In this document: piece after piece, positions 1 to 64,000 of the stretch | Numbering within the stretch: position 1 is the stretch's first letter | Layout of the letters: the number at the start of each line of letters is the position of its first letter | From: Ectocarpus siliculosus | Lineage: Eukaryota > Sar > Phaeophyceae > Ectocarpales > Ectocarpaceae | DNA length: 64,000 bases | NCBI GenBank assembly: GCA_000310025.1 | Contig: FN649752.1 | Coordinates: 3,782,346-3,846,345, forward strand | Reading direction: 5' to 3' | Translations under genes and position numbers: made by a program | Notes under the pieces: generated by a model | What the model saw: the letters and a program-made list of their open reading frames with translations, nothing else | What the model was told of the DNA's origin: nothing | Databases searched by the model: none

Positions 1-29
1 GGGGGGGGGGGGGGGGGGGGGGGGGGGGG
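1..29. other. Homopolymer G run at the window edge
   Basis: The window opens with 29 consecutive G. A pure run of this length at the very edge is more likely a sequencing or assembly artefact at a contig end than biology. The following bases (30-439) hold no exon I can support and would be intron of the gene that begins upstream. Confidence 0.6.
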
Positions 30-439
30 TACGCAGACAGATATACATGGTGGGTGTGCTGGACTTGACGCGCTAGGCTCTGCTTGCCTGCCCACGTCTC
101 ACTCTCTAAGTATTCAAGGACCTTGAGTAACTCCTTTGTGCAAAACGCTCTCGACAGTAGCCCGCGAGCGTGATAACATAGTGCACGCGCGGACACCCCA
201 AACACAAAAGGACGGCACAGTGGAAGCATGGCCAGAGTGTGCCGCCAGCGAATGCCTTTTGCCTCTCGCTCTTCACGTACGCTGCACGCACGCACGATTA
301 TCTATTGTGGCACACTCTTGGTGCATACTCCCTTCCGCGATGCTCCATGGATCACCTTGCAAACGAAACCGTAGCTAGCCGCCATCAGAGAGAAGAGAGC
401 ATCAAACCCAATCCCCCCGTGCCTAAAAACGTTCTGCAG

Positions 440-910
440 GTGGAAACCCTCGAGGCCGAGCTTCGATGCCTGGAACGCCGCGCTCCTCACAGCCGGAGAA
501 GAGCACCATCGACAGCCGCACACCACCGCCGCCGCTCCGCTTCCCCCCCCGGCCTCCCGCTGCCTGCTGGACGAGGACTACGCTCCGCGGTAGACCCTAG
601 TTTCTCGTGGCCGCAACCGCGGAGCCCCTCCACGGACGGGCTCCGTGTTTCGTCTGTGGGTGGCGAAGATTTCCGGTACAGCGGAAGTCGACGCTTGTGG
701 GCTGTGCGCGGGGCGGGTGGCGCGCGGCATGGGCAGGGCGACCTGGATGTGGGTTCGGATGGAGGAGGCCGGGGGGCGGGGGCGGCGGGGGTTGGGGCGG
801 AGGCGGCGGCGAACGAGGCCGCAGCGGAGGTGAGGCACGGCGCACATAGGGGGTCACACGTGGGGGAGAGGGGTGGGGGTGGAGGGAAGGAGGGAGAGGG
901 AGGGAGAGAC

Positions 911-968
<58 letters not shown>

Positions 969-3900
969 AGACCTGTCCCCCCTTCGAAACACTATGTCGG
1001 AACGTGTGTGGAGTGAGTTGAGCTCCAAGCCTCATTTCTGCGCCACGCGAGCGTGTCCAAGATGTGATCAGTGAATGAGTGAGAGAAATGAGAGATGAGT
1101 TTCTCATTGATGTTGTCATGGACTCTTCGCCGCGGACACAGCTTTTTCTCTTCCAGTAGCAAATAGGAGAAATAATCAGCCATTTTGTTTTTCTTAGTAC
1201 GTTTCGGCGCGACGAATTTTTTTCAACGAGCGCCTCTCCCTCGTATGCCTCCGCCTGTGTAAACACCCACCCAACCCGTGCAGATGGAAGAAGCGCTTCT
1301 CGACGTGGAGACGTTTGTTCTGCGACAGGGAATCGCTAGGGCGGTGGACGTGAGACGCCGGGAGGCTGCGGAGTCCCGGCAAGAGGTTTCGGCTGCGGCG
1401 GAGGAGGAGGCGGAGGCGGAGGCGGAGGCGGCGACCGAACGAGCGGTGAGATGCGGCGTTCCGTCCCGCGTGGTTTTACGGGGTTCGATTGGCTTGTTGC
1501 CGTTGCGTTAGGTGCGATAACGCGCCGCGTGGTCGTGCAGCGTAGAATTACCTCTACTCCCTGCTGGATGGAAGCCAGCTACTATAGCTCCCTTGGGTAA
1601 TCTGTGTAGACTGCATTTCTCCAACCACAAAAATGCCGTTTGTGACCTCGGCGTGTGCGTCCAAACAATCGGAACGGTGTACAATAGAGACGACGTCCAG
1701 CATCAACGCTACGACAATACACCTAGTCTAACGCACCATTCAAATTTCAAGGAGTTGTGAGGGGGGGGGGACGCGGGGTATTACTCGCTCTTGTTTCTGT
1801 TTTTTTTTGTGTCGTTTTCGAGTGCGCGGGGCCTTGCCTCAGGAGTGGCCATTCTGTTTTGTTATTGGTGTGTGTATTGAGGAAATTCCTGGGTTGTAAT
1901 TTACGTTGTTCAGTCGTCGTTAAACGAAACGATGTATTGGGGGGCGAGTGCCGCACCTCTTTTGCGAATTTCGTGACATCTCTCCGCACGGTGCGGGGGA
2001 ACTTCGGAACGCGTGCGCATTGATCTTGGGCGAAGTTTGTTCTGTGGCGGAATTATCGACCCGCATACAGTAATGTGAAGACAACAACAATACAGCACAC
2101 GGGGGGGTGGGGAGGGCGTGTGTTTGTGTCAGTCCACCCCGATCGATGCGTGTACGTGTACGTATGGCATCCAAGATTGGCCATCTACAGAAACTATTGC
2201 GTGTCATTTGCTTGGCATAAACTGCCGGTATCCGAAGTCAAAAAGTAGCGTGTGGTCCTGACGTGCCTCACGAAGGAATAAGGCACGCCCGTGACAGAGG
2301 TAATTGAATACCGCCCCTGTCTACTGAACGGTCGTTTATTGTTTCTTTGGCGCTTTCTCAGCGGGAGGCTCGATGGGAAGCTGAGAGGTCGTCGCTAGAG
2401 GCGCGCTTGGCCAATCTGGAAGAGGAGGGGGCAAGCGTGAGGCGAGAAGCAGACGAGCAGGCGGCAGAAGTGGAGGCTCTCAAGATTCAGGTAACGCTGC
2501 CCGTAGCTACGCGAGTTTGGTGAGGTCTATCTCCTATCTGTCTCTCCCTCTCCCTCTCCCTCTCCCTCTCTCTCTGTCTGCACGTGTTCAGCGAAGCGAG
2601 AGATTTTTGCTCCCGTATTTGGTGTTGCAAGTACGCAATGAATGTGCTGTAGCTTGTTTTAGTGTTTTATTCCCTTATTTACGTGCTCCTCTTTGCCCGG
2701 CACTGACGAAGCAGCGAGAGAACCTCGTCCGGCGCGTGGCGTCGGCGGAAGCGGAAGCAGCGCTGGCCCGCGCGGTGGCTGAGCGCTCTTCCGCCTCCTC
2801 CCCCTCCTCCTCCGCCGCGCCCTCGCAACAACAACAGCAGCGGCAGCAAGGAAGCGGGGGCGAGGATTCCAACGGCACCGCCGCCGTACCGCCGCCTTCC
2901 CCGTCTGCTCTCACCGCCGTCGCCGATGCCGTCCCCTCCGACCACCACGCGGCCGCCCTCCTGGCCGCAACGCTCGCGGGCGCCCGGTCGGACCTGGGGT
3001 CGGCGCGCTCCGACCTGGGCCTCGCCCGCGAAGAGCTGGACGCCCTCCGGCAGCGGCTGTCGGAAGAGGAGGGCCACAGGCAAGAGCTGGAGCGACAGTT
3101 CCGTGTGGAACGGGAGCGGAGGGAAAGCGAGGCGGTGTCGGGGGCTAGGGCGGCGGCCGCGGCCGCGGCCGCGGGCAGGGACGAGGTTAGTTTGTGTCTT
3201 GCGGGGGGGGGGGAGGTTGCAGACCTCGACCTGTCAGCAAGACGAAAGGAGGCGAGAAGTTTGGTGGAGTCATGAGTCGCGCCGTAGTGATCCGTCCGCG
3301 TTGTTGCGGTCTGTCTGTCTGGTGCACTGGCGTGGTGCTGTACGGAATATGTCCAACATTTATCGTTTCTTTAAGATTCGGAAGCAACGATACAACCATT
3401 CCAAGAACAGCAGCAGCAACACCGAGAAAGCAGGCTACGATATAACCATTCCAATAACAGCAGCACCGCAAGCTGCAGCATGACGATTCCAACAACCCCA
3501 CCACCAGCACTGCCTCACAGATCCACACACCAGCGCCACGATCCCCCCCCCTCCCCTCCCGTTCACCTCACTGAACTCCTCTCGGCTTTTCATACACTCA
3601 AAATCATCCGTTCCGAACATCATCCAGGCGGAAGGCAGGCTCGACGTCGCCCAGCGGACAGTCACCGCCCTGGAGCAGAAGTCGGGTGGGCTCGAGCAAA
3701 AGCTCGGGTCACTGGAAGAAGAGGCCGCGGCCGCGCGGCGCGCTCTTGCGTTGGCGGAGCGTGAGCGGGAGAGGCTGCAGGGGCAGAGGAGGGGGCTAGG
3801 GGAGGAGCTAGCCTCGGAGCGGAGGGCGGTCGCGGCGGCAGAGAGGCGGGCGGACAGGCTGGAGGAGCGGCAGGGTGGACTGGAGAAGGAGCTGGAGGCG

Positions 3901-6900
3901 GCGGTGGTGCGGGCGAGGAGGGGGGAGGAGAGCGCGAGGGAGCTAGACGACCGCTTGCAGGTTTGTTTAGCTGATGCAGCCTTTTTGGTGGTGGTTGTTG
4001 CTGTTGTTGCTGTTGTTGTTGCCGATGCAACCGGGTCTGGTCGGCTGTCGTTGCAGCGTTTAGTGTCCCGACGCATATCTCTCATCATATTTCCAGGTAC
4101 AGTGTTCGACTCCGAAGGGGGCTGTGCTTCTCCTTGGGCATGGCTGTGTTGGTCGGGGGCATTGCTCGTTGTCGGTATCCTCCTGGCCGTTGAAGCTACA
4201 GAACCACAAGACAGATCGCCCGTCGTGTAGTCGTTAGCGCTGTAACATGGTCCGGTCATGATAAACTTCCAGTGGAACAAATAGCACAACATGTCCTGAA
4301 TCACTTCCCTCGCCCCCCCCCCACCACACACACACACAGTTGGAGAGCCGGCGCAGACAGTCTGTGGACCGCGCGCTGCACGACGCGGAGGCCAAGCTCC
4401 GGGAGCTCAATCGCCGAGACGAGACCACCGCCGCACCGGTCGACGATCTCCGTCGCCTGGCGACAACAGCGGCTGCGGAGGAGAATGACGCCGTTGTTGT
4501 GGAACTACGGGGACAGGTGTCGAGGGCCAGGGAGCGGGCGGAGATCCTGGAGGAGCGCCTCGACGAGACGGCCAGGGTGAACCGCCGCCTGGAGAGGGAG
4601 GTGGCCGAGGCCGTGGAGCTAGGGGTGAGCAGGGAATGCCGGTTCCGTCGAAGCTGTAGCGGTCCGTGTTGTTGTGTACGAAATACGTAGTTTGAGAATC
4701 ACGTTGGATTTTGATGTCTTGGTTTCTTTTCCCCCAAAATCCTGAGCTATCTTGTGTGTTGTATGGGGTTTTAGGGCGCGCATTGTGTAGCTGGGGTTGT
4801 AGCTTGCTGCCGGCGGGTAGGGGAGAGACGAGAGAATGTCGGTTTTCGTGCTCGGAGGTAGGTTTTCGAAGCCTGGGTTGGTTGCTTTTGCCACCGCTAC
4901 TGGTGGCCTGCGGTCTTTCGACCCCCCTGCTCTCCGTCTACGTGGAGGCCCGTCCATCAGATAGTTGATCCGATCGAGAACCACTCGAAACCTTAACCTT
5001 TCGCCAGCCAGAGCGAGAGAGCGTGGGCCACCCTCTCGTGTCGTACGGAAATACTACAGTTGGTCGTACCGACATGGGGCTTCGAAGCCATGTCGATGCA
5101 TCAAAGGATGGCTGTTGCACACTGTTACACACTCCCCGAGCGGCGTGTGGATTGACAATAAATCAACGCTGGCCTATCCTGTCGTTACCAACGATGCAGC
5201 AATACCAAGTGCATGGGTTTTTAGTTTCTTACAGACATGCAACATTGCGACTCACGACGGAGTGAAACGTAGCCTTCTCTCTCAACCCAAGCAATCATGT
5301 CTGACGTATACTCCCAACAGAGTCCGAATATAGACCTGGAAAACTATTTGTAAACCCCTTCGTGTTTGCGATCCCCCCCCTTCCCCAAGGCCCGCGCGGA
5401 GGCCGAACTAGGAGCAGCTCTGGCGGGAGAGCGCCTGCGGCGGGACGGGGAGCTTACCGAGATTAAGTCCGTGGTGGACGAGATGATGACCCTCGACCCT
5501 TCCGCGAGCGGAGGAGGAGTGGCCGGCATCTCCGGAGATCTGTTCAGCCCTCCCCGGGGCGGGCAGCGCGGCGGTGGCCTCGTCGTCGATCGGAGGAGCA
5601 GCGGAAGGGGCAGCGGCGGTGCCGGGCACAGCGGCAACCTCGGGTACTACAACACCAGCTCCAGGACCCTGAGGGCAGAGGAAAGGTCGGCGAACGACAC
5701 GGCAGCTTTTCCGTACCCCGGAGTCGTGGTCGAACCGGGGTGGAGGTCTGCCCTGACCACCACCACCAACGACGGCGCCGTGGCGGCGGCTACCGCCCGG
5801 CTGGCCGAGGCCTGGTCCCTCCTCGAGTCGTCGGAGGCTGCGAGGAGGCGTCTCTCCGAGGAAGTCAAGGCGTGGGCGATCAGGACGGCTGGCCTGGAGG
5901 AGGCCCTCGCGGCAGCGGAGGCCACCGCGGAGGCGAGGGCGAGGGAGGCCAGGCTGCTGGCGGCTGGCTTGCAGGACGCGAGGGACGGGCTGGCCGTCGA
6001 GGAGGAAGCCCGCAGGGAGGCCGAGGGCCGCGCCGACGCGTTGAGGTGGCTACACCGCTGTGCAGGCTTGGACTGTGTGTTGTGTTCCGTGGGTGTGCAT
6101 GAGGCGTGAGCATGAAGTGACTTTTTGTTTCATGTCCTCCCCCAGAAATGGAGCACACGTACACATACGTACGTGTAACCACATCAAAAATATTATTTTT
6201 ACAAGGTTTGTTTGTTTTGTATCTCCACTTCAAATCAGCTCTCACTGCGTTTCTGCCGCTTACTCCAACCCGTGGTCACACTGAAGGGTTCCTCTCCCAG
6301 ACCACGAACGAAAGCGAGGGAAAAACTCTTTTTGCAAGAAAAGTTGGCTTACGTCGGGATTCGAATCCCTGACCCTGACCCTGACGGTCGAGGATGCGTG
6401 CTAGACTACCGGGGCGACCGTAACCGCATGCATGAAAACCAGAGAAGAATGGGGAAAGGAATAATATATATATGCATGCATGGCGTGTGTACGGCGGGGG
6501 GCAAGGGGGGTGGGGGGGGGACGCTGAAGGCAATGCACACGCCTCCGCCCCCCCCGCTCCGTCCGAAAAAGAAAAACTTGACGGAGAATTTATGCTTGCC
6601 GCCTTTTGTCATTTTGCCTCTCGTGCCCTCACACGCAACAACGTGTCCTGCCTGGTGTTTGGTGTTTTCTTGCACCGCTCCTAAAGGAACATGCTTCAGG
6701 CGGGAGGCGGGAGCGGAGGTGGCGTGTCCCCCGCCGGTGGCGGCGGTGGCGGTGACGTTGCGAGGAACTTGGCTGGGCAGGTGAAGGCGTTGCGATCTCG
6801 GGTGGAAGAGCTGCTGGAAAGAGCTAGGGACGCCGAGGTAAGGCGTTTTTTTTTCGCGTTTTTTCTCGCCAGGCGGCATTGACTACAAAGTAAATAGTAT

Positions 6901-7689
6901 GCTTAGACACAGTAGGCACCACTGAAAAAAATGGGAACTGAATCCTTTCGGGAAAATTCAGGCTCAATATTTGCCGGGTAGTTGATGTTGTACAACTTGT
7001 TCCACCCAGTGTTGTTTGTAAGACCAGGTGCTCTGTTCAGAACCTTGCACTCAAACCGACCACGAAGCATTGCATGTTTCAGTCGTTGTTGTCTTGCCCT
7101 ACAGAGAAAGTAGCAAGCGAGCCTCGGGCAGGACTACAGTAATTTCGATGCTCGCTCTCTCTTCCTCTGCGGTGTTTGTGTGAATTGCTCCTTCCTCTTC
7201 CTCTGGCAGGTGCGCGAGGTACTCGAGAAGCGAGGACGCAAGGCCGCTCAGCGCGCCCTCCGGGAGCTAACCTCCGGCAACGGCAACCACGACAGCAGCG
7301 TTCACACCAGCGGCATGGCCGCCGCCGCCGCCGCCGACACCACCACCAGCACCACCGCCTCCAGCCGTGGCCTCGGGGGCGGCGGCGGAAAGAGACGAGC
7401 GTTAAACCACCCGTACCGCAACAGCGCCTCCACGGCAGCTTCTTCTCGACGAACTCCTTTGGGAGGCGTGTCGGCCAACGATGCCGTTGCCCCGGCTAGG
7501 TTCGCCGGCGGCGGCGCGGGAGTAGCGGGGTTGGCGAGCTCCGGGGGCGGTGATGATGCCGGGCGAGGGGCTAGAGCAGTAGCGGACCCCGGGCCCGGTG
7601 ACCAGGGGGGAGACGGGGAAGGGGATGCGGTTTGGTTGAGAGAGGCGGAGGCGCTGCTTTCCCAGGGACACCAGGATTTGGGGTTTTAG
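440..7689 (+). CDS. Coiled-coil protein, 5' partial, nine exons
   Basis: I do not recognise a family. Nine exons join in one frame with GT/AG borders: 440-829, 1284-1445, 2362-2490, 2715-3185, 3628-3960, 4340-4624, 5390-6045, 6687-6837 and 7210-7689, with the stop TAG at 7687. That makes about 1,018 residues without the start, which must lie upstream because 440 follows a splice acceptor (ctgcag). Most exons are rich in Glu, Arg, Ala and Leu in heptad-like runs, typical of a long alpha-helical coiled coil. They are broken by Ser/Gln, Gly and Ala low-complexity linkers (exon 4, exon 7, last two exons). All but one of the introns are phase 0. A structural, centrosomal, flagellar or Golgi role would be typical of such proteins, but nothing here decides it. 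Introns carry microsatellites and a tRNA-like fragment. The 3' end converges on COX17. Confidence 0.8.
909..963. repeat. (GA)n microsatellite
   Basis: An almost pure GA dinucleotide run lies in the first visible intron of the coiled-coil gene. It generates spurious RERERE and SLSLSL reading frames. Confidence 0.95.
6353..6432 (-). repeat. tRNA-like sequence (possible tRNA-derived SINE or tRNA pseudogene)
   Basis: Read on the minus strand, this intronic stretch has an A-box-like block (TAGTCTAGCACG), a strong T-arm (GGGATTCGAATCCC) and ends that can pair as an acceptor stem (GGTTACG with CGTAAGCC, one bulge). The middle contains a threefold GGGTCA repeat and no clear anticodon arm. It therefore looks like a decayed tRNA or a SINE head rather than a working tRNA. 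Confidence 0.4.
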
Positions 7690-9289
7690 CGAGTGTAAGT
7701 GTAAGCAAGTGCGGTAGTTGATTTATGATAGGCAATGGGCCTTAGGCAATGCAGCTTGCCTCGGGCAACCGTTCTGGTCCTTAAGAGATATTCGGTGTCC
7801 TTTTCACGACGGTGTAGAGAGAGCGCAGACGAGAGTGTCTTACATAATCATGATTGTACTGGTATTTGGTTTAGGATGTGCACCGTTGTGGGGAGCGGGT
7901 ATTAGGACGACCTCAGGATTGTGTTCGTTGTATGGATAACAAGTTTGGGAGCAGTGGCGTGGGGGGTGGAAACGTGTATATTGGCCAAGTCAAGTGGCAA
8001 GGGATGTAGACAAGGTGTATGCATGTCAAGTAGCGAAGCGATTCATGTTCATGAGAAAAGCATTCTAGCCGCCAGCTAGGTGGGGACGAGAGATGAGATA
8101 CGACGCAGGCATGCAATTTTTTTTCCGCCGATCCCCGATGTGAGGGGCAGAAACTACCTATCAATCGCCCACACAGAGTGTGGACTTGACAACGAGACCA
8201 CAACACAATTCTGGTAGGCCTCTTTGTTGCCCAAGGGTCTGCAAAGGGTGTAGACAAGATCCTGTCTGTTCGGTTGTACGCGTGCAGGAACACGCAACAT
8301 GTAGCGGAAGGGCTTCGTATAATAGTCCTCAGAGCGAGCTAGCTTTCAACAGGAACCACGAACAGGTCGCTGGAGCGTTGCGTAGAAGGAGGGCAAAAAA
8401 CCGCCGTGCGGTCTCTTTACCAACACCCCACCCATCCTCTCCGGCACTTTCCTTGTCAAGGCATTTAATTCTCTTACGCATCTAAGGGTCCAAACAAGTT
8501 GTGGTACAAAGCAAATAGTTAATTTAAACAGAAAAACGTTCCGCGAAACGCGAGAAAAATAATACAAGTTCTTACAAAATGAAAGGGCACTGAGGGACGT
8601 GTCTTCTCGTCATGTCTCTATTATCAAGATGCAAGAGAGGGAACATCTTCTGAGAAACCTGTAGGGTAAAACGCTCGGGAGCCAGCCATGCCTGCTCACT
8701 ATCGTGCGGCCGCGTCTCTCTTCAAAAGGTAGTCGCACACCTGAGCACCACGCCTACTTGAGAAACCACAAAAAAGGGGTCTATTACAGAAGTCCCGGCA
8801 AAACAACCCTCTCTCTGCTTGAGCCAAGGCTACACAGCTTTCACGTCTCCTGGCTCTCTACATGTATGAGATGCGACATGGCCAACCAAGACACACAGGG
8901 TGGTTTGTTGCCCCCAACCTCCCCACGACACCCCCGACAGTAGACACAAACAAACCAAGAGCGTTTGGCGGAGGAACCGTATGGGTATTGCGAGAAAAAA
9001 GAGAAATGCAAAAGCAAACATGTGCTGTGCGGCCTTCCTTTTTTCGTTGTCTACCCCGGCTAGTGAGATTGCACCGGAGGATGTAAAAACCGATGTCCAG
9101 AATGAAGGGGACGACAAACCAAATCAAAGCTCTACTGAAGGGCGTTACAACGAATGAAACACATAGTAAAAGAATCGTCTTCGAAAGTCCAAACAAACAC
9201 GTTCGCCGATGGTACAGCCAGTATGCACAAGGACCAAATGACAAACATCGGCCGCAGCAGGCGCAAGCCTCTCCAGCGCTCGGTTCGTG
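7690..9289. other. Convergent intergenic region, no gene seen
   Basis: This stretch lies between the 3' ends of the coiled-coil gene (+) and COX17 (-). Both strands show only short frames without splice-consistent extension. It presumably holds the two 3' UTRs and terminators. I see no obvious repeat, RNA gene or polyadenylation landmark that I can defend. Confidence 0.6.
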
Positions 9290-12200
9290 CTATCGGATGT
9301 CAAAGCCTTCCGAACGCAGGCATTCCTTGTGCGCCTCGATGAAATTTTTGCACTCCTCTTCGCCGTTCATGATGACACAGTCGTCCCTAGCCTGCGGGCG
9401 GGGGTCGAGAACGAAAAAGACAAAATCAGCAAACAATAGCAACCAAAACAGACGTGAAAATATAAATATACCCAACTAGTGCTGCAAGCCACTGTTACTG
9501 TTGTAGTACATACGGTGCCGTAATTTTGCCAAGAAAAAAAGAGGGTGCATAGGCGCGATCGATTCTTAAGGCTCGATTGTACCACAACCAACAGGAAACA
9601 ACAAAAAACATGTGGGATGGAATGGTACACCGCGATCGGTGGGGGCCTCGGACGGATCAATTGGAGTCGTTGGATCTTCATGCGAGGAGGGGAGGCCGTG
9701 AACAAACACGGCCAGTCTCCCTGAATCTAGAAAATCATCATCATGAGTTCTTTCCTCACCGGCCCTCGACAACACACACAAACACACACGCACGCGTTCT
9801 TCCAATGTGCTTGCAACCCGGCACTTTCGACCCGCCAGACACGGGCGGGATACCATGGAATCGCCGGACGGCAACGCCAATTAAATCTCGCTAACATCCA
9901 CTTTTCACTCAACCGCTGCAGTAGTTCTGAGTCGACTAGTATCGACCGCGCTTTGCGGGCAACAAACGAAAAAAAGGGAATAGGTGAGGGAGTGCGTGGT
10001 CGCGTTTGCTCTCCACACATGTACATACGCACGTTGTCCTCGGTAGTCGCTGTGGCGAATTTTTCGGGTTTTCTATTTCCAGTTCAGGCATAATAATTCC
10101 AGGAATACATGTTGCATGCCAGCAATGCAGTGGGAATATGGAACCACAAAAAACGCCAACGAAAAAACAGCAAGCAGAGTAAATGCTGAGCCTCGGACGG
10201 ATCAATTGGAGTCGTTGGATCTTCATGCGAGGAGGTGAGGCCATGAACAAACATGGCCGGTCTCCCTGTAATCGAGAAAATCATCATCTTGAGTTCTTTC
10301 CTCACCGGCCAGCCAACCTATCTATCGCAACCAGACAAGGTCCACCAGTCACGGCAAACCAACAAAAACAATTGTCGAACAAACTCATCAGGCAACAATC
10401 ACGCCGCGACATCATATTCATCGCGCGAGCGTGGAAATTGTAACTCCCGCGTACTAGTACAGCAAGGGCCACATTGTGACATCACCATACTGTCCGGTAT
10501 GGCATGAAAACATTCCATTATCGCTTGACCGTCACGAAGCTGCTGTCTCGAGAAAAAAACGTGCAGCGAAAAATATGTGCTTCGTCCCTCGAATTTCGAC
10601 AGCCCAGCAGACAAAGCGCAACCACAACGAGAGAGACGATTTCGTCGGCAAATGCTCCGACAAAAAGGAGCGCCGGGGGTTATGTGTGGTACACGACAAG
10701 CCTCGGACGGATCAATTGGAGTCGTTGGATCTTCACTAGAGAGGGGCCACGACCCTTGCGAGCCGCACCCCTCCCCAACTCCAGAAGTTCATCATCTTGA
10801 GTTCTTTCCTCACAGGCTGGTATCGTAGAGTTGGCAAGCTTCCAAACAAAAAACACTTTCATGCTGGCAGACGACAAGACATGACGAAAAATGCGGTGCA
10901 CGCAGGTGCGACAAAAAAACATTCGCCGATGGCATGCACAATGGGTACTGAGCGGACAACACAACGGCTGTTAAGTTATTATGCAAAGATGCAGACAACA
11001 GGGCAGGCAGCCTTTTCAATATTTGTTGCGCTCAAAAACGAAGACCTTGGAAAGTTACCACAAACTCGCCCAACCGGCTGCGGTTTACGTGTCATGACTT
11101 GAGGTGTGCAAAAAACGAGGATGCGAAACTGAGGCTCAGTTCTCAAAGATTAAGTTTTTTTACCCCCACGATGTGTGTCGGGAAAAGGTTTTGATCGATC
11201 ACAGCCTCCTTGTCCACGCTACAAATCCCACCTGACAACACAAAACAAAAAGACTGCACTGAATGAGGGGGTCACATAATGTGCGCTCTTCATGACCGCC
11301 AAACGTGACGTGCAAGCCACGACATCTCCACAGCACACAATGACAACACAACATACTTTTTGTGTGTCAACGCAGCAGCGCGCGTTGCTGTTTATGAATG
11401 AGGGGGTGGAGGGGAAGCAAAAACTCGTGGGCTCTATTTTCAAGGCACACGGGACGGCAATCTAGCTGGTGTGTCCCAGGAGAGGCCACGGCATAACCAG
11501 GAACCCATGGATGTATGCTGCAAAGCTGACCTGAAAGCAAAAAAAAACTGAAAGTGGAGGCAAAGGGCTCAGTTCTCAAAGATTATTTTTTTGCTCCCAA
11601 CATGTGGTGTCGAGCAAGAGTTTTGATCCATCACAGCCCTGCCACGGATATACTGCATGTTATATCTCCAACTCAAGATACGACCGGCGCACCTCCGCCA
11701 TCCTTTTTTTGAACGGGGTTGAACCCTCCAACTTCTTGGAACGGGTCAATCACGGTCCGACTCGGTCCTTCCAACCGTGCGGCAGCCTCAAAGGGTCGTG
11801 CACTAAATATAAATACTACGTAAGGCCATGGAGAAACACCACGGCGACACACTTCAAACACGCGAAATACATCATGGCAAGGGAAGGTGAAGTGGTGAAA
11901 CCTGTGACCACCACCGCCGTGTAAGCAGACATGGGCCTTCGAGGAAATCGGCGAAACACGTCGCATTTCTGGCTGCAAGGGTCCGTTTGTGCACGCACGC
12001 GGCTTGGTGCCTACTAAAACGAGTTTCCGCCGAACATCGCTAACCAAACACTCAGCCCGCGTAACCTCTAAGGAATGCCACGTCAAGTGTCCGCGTAAGC
12101 CCTCCTCCAGGAAACTGCGACAGCAAGCGAGGGACGGAAATCGCAAAACGCCCGGAACTACTGCTGTGCAGTGTTCACATGATGTCAGCCATTTCAGCGG

Positions 12201-13025
12201 CTTTCAGATCTCTTGAAGGACGTCGCGGGTTGTATTCCAGAGGGTTTGGGTGGTTTGGCTCGGCCGAGGAGAAGGAGAATCCAGGTGGCCAACAAAACTC
12301 GTGGCACACCTCCTTCTCCGCATAACCTACACCGCTGTGGTTGTATGGGAAGGTATGCATAGTTGCATAAGAGAAAACAACAGGCGTGAGCGCTGCCGCG
12401 TGTCTGAATACGGAGGTTTCAGATACCAGAGACATGAGTGCGGCGGTTGTAGTCTACAGCAGCAGTTCCCTCTTTTGAACCTGCGCAACGAGCGCAAGAC
12501 CTGTGTTTCGATAACAATGATGGGATTGTGCACGATGCTGCTGCTGCTGCGAAATACCAAACGTTGCGTCAACTGTTGTCCTGAGGCTGTTCTATGCGTA
12601 GAACCATCAAGCCGTCCGCGCGTTGGGCACACACAAAGGCCTCGTGCACACCACACGATTTGACCACACTCAGCGGGCAAGAAAACACTGCACGCCAGAA
12701 ACGTCCCACCGCTTACATTTGCTCAACATCAAACAGGGGTTACTCAGCGCCCTCTGTCAGCAGAGAACCCTGGCCCAACAACAACTGCGTCAGCCTCACA
12801 ACAAACACTAGTTCGCGTTGGAAGAAAGCACAAAAGCCAGCTATCTGGGTGTCTTACTCATCCCGCCAAACGCACCGCTTTTGTGTCTGGACAGGAACAG
12901 CAAATCTTCTTGCCCGACTTGCCGACCTGCGGTGGCTTCGCAGTCCCTGAGACGGGCACCATGATCTGCGAAGGGCTGGGAGTAGCCCCTGGAGGCTCGG
13001 TTAGCTTCGAACCAGATGATCCCAT
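9290..13025 (-). CDS. COX17: COX17, mitochondrial copper chaperone for cytochrome c oxidase
   Basis: Two exons, 12876-13025 (50 codons, ATG at 13025) and 9290-9391 (33 codons plus TAG), join in phase 0 across GT/AG borders into an 83-residue protein. The copper site is the KICCSC motif (residues 40-45). The twin Cx9C pairs that form the coiled-coil-helix fold in the intermembrane space are intact: Cys45-x9-Cys55 and Cys64-x9-Cys74, ending [15 protein letters not shown] as in animal and yeast Cox17. The family delivers Cu(I) to Sco1 and Cox11 for complex IV assembly. The N-terminal 39 residues are Pro/Ser-rich and longer than in animals. The single intron is about 3.5 kb, long for this window, and contains two families of direct repeats. 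The gene is divergent from the RbgA GTPase gene with 215 bp between start codons. Confidence 0.95.
9645..10816. repeat. Three direct copies of a ~120-bp repeat in the COX17 intron
   Basis: Copies lie at 9645-9764, 10190-10310 and 10700-10816. Each starts with a near-identical block (gcctcggacggatcaattgg and onward) and ends with a shared block (gagttctttcctcac). Copies 1 and 2 contain a 20-nt perfect hairpin (9694-9713 and 10239-10258) whose stem differs at both sides of one base pair. Copy 3 has a different stem at that spot (GAGGGG with CCCCTC). The spacers between copies (about 425 and 390 bp) are not alike. The unit could be a small mobile element, a structured RNA or duplicated exon debris. 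Confidence 0.85.
11130..11650. repeat. Pair of ~85-bp direct repeats in the COX17 intron
   Basis: 11130-11215 and 11567-11650 share the opening block ctcagttctcaaagatta, a T-run, a tgtgtcg/ggtgtcg block and a closing ttttgatc-atcacagcc block. Between them are two shorter related pieces (atgaatgagggggt-type) near 11260 and 11395. I see no coding capacity. The rest of the intron to 12875 holds nothing I recognise. Confidence 0.7.
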
Positions 13026-13240
13026 GGCACGTTGGTAGGATGTGTGTGCTGTGACTCTGCGCACTGCGCACTCGCACCCGGCAGAGGGGCCCCCAGGACA
13101 ATGAAATTGTGAAATGTGGGTACCTGGAGTCATCTATAGTCCATTTGGCGGAGGCCCTTGGGTCGTCCCAAGGTGCATCGTCGTCCTCACCTTCAACCCT
13201 GCCCTGCTGCCGGCGGAGTCGAACGAAGGCCGACGCGGCC
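13026..13240. promoter_or_regulatory. Divergent promoter region shared by COX17 and the RbgA GTPase
   Basis: Only 215 bp separate the two start codons, so both promoters and 5' UTRs must lie here or overlap the genes. The segment holds a perfect inverted repeat, CCTTGGG-tcgt-CCCAAGG (13156-13173), and a weaker one (acaat-gaa-attgt, about 13099-13111). Such palindromes are candidate transcription-factor sites. Co-regulation is an inference. Confidence 0.55.
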
Positions 13241-16200
13241 ATGTTTGCTGCCTTTGTGGAAAACGCCACCAGTGGAGCCAAAATGATGCGGCGGCGAAGG
13301 CGAACAGATCCCAAGGACGCCATCATAGGTGGCAGCAGCAGCAACGTCGTACTGCAACCACTTCAGGGGGGTCGACGACCCAACAGGCGGCGGCCCAGAC
13401 AATCCGGGGCTGTGGCAGCAGGGCTCGCCTCTTCCGCGCTTGCCTACCTCCTCGTCCTCTTCCTCCCCCCTGGAACCATGCCATCAGCCTCGGCCTTTAC
13501 CGCTTCTTCTGTGCTGTTGTCGCCATCGACAGCCCTCGCAGGTAGTGCTGCATCGCGTGTCGTCGGCGGAGCAAGCGGCCTTCGAAGACGAGGGCAACAG
13601 CAACAGCAACAGCAGCACGGGGGGAGAAGGGTGACGGGCAGAGGCGGGTTGTCGACGGCAGTCATGGCAGCGGGCTGGCGGGACAAAGAGGACGGCCCTG
13701 CAATCGACCCCTTCGACGAGGGGAAAATGAACGCGCAAGGACAGCACGTTATCAACTGGTGGGTGACCGCGTGACCGCCCCAACAGCAGACTCGGCCGAG
13801 ACTGTCATGATTTTCACGACAGGCCGGGAGTTGGCTGACAGGCCTGTAACAGGCTAAGGACGTGCAGCCCGCGAGTTTGTTGAGACATTGCTGTATCAGG
13901 CGAAGGGCGTGCAGCCCGTAAGGTTTTTCTGTGTTGAGTTTTCCAGTGCCTGGTTCTGCTATGAAGCCTGCCCCTCTAGGCACACTTATCAACATGTGTC
14001 AGGACCTAAGGACTATACGTATCTCACGTTTGTTTCAAAGAACACCGGGGCGCTGCGTGGACATTCATTGAACATCTGTTCTTCAGGTACCGGTCCACCC
14101 CTTGTCCATATAGCAGATATGTAGCCTGCGAACAGAGCTATCGCATGCCATCTATCGCACCAACACCCTGCCCGGTACCCCCTACACGTCCTGCTTGGGC
14201 ACAGCGTAGCTGCGATTCCGGAACACACGAAGCGTTCCGGTTGTTGGAGATCGCCTACAATACCGTGTGACGGCGTCGTTTCTGCTTGCCTGCATACCTA
14301 TCCATTACTCATCGCCGCGCGAAAAAACACCTCCACAGGTATCCGGGGCACATCGCCAAAGCGGAGCGGCAGCTCCAGGACTATCTCAACATGGTGGACG
14401 TAGTGGTCGAGGTCCGCGACTGTCGCATTCCCGCCGCAACAACACACCAGCTGGTTCCCTCGTGGGTTGGCAAAAGGTGACGACGCTTGGTAGCGGTGCA
14501 TTGCCATGTACTTGAGTGGGCGAGGGTGAGATGGATGCGGTATGGGGTGCTGGGGGTGGTGGTGGGGGGGATACCATCCCCCACCTTCACTTGACGCCCG
14601 CTACAACAAGGGGGGCGTGCCTCCGATTTTCTTGTTGTACCTGCACGCCGCATGACCAGAGACAGCGGTTTCTCGTTGCCAGTAGGCCTTGTCCGTCACC
14701 TCTAAAACCCCAACCTCCTCCGTCACCCCTAAGCCTATCCTTGTCCGTCACCCCTAACCCTAACGTTGTCCGTCACCCCTAACCCTACCCTTGTCCGTCA
14801 CCCCCTAACCCTAACCCAACCCTACTCCCCTTACCCTTGCTCACACGCCCCTGTCCGCCACCTCCCCCGGCCTACTGTCTACCGTTGACGTTTCTTCCCT
14901 CAAGCAGGCCTCTCATCGTGGTGCTGAACCGAGTGGACACCGCTTCCCCCACTGCCGTGGAGCAGTGGAAGAAGTACCTCGTGGCTGAGGGTGGCCTGCG
15001 TGCTGATAACCGCGGGGGGAACGTTCCAGTATTCTTCGTGGACTCGAAGCGAGGCAGGGGGGTGCACGAGGTGCGTGGTCGTGTAACGGGAACTCGGCGA
15101 AGGCCACAGGGCACAGCAAATGTGCTCTGCTGAACGTTTCCTTGAACCCCCGCGTCGTGCCCCGTCCCCCTGAAGGCGCGTACCAGATGGTATCACACAC
15201 CTAAGTAGGATCCCAAGATTCCATCCAACATATCCCCTTCGACCGTGGTTATATCTCGACCAGGTAGTCGTTCTGTGGTTACATTGTCACTTCTATCTAC
15301 TCCCCGCCGCATTTCCCTGACACATCCAGATCAAGAAGGCGGCGCTGAAGGCCGGGTCTAGGGTCAACGATCGGCGGGTTCGAAGGGGCATGAATCCGCG
15401 GAGCGTTCGGGTGGCCGTGATCGGCTTCCCCAACGTGGGGAAGAGCGCTCTCATCAACAGGCTCATCGGAAAGAAGGTAGCCAAGTCCATGAACAAGCCG
15501 GGCGTCACCAAGAAGATGAACTGGGTGCGGCTCGGCGGGAAGGACACCAAGGTGTGCGGAGGAGGAGGCGTGCGAACCGTCACATAGGTTGGGGTCAGGC
15601 GTTCATGTGATTGGACCCGTTGTTCGTTGTTCGGGGGGTGACTAGGGTTGTTGTTTAGATGCGGAACGCTTTGTAGCTACTGATGGCGCGCTGCTGTCGT
15701 GTCGTTTCTCTTGGCGATGGTAATGTCTGCTTCGTTGCGATGGTGCACGAACGTCAATGTTCGCCCAAGGATTCACCGTGTGTGTGCACGATTACTGCCT
15801 TTGCTTTTCGCTTCAGGGTGCATTCTGCAGACACTCGGCCGTATTTCTAGGGACGTGGCCTCTCACAACTCTTTCGACCAACACTATTGTTCATTGTCTC
15901 TCAGAAGCACAGCTTGCCTGCGTGAAAGGAAGGCTGGTGCGTACGGCTTTGAGATTACCAGCTGGTGGCACATACGCTCTACACCGGTTCCTGAAACTAG
16001 CACTTAACGATTGAAAGTACGGTGGTGGCACGTTCATCTGGACCGGTCCCTGAATCTCTCCACGTATTGCTCCATACTCCGTGTTGTTTTTTCCCTCCCT
16101 CCCGCGGAACACACAGCCTGAGCAAAACCTGGAACTCCTGGACTCTCCGGGGATCATCCCCGCTAGGCAAGAGGACCAAAACCAAGCCCTCAAGCTCGCC

Positions 16201-17943
16201 ATCTGCAACGACATCGGGCAGGCCTCGTACGACACTCAGGTGACTTTACCCCCTTCACCAGAGCTCATAGAAGAAAGAGGCGTTTCTTGTCAGGGGCGGG
16301 AGGTACACATTTTTTTTCAGGGCGTGTTCCACAGATGCTTTGGAGAAGCTGGAAAATTACCACACACCAATCGTAGCGGTATCTCGTTGGGGAGGGCGCC
16401 GGATGCCGGATGGAATTTATTTGTGCGGCCCTCCTTGCCGGGCTTGCCACCGCGGTGGCCTGTGTGTTGCCTCCGGGGGGAGGGAGAAGGTGGCGCACTA
16501 GCGGTGACAAATACTACACGTGCAGCGGTAGCACCGTTCGAACGGGAGATCTTACAGCAGCGCATAGCTTCAATATTGTCGCTCTTGTCTCATGCTCTGC
16601 TGCTTGTCTCTGGTTGGCTGTGTCTTCGTGCCACCGTTCTTGCGTGTGTGCGGGCAATATTGATATTCCCCCTCGACGTCCAATCCAATCCCACACGACT
16701 TCAGGTAGTGGCGGCGAAGATGATCGACCAGCTCGTGGAGACAGCGGTGCAGTTCCCGGGGTATGTGAGTCTCGACGCCGTCGCTACGCGGTACGGCATC
16801 GACCCTAGGAGACACTCCGGGGAGGAATACCTGCACCTCGTCGCGCAGGTGGGGTAGCCTGTTGTTGTCGTGGTTGTTATTGCTGGCGATTTTGTTGGTG
16901 TCGGTGTCGGTGTTGGTGGTGGTGGTGTGGTTTTTGTTGTCGATGGTGGTGTGTGGTCATCTTTGGTACTGTCGTTGTCGTAGTCGTGGTCATCATTTTG
17001 TCCTTTTTGGTGTTGGTGTTGTAGCTGTTATTTGTCGATGCTGTTTTTTGTGCCCATGTTGATCACCGTTCTGGCCCCCGCCCGACACGCCCGCCTCCTC
17101 AATTCTCCAATGTGTCTTTGGAGGCCAAGTTACTCTGTCGGAGAACCACGGCAACGAATAATCCCCCTGGCCAATGGTTTCACCGCTAGGGCATGGCATT
17201 AGCACCCCCCCCCCTCCTCTGGGTGCTTGCCATCGGGATTGGGTTTTCGTCGCTTGGCAGCGATGTTGTAAAATAAGCCTATCACTTCCTGAGCTCCATG
17301 ACCAGGTTACACCGTATTTTTTTTCTCCCTTTTTTTTTTTTTTGCGGGATCCCTGAAAAATGGTCCAATAAAACATGTTGTGNNNNNNNNNNNNNNNNNN
17401 NNNNNNNNNNNNNNNNNNNNNNNNNNNNNNNNNNNNNNNNNNNNNNNNNNNNNNNNNNNNNNNNNNNNNNNNNNNNNNNNNNNNNNNNNNNNNNNNNNNN
17501 NNNNNNNNNNNNNNNNNNNNNNNNNNNNNNNNNNNNNNNNNNNNNNNNNNNNNNNNNNNNNNNGCCCCGGGCCGGGCCCCCCCCCCCCCCTCCCCCCCCC
17601 CGGCCTCCACCCCCGTATCCAGAAAATGTATTTCGGGGAGAAAAACTCTGCGGCAGACAAGCTCTTGGGCGACTTCCGAAAAGGCCACCTGGGCTCCCTC
17701 TCCTTGGAGGCTCCCCCTCGAGCCAACGCCGCCCACAACAGGCTTCCCCTCAAGCCGGGATTGGAGGCCGGTGGCGCTAGCGGGGCGGGGGCGGGCACCT
17801 CCCGGGACGCCGCCGGTCGGCCAATGGGCGGCGGCAATATGCGGGAACCCGGGGGAGGTGTGGAGGATGAGGAGGTGGAGTTTGGGGCGGCCGCGAAGGA
17901 GGCGAGGGAGTTTGTCGGAAGCGGGGAGTTCGAGGGCTGGTGA
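13241..17943 (+). CDS. rbgA: Plastid RbgA/YlqF-type circularly permuted GTPase (ribosome assembly)
   Basis: Seven exons join without a frame break: 13241-13758, 14339-14476, 14908-15070, 15330-15551, 16117-16239, 16705-16848 and 17623-17943, giving 542 residues. The GTPase motifs appear in the permuted order that defines the family: YPGHIAKA at the domain start (residues 174-181), G4 NRVD (226-229), then G1 GFPNVGKS (305-312), then G3 DSPG (356-359), and the C-terminal [11 protein letters not shown] block. The family acts in assembly of the bacterial-type large ribosomal subunit. The N-terminus has a hydrophobic stretch (about 57-77) followed by SASAF at 82-86, the stramenopile plastid signal, so plastid stroma is the likely location. 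The start is chosen as the first ATG. MM at 15-16 is an alternative and would shorten the unusually long region before the hydrophobic stretch. The N gap lies in the last intron, so an extra exon there cannot be excluded. Confidence 0.92.
14692..14835. repeat. Intronic minisatellite with telomere-like CCCTAA motifs
   Basis: In the second intron of the RbgA gene a unit of about 25 bp (ttgtccgtcacccctaaccc) repeats four to five times with variation and ends in CCCTAACCCTAACCC-like sequence. Telomere-type TTAGGG motifs inside a gene point to an interstitial tract, not a chromosome end. Confidence 0.8.
16850..17060. repeat. GTT/GTGG-rich intronic low-complexity tract
   Basis: Sequence after the sixth RbgA exon is almost entirely G and T on the plus strand (gttgttgtc, ggtgtcggtgttggtgg). 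It is simple-sequence DNA in the intron leading to the N gap. Confidence 0.75.
17383..17563. other. Assembly gap (run of N)
   Basis: 181 undetermined bases flanked by a T-run on the left and C-runs on the right lie inside the last intron of the RbgA gene. Frames crossing it are meaningless. Confidence 0.99.
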
Positions 17944-19891
17944 TCGCTCGAGCGGGGTACGCTTACAGTATGATGCAGTTGTGTTAAGCATCGGAAATGT
18001 CATCGGGTGTATGGGTTCTGACTCAGTTGGTGAAGGGGGCGAGGTAGGTGACTACCGCGATCTAGATCACGATGTTTTTTGTTCGTTTCGTTTGGGCTGT
18101 TCACGGGATCGTCATGCACGTAGTTCCAGAGAGGACTGCTGTGCTTGTCCTAATCTGATGTTTTATGTCGTAGGTCATTGTCGGTCTTGTTCTCGTCGCT
18201 GGCAGCGCATTAGACGTGGAGCAAGCGAGTTGACTGCGTAGACGGAATTGGACATTTTCGTGTGTTGGTGGGAGATGAGTCCGGAAGTGGCAGAAGGGCC
18301 GAATCTCTTCAGCCTCACAGCCACTACGTCGCGCACCCCTGGAGTGCTATAGCATGTCTCGCACGACAATGTCGACGGTTCTCTTACCCCCACAGCAAAC
18401 CAAGACGCAACGCGCACGCACATGCGTTACCCTGTGATCGATACATGCTGGAAGCGCGACTGGGCATTTGTGGCCGAAAATGTCTTCTTTATCCGGTCCG
18501 CCCGAGGATTTGAAAAATCTAAAAATCTAGTGCCTGATGACCTGTTCATGTCGGATCGAAAGGGCGGAGCCAAACACGTACAGTAACGTGTCCAACGCGT
18601 CAACTACCCATCGAGAGAGAACTTCCTTCCAATTCCAAACCGGTGCTAATACGTGAGCCGTATGTGCTTGTGTTCCTCCTACAGTGCACTATCGAGTGGC
18701 ATTTTGCCGGGCCTTGGTTTGCAAGCCTGCAACCAGCAGCGGTCACAAACTTGTGTGCACCGCTGCTGTCATGGCCATGCACGCAACAGACAGCTTCTGA
18801 CGATCGCACGGAAGTTGTTTCAGCAAGAAAAACGACGGACGACCTGAGATAAGCTGGCATGGGGCGTTTTCCGGCATTTCGTTGGTTGAACGTTGACCCC
18901 ATTCACTTGGCATTCTGTAGTTGCCTCCAGAACGAAAAAAAAGTTTATCGACCCGGAGCCGACGCAACCAGTGCTGCCGGTTCAACTTGGATGGCAATCG
19001 ATCGGGGAGGGAGAGCAAGATTGAGGAACGTAACCCCCGTGTTCCCCTCTGTACCCGCTGTCCCCTACGGATCGAGACAGCCGGCAGCAGATCTAGCATC
19101 TGGTGCGCTGCAGCACCCTCGGACAACAGTCGAGCCGGGTTCTATTCCTCTCTATCGAAATTTCATGTAGGAAACCAACTTAGTGACAATGACCTCTTAG
19201 TTCCGACATGCTAAACAAGTCATGGGACTACTGCTGTGGTTGTAAACATTAACATTCCTCCCCGAACTTTTACCCCTCTTCCGCCCTACAGTCTTTGTAG
19301 CGACACGAACGGAATCAGGATGGATCAGCCAGATCTGTATCACTTCCATCACTCGTCGTTCTATAGACTTCTGAGGTGTGCGCGGACGATCGCTCGAATA
19401 TAGACGAGGTTTTCTAGGAACTGCAACTCTGCCGGAACCAAGGAGTACGTGAAAAACATCTCCACAAACAACCCTCGTGCCACAAAGGTGCACTATTGAA
19501 CCTGTTGCTTGCATGTGTACTTCACGTTCAGCACATCCAATTGAAAGGACTTGATCATCTGTGCCTCTTTCGCCTGAAGTAAACTTTCACTGACAAGCAC
19601 AACGAAGCTTCCAACATCAGCTAGGCTAAACCGAACCCAAGCCAGGCATTTCAACCTCGCCTCAAGGGCAGGAGAAGAGAAGGTACTGTACCGCCTGCCA
19701 AAAATACAGCAGTCTCTCAGAAGCAACCAACAGTCTATTAGGCAACAACGAACTGCTGTCCGTCACGGCAGGGACAGCGCGGATAGACACTAACACCCCC
19801 AACGGCCTTAAAAAATACAGACGAAACAAAAGTATTATGAATGAACGATCAAGGGTAGAACTAAACCCAACCGAGAATCGACATATCGGTG
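17944..19891. other. Convergent intergenic region, no gene seen
   Basis: This lies between the RbgA gene (+) and the DUF1499 gene (-). All frames are short and none carries a motif or splice-consistent exon that I trust. It presumably includes both 3' UTRs. Confidence 0.6.
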
Positions 19892-22800
19892 TCAATACTC
19901 GTCCTCCTCGCCGTAGGACTGGCTCTCTACCTTCCTCCACCCGAACTCGCTGAGGTAACCCTTAGCACGAGATGTCCCGCTGTCGATCCCCTGATCTCGC
20001 ATGTAGTTGTCGATGCCCTCTTCGGGCCATCCCAGCTTCTTCCGGAGTGCTTCCAACCTTTTCCCAACACGCGACCGCGGCACAAGGGTTGGGGTTATAG
20101 GGTAAGGACAGGGAGTGTTTGTTTGGTTTTCACATCTGTGCAATAGATTGTAGTTATGTTCTACCGCCAAATGTATCTAGACTTGCCCCATACTCGCCTA
20201 CAAAAAGTGCAGGCTGGAGTTCCCTACTGCACTACGGCTGCCTCGGCACTCCTCTCAACAAGGTACCAACGCACAGCGGGTGAGACACACGAGGGTGAGA
20301 ATCTCCGACATTCAAGTACTGTATGGTGCTGCCAGGGTGTACTGTTATTTTTGAGTCTCCGTTCCTGGTTTAGCACCACGCTGCTTGTGGACGGGGGCCC
20401 TGCGATGCCTCTGAATTCCAATAAGCTTTGAAGGAGAAACGATAATAATGGCGGCGCAACGAAGAGCGACCCTCACCTGTTCCGGTTGGAGTTACCGTCT
20501 CCAACAATGACCGGCCCGGCGTACACGTTCTTCAGGCTCTTGGATCGAAACGACACCAAACCATCCGACGGCCTGCGCAATACCGCATGTGGCGAGCCAA
20601 GTCAGCAAGATGGGATTGGTCAGGTTTATCCTTTTTTTCTTCGTCGTGCATGGCGATGGCGCACTGAGGCTGTTGCGACATGCATGGTACCCAGTGAAAC
20701 AGCACCGAAAAATGCTAGTGTGTAGTACTCGTTCGCGTCACCGCGTACCAGTCAGTGGGATAAGGACCCCATGGCATGAAAGGGTGCAATCGTGTGCTTC
20801 TTCGGTGTTACGGCTTCCACGAGAGGTTCAGCAGCACGAAAGGTTGGTTTCTACACGCATGCCTAGCATTCCCCGTTGCCGCTCGCCGGCAGTAAAAGCC
20901 GCATCTAGACGTGCGATTGATTGAGTTTCCGTGTTACATTCACCGCCCCTTTTGATGCAAATATAGACGATGGCGAATGGAAAGGCTGGGTTACAACCAC
21001 GCGCTCGTAATTGTTTTTTCTCACTTGAAGAGGAACTCGACCTTGTCGAACCCATCCGGAGGAACGGCCGACTTGGCCATCGCTGATATGTACAATGCGT
21101 CGGCGTCCTGGTCAACCAACTTCAGCTGGGGGTCGTTCTCCACCGCCTTGAGCTGTTACAGCAAGAAACCAAGGGATCCAGACATGGAAGTACAAGGAAA
21201 CGTGGGAAGCAAACCGGGGGTGGGTAGGGGAGGGGAGGGGAGCTGAAACCCAACAAACGACCATCGGTCTGGACATCGAAACAGACGATCATCGGCTGGC
21301 TTCACGGGTCCGTCGCTAGGTGGCACTAACGCCGTCGAGCGCGCAATGTTCCGGGGGTGGAACCCCCAACTATCATGCTAATCTGATGGAAACAATTTCT
21401 CTAATACTGGTGCATACATCCTCCAACGAAGAGTATCTAATGTCTAGACTCCTGTTTGCCGGTGAACCTCAACCGAACATCCGATGAGGTGTGTTCTCGG
21501 GGGGAAAACCATGAAATCTTGAGCGCGCCGTCGTCGATGTAGGGTGTCTCGGCAAAAACAGTGGCAAGCACTCACCAGTTTAGCGAACGCAACGGAAGCA
21601 TCCTTGCTGTCGCCCGTGTAGGACCAAGGCGCCATGTATCGTCCTTGCATTACCTGTGTGAGACGAGAGATGAATTGAGGCAGTCGAGGAGAAAAATTTG
21701 GCACGTAATTGCCCTTAGGCACATCTCGCAACGTGTCGCCGCCGCCTCTATGCACACAGCTCTTAGCTGCGCCACAACCCGAGCAACAGCAGCTACAGAA
21801 GTTTCAGCAGCAACGAAAACAACGAGAACGACTGCAACGATGACAACTACGGTGCTTTTCCGTAACAGGCCGACATGGTCATCGACGTCGTGCTCGTGGT
21901 ACCGCTAACAAGACGTTCAATCAATGGACCGTTTCGTCCACTGCATCCACAATACCCCACACACGGCAGTTACATAGTTTCACTTTGCTAAGGTTGCTCC
22001 AGTCCAATTTTTTCTAGTCATCAGGCGAGCCTAGCGTCTATCGCCGTGCGACGCCGGTCAACAGACCCCTCTCACCAACTTGAACGAGGTGGAGCTAACG
22101 CAGTTCCCCTCCGTGGGGCACGCCGGCAGCGACTCGGGAACCGTCGTCCCCGCCCCCGCCGCTGAAACGCCGCCAACAGTCGCTAGCAAACCGGCAGCAG
22201 CAGCTGCGATTGCCTGCCCTCGGCTGGTCGGTCCCGAGGACTTTACGGTGCCAAGGCGGAAGGTATGCAGGAAAGGGGCGTTGTAGTTAGGGTTTGGGGT
22301 TGGGCGTAGGAAGCCGAAACCAATGGCTGCTCCACGCATTTTCAGTAAGTCCCATACGTGCCGCTCTCGCAAGGAGCTAGCTTTCGAATGGCTGCTGCTG
22401 CTGCTAGCATACACAGTTGAGCTGTGTGCCACCAGCGATCTCGCTTTTCCAGTTTACGCTTCACGCTCACGGCAGACGTTTGGTGTTGTGGGATCGATCA
22501 ACCCTGGCACCGGCCGGGATCATGTGCGGCCGCTGCGCGCACTACACATGCGTTGATATTCCTACGCCAGGAGAAGCAGCGAGCCGTTCGTTCACTTGTG
22601 TGGTGATCGGCCGATGTTGTCGGCGACACATAAACAGCTTTGGAATCTTCTTGGTACTTGATCTTCCCCCTATGTGTGCAGAAACGCGGCGCCGTTCGCT
22701 GGACTGCATGCGGGCTAACCCATCGATTGTTTCGCATGAGATCTGAGATGACGTGTATGAACCGGTCCAGCAGTGACACCAAGTGACCAACGACTGAACT

Positions 22801-23068
22801 TATTAGACTTGCTCCAGGCGGCAGACAAGTCACGCAGCCCATGCGACGTGCATATTCGGAGCTCTATACGGTACATACGACGCACATTGCAGCAAGAGCG
22901 TTGAACCTGCTGTGCGACTGCTGTCTGTCTCACCTCAGCTGCCATCGTCACAGCCTGCACCCTTCCCCGAGAACTAGCTTGCTTCGCCACCACAGCTCCA
23001 GGAGAAACGAAGCCATGGCAGCACGTCGCGCTCACAACCAGCAAGGATGCGCTAGAGAAGCACCGCAT
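19892..23068 (-). CDS. DUF1499 protein, predicted thylakoid-lumen, plastid-targeted
   Basis: Six exons on the minus strand join in frame: 22934-23068, 22076-22240, 21576-21653, 21025-21152, 20477-20572 and 19892-20057, giving 255 residues. Family marks are the ACPTEGNCVSST motif (about residues 85-96), GRYMAPWSY, a VENDPQLKLVDQDADALY strand block, DKVEFLF, then SFRSKS and GDGNSNRNRLEALRKKLGW, the usual DUF1499 order. Function of the family is not established. Targeting is layered: residues 1-19 form a signal peptide ending CCHG before Phe20 (stramenopile plastid entry), and residues 51-75 (SSRGQ-like start, then AIAAAAAGLLA to AAGA) look like a thylakoid-transfer signal. The last acceptor (gggaaaag) has a weak pyrimidine tract but is the only one keeping the frame. 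The gene diverges from YchF. Confidence 0.88.
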
Positions 23069-24462
23069 GGTTCTCTATGGCCTCAGCTAAACAGCAGAGC
23101 ACAGAGCTCGACGTGTGTCGTGCCCAAACACAACACACACCTTGCTAGCTTGGTCTTTGGTCCTTGGTAGCGGGGCACCGTAGATTCGAGGGTTTCCAGA
23201 ACATGATCAGAGGGATGTGTGGTTCGGGACGAAAAAAGAGGCTCCGTGGATATCATTTTGGGGGGTCGTTGCAGCCGCTGCCTGTCGTCGCTGCTCTCAA
23301 GCTGCTGCTGTGCTGTGTGTACATCGTGCCACAACAGTCGATCCCAGGAGTAGCACTCTCGTAAGCCATGTTGATGCGATGTATGGCTGGGACAGTGCTC
23401 CTCGCCGGGGCGCGAACCCTCGCTTTCCGTCCACCGTCGACGATTTGGGGCGTGAAAGGTGAGAGCTGCGGGAGAGAGAGCTGACTACCCCCCGTTTGTT
23501 TGCAGTTGCCCCCTGACATGCTGAGTCGGGCGGTGTCGCATGTTTAAGTTGCGTTCGGAGTTCGGAGACTCCATCAATACCTCTAACGGTCCAGATTGCG
23601 CCCATGGCCTACGATGGTACCCGGAAGAGTGTGTTGCGAAGGCATTGAAAGGAGGTACACTTTACGTAAAAAAAGTAGTGCTGTGTCTCATCAGCACAGC
23701 AGGAGAAATGACAGTTGATGTTGCATCAGCGACGGCCGTGTTGGTCGTTGCATGCATAGCAGCGCGTAGCAGCTGGAAATTAGATACACCTGACGACGTG
23801 AGGCAGCACGCACGCAATCCGTTCCCCTTGGATACCTCCAAAGCGACCGTCGCATTGGAACAAGTCAAGTGGGGCGTAAAGTTGTCAACGCGCTCCACTC
23901 CTGCGATCTGTAGGGAGTAGGGAAGGCCCCTGGCGATCATCATGCCCAAGATACCACCATCATGATATGTACGCTTAAGCACCGCACGACGCTTCCGTTC
24001 CGAAGCACCTAAGACTAAAAATGTGTGTTTGGAGCCACGGTCCCCCCTTGATGCAGGAATTATTATTACATACCCAAAAAGTTGAGCAGTTGGTGGAAAC
24101 ATGAACATGCACCCAGGAACGAATCCATCAGCAGTACGTGCGTAAGACTCTTTGTACATCGCACCCCCGTCTTGAAAGCCTGTTATTGCGAGGACTCGTA
24201 GAAAAGGCAGAGGTATGTTGCATAACGTGCTGTATGCATGCATGTGAACAGTATTGGAACTATAGATCGTACGACACCTGTACGAATTTGACCATGTGAA
24301 CAAAATGTCTAGGTTATGTACGTAGCCTGCGGACAAGTCTGAGAGCTCCCACCCATGCACCTCCTCCACCCCACCCCACGCAACGGACTGAAACACTCCA
24401 AACGACATCACCGCATATTTGATATCTGGGTCCCTACTGCGGCAGTGGCCGGCCAGGCCGCA
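23069..24462. promoter_or_regulatory. Divergent intergenic region between the DUF1499 gene and YchF
   Basis: About 1.4 kb separates the two proposed starts. It must hold both promoters and may hold an unrecognised 5' exon of YchF, because the YchF reading frame stays open upstream to 24355 and has acceptor-like cag at 24435 and 24474. I found no clear TATA box or repeat. Confidence 0.45.
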
Positions 24463-27400
24463 ATGCGCCGACAGGTGGGCTCGCCGGTGCGATCCAGCTC
24501 TACCATGAAGCTTAAAACCGGGATCGTGGGGATGCCCAACGTGGGCAAGTCGACGTTGTTCAACGCTGTAACGGAGGCGCAGGGAGCAATGTGCGCCAAC
24601 TACCCGTTCGCGACGATCGAGCCCAACATCGGGGTGGTAGAGGTGCCGGACGGTAGGCTGAAGGTCCTCGCTGAGATCAACAAGTCGGTCAAGACCGTGC
24701 CCAGCACCCTGGACTTTTACGACATTGCGGGGCTCGTAAAGGTGACGATGCGACAGACCCATGGGACCGGTTTGGGATCTCTTTCGTCGCGTTCGTTAGT
24801 TGTGCTTGGAGACCGTCGTGTTCGCTTTGATTGTCGATCTGCATACACAGGGGAGGAGGAAGTCTAGCCGAGTTGGTCAGGCGCCCGATTTCGGTACGGC
24901 GACATCGGAGGATAGAGTCCTGATCGGCAATCGGGCAAAATGGTAACGGTACACACAGAAAAATGTAACAATGTATTCTGGTAGGTTTAGATTTCCAGTG
25001 CCGTTTCCATGAGAGCTGTAACAACATCCCAGTCCACCCATGCCGCGCTGCCTCCGACGCGTTGGGGCAAACAAACCTGTGGCCGCGCAACGTGGCTTTG
25101 AGTGCTGAAAATCTTGGAGGTTGTCCCGCACGCGCTGGGTCTTTTGACACTCTTATCCCGGTCGTGCTGCTTGCATGACACGGGAGGCCAGCTTGCGGCT
25201 GTCCATTGCAAGGAGAATGTCGATCGCTGGCAGTACGCCTTGCAGTCTGAGATGACGGTCGCAATAGCCCCCTGCCCGGCTAATCTGTTGTTTCGCCTGC
25301 GTTTACAGCCTGTTATTGCTGTTATCTCGAAACTGCTGTTGTCGTGTTGACTGCTGTCCTGGTGACGATCTGCCTGCGATTGCTTGCTGGCCGCCTGTAT
25401 GCTGTGACGTGCCATCCCACGCCGTGACAGGGGGCGAGCAAGGGAGAGGGGCTAGGAAACCAATTCTTGGCAAACATCCGGGAGTGTGACGCCATCGTGC
25501 ACGGTGCGAACACACACGTTGAACAGTGGTACTATTTATGTTGAGCAATCTACGGTGCCCACACCCGCCCGCTCACCTCCGCCCCTCTCACATCGAGCCG
25601 TCCTCGTTCGGGAAAGAAATCGACTTTCTCCTGCCGGTAGAGTTTCGTTACTAGGCTCTGCTTGCCATGGGCATCAACTGTTATTTTTTGTCGCCGGTTG
25701 GTGGCTGTTGTTCCTTGGGCAATCTCTTCGCGCGGTGCAGAGCGGCACGGTTGCAAGCGGGGCTCCTGTAAGTGGTGTACGAAGAATGTGTTCGTTCGTG
25801 TGTACAACATCCCTTTTCACAGGTGTGCTTCTGCTTGCTTAGCGTCTGGCGTCAGTCCGTACGCAATCCTCTCGGGGCGGAAAACTTGGAAAGCGGCTCG
25901 CTGACGAAAAAAGACAATCCTGCCACTGGACAGAGACACTTCACAAAATGTCAGCAAATTACGGAACCCAAGTCGGGGGTGGTCATTACTTCTTACCTCC
26001 CTTCATAAGAGCTTCGGAAACTGTCCACAATGCCAATCGTGCCCATTTTGTGAGCTGTACTGTATGCTTGATTTTTTCTTTTTTTCGTGCGCGACCATGT
26101 AACCAGTCGTGAGATGTTTCGAAGACCCGGATATCATCCACGTGGAGGGCAGCGTGGACCCTGTCCGCGACATCGACATCATCAACATCGAGCTGGCGCT
26201 GGCAGACATGGCACAGGTGAGGATATGAAGTGCGCAACAGTTGTTCACCGAGCAGCATTTGCCGACGGCATGATCGTAGGTTGGTGGTTGTGACGCAACA
26301 TCGAACAGCTCATTTTATTCGAGCGAAGCGAGATTTCTGATCTGGCATGAGGTCTCGCCGCAATATAGGGCCCCATCAAGACCGAAACGTTTGTACAGTC
26401 TCTTCCCATGCAACACCCATGCGTAACACAACTGTCACGCCCCGAGATATCGCAGTGGAGCACACGATCGAAGTGGTGTCATGACGATTGGTGCGCTAGG
26501 TGACGAGAACTGACTTGTGTCCTGCTGTTTCGCTGGCAGTTGCAAAAATTCATACCGAACAATAAAAGAGGGAACAGGGGGTTCATCAATAGTATGCGGG
26601 GGGTATGTATGGCCACGAAAGCGGGATGTGGACGGGGGGGGGGTAACCGGTAGATGAAAGTTAACGTTACCACAGCTCTCACACCAGCGCACAGCAGGTG
26701 TAGTACCAAGTGGGTGGTGTTTGCACTCTGTTTCCGCCCGTGGACGCACACGTCTGACGACAGTTACATCTATCAGCTGTCGCTCGTTGTAGCGACAGCT
26801 AGTATATCTTTTGCCGTCGCGATTATACTTTTGTACCAACAGTAAGCAAGCTAGCATCGCGACGAGGCCGAGTTTGCATGGATGGAATCCGCGCACAGCG
26901 TAGAAGGTGGATGGACGTTCTGTTCGCTCGAAATCGCGACTCTCCCCCAACTCGTTGTTGCTTCTATCGATAGGTAGAAAAAATATTTTTTGAGCCGTTG
27001 GCGAGGCAGGAAGAAACGGTGATCGGTCCAGTGGGGACAATACTCCGTCCTCTCGAGGACGCGAAATCAATGGTCTAACCGCCAGCGCATGCATAACATG
27101 AGTACCCCACCAAACTCTTTGTCGCCAACGCGTGTTTTCGTGGCGTCGCGGGAAGGTGGAAAAGCGTTTGCAGAAGGTAGCGAAGGACAAGAAGGCCACT
27201 GCGTCGGAAAAGACTGGGTTGGCGAAGCTTCTCAAGGTTCTTGAAGAAGGTGGGTCGTGACCGGGTTGTGGGTGGGGCGCTGGTTACCCATTGGACGCAT
27301 GGCAATGCCAACGCCTCTCTTTTTAGCTACATATCCGTTGCACGCATGGTCGTGTCAACTCGTTTCTTGTTGGCTTGGAACCAGCACGAGTGGCGCCACT

Positions 27401-29893
27401 GGTTTGTCTCTTGTGACCCGCCGAGCACGCCTTTGTGGTCCTGTTGTCTTCTGGGTCTAACCCTAAGGCTGTCCCGCTCTTCCGTCTTGCTGCTTGCTGT
27501 CGAAGTGTAGGCAAGCCGGTGCGAACAGTGGAGCTCACGGAAGAAGAGGCTAAGGACACGGCGTACCTCGGTCTCTTGACAGCAAAAAAAGTGCGTTGGT
27601 TTATGGTAGCAGACAGACAAAATGCATATCGTTGCCTGTCGCTTCTTGTGTACCAGTTCCCTATGCTAAATAGACTACATTTTTTGCCAGTCTTCAATGT
27701 GGTATGGTCCACTCTCCTGTGCTCTGTAACCGCCGGTGGGCTGAATTAAACGGGAGGTGAGATTATGGAGTTCGACAACAACACGGGATCTGTGGTTTGG
27801 CTGTGGGCATTTTCTCGTTTGAAAAAACGCCCAGTATAACTTCCACAATTTTTTTGTCTGTTCACTTTTTTTTGAGTCGGTCGGAAAATAACTTGAAACC
27901 AGCACAAGATGTTTGTTCATCGAACGGGTTGTCTTTGCCGCCTATCATACCTTCCCCCTACCGCCTTTTTTTCTAATATTTTCCAAGGTTATCTACGCGT
28001 GCAACGTGGCGGATTCGGACCTCGCCGATGGCAACGCAATGGTTGACGGAGTAAGAAAATTCGCAGAGGAGGAGGGGGCTAGGGTTGTGATCGTTTCCGC
28101 TCAGGTGGAGTCGGAGCTGGTGGACTTGGACGGGGAAGATAAGCAGGAGTTCCTGGAGTCCTTAGGTGAGGCGGCACTCTCTGCCTTCCTGGTGTTGATG
28201 GCCGCGTGCTGGTGTTGGTCTCATGACGAGTGTTTTGGTGTTAGCTTTTTAGTTTTTTTTCTACGGTGACGGCAGGCTGGAGTGTGAAGCGATCCTTTCT
28301 TGTAGTCAGAGCTGCACCGACCCACTGCTAGGTTGGATTTTGACCGATCGGTCGATTCGTCTTGGTCTGTTGAATAGGTAGGGGTGCGGGCTACAAGTCA
28401 TGTCTCCCCCTAGACATCGAGTGTACATCATGTCCGCCCCGTTCACGAATCTGAAGATTCTACTCTTTCTTATCTACTATGTTCTATAAGTTTCCATGAC
28501 CGCGGAAAAACAATTTCAGATTCGGTCCTGTTGCGGTTGGTTTTTGCATCTCTCAACATTTACAGGATTGCACTTATTTACCGTCAAGACATATCCATTC
28601 CCATGTCCAACAATGTTTTTTTCTTGGGAGAAACTCGCGGGGTCGTTAGACCAGTGAGACGGGACACAGCTCTGCGGGTGCCGGCTTGCTTGGCTCTCCG
28701 TGACGTTGTTTCCATTCCCATGAAAAACTATCACTTCTTTTATGCCACCCTCTTTCATACAGCAATGTTGCCGGCCTGCTCACATGAGGGGAAACACGGC
28801 TAAAGAGAACGAGGTGAAAGATGCGCCGACCGTGGGCGTGGAGTGGTACTCGAGCACCCGCCCGCGTGACCGATTTTCTCCCACGAAGGAGTTTCAACTT
28901 CTTGTGAGCGCGCTGCTTCTACAATACTCCTGTTGTGTTTGCAATGAACTGGATGAATGCGCAGGTGTTTCAGAGGAAACCTGCGGGCTGCGAGCGTTAG
29001 TCAAGGAGGCGTATACGGCGTTAGGGCTGCAGACGTACTTCACCTCGGGGGAGACGGAGACGAAGGCGTGGACGATCTACGCCGGTTGGACAGCCCCGAA
29101 GGCGGCGGGGGTCATCCACAGCGATTTCGAGAGGTGTGTTTGTTGTTGGTGTTGCTGGCGCTGTGTTCGAACTTGATGATGATCAATGTTGTTGTTGACG
29201 GTGTTGTTGCAGGCATTCCATGTATGGCCTTTGTTGCGGCGGCGGTGATGTCGTATTGTAGTCGCTGTCGTTGCTCCTGGTTTTGGTTGTTGTCGCTTTC
29301 GCATCATCTGGTGCATAAGAATCTACGCCCCACCTTCTTGCCGCAAAACAAGCTCTGTGGCTGCGCTTTGACCATTTCCGCCGTAGGCGTTTGGCGCTTT
29401 TCTTCTCCCATTTGACCGCCCTCGCTCCCCATGCTGGTAGGACGGCTTGGTTTCATCGCGTGGTCGGTCTGGTGCTAGTTGCTTCGGGCAATGCAAAGAT
29501 GTGTGGGTCTTCGTCAGGCTGCCGCCTTGAAACCGACAACATGCGCATCCCTGTATTCCTTTCTGCCACGTCTCTTTGTTCGAGACACGTGTCTTCCTCG
29601 CTGCTGCAGATCTCCCATCTACCCGGATCGTTGCTTTGTTTTTCGCTGTGCGTGCCTCCTTGTTCGCCGATCACTTTCTCTGGCCGTCTGCCCGTGATGT
29701 TTGTCGTTCGCTGTGATGGTTTGAATGAATGTCCAGGGGGTTCATTCGCGCCGAGGCCATCAAGTACGAGGACCTGGTCAACTGTGGCAGCGAGAAGGCG
29801 GCCAAGGAAAAGGGGCTGCTGAGAAGCGAGGGGAAGGAATACGTCGTCCAAGAAGGGGACGTGCTCCACTTCCGCTTCAACGTGTCCAAGTAG
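24463..29893 (+). CDS. ychF: YchF/OLA1-family GTPase (ATPase), bacterial-type
   Basis: Eight exons join in frame: 24463-24741, 25431-25503, 26107-26216, 27156-27249, 27511-27590, 27988-28165, 28965-29133 and 29737-29893, giving 379 residues, close to the usual 363 plus a short leader. G1 is GMPNVGKS (23-30), G3 DIAG (87-90), followed by [13 protein letters not shown], and the G4 region is NVAD (218-221). A helical coiled-coil insertion (about 140-186) and a C-terminal TGS domain (about 305-379, [18 protein letters not shown]) complete the fold. The family binds ATP more readily than GTP and associates with ribosomes. Sequence details ([31 protein letters not shown]) resemble bacterial YchF more than cytosolic OLA1, so an organellar protein is likely, but the 14-residue leader here is too short to prove it. 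An upstream targeting exon is possible. Confidence 0.93.
24858..24935 (+). repeat. tRNA-derived sequence (SINE-like) in a YchF intron
   Basis: The stretch opens with a good A box and D-arm (TAGCCGAGTTGGTCAGGCG) as in Leu or Ser tRNAs, has a small hairpin where the anticodon arm should be, and ends with a weak B-box-like stem (AGGA-tagag-TCCT). The arms are too poor for a working tRNA. A tRNA-derived SINE head is the best reading. Confidence 0.4.
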
Positions 29894-31980
29894 TAGAGAG
29901 ACAGGCACCGCTTAGAACGCAACAAGTAAATAGCTTCATCCCCGCCAGTGACAAGCTCATCCTCCCTTGGCGACTTGCCCCCTCATGCGAACGAGCTTCT
30001 CCCCCCTTGCAGAGCAGTGGAGAAGAGGGCAGCTTAGAGTATCTCGCTGTATTGTCGTGACCCTGGGGGAAGAACGTTTTGATTGCGGGGTGCCATTGAA
30101 GAGATCGCGAGGAACTTGTTCCCTATACTGCTGTAGGATGTACTATTGATCGGGGTGATGTGAGCGGACGATAGTAGTCTGTTCGACTCGAGATGTTGCT
30201 ACACCGGCCGCGTGCCGGTAGTGGTTTGGGCGCGGCGGAATATCTTAGTGATTCGCGTGGTATTCGTTGAGGTCGGCATGAACAAGATTTTTTGGTTGTG
30301 GCATTACACTCCTGTTCTCCTGCTGGAATGACTTTCTAGAGAACCCGCCACTTCTTTTGCTGCACGGTGTTTCTTTGTGCCTCTGCAGTTCATTGCAGCC
30401 ACTGCTGTGTGGGTTTGTTTCAGTGTGGAGTTTTTTTTTTTTTGTCCAGGCACCATTCGACTGACAGTTTAAGGTCTTTCGGTAATTTTACTTTTTTGCG
30501 AGATTCAGTTTTCTGCCGACCCGCTCTTGGGATGCCAGAACGGATCCTCGGTTGGCAGTCGGTGGCTTCAAGGTGCCCCCAGCATGGGCAGCTTCGACAG
30601 CAAAACCGTCAGCTCGTGGAGCAAGTTTCTACTGCAAGCATTTCACCCGAATTCGTTCCTTTGCGATAACACCATCATGGCAGCACATGACGATGTCGTA
30701 CAAATTTAATTCGACGCTCTGCTACCATCCCCTCCCCCTTCTCCTTCGCGCAATTTCAATATGTCTTCACCGTCTTTATTGACGCGCTCTTGATCTAGGT
30801 GATCTGGAAGCCGTATTTTTTCAGACTATGCCCCTAGTGCCACACACAGCAGTCCTGAATTTTCCCGAATTAGCTTGTTACACTCTTTCGAAGTACATGC
30901 ATTGATGCCTGCACATTCAGGGTCACGAGACGTTATCAAGCACTCGACAGGGTGGAGAGAAACAACTTTGCGTATCTAGGTTTGGTTAAGTCACAACAGA
31001 AGGGAAACGTGTATGGGATTTGGAGACAGACATGTGATCGTGGCTGACCATGGTTATTTGGCGTCGTCAGATGCGATGACGTGACGTCATGCTTCCATGC
31101 CGAGGCATGTGCCCTTCTGTTCAGTGTGCGTAAGGTCCGGTGATCGTGCGTGGTTAGGATCTTGTGAGTTGGCTTGGGAAAGGGTTAATCAAGACAAAGA
31201 GAACAGCGGAAAGCAACAACACAACCTGCACCTCTGGTTGGACAAGAGAGTTCCAGACAGCTTACTGATAATTGATTCTGAAGGAAGGGGTCAAATCTCG
31301 TTAAACTGGCGTCGTCGGTTGAATTGCGAACGAGAAGCCTGAAGATTCCCTTCGCACGGAAGATTCACTTCGGGAGTGAATCAGCATTCACTTCCGGGAG
31401 TGAATCCTGCGGGAGACTTCGCTGACTTGTCATTCGGGTCTTTGTGGAGATATACCCAACCAATCTTTGCGCTCAGTGCGATCTGCGATATGAACTGACC
31501 TGCAAGTAGACCCTCGTTCGTGCCTATTGGAGGTAAAACTACACCGCCGGGTGGTTGGAGCTGGGCTACGCGTCGGAATATGTATGCTCTTCTTCAACTT
31601 CATTCCTAGAGCCTGTACAATACTGCACGCATCAGTGGTACATAGGCTACAGCATGCACACAATATCCAACAGCGGAGCGGACCCTCGGACTTGTAGGTA
31701 CATTTTGGATGTAGTCTACCGGGATAGCAACTGGCAGAGGCCCGCGAATATACAGGTGAAACGTGTTTGTTTGTTGTTCTTGCGTAACGTACGAAGAGGA
31801 GGGCCGGGCGCTATCAAAAACGAAGGAACGAAAACACCACGGAGCAGTGGTGTGATCACTGCCGCGGCATGACACGACCGTACACAGGCCCTTTTTGCCA
31901 TTAGTCGGCTTCGTTCCACGAATAGTCAAAGACGCCTCGTTAGATACCGCAGACGTCGCCAACCAAGCTTGGATAGTATA
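29894..31980. other. Intergenic region, no gene seen
   Basis: Downstream of YchF no frame shows motif or exon structure. Notable items are a CRE-like palindrome around 31075-31090 (tgacgtgacgtca) and the twin hairpins near 31368-31408, listed separately. Confidence 0.55.
31366..31412. repeat. Twin adjacent hairpins
   Basis: Two almost identical inverted repeats stand three bases apart: ATTCACT-tcgg-GAGTGAAT and ATTCACT-tccgg-GAGTGAAT. Each has a seven- to eight-bp perfect stem and a four- to five-base loop. The flanks can extend the fold. Confidence 0.85.
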
Positions 31981-32988
31981 AACCTCCCCCAACACGCTTA
32001 CCGTGCCTTGTCCATGCCTACCCAAGCCTAGCACATGCTAACCTCGACCGGCCGGTCTTTCCATGTTTGCTCTCTCCATAAACGCAGCCTGACCAGAATT
32101 TCCATGTCCTGCTCGTCAGCTTGACCGTACTTGTAGTTCCAAATGGATGCGCCGTTTCCATACCCTGCTCAACAAGCCTTTGGCCTCTGCATATATTTTA
32201 CCGACCTGCAATTTACATTTTTTCTTTTTTCCATTCAGTACTCAATCGTAGTCGTGCCTTCTGGGTTGGCGGGAAAAGAAAAAACGGAGGGTGCTGTAGC
32301 TCTGTCCGCATGTCTCCTCTCCGTACCCTCTGGCTTCCTTGTTCTTCTATCTGACCTCCCCACCCTTCTCCACGTTTGCTTGTCTCGCTCTCCTGCGTTT
32401 GGATGCTTCCTGGGCAAGAGTCCATTTTGCTCTTTTTATTGTTCATCTTTGTAGTCGTTACTTACGTACAGTAGTTGCTGTATCATACCGGCCCCGCCGC
32501 CTTGTCTTGGGATTGCTCGGTCCCGGCTTTCGTAGGGAGGTGAGGTCCATGGTCTAACGACTAATGTACGGGACGCACGGCTAGGAGTACACCGTATGTC
32601 TTCCGTGACACGCCTACTCGAACCAACTACTGTCGACACATCGCGAAGCATCCTTGATGTCAACCCCTCTCCCCCGAGGCCGGTTCAACACTTCACCATG
32701 AAACCGAACTTTCCGTGGAAAAGACAAACCATTTTGAGTCTTCAGGCGTTCTGACTGATCATTGATTGATCATTTGCAAATGCTATTGTAGTGGCAATTC
32801 GTGGAGTTGCCGCCCTGCAGCCCTTCGCGCCGTGTATTGGCAAGTCCATAGGTAGGCGGGTCTAGATTATTAGCACCCGCGCTAACCGGCTGACCAATGA
32901 AGAGACGTCAGTGACAGCGAGTAATATCAAGGTCTCGGGAATGGGGCAATCAATGCCAAATCAACGTATGTACATGAACGTATGTGTG

Positions 32989-32990
32989 CA

Positions 32991-33020
<30 letters not shown>
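32989..33020. repeat. (CATA)n microsatellite
   Basis: About eight catacata units lie within the segment present only in duplication copy A. Confidence 0.9.
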
Positions 33021-33021
<1 letters not shown>

Positions 33022-33689
33022 GCGTTCTTTCGCAGCACTCGCCCCAACGTAGGAAACCACTGCTGCAAAGAGCAGAGGGCAGAAAAAGGGGGGGGTAATG
33101 CAAGCCCTGCCGAAGCTCAGATATCGAGGATATCGTGGTTGCTGCATCTCCCAACAATTTGAAAATCGTTCCCAAGATCCAGCAGTCATTGTGTCAGCAG
33201 CCACAACGAACGCTACAACAACACTACTACTGCTGTAGACGAGTAACACATATCAACAACACATCCACACTCGTAGCGACACACTTACCCTCGCCCGAAC
33301 CTAGGAAACCACGAGGTACAGGTGTGTGCTGGTGGATGTGCTTGTTTGAAAAACACAGGAGCTCTGGAGAGCTAGCAGGGCACATATCGGGGGGGGATAG
33401 AGAACAGAGAAGTACAGACGTACAAATACCAGCTATGGGTCTTCACTGATCATTTTACCCTCTCTCCCTGGCCCGGTTGAACACTTCAACGTGAACCGAT
33501 TTTTCTGTGGAAATATAGACTACAGTACATCGTTACTCTTATCACCGATTAGCACTGGTGAGGGCTACTTGTGGCAAGAGCAATAGTTCTTGGGAAGTAA
33601 CCAAAACTCTTATCTTCCGTCCAGACTACCACATCGACTACGCCACGCACGACGCCTAAGCATCTCGACGGCAAATACGTGTCAGGCCG

Positions 33690-35310
33690 GAGAGGCACTC
33701 GATCCCCACGATCACCTTCTCAATCGCCTCCCGCCTCCCTCGAAAAACCTCCCCATTCTCGACTTGCGCGCGACGGACTTCAACAACGCATACTTCGTGC
33801 GTTTTTCTCGTACGAGACGCGCCCCTTCCCTCCCGGGTCCTTCACCTTAGGCAACGCCCGGGGGAGGGGGCTCTCCACATCACCCTCTTTACCGTGTCCC
33901 TCAACAGGGCTACGTCGTCATCGGGCTCCTCTAGCCACCCGGCCCTGATCCTGTACGCGCTCGTTTTCGGGTAACTACGTTTTATAAAAAAAAAAACACT
34001 CTCCGACAGTGTACCAACTCCTCCAGCACGCTTCCCTCTGGCTCTGGCTCTAGAGATGCCCAATTGTTGAACAAAAAAAAAAAGCGGGAGAGGAATGACA
34101 AGATAGAGAAACAAAGCGACATCAACCGCGAACCCGAAACATCTCCTTGACAGACAAAACGTACTCGGACACCGACATGTTTTTGGGCATGCCACCGATG
34201 ATGGCGAGGGCACGCTTGATGTCTTTGTCGGGGGCCCGGAAGACCCTGCCTCTCCTGTCGACGAGGACCTTCTTCAGCTGGACGTAATTGTCGAGCTGTC
34301 TCGCGAAGCAGATTCTTGTATTGCGAGGGCACTCGGTCACAAGCGTCGGTGGCCTCCTCTGGATAGCCTCGTCGACGTCACCCCGGACCGTGTTCCTGAA
34401 AGTCAACCCCCAGTACGTCTTGTCGCAATACCCGTGAGGTATGGTAAAGTTGGCCGATTTTAGCCATCGCCTTTTTGACAAAGGAAGGTAACCCTGCATG
34501 AGACTCCGAGTCCGAGCCTTAACGTCTGCAGCACGGTTACCCTTCTGGCCATTCCAAGCCGTAACGTCTGTATCACGGTTCCCCTTCCGGCCATTCACCT
34601 AGTGACGAGACAGCGCGGGCAAGAGAAATCAACCGCGAACCCTCAGCATCTCCTTGACAGACACAGTGTACTCAGACACCGGCATGGGGATGAGGCCATC
34701 CACGTCGGCGATGGAACGGCACGCTCGACCTCTGCGGTCGTGTCCGGGAAAAACCGAGCACTCCCTCAGCGCGACGTTATCTCTGGCCTCCCGAGCGTGG
34801 CGGTCTTCGAGGCAATACGCCTGTTTTTAGCGAGTGGCGTCTTACAAAGTACAGCCACCTCGAGGTCACCCCGGCCCGTGTCCCTGAACACCATTCCATT
34901 GTCATCCTCTGCGCGAAAGCCTTCGGGTACGACACAAATTCGGCAGTGGAATAGTCCACTTCGTTGTGGAGCAGGCATTGTTGTAGCCGTCCTTGTGAAT
35001 GCCCATGAGGCCCACAGCCCAAGCCTTAACTCCCTCATCACAGATATTACCCCGGCCATGCACCCATCGACGAGACGATGCTGGCAATAGAAAAAGCCCG
35101 AAGACAAAACACAACAAACACATCGAGCGGTGGATAAATAGGTATTGGGATCTTGGCGCTTGCGGCGAAGACAACGGAGACACTCACATTCTCATCGATC
35201 ACGGTCTCCGCGTCCTCGTCGGAAAGCTCTCCGCCCTCCTCCTCTTCCTCCTCGTCCTCTTTCTCTTCTTCCGCCTCCCGTTCCTCCTGTTCATTTTTCA
35301 TTTGTGTCCG
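33690..35310 (-). CDS. Unrecognised modular protein, copy A, probably decaying
   Basis: No known family recognised. The clearest exon is 34126-34598 on the minus strand: a duplicated NGRKGNRDTDV/NGQKGNRAADV start, KARTRSLM, HGYCDKTYWGLTFRNTVRGD, QLDNYVQLKKVLVDRRGRVF and MPKNMSVSEYVLSVKEMFRVRG. Upstream (34640-35070) a second, homologous module is visible in pieces (RGNICDEGVKAWAVGLMG, VFRDTGRGDLEVAV, MPVSEYTVSVKEMLRVRG) but is not in one continuous frame. Further upstream an acidic exon (about 35190-35310, EEEEGGELSDEDAETVIDEN) ends at a good donor, gtgagt. A possible C-terminal exon near 33690-33780 reads EAIEKVIVGIECLSGLT. The same parts recur in copy B, which argues for a real gene family. 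Module 1 looks broken in this copy. Confidence 0.5.
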
Positions 35311-35539
35311 TATCAGTACTGTTAGGTGCCGATCGTTTGGCTCTACTGCCGTAGCAGAGCGAGCACGTGTTATGTGTGTTCCTTCGCCGTTGACGCAAGT
35401 TGACGTGTAATATTTCACCAAACTTCCAGCGGGAGCGGGTGCCCCAGTCTTGAAAGATCCGTTCGAATATATATATTTTGTACTTAGCACCAGCTGGTGT
35501 CACTGATATATAAATCATCAGTGTATAGACTTAAATAGA

Positions 35540-36110
35540 CTCGAAATAAGTCCATTACCCAGCCGTTTTTCCTCCACTTACTGAAAAGACTCCACCACAT
35601 CCCGTTCGAATGTGGGTATATCTCGAACGGGTAGTCTTTCTCAGTGTGTATTTATTTTTCCAAATATATCCCGCAAGCAATGAATTGCGTGTTCCTGGGT
35701 TGCTGCGCTGATACCCGGAAGAAGCGTGTCTCGCACCTTGCACAACATCGCAGATAGATAACTGCATGGTATTGAGTCGTCCCCCGCGGCTCGTCACCCC
35801 CGCCTCTAGGACTGAAGAAAAAATAGCTCTGCGTAGTTAGGTCTGGGGGCGTGCTACGCGCTGTGTCTACCAGTGCCACGCCGCAAAAAACAATGCTTTC
35901 AACGGTTTGGACGTAAATTGTCCTTCCATACATTACACAAAACAAGATGAAAATGCCCAAATCAACAGGGAAAACAAGTAGTCCGGAAAACTGTTGTGTG
36001 CCCCTTCTCCCACCCCGTTGGTTCCGGATGAGCACTCTTTTCCTGCCTCCTTTCCATCTCAGGGCTCGGTTTAAGATATTTCCTCAGGAACATGGAAAAT
36101 TTTCTCTTAT
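35540..36110. other. Intergenic, no gene seen
   Basis: Only short frames. An imperfect inverted repeat (cccgttcgaa with tctcgaacggg, 35600-35630) is the one feature I note. Confidence 0.45.
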
Positions 36111-36335
36111 AATGAGCCGCGGAGCGGCGAAGCCGCGACCGTTCTTCTGTCTCTGTCCCAGGAGGGGAAAAAACAGGCTCTAAATATCGGCCTGTTCCAA
36201 CGCCCAAACTTGATTTCCGGGGGCCAAAAAAGAATCTCGTTTTCGATCCAACCAAGACCGATTGACGATCTGTTGGCTTCTGAGGAGGAAGAAAAATAGG
36301 GCACTCTTCGTCACACCGGTTTGGTCGTGCCCCGG
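36110..36335 (-). repeat. Dispersed repeat family R1, copy 1
   Basis: On the minus strand this matches 51610-51850 and 61020-61190 on the plus strand. Shared parts are a block ending ggaaatcaa-tttggg, gcgttggaacagg, and a terminal block ccgcggctcat preceded by cgcttcgc. In this copy the terminal block forms a GC-rich fold (gagccgcggagcggcgaagc). No conserved coding is evident. Confidence 0.7.
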
Positions 36336-36349
36336 CAACAGATGGCCGT

Positions 36350-37510
36350 ACAAGACTCCAATCGACACAAGCACCGGTAGGAGTGTGTGAAACATGCGCA
36401 CACAGCACACAGCAGCGGATGGCAGGTCGGGCGGCGAGCACGTCAAGTATTCCCATCACACAGCTCCCTTCAAACGCGTCAAGTGGGAACCGAACACCGC
36501 CTTCCCTCTTCTTGCAGGCAGACTCCTTCCGCTACACCAGAATTCCACTGCTGTATCTTGTCCTACAAGACTCCAATCGACACAAAAGCAGGTAGGAGTG
36601 TGTGGAACATGCACTCGTAGCACACAAGAGCGGACAGCAGGTGAGGCGAGGCCGCGCGAACGTCAAGTGTTCCCGCCACGCAGCTCAAAACGCGTCAAGT
36701 GGGAACCAACATTGCAATCTCACTGGCGGGGCACATAGCCTTGCTTACCCCACGAGCTGGATGTCGTCATACAAGACTTAAGTCGACACAGGACACGCAC
36801 AGCAGTACTGCAGTGCTGCTGTGTGCGATGTGTTGTGCGTGCATCAACTCTACACTCCTACCACGGTGCTTGTGTGTCCATCGGAGCCTTGTACACAAGA
36901 GCGAGATCCTAATGGTGGGATACGTAGACACAAATTCCCCACCGGTGGGGCACAGCCGTAGTGGGGTCATGGCTGCACCTACACGGAACCCTCAGGGCTT
37001 CACGATTGGTCACACGATAGCCTACAACGCCGCAACACAGCTTGTGCGTATCCTGTGTCGACTGAAGTCTTCCACGACGACAACAGCTGATGGAGAAGCA
37101 AGGCTGTGTACCCCACCATCGAGATTGCAGTGTTCAGTTCCCACTTGGCGCGTTTGTTTGGAGCTGTGTAGCGGGAGTACTTGACGTGCTCGCCACCCGA
37201 CCTGTTGTCCGCTGCTGTGTGCTGTGCGCGCATGTTTCACACACTCCTACCGGTAATTGTGTATGCAGCTGGTTATGTAACCCACCAGTAGGGAAGGTCG
37301 GGGCAGCCGACATATTTCCCCCATCAGCCATGGCTGCACCAAACCTGAACCTTTTCGGCTGTACCATGGGTCCCACGATAGCCCTACAACACCCCCCCCC
37401 ACCAGTTGTTGTGCATGTCCCACACGTCGATTGTTGCGTTGTAGGTCGAGACAGCTGGTGGGGTATTTAGACACAAATCCCCTACCGGTGGGGGGAACTA
37501 CCAACCTCAC
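36350..37510. repeat. Nested direct and inverted repeats (large imperfect palindrome)
   Basis: 36365-36505 (cctaccgg-side with gtcaagtgggaaccgaacac) recurs inverted at 37118-37260 and directly at 36585-36720. 36735-36800 recurs inverted near 37040-37110. 36918-36980 (acacaaattccccaccggtggg) recurs directly at 37458-37500, and 36966-37035 at 37326-37395. The segment could fold back on itself over about 0.9 kb. I see no gene. Confidence 0.75.
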
Positions 37511-37739
37511 GTGTGTGGATTAAGACATGCCGAAATATAGTACTATCGTGCACCAGTACTCCAATGCGCGTGGCGAGGGGAAGGGGGGGGGTGGTATCTT
37601 TCGCTTCACCGAACCCCGGGAGAGTTCCGGGAAAACAGAAACCAGGCTGCAGCTATCGCCTGCAAGTGTTGTACAAGACCAGAGAGAGAGAGAAGGAGGG
37701 AGAAAGAAAGAGAATACCGTTTGTAAGCATATCACTGCT

Positions 37740-38102
37740 CTAAATTATTGTTGAGCGCCATGTTCCTACAGTTGAACTACTGCGGCGGCAACCTGAACCG
37801 CTGTGGTCCCAAAACCGATTGCACACCTCGGTCACGAAGGTCTCTAAATGCCGATCAAGTACCGTCCGCAGCTGCCCGCGGGTCATCTTCTTGGTGCGAA
37901 CGCTCTTGGTCATGTCGTAGACGCTCGACAGTCGGCCGTACAGCGGCTCGGACCGCTTCTTGACGCGAGACAGGGCATCCGTCAAGATCCTGTAGTGATC
38001 CTCGTCGAAGATGCCCTGTACCTCTCCAAATCTGCGGTACATGCCACCTATGTGCCCGAGAGTTAGGACGTCGCCTGAATCACGCACGCTTGCCGGCTCC
38101 AT
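37740..38102 (-). CDS. Unrecognised gene family U2, copy 1
   Basis: An ATG-started frame (ATG at 38102) reads MEPASVRDSGDVLTLGH, MYRRFGEVQGIFDEDHYRIL, TDALSRVKKRSEPLYGRL and MTRGQLRTVLDRHLETF, with no known domain recognised. The paralogue at 52170-52500 keeps about three quarters of these residues over 100 positions, so the frame has probably been under selection. Similarity extends upstream on the DNA (to about 38290, with YPASDFAAP in another frame) and ends downstream at cagcggttcag followed by gttgccgc in both copies, a possible splice donor. The region looks all-helical and charged. Function unknown. Confidence 0.55.
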   Translation of the reverse strand: MEPASVRDSGDVLTLGHIGGMYRRFGEVQGIFDEDHYRILTDALSRVKKRSEPLYGRLSSVYDMTKSVRTKKMTRGQLRTVLDRHLETFVTEVCNRFWDHSGSGCRRSSSTVGTWRSTII

Positions 38103-38299
38103 CGTGGTGTAACCAAGAGAGAGAGAGGGAGAGAGAGACGTGCGCGGGGCGCAGGGACAGCCAGAGCGGCAGCTGCAGGCGAGCTAGCCAACGTGCCAGT
38201 CAGGTGTTGGAGCCATCTCCTGTGCCCGAGTAGGTAGGGGGGCGCCGCAAAATCAGATGCGGGGTAAATGAAAGCAAGGGCACTGTGAGCGAGCATGAT

Positions 38300-39480
38300 C
38301 AACCTCTCAGACCAAGGAGACAGAATCATCCATCTGTCTTAGCTACCACGTACGACACAATGTTGCGAACACCGTATAGCACGAAACACGCGTACTCTTT
38401 CGCGTCGACCACTGTCCATGAACCGGTCCAATCACCATGCGACGCACACGCGTCCTGGAGTGGAAATCACGCAAATAGACAGCAGTTTTCAACCCGCCCA
38501 CAAGCATTTGCTATACCAATAGTCTACGCTAAAAATCATTCGTAGTCGTGTGCATAGTAGGCTCTACTACGTAATAGAGCCCTGTTTGTCTTTCGAGATT
38601 CTGCGGACCATGGTGGCATGCATACATATGTATCCGCTGTTGAACATGTATGTAACTACTAAAGATCATGAGATTACAGATTACGAGATTATTATCCTAA
38701 AATACCAATCAATAGTCCATATACACAACAAGTACATATATTTCCCACACCTCTCTCTTCATCCATTTGCTGTAGGAGTCGTGTCCTGTCGCAGACAGAC
38801 TGCTTCCGTTGAACACATACCTGTTTGTTTCCACCCGCAGTAGTACCCCAGGTGATGCTGCATTCGCCTCGTTTTCTTGCACGTCTAGCACTCTGAATTT
38901 CTGAACTCTCCGACGGAAATGAATTTTGGCCGCCCGTGCACACAGAACAACGGTGAAAACGAAATAGAAAAAAATCGGTGGAGTTGGGGTGCATGCAGTA
39001 CTGTAGCGAAGTACAAAAATTACAGTTATTGCATCTTTCATCTATGTTTGTTTTACTTGATGTTAACACCCCTGAGAGGTAAAATGGGATACTGTGCAAG
39101 TTATTTTATTTCGTGCATACTTACTTGGTCGCCGTTGTTTGGAGGCAGGCAGCTTCTTGTCAGAAGCGCAGAGAAGAAAGGTTGACTCAAGACCTTGGAA
39201 TATTAACAAGTGCGCCGGACATGCTAACATACATGCTAACCCATGCACAGCAGAAGGGGGACCGCCCCTCTACCAACACATACCGCTAATGATACACGAA
39301 ACCCCCTGGATCTCCGTAGATCGGTATCGAGTGCTGAGTACCCCCAAACAGCAGTGTTCCGGTGTCATTCTGATACCCGTATCCTCTCCCAACCAGGTCT
39401 AACAAGCGGATCTCGACCCATGGGGCACGTCTGGCAACACCTCGAGTATGCCTCGGTAGAGCATCGCAAGTCAATGACCC
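38300..39480. other. Intergenic, no gene seen
   Basis: Nothing coding is convincing. 38385-38440 (cgcgtactctttcgcgtcgacc) is related to the tandem units at 54.2-54.7 kb, and 39355-39465 is an inverted relative of 50015-50115. Confidence 0.5.
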
Positions 39481-40429
39481 TCACCAAGGTCCCCGAACAA
39501 GCTTGCCGTGACTTTTCCATGCCCTGCCCATGCCTAGCACATGCCAACCTCGACCTGCCGGTCTTTCCATGTCTCGCCCTCGCCAGAAACACAGTCCAAC
39601 CGGTTCGTTCACTGTCCTGCTCATCAGCCAGAAGCACGCCCACCTTGATCGCCGTTCCAAATGAATGCCCTGTTTCAATTCCCTGCTCAACAAGCCTTTG
39701 GTCTACCAGAACCCTGCTTACCGACCTGCAATTTACTTTTTCCATTCACTCCTCAATCGTAAATAAATCGTACCTTCTGGGTTGGCGGGAAAAGCAAAAT
39801 ACGAGTATATTATACGGAATGTCTCTGTCTACTGTCTCCTACCCTGTGGCTTCCTTTTTTATCTGACCGCCCCGCCCTTTCTCCCCGTTTGCTTGTCTCG
39901 CTCTCCTGCGTTCGGATGCTTCCTGTTGTGGGCGAGAGGCCATGTTCACTCTTATTTTTGTGCTCATATTTGTATTCGTTACACCCGCCCCACCCTTTGT
40001 CTTCGGCGTGCTCCTTCCCGGATTTTGGAGGAATGCGAGGTCAATTGTGTGCGGTATGCACGGCTATGAGAATACACCGCATGTCTTCCGCGACATGCCG
40101 ACTAAATAGAAAAATTTACTGTAGAGGCATCGCGAGGCATCTTTGTTGTCATCCGCTGGCTCAACACTTCCCCGTGGAACCGGACATTATGTGGAAATAC
40201 ATCGTTACGGCCCGGGTACCGATCGATTCTCTCAGTCCCTCTCTCCCTGGGATGGTTCAACGCTTCCCCGCGAACCGATATTTTTGTCAAAGTATACACC
40301 TTTAATACTATCACCTGTCAGCACTGGCGAGAGCTTCTTGTCGAGGCTAGACCAATACAATTGACTTCGGAAAGTAACCAAAAATCTGATCTTCAGTCCA
40401 CACTACCACCTCACTCCGTGCTCGCACGA

Positions 40430-41905
40430 CACCTAAGCATCTCCTCGACGGCAAAATACTACTCGTCGCCTGTCAGGCCGGAGAGGCACTCGATCCCCGA
40501 GAACGCCTTCGCGATCGCCTCCCCCGAAAAACCTTCCCGGTCTCGTCTTCCGCGGCGGGCACAACAACGCGCACTTACGCGGCGTTTTTCTCGCATCGGA
40601 GACGCCCGTTTCCTCCCGGGTCCTGCACCTTAGGCAACGCCCCGGGGGGGGGGCTCTCCACGTCACCCTCTTTACCGTGTCCCTGAATAGGATTATGCCG
40701 TCGTCTTCCTCCTCTAGCCACCCCGCTCTGATCCTTTGCGCGCTCCTTTTCGACCAGCTACGCGTCGCTAAAAAACACTGACAGTGTACCGAGAGACCAA
40801 CTCCTCCAGCTCGGCCCCTCTGGCTCTAGACACGCCCTAATGTTGAAAAATAATATAGCGGCACAGGAATGAGAACCAAAGAGAAGTTAACCACGAACCC
40901 GGAACATCTCCGTGACAGACAAAATGTACTCGGACACCGACATGTTTTTGGGCATGCCATCGATGGTGGCGAGGGCACGCTTGACGTCTTTGTCGGGGGC
41001 CCGGAAGACCCTGCCTCTCCCGTCGACGAGGACCTTCTTCAGCTGGACGTAATTATCGAGTTGTCTCGCGAACCATTTTCTTAACTCGTAAGGGCACTCA
41101 GCTGTAACCGTCGGCGGTTTCCTCTGGACAGCCGCACGGATGTCACCCCGGACGGTGTTTCTAAAAGTTAACCCCCAGTACATCTTGTCGCAATACCCGT
41201 GAGGTACGGTAAAGTCGGCCGATTTTGGCCATCGCATTTTGGACAAGGGGTCGTGATCGTGCATGAGACTCCGAGCCCGAGCCTTGACCTCTGTATCACG
41301 GTTCCCCTTCCGGCCAATCACCTAGCGACGAGACAGCGCGGGCGAGAGAAACCAACCCCGAACCCTCAGCATCTCCTTGACAGACACATGTACTCGGACA
41401 CCGACATGGGGCGTAGGCCAGCTATGTCGGCGATGGCACTCTCGACCTCTCGGGTCGTGGTCCGGAGACACCGCCGCTCTTACGTCACCCATCTCCTGAG
41501 CCTGGCGGTTTTCGACATGGATTGCTCGCTTTAGCGTTTTAGCATTGTTGTGGCCGTCCTTGTTGTAATTGCCCATGAGGCCCCGAGCCCAAGCCTGAAC
41601 TCCCTCATCACAGATATTACCACGGCCATGCACCCATCGACGAGACGATGCGGGCAAAACAAAGCCCAGAGACAAAACACAAGAAACACATACATCTACC
41701 GGGGTAAATAGGTATTGGGATCTTGGTGTTTGCGGCGAAGACTCACATTCTCATCGATCACGGTCTCCGCGTCCTCGTCGGAAAGCTCTCCGCCCTCCTC
41801 CTCTTCCTCTTCGCCCTCTTCCTCTGCCTCCCGTTCCTCCTCTTCTTCCTCCTCTTCTTCCTCTTCTTCCTCTTCCTCTTCCTCTTCCTCTTCGTCGTCA
41901 TCGTC
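40430..41905 (-). CDS. Unrecognised modular protein, copy B
   Basis: Homologue of copy A. The best exon is 40890-41321: IGRKGNRDTEVKARARSLM, KSADFTVPHGYCDKMYWGL, FRNTVRGDIRAAVQRKPP, QLDNYVQLKKVLVDGRGRVF, MSVSEYILSVTEMFRVRG. Upstream comes a shortened module 1 (41357-41650: GNICDEGVQAWARGLMGN, then SVKEMLRVRG) and an acidic exon (41760-41905) ending VIDEN before gtgagt. A possible C-terminal exon at about 40460-40530 reads SGIECLSGLTGDE. Between modules 1 and 2 both copies keep a very short GT-AG segment. Glu codons of the acidic exon have expanded to a (GAA/GAG)n microsatellite. No domain recognised. A nuclear or chromatin role would fit an acidic tract but is speculation. Confidence 0.5.
41800..41900. 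repeat. (CTT/CTC)n microsatellite in an acidic exon
   Basis: Pyrimidine-rich on the plus strand. Read on the minus strand it encodes a long Glu run directly before the conserved GGELSDEDAETVIDEN block. Confidence 0.9.
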
Positions 41906-42369
41906 CTTCATTACCACGAGTGCGTGGGTGTGCGTGGGGGGCGGTAGGAAGAGGAAGAGGGGAGAGAGGCTGTGACTGGTCGCCCAAACTATTCAAACAT
42001 ACTCAGTTTCACCAAACCAGACCCGAACATCCCAATTTCCTGTGGAAGGGCATCGATACTGTCGAGACATCGTTACCGCCGCCCTCTTTTCTCCATGACC
42101 AGCAAAAAACTTCCCCGCGAATTCTTTTAGAATGACACGACCGTTACTATCACGCAACTCCGGGAACAAGCAGTCATACGCGGATCACCTACAACATTTC
42201 ATTCAGACCACCTCGCTCAAAATACCTCTGTCTTTCCGACCAACTCGGGCAAACATATCCCGATCACCTACATTCACATTAACTTGGGCATGCCGCATAC
42301 CACACAACGTAACACGCCGGAGACTGGTAAACAACCGTCACACGGTACAGCCAGGTGCTGTATTCTGTG

Positions 42370-43460
42370 TTTGTGTGTGTGGTGTTATCTTGTGTAGCCC
42401 GGGAGATAGAGAGCAGGTCGCGGGAGCCACGAAAACCGTAGGTGACACAAGATACCGCACCCGTGTGAAAACAACTTTGGAGGTTAAAAATTCACACGGG
42501 TGTGGTATTCTGCAGGTGTGACTTATCTTGTGTGACCTGTGTGAAAAACTGCACTCAAAGGACTCCACACGCAGGGTGTGTAACATCAAACGAGTGTGAT
42601 AAAGATGGTGTGATAATGTCATCCGTGGGATGAATGTGCTCACACGACCCCACCGGGAGTGGGTGTTATAACAAAAGGGCTGTGATAGCAATATACGCAC
42701 GCGCAAATTGGTCGAGATCGGAGTCATTGTACAATGGCTGCATCGATGGATGGATGTGTTTCGATGGGAAATAAAGAGTCATCAATCATCAAAGTTGTGA
42801 CTGCGTGCGAAATGCGGCGGAACATACTTCCGCGTCGGGGGTTGCAGCGGAGTGGCCCGAACCTCTCGTTAGCAGGCTAGAAAGGCAGACATACCGTCAT
42901 TCCAGCATCAAAAGGGGTTGCGCATCCTGTTGTAGATTGGACGGGGCGTCAACTTGGTGGCGGACAGTCAACGTTTACGCATAAATTGTCGAAAAAGGAG
43001 CAATTTCGTGTCGGGAGCACGTGCTACGTGCTCGTGATTCGTGCTTGAGACGGCAGGTCACCACCGATACAGCCAAGGAGGCAAAAATCAAGCTGAAACT
43101 TGCGGAGGGCGCCTAAAGTAGTGTAGGACGGCCAATGGGGTGACTTCTCGCGCCTCGGGGGTTCGGCACAAAAAGAAAAGCGTGGCACGCGTTTTCCGAC
43201 TCAAAGTGATCAGATAATCAGACAATTATTCAGACACACTTTTGTTTTTACCGTTCTGCGAGACCTCCAACGACCGGGAATGGTCCCGTAAAGGAATGTT
43301 AAGCGGGTGTGATAAAAGATGGTGTGATTATGTCACCCGTGGGATGAAATGTGCCCACACGACCCCACTCGCAAGGGATGAAGTAACGAAGGGCTGTGAT
43401 AAAGATGGGGTGTGATAATGTCACCCGTGGGATGAAGTGCGCCCACATGACCCAACCTAA
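42370..43460. mobile_element. Degenerate remnants related to the pogo-like transposon termini
   Basis: 42436-42541 is a small inverted-repeat piece beginning CCGTAGGTGACACAAGATAC, like the transposon end at 44151, with acccgtgtg/cacacgggt arms. 42590-42660 and 43300-43455 hold repeats of the form gtgtgataatgtcacccgtg followed by ggatgaagtg-gcccaca-gaccc, which are reverse complements of the array inside the right end of the transposon (48080-48400). No transposase is left. These look like a deleted or non-autonomous relative. Confidence 0.65.
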
Positions 43461-44393
43461 AGATTTACGATGAGAACAGCATTCGAATCCGAAACAACCC
43501 AAACAAAACATGTTCAACACTGCGGGTGCATGCGCCAAGACTTGTCTACAGCAGCAGTGTTAAGCGTAAAGAGCAAACGTAGGCACTGTTGGACATTTTC
43601 GATGACGCGAAGTAGAGTCACAGCGATGTGGAATCAGCGAATGAATGAATGTGGAGAAATGTTTCAAACTGTCGTTATTGATAGGTTTCAGAGTTGGTTC
43701 CCAGGCTTTGTCTGCGCGGAAGGCGCCCCCGGGGCATAGAGCCAGTTTTCGCAACTTTGACCGTCAACCACACGCGCTACAGAGGCTCGTACGAGCCTCC
43801 TGCATGCCCCTGAGAAGGAATCGCTAGAAAAAACTCGCTGCCGCGAGAGAAATAAATGCCGGAGCATGAAAAGTGCATACAGCGGTCTGGTGCGTGTGGT
43901 GAAAACAGGGCGTGCAAGAAAGAGAAATTCGCCGGCCAAATTGGTTGTGTAAAATGTTCTTGTAAGGTCGCGTCCGGGTCCCTGCTCAGTCTGTACCTTA
44001 TAACGGACGCGGCTTCTTCCGGTGGCCACAGGCAAGTACCCAAAAAATATACAATGCGTCTTAAAACGTAGTACACTGTGTGCGTCTATTCCGAAAATCT
44101 CTGACAGGAGAGAGAAAGAGCGGGCAACCTACACAATTTATAGACATATACCGTAGGTTGCATAAGATATCACACTTTCATTAGATACCACACCCCCTCA
44201 GAAAACGTACACAATACCACACCCGTGTGCTATTTTTTTCAGCCCCCCAAAAAACGTCATTTTATCACACGGTGACATAAGATACCACACCCCCTGAAGT
44301 TGGGCCGCATTAAATCGACGGAGCCCCTGCTTATCACACGGTGTGACAACGTGAGGACAGAGATCACGACCACACCACCTGCTCGCAAGAGCC

Positions 44394-47300
44394 ATGGAGG
44401 CGGACAATGTCGTGGAGGGTGGTGCAGTTAGGAACCCTGCTGAAAGCCCCGCGGCTCAGACTGCAGTGGGTAAGACTCCAGCGGCGGCCCCACGCTCCAT
44501 AGCGTCCTACTTTCCACCCGCCCCGGGGGAACGTGGGGCTGCTCGGACGACTCCCTCAGCAGCCGCACATGACACCGCACGTACTGCTGAGGCCCGCTCA
44601 AAAGAATCTACTGCTACTGAGACTCCCACAGCACCGGCTGCGCCTGCCACCGCGGGTGCCGCCGAAACCTGCGAAGCAGAACCTACTGCTGAGAATCCCG
44701 CAGCACCCACACCCACACCCGAAAAGGCAGCTCTCCCGCCAACCACCAACACCCTGAGCGCGGCTACTGCTGAGAATCCTGCAGCAGCACCGCGCTGCGG
44801 AGAACCATCGTGCACCAACAAGCCCTTGTGGGCAGAGCCAGGGAAGGATATGCCGGAGTTTTGCGGCAGGCATGCGAAGTCTGGCGACGTCTACATCAAA
44901 ATAAGGTGTGCGCAGAGCGTCTTGCAGTTTGCAGCACATGGGTGTTTGTGAGGATTCTCATGGCTCAAGCAAACCAAAGAACATGCCACGCCTGATTGCC
45001 TGATCGATAACCAGATCGAAAAATAGTGTGATTTTGACGTCGTGTCGTCGCGCTCGCCTCACTGCACATTGGCATGTACACACTACATTTACATGTAGTT
45101 CATATATTCTGGTGTGGGCGAAATGTTTACTGGATTGTTTTTGTCACACACACGACACGTTTCCGCATACCGTTTTTTGTGTTTGTGATGTTTCGGTAGG
45201 AAGACTGCGAAACCCATACCCAACACGTGCAAATATGTACACATAACCTCGACAGCAGTTCGTGCCTGTTTGTGTGAGATACGAAATAGGTGCCGTCAGC
45301 TGCTCACCCTCTGTACCTTGCATGCGTGGACGCCATGACTCTCAACCTGGTGGCCGTTGTCAGAGCTATCCGCTAGCCATCGTATTTTTGGTACGTTTGC
45401 CTGATGGTCGTTGGAGCGAGCGCATTGTTACAGATACTGCACTTAACGACACGTATGCTACATGTTTTGTTGCTTCCTCGAACTCATGCGCTTTTCAGGA
45501 ACGTGCACCTGCCTGAAGCACCGACGACAGCAGCCGCAGCGGCGCCCGTCGGTGACGCCATGTTTCCTGGAGAGTCAGAGGAGTGGACAGATGGTTTCGG
45601 TGGGCGTCTCGACGGCACGCCGGCCGAGGGCAAGGGCAAGGGCAAGAGGAAAAGAGAGCCGCTGGAATTGGAGCCACCAAACTTCCCCATTAAGTTTGGT
45701 GGTGGCCAGAAACGCAAGCGGTACGATTCGGAATTCAAAGTAAACGCCATTAAGTACGCGACCATGCAAAGCCCGGGGGCGCAGGGGCCTAATGGAACCA
45801 TCGGTGTGTCGTATGCGCAACGAGTGCTTGGGATTCCCGAGAAGATCACACTCTCGGCGTGGATAAAAGACAGAACAAAGTACGAGAAGCAGCTGGAACA
45901 GGCAGACCAGCTCGGGCCCAAACGGAAGAAAAAAGCCCGGAGCGTGAAGTCGTTCAACACGGGGAGGGTTAGGTCAAACGCTGAGGCCGAGCTCGAACTT
46001 CTCGACTGGATCAACGACGTTCGTTCGGAAGCCATCTCTGCCCGCGTCTCTACAAGGATGATCAAGAACAAGGCGGTATCGCTCAACTCGCTTTGGTTCG
46101 GCCCGAGGCCTGCAGCGAACGACCTGGAGGGCAGTAGAAAGTACCGCAACAAGCAGACTCACTGGTGCAGGAGGTTCCTTAGGAAGAACCGGTTGTCATT
46201 CCGGGCGGTTACCAGGCAAGGCCAGAAACTCTCTTCTGGGTGGCCTGCGATTGCCATGAAAGCCGTCAAGGAATGGAGGGCGCTTCGTCACGGAGGAATC
46301 GACGGTGGGGGAGGACGGAGCATGGGGGGGGCAACGAGCAGTGCGCCTTCGAAGCCACCTCTGTTGTTCAAGGAGGAGCAGAGCTACAGCATGGATGAAA
46401 CTGCTGTGTGGATGGAGCCCGCTGGCACGTCGACCGTGGCGGTGAGTTCAATAGTGTTGCTTCGAGTCATGTGCCTGTCTGGTCGTTTCTTGGCATTCCG
46501 TGCAAACAGTGGGCATTGTGATGCAATATTTCTTGCCGTACCTACTCAGTGTCCAGCCAGTAAGGCTAGACGACGTTGGTGTTGTGCTTATGCCGGGTTA
46601 GAAGTTTCTTACCATTCGCATCCATCATCGCTGTACTGCAAAACCCATACGTTACTTTGTGCGTGAAGAGCTGTCATTCTCATCTACAAAATCGACCTTT
46701 TTCGTCGCCTCTGCTTTCTCTATTGTTTTTTGCTTCTTATTTTTGTCGTTCGCAGCACACCGGTCAGAAAGAGGTGGCCATCAAAACCGGTGGAAAGGAA
46801 AAGTTGCGGATCACTGCCGTGCTTGCAGCAAACATGAAGGGCGGCAAACTCCCGCCGCTGCTCATCTTCAAGGGTAAGCCTACGGCGCCGGGCAAAACCC
46901 CCCGCTGCCAACAGCATCGAACGAGAGTTCAAGGTGGGCAAGGACAAGAAGGGGGTAGTATACCCTCAGAGCGTTGTGTACGCCGTGGACGACAAGGCGT
47001 GGCACACGCAGCGCGTCTTCAGGGATGTTTGGCTCCCCCAAGTGTGGAACCGGCGCCCGGGTCGCGAGGGGGTCCTGGGCAACTACCGTCAGCCGGACAC
47101 GCTGCTATCGTGGGACGATTACACCGTGCACAAGACAGCCCTGTGCAAGGAAGCGATGGATAAGTCCAACACGACGCTGTTTTTTGTCCCCGGAGGCCTA
47201 ACGCCCAAGATCCAGCCTTGCGATGGACTTATCAACAAGCTGTTCAAGTCCAACATTTCCAGGCTCTACGATGACCACATGGCCTCCACCGACGCCGTGC

Positions 47301-47692
47301 GCAACGACCGCGGCTACCCGGATCCCCCATCGAGGGGATTGCTCGCGCAGTGGGTGAAGAAAGCGTGGGATGAAGTGGACCCTGAGAGCATCCGTTCGAG
47401 CTGGAGGAAGGCTGGCATGACCCTTGCCTTCGATGGATCTGAGGACGAGGCGTGGGCCAACAAGGAGCTCAACTCCGACGCCCAAGGGAAACCACTTCGT
47501 GCAGACGGCGATGCGGCCGCTGCCGGCGTGGAGGAGGCTGGCCCATCGGAGGAGGGGGAGACGATGGCCGACTTGTTGGAGGTGTTGGAAATCGACGACG
47601 ATGACAGCTCGGGAGATGGCGAAGGCAACGATGACTCGGAGGTTGAGGTCATGGCAGACTTGCCGGGGGCGGACGTTGTTTGCATAGACTGA
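44394..47692 (+). CDS. Pogo-like transposase with an N-terminal EsV-1-7 motif; one frameshift
   Basis: Exons 44394-44905, 45499-46441 and 46756-47692 join at GT/AG borders in frame. Residues 1-135 are Ala/Pro/Thr-rich and include SIASYFPP (residues 42-49). Then comes C-GEPS-C, sixteen residues, C-GR-H, which is exactly the EsV-1-7 pattern C-x4-C-x16-C-x2-H (encoded at 44793-44867). A basic segment and CENP-B/Psq-type helix-turn-helix follow (about 45700-45950), then a second DNA-binding region. The DDE_1 catalytic acids are visible as [14 protein letters not shown] and PKIQPCDGL. The tail is acidic. Near 46885-46905, in an A4C6 run, the frame changes by one base before [14 protein letters not shown]. 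That is a single-base indel, either genuine inactivation or a sequencing error. Everything else is open, so the element may be nearly intact. Confidence 0.88.
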
Positions 47693-48079
47693 GGTGTCTT
47701 GTCTGGTATCTACCTACCGTAGTTGCATGCCATGGTCAAGTCAACCAAAGCTGCTATTCGAGCCAATTTGTCCTGGGTTTCATATGTTTCGGTAGTCGCT
47801 TGTCCTCTTGGTTTCTAGCTTTGGTTGATACGTAGCTGGCACTTGCTTGCGTCCTATGTGGTTCCAGCTTGAGTGTTGGATGCAAGTCTTGCAAGTGGTT
47901 GCGTCGTCCAGGTACCTGTGTGCTGTCGTTTTGTCGCACACAACACCGGCACAACCGCTATGAGGTGTCGGTTCTACGTCTTCGTTGTGTACCTATGCGA
48001 AGAATTTCCAAAGGATACTGCGAAAATGCACGTGGGAAAGCATTTACGTGATGGAGTGGTGTGAGCCATCCTAGCTATC

Positions 48080-48400
48080 ACACCTGTTTACACCCCTTGA
48101 CGCCCTTTGTACGTGGGTGCCTCCTGTAAGCGCACCGCATCACTCGAGCGACATTATTATCACACCCCCGTAGGTAGGGTCTTGTGGGCGCACTGCAACC
48201 ACACGGGCGACATTATCACACCCCCGTCAGGCCGGGTCCTGTGAGCGCGTATCATCACACGGGCGAAGTTATCACACCCCCTTGTTATCACACCCCCTGT
48301 AAGCCGGGTCCTGTGAGCGCGCTTCATCACACGGGCGACGGTATCACACCCCCTTGTTATCACACCCCCTGTTGGTGAGACTCTGTGAGTACACTTTATC
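48080..48400. repeat. Subterminal repeat array of the pogo-like element
   Basis: Four to five copies of a ~65-80-bp unit (tatcacacccc, a gggtcctgtgagcgcg-like block, then atcacacgggcga) stand just inside the right inverted repeat. The motif recurs outside the element at 42.6 and 43.3-43.45 kb. Such arrays commonly bind the transposase. Confidence 0.8.
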
Positions 48401-48589
48401 ACACGGGTGACATAAGATATCACACCCCCTACAGAATACCACACCCGTGTGATAGCTTTCGTCCTCCCGAAAATGTTATCACACGGGTGTGGTATCTTAT
48501 GCAACCTACGGGTATGGCACAAGCTTCCACACCCTGTACAACTATGACTTAACAAGTATTACAAATAGTTGGGAAGAGTTCAACTATCC

Positions 48590-49075
48590 CGTAGTGGATT
48601 GGAATCAACTAGTCACCAAAGATTTTCGGTCTTGGAGTCAACCTATGCATATAGTTGCACAAGATTCTGACAGCGTATTTGTTTGGAAACAACTAGTTGC
48701 ACAAGAATCTGACCGATAATGTAGTTTTGGCAAACAGCATTTTGCGCAACATTTTCAACAATTTCTATCTCATTTTGATAGCTATGGGCGCCTCACAGCA
48801 CTAGCAGGAGGGAACAAACCACCACCTATTGCACACTTTTTGCGGGCCCATTGGCCATTTAATGTTACAAGTTGTTGTTTTGCACTCGTATCCAGTAGTT
48901 GATTGGAAACACCTAGTTGCGCAAATTTCTACCCGTGTAGTCGTTTGGAAACAACAAGTTGCACAAGATTTTGACACAGTAGTTAATATGGGACCAACTA
49001 GTTGCATAAGATTCTGACCGAGTAGTTGTTTTCAAACAACTAGTTGCACAACGTCGTGACCAGGTAGTTGTTTGG
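48590..49075. repeat. Interrupted minisatellite, unit about 45 bp
   Basis: Seven diverged units follow the pattern gtagttgtttggaaacaact, then agttgcacaagattctgacc. They lie at 48590-48718 and 48890-49070, separated by unrelated sequence. Part of each unit (aaacaactagtt) is itself palindromic. Confidence 0.8.
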
Positions 49076-49124
49076 CAAAACAAATACAAATGTACTACAT
49101 GCATCGTAGCTGTACAGGGTGTGC

Positions 49125-49460
49125 AACCCTCCATGGGCAGTGTTATTGGCTTAGCCATGGAAGCGATGCACACACCTAACCATGGAAGTCCATGGAGGAA
49201 GCGTCACGCGCGTGTTTGTTTCCGGCACCACCAGGTTCCATGGAAGCAGCGGATGGTTTCCTCCGTGGAACTCGCATCGTTAACACGAAAGCCCCAAGTG
49301 CTTTCTTTCATGGAAGGATGACTTCTTCCATGGAAGGAAAACTCATCCGTCGAACCCCTCCCCGAAATTCGAAGGTAATTTCGATCATGGAAGCACGGAC
49401 AGCAACTTCCAAGGAATAAGCGCATGTCACGGCTGGCAGGCAACCTCCATGGAAGCTTGA
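49125..49460. repeat. Cluster of short TTCCATGGAA-type palindromes
   Basis: Eight CATGGA cores, most extended to TCCATGGAAG, occur in about 330 bp. Spacing is irregular (roughly 10-80 bp) and the sequence between them is not repeated. Confidence 0.85.
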
Positions 49461-49559
49461 ACACTCCCACGACAACAGCTTCACAAGGACTTCTGGAAGT
49501 GTTTAATGGTGACATTTGTAAATCGCCACTCAACGAACATGATGATGTTCGCTGCTATC

Positions 49560-49985
49560 ACGCGACCGCTGAGATTTTCTTTTTCCGAAACGAACGGTGT
49601 TTGAGAAGACAAAAAAAGAGAGAGATCAAGACAGGAAGACGGCGAACCATTGAAGAGGAGAGAAGCAACGCGCATTGTCGCCCATACATGTGGTCGCACT
49701 CCTCTTCACATTAGCGCACCGTATGCGCTTTCATCGTATCGTGAAGTATTTTCCTAGGTCGCGTTGGCAACTCGCTGGGCCCACACACCTACATTCATCT
49801 ACTACGCCCACCACTCACCGCAATGGACATGATGCCGTTGGTTGCTGCAAAGCGGACGCTGATATTTAACTTTTTCCGAAAATATTTGTTTGCGAAGCCC
49901 AAAATAGCGATCAAGACTGGAAGACGGCCAAGCAGTGAAGACGAGAGAAACAGCGCGCATGGACGCACATCGCCGCACACGTGTG
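49560..49985. repeat. Direct duplication of ~135 bp
   Basis: 49565-49700 and 49855-49985 share ttttccgaaa, gatcaagac-ggaagacgg, gaagacgagagaaac-like and cgcgcat-blocks, ending at acatgtgg/acacgtgtgg. No coding function seen. Confidence 0.7.
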
Positions 49986-50014
49986 GCGAATGCTACTGCG
50001 CCCGCAAGTCGACG

Positions 50015-50115
50015 AAGCATAGTCGAGATGTCGCGAGATGTGCGCCATAGGTCGAGATCGGCTTTCGATACCCGGTCGGGCAAGGGTGGGGGTATCGGAA
50101 TGACAAGGTACCACT
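50015..50115 (-). repeat. Dispersed repeat, inverted partner of 39355-39465
   Basis: The reverse complement shares tcattc-gatacc, a gatctcgacc-atgg block and gcacatctcg-caacatctcga with 39355-39465. Confidence 0.65.
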
Positions 50116-50489
50116 GCCACAAAAAAGTATTTCCGGCGGAGAGACTGAAGCTTGCAGCTTCAGCGTGAGGGGTTGGCCATTGTGTTGTCGCCACTCCTAA
50201 TACAGCTGGAGTTGTTGAGGAATAACGGGGCGTCCGTACAGGAAAGCGGCCGCAATGAGAGCTCCGTCCATCATCGTAAGATAAAAAAAAACTATTATGT
50301 GGGAATTTGCAACTTGCCAGCCCGGGTGCCTCGTCTTGCCATCCAAAACCATTAGCGACGGGTGTTGAATGCAGTGTCTTATCTTACGTGGGTGCGTTAT
50401 CTGGTTTCTATGACTCGGTACGCCGACCACCTGTGTCTTTCCCATCACCTCGGGCAACCACATACACAGATCGCCTACTCCTACCGATG

Positions 50490-50654
50490 ACAAATGACGT
50501 ATTCTTCGAAAGAGCTGGCTCGATCTGCAGGGATCTGGTCTGTCCCATGTGTAAAGACTTCCCTCACTATCTGGACGCCCTCGCTCACCAGTTCCCTATT
50601 AACAACGGCGGCACCTACTACAGAATGGAACATATATTAGATAGGAAGGAGTAA
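50490..50654 (+). CDS. Possible small exon with a CPMC motif
   Basis: The frame ending at TAA 50652 reads MTNDVFFERAGSICRDLVCP and then MCKDFPHYLDALAHQFPINN before GGTYYRMEHILDRKE. The composition is protein-like and contains Cys-Pro-Met-Cys, but I find no partner exon, paralogue or known family. It is followed at once by a palindromic tgagcc-ggctca block resembling the end of repeat family R1, so it may be coding debris. Confidence 0.25.
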   Translation, partial: TNDVFFERAGSICRDLVCPMCKDFPHYLDALAHQFPINNGGTYYRMEHILDRKE

Positions 50655-51609
50655 TGAGCCGCGGGGTCGGCTCAATATATGCACTGGTGGTGTGTATCGA
50701 GCTGTCTGTATCTGCGATCTGCGATGCTGTGTGTGATGAAGGCTTCCTGCGCACTTCATACATGCGTACACGGAATATATTGAGCGGTTTTCAAGGCTGC
50801 GCATCCGCTCCCCGCTGGTGTCAACTACAACACCAACGGACGGCGAAGGAACACACACACGCCGTGACACACGCGACGCTACAGCAGTACCGCCAAACGA
50901 TCGGCACCTAACACGACTGCCGCCGGCTAAATATGAACAATAGACAGGGTTAGAACCCACAGAAAGAAGAACCCATCGGGCAGCGCCGTGTGGAAAGCAG
51001 GTGGAAAGTGGCAGGCGTAAGGCAGTTCCAACAGAGCCGGCTCGCTCTCTTGCATGGACCGTCTGCCAACATCTCAGTCTCTGTCTGTTCGCTTGCTGGG
51101 GGCCGCGTCGTTTGTTTGCTTCCCTTATCCCCCGCCCTATTGTTATCGAGCGAAATACATTATTCCTGCATCGTTCTGAGCCCCACATGGCGATTGCGTC
51201 AAACAGCACCAACCGCCTCAACTTCGGTCTCCGCTGCTGTTGTTGCTGCTGTGGGCAAGACCTCAATCAATCTATTGTATCTGTTTTCACCCATCAATGT
51301 TTCCAACGGCGAACAGAACCGCCAAGACCCTCCCTGTTGTTCAGGCAGAGAGAGGGGACCAGGTCTGCTGTTCTTACTGCTGTGCTTTCACCTATGGAAG
51401 GGATTGGACCACGGCGGGTGGGTGTGATTTTGTGGATGTGCGAGGCTTATGAGCGGTACGATATGCATACCTCTGGTTCTTCTCCTTGGTTTGAATGTTT
51501 GAATTTCGCGCGCTTGAGATCTCCGCTTTTGAATCCCGCTTTTCTTCCTGACCGGAACAGGGCGAGGAATCTCCTACGAATTTGGGCACAAACGCCTGTG
51601 AAGCACGGT

Positions 51610-51850
51610 CATCTCTCGCCGAAGCACGATCAAACCGGTGTGACGAATAGTGCGCTATTTTTCTCCCCGCTAAGAAGCCAACAGATCGTGAATCGTCCTA
51701 CAATATAGACCTCGTTCTGGTCCCAAAGGTGGGTAATTTAGGCTTCCCGGAAATCAAACTTTGGGCCGCTGCATCGCGTTGGAACAGGGAGATATTTTGT
51801 GTCCTGGGAAGGAGGGAAAAGAACGGTCGCGCTTCGCCCTCCGCGGCTCA
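51610..51850 (+). repeat. Dispersed repeat family R1, copy 2
   Basis: Matches 36110-36335 (inverted) and 61020-61190 (direct), ending in the same cgcttcgc-ccgcggctcat block. Here it abuts the duplicated block containing U2 copy 2 (51865-52710). Confidence 0.7.
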
Positions 51851-52169
51851 TAATTACAGAGTATATCGTATCCCAGTACTATTGCGCATTGGGAAAGGGG
51901 AAGGGAGGATGGTATCTTCCGCTACACCGAACCCCGGGAGAGTTCCGAAAAAACAGGCTATAGCCATCGCCTGCACGTGCTGTCCAAGAGCGAAGAGAGA
52001 GAATGAGAGAGATAGAGAGAGATAGAGAGATAGAGAGAGATGGAGAGATAGAGAGAGAGAGAGAGAAAGCGCCGTTTTAAATATAGCAGAACACTGCCGA
52101 CGTGCAATATTTGCTGTGTGCCATGCATACAACACAGCAGTACGTGCGATACAACATATGTAGCGGCAA

Positions 52170-52482
52170 CCTGAACCGCTGTTCTGAAATCCGAAAGCAC
52201 ACCTCGGTCGCGAAGGTCGCCAAATGCCGATCAAGTACCGTCCGCAGCTGCCCACGGGTCATCTCCATGTTGCGAACGCTCTCGGCCATGAGGTAGACGT
52301 TCGAAAGTCGGTCGTATAGCGGCTCGGACCGCCTCTTGACGCGAGACAGGGCATCTGTCAAGATCCTGTAGTGATTCTCGTCGAAGATGCCCTGTACCTC
52401 TCCAAACTTGCGATACATGTCACTAATGTGCCCGAGAGTTAGGTTGTCGCCTGAATTACGCACGCTAGCGGGCTCCATGATG
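52170..52482 (-). CDS. Unrecognised gene family U2, copy 2
   Basis: The frame starts at an ATG about 20 bases left of the GA tract and reads MEPASVRNSGDNLTLGHISD, MYRKFGEVQGIFDENHYRIL, TDALSRVKRRSEPLYDRL, ESVRNMEMTRGQLRTVLDRH. It differs from copy 1 (38102) mainly by conservative changes such as K/R, D/N and E/D. As in copy 1, the similarity ends at a possible donor after cagcggttcag. Upstream the (GA)n tract would encode a Ser-Leu run if read through, which is unlikely to be protein. No known domain. Confidence 0.55.
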
Positions 52483-52489
52483 GTGTACC

Positions 52490-52592
<103 letters not shown>

Positions 52593-52875
52593 GGTGCGTG
52601 GGGGGGCAGGAAAGCCAAGGGTAGCAGCAACAGGCGAGCCAGCATGTACGGAGCCATTTGCTTGCACAGGCAGAACCGTGGCGCCGCGAAATCAGATGCG
52701 GGGTAAATAGTGGACTGGACTGGACGTCTGCTCCGCACTGCTGTACAATACTACTTCTAACAATACCCTTGTCATGGAAAGAATTCCCAACTGTGGGAGT
52801 CCCGATATTACGCCTTTTACATCCAAACCCCCATGCGTCAGCAGGAGTTCTGCGCACTTGGTGGGACAAGCACAC

Positions 52876-53255
52876 CAAAGCGCTTTGTCAATCAGTACTC
52901 GCCTCACAGAAACCCGTTTGCGATCAAACCTTCGAGGCTGTAGGCTACATTGCTGTGAGCCTCTCGGAGCCAAGTTTGGGGAGCTGTGGTGGAGTGTGTG
53001 TTCATCATACTTGGAAAAATAGGATTCCAATCTGGGAATATTGGACGCGATCCTGCGTGAGAATTCCTCATGGATACCAAACTGGAATTTGAAATTCCAA
53101 TCCGGGAATTGTGAATTTGCTTTCATATATATCCGAGGCTACTCTGTGCACACTCCATTCTAGCTGCCCAAATTTGGCTCCGCAAAGATCACAGCAGTGG
53201 ACTGCACAGCCTCGGTGGTTCGATAAGGAACAGGTCTCTGTGAGGCGAGGACTAA
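52876..53255. repeat. Inverted duplication, two ~150-bp arms
   Basis: 52876-53030 and the reverse complement of 53125-53255 align at roughly 75 percent. Shared blocks include cgcctcacaga, gaggctgt, ctgctgtga, ggagccaa-tttggg-agct and tggagtgtg. The ~95-bp spacer has ggaatttgaaattcc-type palindromes. Frames are conserved in both arms (RLTETRLRSNLRGC with HCCEPLGAKFGELWWSV), so this may be inverted copies of an exon. Confidence 0.75.
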
Positions 53256-53259
53256 AAGT

Positions 53260-54240
53260 ATCCAAGTGCCTTCTCTATCGTTCTTTTTGGTTGGGTCAAA
53301 CGATGGTGGTGGTGGTCTTGCGACTCATCGTGTGAGAGGTGTGGGAGGGTGATTCTTGGTATTATTGAGCTCCACATCCTCGATCCTTTCATTTTTTTGG
53401 GATTCATTCGACAATTATTTGTCAAGTTCCTAGGTTTCAAGTATCTGCGTATGAGAACCAGGGTGGGCTAGTGTTATGGGATTTGAATGTAGCCAGTGCT
53501 AACGGTATCGCGGAGTAATTCCAGGAGGAAAGTGCGGGAATTAAATGTAACTCCCGATGATGGAAGAAGGATAAAACAGGGGACAGGAACCTTTCTTTGT
53601 GGCCCCTTTTAGAGGGAGCATTTCCTCCCCCTCTGTGCTCAGTCTACCTTTGAGAGGAAGGCAACAGCAAGCACTGCTGTTCCAAGAGATTAACAAACAA
53701 CAAGTGAGTCTTCCTCGGGGTCTTCAGGGATCGCTACGCCGTGTAATCCCACAACAAGTGTGTAGTAAAAGTCTATACATTGACGCTGCTGCTGCTGCTG
53801 CGAACCCTGTCTTCTCGATAGGGAACAGCAGACAGGGTGCTTGCTTGCTGATACCCTTCCTTGCTGTTGCAGGAGGACCACACACACACATTGATTGATT
53901 GCTGCTGCTAAAAGGGGCTACAAAGAAAGGTCTAGGATATGGTGTGGTCATATTTACCTCTCTATTGTTGTATGTATGGGTTTTACAATGTCACACTAAA
54001 TAAAGCCTATACATTATGGAAAATATAGGCTTTATTCTAACCATTCTAAGTCCTATACAATAAACGCCTTGACCAAACTGGATTAACGCCAGAAAAATGG
54101 GGGGGGGGGGTGCATCCCGTATTTGAATCCACGTGCCCTCTTGCCAATCTGGGAAAATCTACCATACATAAATAACAACTAACTGGCCCAAGACAGAGAG
54201 AGAGAGAAAAGGTGCCCGCAATCATGCGGCTTACGACCCC
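53260..54240. other. Intergenic, no gene seen
   Basis: Only short frames. It contains a (CTG)n-like tract near 53785-53800 and an inverted pair of aggcttta/cctatacattatgg-type words at 54000-54035. Confidence 0.45.
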
Positions 54241-54244
54241 ACAC

Positions 54245-54720
54245 ACATGTACAGCAGCGTGTGTCAAACAGCACATGTCATGACATCTTAGTGTTAGCCA
54301 AGCCAGGCCAAATGCACGTCCAAGCGTCATGTACCTCTCCTAAACCGATGTTTTGCACACCATAAATAAATAAGCATGAAACGCGCGTACTCTTGTTGTA
54401 TAACCTTCGCATCGACCACTTTGCATCGACCGGTCCAGGTCATCATGAGTTTCAGATGCATGCATGCGGGGTAATAGGGGACGTCCGCATGATGAGGGCT
54501 TGTGGCCATGTAGCCCATGTACAGCAGCAGCGTGTGTCAAAGAGCACATGTGGTAATGAAATCTTAGCGTTTGCCAAGCCGGGCCACATGCACGTCCAGG
54601 CGTCGTGTATATGGCTCTCGGGAAACGAGTTTTGCTCACCATTATTAGCATGAACCACGCTGACTCTTCGCCTCGACCACTTTTCACGTGGACCGGTCCG
54701 AGTCATCGTGAGTTTTGACG
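54245..54720. repeat. Tandem duplication, unit ~270 bp
   Basis: 54245-54455 and 54516-54720 share gtacagcagc, gtgtgtcaaa, agcacatgt, catgcacgtccag-cgtc and accggtcc-gtcat-tgagttt in the same order. A shorter relative is at 38385-38440. Confidence 0.8.
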
Positions 54721-55269
54721 TCGAGATGTTATGCACCCGCCGCGTCCTGAGTACGAAGTTACCGACCAACCGCAAAATTCAAAATTCGGCAGCCCTTTTT
54801 TGACATGCCAATCCACAGCAGTACCGTCTTAAACCATCATAGTATGACCTCTCGAGTCTGGCCATTTTTTTTTTTTGTGTCTTCACTTCAAATCAGCGCT
54901 ACAGCAACTTCGCTGTTTTCTCCAACCGGTGGACACAGAAGGGCCCCTCTCCCTGAGGTCCCCTCCCCATACCCCTCCTGCGGTGCTTTTGGCTTCGATT
55001 GTTAATTTTATGCTGCGAGAGAGAAGACCATAGGACATGAAAATCAATGGTGGTGGTGAAAGCGCAAACCCTCGGTGTACTTCTTTTTATACGTCAAACC
55101 TACAGGGTCAACCGTCGGAGAAAACGTTGTACATACCGTATTTCTCTCGAGCACCGTACGTAGTAACTTATTCCGCCGCAATTGCCGCCGAATGAGGTAT
55201 CGCCTGAGTTTACGTCCATGCATGTACGTACGGCATTCATCCCCACAGTGGACTTCCCGCCATTGGCAA

Positions 55270-55440
55270 TACAGTAGGTGTCCCGATATAGTGCCGCTAT
55301 GTGTCTAGGCGATTTGACCGGCACTATACCGGGCACCAACACTATTCAGAATTGTGCCTGAATAGTGCCAAACCGGCACTACTATTCAGGGCCTGAAAAT
55401 CCCCCTATAGTGCCGGCTTGGCACTAGTCAGGACTGTTTG
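55270..55440. repeat. Cluster of AGTGCCGG-type inverted repeats (MITE-like)
   Basis: Three overlapping hairpins occur: cccgatatagtgccg with cggcactataccggg, cctgaatagtgcc with ggcactactattcaggg, and atagtgccgg-ct-tggcact. A stray actattcaggc unit recurs at 55765. Foldback structure without coding suggests a miniature inverted-repeat element. Confidence 0.7.
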
Positions 55441-55449
55441 ACTTCAGAG

Positions 55450-56860
55450 TGCAGCGCATGCGCTTTGCGGGGCTGACAGAGTACAAAACGAACGGTACTT
55501 GGATCAATCGTGAGGTGGGCGACGTGGGCGGGCTTCAATAAGTTTCGTGAGATCTTGGACTGTCGAAAACACGGCATTGGTCACATTAAAATTAATTTGG
55601 TTGACCAGATAGATTTGTTGCACAGCAGTTGTTCTCTTCCCACACCTCAGCGCAAGCACTCGCTGGTGAAACGTTGCTGCTGCCTTTCAAACGTAGACCG
55701 TGCTGCCCGATAATAGTTCACCTCGCTATTAAATTATTATGTGTTTCATTGCAAGAAGGCCGTAGTACTATTCAGGCAACCTCAAAGGCACCCCTCCACA
55801 GCGAAAGAAGGACGCTCATGCACGCACCCGATGTACATTTGGAGGTAAAACATGGATGGATGTAGTGCTCCTTACATGAGCACACAAAAGCAGATGCAAC
55901 CTAAAAAAGGGGTGAAGAAGATAGCGAACTCCCCTGTTCCTTCGATAAAAAGCTAGAGAGAAGACCAAGCCTTCAGGAGCAAGAAGAACGACTGGCCAAC
56001 CAAAAAACGTCAGTCTCAGTGCGGTCAAAAACAGAAAATATTTGTTTCTCAAGGCCGTGAGAGGGTGTCATGGAGGAGGCTGGGCTATTCTCTGGATAAA
56101 AGACAGAAATGGCAGGAACTGAGAGAGGAGAACTACGCGACTGCCAAGGCTTGCTACTTTGAACACGCGTTCCTTTTGGAGTGTTTTCATCCTTCCTTAG
56201 AAGTATTTTATTTACTAGACTATTCACTAGAGCGGGGGCGGGACCAAGTCCATCTTAAAAGGGGCTACATACATACACAGATCATGTCCCCGGCCCTATT
56301 CCTCAGCCGGCTTATCCTTCTCCCGCGTTTTCCTTTCGGAACTAGCCCGCTCTACCTGAGGTACACCCTACATTCAACCCCCATGACACCAAACTGCCGC
56401 CGCCAAATAAAGTCGCTACCGCCAAAGAAAGCCAATACCGCGTCATGTGTCGACGCCGTTCTGCACGTGTGTACCCCAATCAAAAACAAATTGAACGCAA
56501 ATGAAGCTGGTTCACCTGGAGGTCTCCTATGCCGAAAACATGCAGAGGTTTCAGATTGGACACCGTTTGGTATTCCGATCTTATGACCGAAAACATTGAA
56601 AAATAAGACAATTTTTGTCTGTCTATTCACTTCCCCCCTTTCTAGATCGTCTAACTCTACATACGAGCTTATCCCTCATAATACGTTGAAGTTGTTTCGT
56701 TGTGCTTGCAGAACGCCATTCCCTTTATATGGATTATGATTTTATTGTGAGGAACCTGGCATAGCCTTAGAAATAGTGAATTCCACATCACTCAAAATCT
56801 TTCTCCATCGGAATGAAAGCAAATGGCGAGCTATATCTCGATCTGTGGCCCCTGCTAGTT
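55450..56860. other. Intergenic with possible degenerate Cys motif
   Basis: The plus-strand frame at 56445-56585 has C-x7-C-x18-C-RK-H, loosely like an EsV-1-7 unit, but the spacings do not fit and no tandem partner exists, so I leave it uncalled. Nothing else seen. Confidence 0.3.
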
Positions 56861-56864
56861 GGCA

Positions 56865-57305
56865 CGACCAAACCTTATTATTCCGGACTTCGCGTGGCTT
56901 TGGCAGAAGTCGCGCTTTTTGCTGCCGACCATGCCGAAGACCGCATGCCTTGAGCAGCTTGGATGGACACACCTTTTGATGACGACCATCCCTTTCTTCG
57001 CGTGTTAAGAGCAGAACTCTCGAGTGTAGCTGCCGTCTTTACCATGTGACGGGAACTTGATGCACCCCGGGTGGTTGCACTTCTTCCCGATCACGTCGAC
57101 CATGCCCTGCTTGTGGTGTGTACCGCAGAGCTCCGGCTTCCTAGTGCCATAATACCGAATAACGGGTGCTTCGGGTAGCCTGGATGATCGCACAACTTGT
57201 TGCGGACGTCCATCATATTCGGCTTCGCGTGCGGAGAGCAGAACTCCGGTTTCTTGTTGCCCTTTTTGCCGAAATTTGATCGGGTCGTGCATCCGGGTTC
57301 CCGGC
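56865..57305 (-). pseudogene. EsV-1-7 repeat protein pseudogene
   Basis: Read on the minus strand in shifting frames, four EsV-1-7-like units follow one another: CTTRSNFGKKGNKKPEFCSPH, LCDHPG to TRKPELCGTHH, KCNHPGCIKFPSHG to TREFC, and RCVHPSCSRHAVFG to RDFCQSH, with linkers of the HAKxGMVDV type. The coding frame changes at least twice and the third unit is followed by an in-frame TAA, so it is not a working gene unless the assembly is wrong. It is most like the intact gene at 62.2-63.2 kb, 5 kb away. Confidence 0.8.
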
Positions 57306-58021
57306 AAATAACCCGTCCATGTCCACGGCGCCGGGCGGTGTTACGCTTTGACTGTGGAAACAGGACGGTTCAAGACACGGGGAGGATATATATGCAAGCG
57401 AGCAACATCGAGTAGCAGCAAGAGATATTCAAATACACCTCATGATAGCAAAGTAGCGGGAAATGCCGTCACCGTCGTCGTCACGTGCCGCACGTACATG
57501 CTGCAATTTGGAATTCGAACGCCGTACAAAATATTCTTCGCGGAGACCACTCGTGGGAAGCCAGAACCACCCAACATTTCATTCTGATGCCTGGGCAACA
57601 TGTTCAACGGCCAAACACATCGTGGACATACAATTTCCGAACCTTCGGGGCTCGTCTTGAGCCCACTCACCGCCACTGCGCACAAGACCTGAACGGTTGC
57701 TCGATTTTGTCCGAAGTCCTACCCACCGAAAGCTACTCTTATCCTATTATTTTTATGTACCCTCTCTCACTGTTGTCCGCTTTGTGACCCACTCTTGTCC
57801 GAAACGTGCCCATTCTTGCCCCTTTCGAGCCTCGAAAATCAACCTCTACGTCATCGACGAGGGACGTTTTTTAAGGCTCAAAAACAGGCAGAAATTGAGT
57901 ACGTTACATAGGTTTCGGTGCGCATACCCACCAGAGTTTTGAACAAAATCGGGCAACCTTTGAGGACTTGTGCGCCTCGGCGGTATGCGGGTTGAAGATG
58001 ACCGCGAAAGTTCGTAAACGT

Positions 58022-58414
58022 TTATGTCCATGCTGGGCATGCCCCGTGACCATGTTGTCTAGGCATCATAATGAGATATTGCGTTGTTCCCCCACTCAAG
58101 AGTAGTCTCCGCGAAGCAAAGTTTCTAGCGCCAACACTGTTGTTCGAGAAAGGGATGGATACAGCTACTGTTGTCCCTTCCCAAATTGCAATCCTCCAAT
58201 ACTTCCCTTCCCAAACTACAATCCTCCAGTACTTCAGAAGATGTGGCAGGGGCACTCGCAAGCCAAGATAAAAACCGTTGTCGGAGGCTCCCAAGAGTCC
58301 TACGCTTGGTCGGTTCACACTCTCCATTGTTGTGATTCCGTACCGGACACCACTTTCGTAGGTCTTCGATACCGCATGTAGTAACGTTGCCTTGTAGTAA
58401 CCCTCCCCGACCAT
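58022..58414 (-). CDS. Possible gene fragment with a tandem 10-residue repeat
   Basis: An ATG-started frame of 130 residues reads MVGEGYYKATLLHAVSKTYE, SGVRYGITTMESVNRPSVGL and onward, with the 30-bp direct repeat KYWRIVVWEG/KYWRIAIWEG at about 58170-58230. No family recognised, no paralogue or exon partner in the window. It may be a real exon or chance. Confidence 0.25.
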   Translation of the reverse strand: MVGEGYYKATLLHAVSKTYESGVRYGITTMESVNRPSVGLLGASDNGFYLGLRVPLPHLLKYWRIVVWEGKYWRIAIWEGTTVAVSIPFSNNSVGARNFASRRLLLSGGTTQYLIMMPRQHGHGACPAWT

Positions 58415-59631
58415 GCCGCTCCCGCATCAAGCCAAGACGAACCATCAGCTGTGTAGGAACAACGCATAATGTGATTCACCTTCGTACAACAGACGCACAC
58501 ATGATGCTAGAGCACACCCCAAGCATCACCTGTTCAACTCTTGAACACCAATAACGAAACGATAACCATACTCGCCGACTTGGATAGTGCCGACGACCCA
58601 GTTCCTCCGCTCTGTTCAGATGTTGCCGGAGCAGACGTCGCCCGTCGTCGCTTGGATGAATCTCTCGTGGGCTGGAAACTAAAAGAAAATCCATGCAGGC
58701 GGATGGCGGCAAAACATGGAGGAGTTCAACGGCAGCTGATGAAGTTTGAAACGGACTTTACGGCAGCAAGTTGTGCTCAAACATCATCCACCTGATCGCC
58801 GCACCAACCTTGGGCCACCATAGCCGCATAGGCTTAAAATAATATGGAAACCAACTACATGGTGTTTGCTGTCGTCCGAAGCGAGGTACCATTATAGTAC
58901 GAATTCCCGCATCACAAATCCTTATCCGAAAATACCATGTGCAACAGGAACACAAGAAACACTGTCATTTCCCAAAAATACCTACCTTCCGGCGGATTGG
59001 TGCTGCCGCCTTTCGGGCAGCCGCCTGGAAGCGTTCACGTTGTACTTGAGCTTGCGCTTGCCTCGCCTTGCCTGCAGGAACCCATAGAAAAACTTGCTAA
59101 GCAAGGGCTTTGTTGATGCTGGAAGCTCTCTATCGCAAAAATATTCTTCGTATGAGCTGAATCTGAGGGAACTCAGGAATCCAGAACATCCAACACGGGC
59201 AACATGAACATATCGTAGAATTGGGTCCCCAGCACAATCCCGACACAATCACTGGTTCTGAAACCGCCTGGGGGTGCGCATTGATGAGAAAGTGACAAAC
59301 GAGACGTAAACACGAACCTCTCAGACAGCATTAACAACGCATTCGAGGAAATGGAGAATCGCTATTGCCGTCAAGTGTACCTCATATTGACCTGCACGGA
59401 ACGACGTGACCCTGGTTCATGGGCGCACACATAGTGGGCGCCGAAATCTTCGAAACCGGTTCTCGTGGCGATGCTACAAACCCCATTGGGCGTCACCGGC
59501 AGCTGAAGAACGTATGCGCTTCCACGGTGAGGGTCTAGGTTTCTCCGACGTCAACGGTGACTACTCTACACTCAGGGCAAACAACCCCTTACGGTTGCTG
59601 GCCTACCTTTGCCTCTTGGTCCTCGTGTTCA

Positions 59632-59750
59632 TCCTCCTCCTCCACTTCCTCCTCCTCTTCCTCCTCCTCCTCCTCCTCCTCCTCCTCTTCCTCCTCTTCT
59701 TCCTCCTCCTCTTCTTGTTCCTCCTCCTCTTCCTCCTACTTCCTGCTGCC
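59632..59750. repeat. (TCC/TCT)n microsatellite
   Basis: A long pyrimidine tract on the plus strand. Frames through it give Ser, Leu or Pro runs and are not credible proteins. Confidence 0.95.
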
Positions 59751-59858
59751 TATCCCGGGGGTGGCCGTTTGACGACAACCAACCGGCCGGGGACAGAGCA
59801 TCGTGCAATCGAAAGGGGCGAGAGAAAGATGTACCGCGATCAAACACGCTGGAGGCAA

Positions 59859-60608
59859 TCAAACGGGCCGAATCGATGATACAACCATTGGTGGGCTGTA
59901 CGCACGCCGTGCTAGCGAAACTCCACTGGGAGGCCTTGCCACGGTCGTAATCAATATTCGTTCAACAGCCATAATATAATTTGTGGGAACATAGTGAACT
60001 GCATCCAGTAAAACCACCCCTCTAACGGCCATCACTTGGCAGCCTCTACCTTGTACATGTGCATGGCAGGACCCAATGTTTCCACGAACAGTGAGTGATG
60101 TAGCAACAACGTATTCGAGCGGTACCGTGAAGACGTCGGTTACACTCGGCTGGTCGAACAAAACGTCTATTGCTACAAGCGCGTAAGGATGACTGCACGA
60201 GCCTAGACCCCGCGGCGGCACGGTGGTCAAGTTGGTGCACACCCACCTCAGGCTCCTGATAGGTTCTTCCAGCCCCCTGCATCACTTCGACGGTGAGAGG
60301 TGTGTCGTTACCCTCGCCATCATGTGTGGATATCTCTGACTCGTCGGCCTGCAGTACGGAAGCATGACGGTCGTGAATGTGCAGGTACGAAAGTGAAGAA
60401 GAAGGCGGGTGGAGAAACTCCATGCTTGGTGTCCCGTTTGCCCTCCGATCCGTACGTGGTAGATGTGCCAGGGGCATGATTGCACCATATTTCGGGCGCC
60501 ACATGCTGCCGGAAGCGCCTAACACCCACTTCCAAGAACGGCTCACCTTGATCTCCACGGTAAATTCGCCATCCATGACTTCTGAACCAGATAATGACAT
60601 CGCGCCTG
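59859..60608 (-). pseudogene. Unrecognised coding region with one frame change
   Basis: On the minus strand an exon-like frame begins after an acceptor-like ttcatgcag at 60608 (MSLSGSEVMDGEFTVEIKVS, WKWVLGASGSMWRPKYGAI, TPLTVEVMQGAGRTYQEP). Near 60250 protein-like sequence continues in another frame (WVCTNLTTVPPRGLGSCSHP, DVLFDQPSVTDVFTVPLEYV, VVLLDAVHYVPTNYIM) to a stop at 59859. A one-base indel explains it best; a splice donor (GAG before gtgggt) is the alternative. The beta-rich, Asn/Thr-bearing style suggests a secreted or surface protein, but I recognise no domain. Confidence 0.35.
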
Positions 60609-61019
60609 CATGAAACGTAATACGAAATGTGAAAAAAAACGCCATCGATTGGAATGATGCTGAAAATTCTCAGGGGATCATGCAGGTCATATGGCAGAAA
60701 AAACTCACAACACTTCGGGTTTCCAATCAACCTTCAACCACGTGGCATTTCGCCACACTGCCCTAGCCATAATGAGTTTTCGCGCAGAGCCTTTTCCCAC
60801 CTTGGTCCGCACCGCCGCTGTTGCCTGCACCCGGCATTCTCCTGAGAGAGGTTTTCGAAACATGAACAGTTTATTGGTACAAGGGCGAACATCACTACAA
60901 CGTTTACAGCCACAGCAGGGCGCGGTCAGTACAGCACTTTTGTGAAGCACGCCACCCCCCCAAAAGACCGCAATTGCAGAGTGTATGATTTTTCAATGTG
61001 ACAACACAGTGTCGAACGA

Positions 61020-61190
61020 CCTGTATAGGCCTCGTTCTGGTCCCAAACGTGGGTTGCTTGGGCTTCCCGGAAATCAAGCTTTGGGTCCCTGCATTGCGTT
61101 GGAACAGGCCGATATATTTAGAGCCTGTTTTTTCCCCCTCCTGGGATAGAGGGAAACGAACGGTTGCGCTTCGCGCTCCGCGGCTCATCA
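61020..61190 (+). repeat. Dispersed repeat family R1, copy 3
   Basis: Direct relative of 51700-51850: cctcgttctggtcccaaa, ggcttcccggaaatcaa, gcgttggaacagg, then the terminal cgcttcgcgctccgcggctc. It is the only copy with an agcctgttttttcccc block as long as that of copy 1. Confidence 0.7.
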
Positions 61191-62178
61191 CAAGTACCAT
61201 AGTCTGTGGGAAATGTGGATACGGCGGTTGCTGATGTACGGGCAACAGCCAGCCGCGTTTGGCATCGAGAGAGAGAAGGAGGAAGACATACATAAAATTA
61301 TCTGCATATGCCCTCTGAAATGAGCGGTATTTACTGCTGCTGCTGTTGCTGTTGCTGGGGCCAGAGAGCTCTCGTGCAGCGCCACAGCCAGTGTGGGCAA
61401 CAGGTGTACATGAAGAGCGCGGCCACCTAAGCAAGGCGCCAGCGGCAGAGAGATACGGAACGGTGTGCACTGAGTCGATTCTTGGTCACTCTCTCCAACT
61501 CTCTCTCAGATCACCAACCTCGGATTCATGGAAAACAGATCAACAGCCTATGTAGAATCAACAATAACGATATGTTACAGAAACTGCCCTGCTGACCTAG
61601 GCGGATTGGAGACCAGCCCTACCGCACACCTCAAACCTCATCTCTCTCCGCCCCATCCCCTGCTACTACTCCACACCCTCAGACTTCGGTCATTGCAATC
61701 ACCCAGCGGGAGAGCAGCAGCAGCAGGAGGAGGAGGAGCGCTTTGCGCACAGAGGGTCGTTGTGCCCAAGAAACCCTTCGACTCTCTTCTCCCGAAGCCG
61801 AAAAGAGAGATGCACGCCGTACTTGTCCGTCCAACCACGGCACTCTGGCAAACGCAGGCCATCGTTCTGATCAATATTGCCATACATCCGGGTGGCGCAA
61901 TGCATTCCCATTCCTCTCATTTACTCCCAAATACATTGTAAAGAATTTGCATCGTGGCATCAAGTCAACGATGATTGGTTTTAACATCTATCAAACGATA
62001 CGGTTATACGAGTAAAACACCGGAGCGGCCGTCCAAACCGTGGCAATGTTCATGGAACCCGATGTGAGGTGTTAGCCATTTACACGCTGAAACATCATAG
62101 ACTTACCAATGATAGAGACTACATGTTGCACGACACGCGTAGAGGCATCAAAGTGTGCACGGTAAACAAAACCCCACG
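61191..62178. other. Intergenic, no gene seen
   Basis: Contains a (CTG)n-like tract at 61335-61357 and a (GCA/GGA)n tract at 61712-61740. No credible exon on either strand. The 3' UTR of the EsV-1-7 gene lies at its right end. Confidence 0.45.
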
Positions 62179-63192
62179 CTACGACTTCTTCTTCGGCCGC
62201 CCCCGAGGGCGTTTCTTTCTTCCCCTAGTGTGCTTTGGGCAGAACTCCGCCTTCTTCTTGGTGGGGCCGTCTGCACCAATTGACGTGTACTTGTTGCACC
62301 CTGGGCGGATACATATCTTGCGAACGACGTTCACCATGTCCGCCTTGGCGTGCTGCGAACAGAGCTCCGGCTTCTTGCTGTCGGCCATACCGAAGAACGA
62401 CTGCTTGATGCACCCTGGGTGGCCGCATTTCTTGTATCCGTGAACGCTAACCATGTCTTCCTTGGCGTGCTTCGCACAGAACTCCGCCTTCTTGCCGTTG
62501 GCTGTTCCGTATGATGGATGCGTGACGCACCCCGGGTAGCCACACCTCTTGGCGACGACGTTTACCATGGCCGGCTTGGCGTGTTTGGCACAGAATTCCG
62601 CCTTCTTGCTCCCTTCTGTGCCATATGACGGGTACTTGAGGCACTCTGGGTGGCCGCACTTCTTGTCGACGACGTTAACCATGTCTTCCTTGGCGTGCTT
62701 CGCACAGAACTCCGCCTTCTTGCTGCCGTCTGTACCGAACGATGGCTGCGTGACGCACCCTGCATGGCCACATCTCTTGCTGACGACGTTCACCATACCC
62801 GGCGACCTGTGCTGAAAGCAGAATTGCGCCTTGCCCCCCTCTGTGCCAAATCTCGGCTTCGTGATGCACCCTGAGTGGCCACACCTCTTGGCGACGACGT
62901 TAACCATGGCCGGTTTGGCGTGTTTGGCACAGAATTCCGCCTTCTTGCTCCCGTCTGTGCCATATGACGGGTACTTTAGGCACTCTGGGTGGCAGCACTT
63001 CTTGTCGACGACGTTAACCATGGCCGGCTTGGAGTGCTTTGAGCAGAACTCAGCCTTCTTGCTCCCGTATTCGCCGAACGATGGCCGTGTTGTGCAGTCG
63101 AGCTCCTGGCAGCATGCTCGTTTCTGTCCATTGCGTCTGGCGGTCGTACGCGTTGACTGCAGAAGAGTACGGTGCAAACCATGATCGAGCAC
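62179..63192 (-). CDS. EsV-1-7 repeat protein with eight repeats and AT-hook-like tail
   Basis: A single open frame on the minus strand, stop TAG at 62179, holds eight tandem units of C-x4-C-x16-C-x2-H (third unit x15, eighth x18) separated by HAKPAMVNVV- or HAKEDMVNVV-type linkers. The family, named from an Ectocarpus virus gene and including the brown-algal developmental regulator IMM, is thought to be a small metal-binding fold. The C-terminus RGRKKRPRGRPKKKS contains the AT-hook core RGRP, which suggests DNA binding. The units are very alike (KYPSYGTDGSKKAEFC twice), so the array expanded recently. The frame begins without an ATG (GTG at 63192), so the true start lies in an upstream exon. 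An acceptor-like cttctgcag ends at 63157, and the ATG frame at 63200-63622 is a candidate partner. Confidence 0.88.
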   Translation of the reverse strand: MLDHGLHRTLLQSTRTTARRNGQKRACCQELDCTTRPSFGEYGSKKAEFCSKHSKPAMVNVVDKKCCHPECLKYPSYGTDGSKKAEFCAKHAKPAMVNVVAKRCGHSGCITKPRFGTEGGKAQFCFQHRSPGMVNVVSKRCGHAGCVTQPSFGTDGSKKAEFCAKHAKEDMVNVVDKKCGHPECLKYPSYGTEGSKKAEFCAKHAKPAMVNVVAKRCGYPGCVTHPSYGTANGKKAEFCAKHAKEDMVSVHGYKKCGHPGCIKQSFFGMADSKKPELCSQHAKADMVNVVRKICIRPGCNKYTSIGADGPTKKKAEFCPKHTRGRKKRPRGRPKKKS

Positions 63193-63199
63193 AACTCAC

Positions 63200-63622
63200 A
63201 TTCCAGTGTTGAGCAGGTCGTTTCTCAAAACCAATTTGAGCGGGTGACATCAGGCAGCAGCGAGAGGAAATCCAATACATTCCACAACAGCGGTGGGGTG
63301 TCCCATCATTTCTAGATTGGTCAGACGTGTAAGACAACGCTATGCTTTTGGTCGGGGTTGAATCAGCCGTCGTTTTCCCACCACCAATGCATGTAAAACT
63401 ACATTCTTCGTGAGGCCCACGCTCTTCGCTGTTCAAGCTCACGGGATAACCGATCCATGCTGCGTGGTATAGGTTGTCTCTCAAGGAAAACGCGACCGAC
63501 AATGCCCCTGGCTCGTCGCTTTCGTCTTTATTTGTTTTGGGTACAGTCGGAGTTTCAAGCGGCGTTTCCTCGACAACCCGCCGAATTTTGGTTTCGAACA
63601 GAAGTCTTCCAAGGCGTGCCAT
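63200..63622 (-). CDS. Possible upstream exon of the EsV-1-7 gene
   Basis: An ATG-started frame (ATG 63622) of 141 codons reads MARLGRLLFETKIRRVVEE, TPLETPTVPKTNKDESDEPG, SLRDNLYHAAWIGYPVSL and onward to PAQHWN, ending at aat before gtgagt. Joining to the acceptor at 63157 keeps the frame and would give a protein of 466 residues, but the implied intron is only 43 nt, far shorter than other introns here. Alternatively it is a separate gene or a frame read by chance. Nothing in it is recognised. Confidence 0.35.
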
Positions 63623-64000
63623 ATGTTTCTGAACCAGCCTGGAGAACCGGGCTTCTTCGAGGTGTGGGAGACCGCGCTGCTCATTTTTTTACATCCACTC
63701 GAAACGCACCCTGCTACCCGTTGCTCTAATAGGCCTCAGTGAAATCGAAAGCTGGCAACGTGGCTGTGCCCAACAAGATGCGTAATGGTTTCGTTTTTTC
63801 GAGATCAGGTAGTAGAGCGATCAACGTGAGCCTTGTACTGGCCTCCGAGCACATCTTCGTGTAGTTTCATGGGGCACGCTCACCATGGGGAACACGCTTC
63901 CCAAACAAAATGCGTGGAGATGCTTCAAAACTGCGCTGCTGGCATCCAGCATCTCGTGGCCGTTAAGAGAAAGTGCGTAGTGATAGCTTCTCAACTACGA
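63623..64000. other. Edge region, no gene seen
   Basis: Upstream of the EsV-1-7 gene on its strand, so possibly promoter or further 5' exons. No motif or exon I can defend. Confidence 0.4.

Follow-up and report, generated by a model that had tools for sequence, protein, structure and literature searches.

Which transposon lies at this locus, and why does its transposase carry an EsV-1-7 unit? EsV-1-7 domains are found in IMM, a developmental regulator of brown algae, and the EsV-1-7 family is expanded in these algae; hence, the function of such domains matters to brown-algal development. The motif is also known from algal viruses. The window analyzed here is a stretch of 64,000 nucleotides of the Ectocarpus siliculosus genome (contig FN649752.1). 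The feature studied within it is very probably a frame-broken copy of a pogo-type, TA-targeting family whose transposase, encoded by three exons, contains an EsV-1-7 unit, a helix-turn-helix (HTH) region, and a DDE_1 core of the DD35D type.

The element, its copies, and its transposase

The element is a TA-flanked DNA transposon of 4,361 bp, extending from position 44151 to position 48511 of the window. It is bounded by 25-nt inverted repeats, the left one at 44151-44175 on the forward strand and the right one at 48487-48511 on the reverse strand, with 24 of the 25 positions paired, in agreement with the matched termini seen in a first-pass annotation of the same DNA. The TA duplication proposed there stands for the left side, where TA (44149-44150) directly abuts the end; at the right, an extra G (48512) separates the end from TA. 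The near-full-length copy set comprises 18 loci, L039-L056, of which L039 is the copy in the window. TA is found immediately outside both ends at 15 of them, and in L041 and L044 one end each was missed by exact match. Thirteen of the 16 copies measured are 4,334-4,397 bp long, and the remaining three have 4,230, 4,452, and 5,356 bp. The copies occupy different TA sites.

The gene is read on the forward strand. Exon 1 (44394-44905; 170 codons plus 2 nt) starts with the ATG at 44394 and is followed by intron 1 (44906-45498), exon 2 (45499-46441), intron 2 (46442-46755), and exon 3 (46756-47692), both introns having GT and AG borders. The splice sites of intron 1, GT at 44906 and AG at 45498, are kept in all 18 aligned copies, the window copy among them. 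In three of these copies the joined exons (512, 943, and 936 nt) form a single stop-free frame of 796 codons. Exon 3 measures 937 nt in the window copy vs. 936 nt in 12 of the 17 other aligned copies, so that the window transposase is frame-broken by one base. Exon 1 might instead be a separate gene or an accidental open frame, the transposase then beginning in exon 2. Indeed, the frame of exon 2 has no stop in the 41 codons that precede the splice acceptor, and the public gene models P0014 and P0032 start within exon 2 or just before it. However, this reading is very unlikely given the retention of the GT and AG sites, the stop-free fusion of the three exons, and an independent gene model, P0035 of Ectocarpus sp. 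CCAP 1310/34, which joins the equivalent exon 1 of a sister group to a transposase. At the sequence level, the three-exon model is sound.

The DDE_1 motifs of the first-pass annotation were recovered in Pfam profile searches: PF03184 scores 54.4 bits in exon 3 of the window copy; in the unbroken copy L040 it reaches 68.2 bits, above its cut-off, and spans the full 177 positions of the profile. The catalytic triad, whose residues were chosen by eye and whose spacing was measured, is D470-D605-D641, that is DD35D. The first Asp, positioned by hand, lies in exon 2 (46394-46396), and the second and third, also placed by hand, in exon 3 (47114-47116 and 47222-47224). Exon 2 carries the HTH region, with a weak match to HTH_Tnp_Tc5 (PF03221) at 15.5-18.6 bits vs. 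a cut-off of 22.2. No CENP-B_N match was found in the transposase by Pfam profile search, and the nine places listed by a PF03221 search of the genome include none from the EsV-1-7-bearing transposon family.

The EsV-1-7 unit itself is encoded by exon 1 (44796-44897, forward strand), upstream of the HTH region. The translation gives the ligand spacing C-x4-C-x16-C-x2-H, and residues 135-168 match PF19114 with 35.7 bits (cut-off 25, E 7.9e-9), or 32.9 bits in the joined protein. The proposal of a pogo-type transposon with an EsV-1-7 motif in its first exon is thus upheld, the unit being N-terminal in one reading frame across the three exons. Spacing alone would be insufficient for this assignment because similar strings occur elsewhere: a C-x4-C-x17-C-x2-H string is present at 47953, on the strand opposite to the gene, and one such string each, with no Pfam match, in intron sequence of the sister loci L032 and L035. 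The codons of the unit are present in 19 of 19 copies examined, and all four Cys/His ligands are still encoded in 13. A diverged relict exon (L064) also has a recognizable unit (21.5 bits, cut-off 25, one Cys changed to Arg), which is therefore not a private accident of the window copy. A search of solved structures (PDB) returned no convincing relative, the one match being at chance level (E 0.72). Further upstream, exon 1 encodes a PIP-box-like motif, PRSIASYF (44490-44513, forward strand).

A published counterpart and a sister lineage without the unit

The first-pass annotation knew of no description of such a fusion. It is, however, already in print: TcMar-2_Ec32 of Ectocarpus sp. 7, reported in 2025, is 4.4 kb long and has an N-terminal EsV-1-7 domain, and it is partnered by a 217-bp MITE, TcMar-N1_Ec32 (PMC12477816). 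The two elements share their size of about 4.4 kb (4,361 bp here), membership in the Tc1/mariner group of DNA transposons, the N-terminal position of EsV-1-7 on the transposase, and a 217-bp MITE with the element's ends; no difference was found, the likeness being one to the published description and not to a consensus sequence. Matched in this way, the element is almost certainly TcMar-2_Ec32 itself or the equivalent element of a closely related Ectocarpus. The article classes TcMar-2_Ec32 as Mariner-Tc1 and does not use the word pogo. According to PMC7386202, the pogo superfamily is characterized by a TA target, terminal repeats of at most 40 bp, a DDE_1 domain, DD29-56D spacing, and transposases of 300-977 aa. 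The element shares the TA target, short repeats, and DDE_1, and its DD35D triad and 796 codons fall within these ranges; it departs from this anatomy in its additional N-terminal EsV-1-7 unit and in an HTH_Tnp_Tc5 match under the cut-off. The same source describes a Mover family, from red algae and Chromista, without detectable HTH_Tnp_Tc5 or CENP-B-type domain.

Among public proteins, neither the 27 matched by exon 2 nor the six matched by the joined protein list PF19114. Exon 1 matches four, of which only P0028 has the CGEPSC start and then runs off; hence, outside this genome these searches recovered no complete fusion.

What is new here, as read from sequence, is a sister lineage with an equivalent first exon that is devoid of the unit. 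This lineage (L028-L032 and L035 in the same genome) has a transposase about 50-60% identical to that of the element and forms a separate clade in the exon-2 tree (20 rows, support 100/100). It has in common with the element the exon layout, a similar start of the terminal repeats, related boxes at the left end, and a PIP-like motif of the same form. In contrast to the element, its exon 1 contains no Cys/His unit and gives no PF19114 match, and the same holds for P0035. The first-pass annotation had regarded related elements lacking the unit as evidence against its claim. The sister group does lack it, so that this objection holds in part; it points to a fusion restricted to one lineage and not to a false one. 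In other relatives, exon 2 of L034 groups with that of the element, together with L027, on long branches, and no matching exon 1 was found upstream of L034. A third lineage (contig C56) shows no unit within 2.7 kb upstream of exon 2. Among 94 DDE_1 places, a motif search found no unit in eight loci of other families (L001-L008); the remaining places examined were those of the EsV-1-7-bearing family, the sister, and the third lineage.

Origin of the unit

IMM and related EsV-1-7 proteins (PMC7457493, PMC12993054, PMC12629598) have the PF19114 pattern C-x4-C-x16-C-x2-H followed by HAK, as here. One host EsV-1-7 gene within the window carries seven or more units in tandem, whereas the transposon has a single unit fused to its transposase. 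Capture by the transposon, one of two origins considered earlier, fits the distribution, the unit having been found in the branch of the element but not in that of its sister. The other origin, in which elements of this kind would have carried units around the genome and so given rise to the host family, is highly improbable. The element does bear a unit and move, as copies at different TA sites show. However, it holds one unit against arrays in host genes, and the host units among the matches listed match its unit at about 33-52%. Inspection by eye of the best-scoring 150 of 880 candidate host units, from which weaker single units like that of the transposon are left out, against the listed part of 268 terminal-repeat places revealed no host array at a transposon end; leaving aside the window element, even the closest of the listed pairs are separated by about 60 kb (contig C29). 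Scans of viral contigs with exact-word patterns, a weak test, gave seven matches but no relative for the exon-2 protein and no match for a host EsV-1-7 array.

Subterminal boxes and the putative role of the unit

The ends of the element are rich in (T/A)A(T/C)CACAC boxes, with six copies at the left (44168-44340, forward strand) and 12 forward and two reverse copies at the right (48076-48494). Forward boxes number 18 in the 711 subterminal bases and 0 in the core of 3,650 bases (shuffle mean 0.075); the core does contain one reverse box. The form ATCACACCCCC occurs seven times in the window, always inside the element (shuffle mean 0.06). Two short pairs of ends, the MITE L065 (217 bp) and L066 (218 bp), have the 19-nt ends of the element and TA, and L065 retains one box at each end. 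In transposition, the HTH region would bind the transposon ends, the DDE core would cut and paste at TA, and unbroken copies may mobilize in trans both the broken copies and the 217-bp MITE.

With respect to the unit, the most likely role is that of a putative accessory zinc module. Our tentative reading, with a chance somewhat short of even, is that the element lineage acquired it from the host or viral EsV-1-7 family, and that it serves as a zinc-binding contact module beside the HTH region without being the main reader of the ends. The box distribution could instead suggest a second DNA-binding domain that reads ATCACACCCCC-type boxes, all the more as the strict pattern matches only one to three times per locus, in about 4 kb, in the sister loci. 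But the left ends of the unit-less L029 and L030, compared by eye, have related boxes (two strict ones plus looser ATAAGATAACACACCCC-like forms). Boxes of this kind therefore do not need the unit, which weakens its case as an end reader and makes this reading unlikely.

A passenger segment of exon 1, without any role in transposition, is equally doubtful. Variants shared between the 18 aligned copies are few and are not clearly enriched at third positions, either in exon 1 or in the unit, and selection on the unit is thus not demonstrated. Moreover, five copies with two common deletions within the unit have still spread to different TA sites. Mobilization in trans explains this spread, as would a dispensable unit. 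The four ligands kept in most copies and the unit still recognizable in the relict L064 argue against a mere passenger. Somewhat less improbable, though still not favored, is a role as a tether, guiding insertion or regulation by contact with host chromatin or host EsV-1-7 proteins. The unit is not part of the usual pogo anatomy and was found in a single lineage, host EsV-1-7 proteins are hypothesized to be zinc-finger transcription factors (PMC12629598), and Ectocarpus Gypsy elements bear chromodomain and Tudor readers (PMC12477816).

Beyond an accessory zinc module, it is a rather remote prospect that the captured unit redirects the transposase by contacting DNA, chromatin, or host proteins, in a way that the unit-less sister could not. 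If so, the sister pair would be a natural experiment on what EsV-1-7 domains, including those of IMM, bind. Because the fusion itself was already published, the contribution of the present analysis is this pair of families with and without the unit, together with end boxes in the absence of the unit; comparing their insertion sites and end binding would be a simple way to learn what the unit contacts.

Structure, copies and prior description of the transposon

The pogo-type DNA transposon extends over 4,361 bp of the window (44151-48511) and is bounded by 25-nt inverted ends, matched at 24 of 25 positions. Its left end is adjoined by TA and its right end by a single extra G, then TA. A search of the genome (189 Mb, 492 contigs, window included) gave 18 near-full-length copies (L039-L056, of which L039 is the window copy), 97-100% identical in the DNA search and flanked immediately at both sides by TA in 15 loci, as well as the two halves of one additional split copy (L057/L058). 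With at most one mismatch, the end sequence plus TA occurs 136 times in forward and 132 times in reverse orientation (control, 0 and 0).

The gene is made up of three exons (44394-44905, 45499-46441 and 46756-47692), and its GT/AG intron borders are present in all 18 aligned copies. The joined exons are open throughout in L040, L044 and L055, giving 796 residues. The frame is broken in 15 of the 18, including the window copy, whose exon 3 has one base more than the 936 nt found in 12 of the 17 other copies. In the unbroken copy L040, Pfam detects EsV_1_7_cys (PF19114; 32.9 bits, cut-off 25) and DDE_1 (68.2 bits, cut-off 22), with HTH_Tnp_Tc5 at 15.5 bits, below its cut-off of 22.2. The catalytic triad of the transposase is DD35D.

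The first-pass annotation knew of no description of an EsV-1-7/transposase fusion, but one is in print, in PMC12477816 (Genome Biol 2025;26:320). Two short elements of this genome, one of 217 bp and one of 218 bp, have the same ends as the transposon. The fusion is therefore already known, and the window copy is a member of the published family or a close counterpart.

The EsV-1-7 unit in the copies and in host genes

Exon 1 of the window copy alone matches PF19114 with 35.7 bits (E 7.9e-9). When it is aligned with six host-gene stretches of the same window, all four Cys/His ligands are invariant, together with G, F and K among others. The Cys/His spacing on its own can be a chance product, since like strings occur at 47953 on the opposite strand and in intron sequence of the unit-less relatives L032 and L035, the latter two without Pfam match.

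The codons of the unit are found in 19 of 19 copies, and 13 spell all four ligands, in some cases out of frame with the start. The His ligand is changed to Arg in one copy (L044), and two one-base deletions within the unit are common to five (L046, L049, L050, L052 and L054). These five occupy different TA sites despite their common deletions, as if the broken-unit version had moved in trans repeatedly. The deletion derivatives L059-L062 retain the unit's codons from the start to the deletion point, with a stop codon within them in L060 and L061 (by eye). No clear sign that the unit is under selection emerges from the variants that copies share. In L064, a diverged relict exon 1, one Cys of the unit is replaced by Arg (21.5 bits, cut-off 25). 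Within 3 kb of this relict is an open frame that by eye resembles a reverse transcriptase; the two possibly form a nested insertion.

L063, probably a host gene, carries two EsV-1-7 units that share a reading frame and are separated by about 0.5 kb. Outside the transposon, the unit of L063 with CGEPEC (56 bits) matches the transposon's unit best (42%, E 1.3e-4). Host EsV-1-7-type units also lie 8-15 kb from the element, on the minus strand (62427-63126, 57306 and 56971 of the window); one host gene has at least seven tandem units, and there are two more motif matches besides.

Relatives and the possible gain of the unit

In the sister group (L028-L032 and L035), the exon-2 protein is about 50-60% identical to that of the element. 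The first exon is Ala-rich, with an I-x-S-F/Y-F type motif as in the element, and the Cys/His unit is absent from it, the L031 locus holding the later part of the exon only. Exon 1 of L029 and L030 gives no Pfam match. P0035, an independent gene model from Ectocarpus sp. CCAP 1310/34, has a sister-type first exon and DDE_1 only. L028 seems 5'-truncated; beside it, in the first 60 bases of the reverse strand, GGGTTA is repeated several times, forming an interstitial run of telomere type. In a third lineage (L033), no unit occurs within 2.7 kb upstream of exon 2. For L034, which is closer to the element by DNA, the upstream part of the locus contains nothing that matches exon 1.

A midpoint-rooted tree built from 35 exon-2 rows recovers the sister group as a 20-row clade (support 100/100). 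The public proteins P0002, P0003, P0005, P0006 and P0032 are on the element's side (91/86), and L033 and P0004 on the opposite side. The tree covers these public rows by their exon 2 and so does not fix the point at which the unit was gained, and the unit may have been lost in the sister group instead of gained in the element's lineage.

Among public proteins, 27 relatives were found with exon 2, four with exon 1 and six with the joined protein, and PF19114 is listed in none of the 33 rows from the exon-2 and joined-protein searches. Among the exon-1 relatives, P0028 contains CGEPSC and then runs off; neither it nor P0031 has a PF19114 match. Among the data searched, the complete fusion is therefore seen in this genome only, besides PMC12477816.

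End boxes, PIP-like motif and proposed role of the unit

Forward copies of the subterminal box (T/A)A(T/C)CACAC number 18 in the 711 end bases vs. none in the 3,650-base core, which has one reverse box. With this concentration at the ends, it is tempting to consider the EsV unit as the reader of the boxes. However, related boxes occur at the left end of the unit-less sister group: those of L029 and L030 show two strict matches and, by eye, looser forms; ACACCCC and TATCACC each occur four times. The HTH region common to both lineages would be the simpler candidate reader, but strict boxes are rarer in the sister group (1-3 per locus), whose ends were compared on the left side.

For the EsV unit, the preferred reading is a putative accessory contact module. 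A PIP-like (PCNA-box-like) motif, mostly P-x-x-I-x-S-F/Y-F, is found near the N-terminus in L040 and within the first 120 residues of five of the 35 public proteins (P0028-P0031 and P0035), most of the others being without that N-terminal part. The Gln of the canonical PCNA box is missing from this motif; PMC5371812 reports such a box for pogo, Tigger and Lemi1. The motif lies at 44490-44513 of the window and also in exon 1 of L028-L030, L032 and L035; lineages share it whether or not they have an EsV-1-7 unit.
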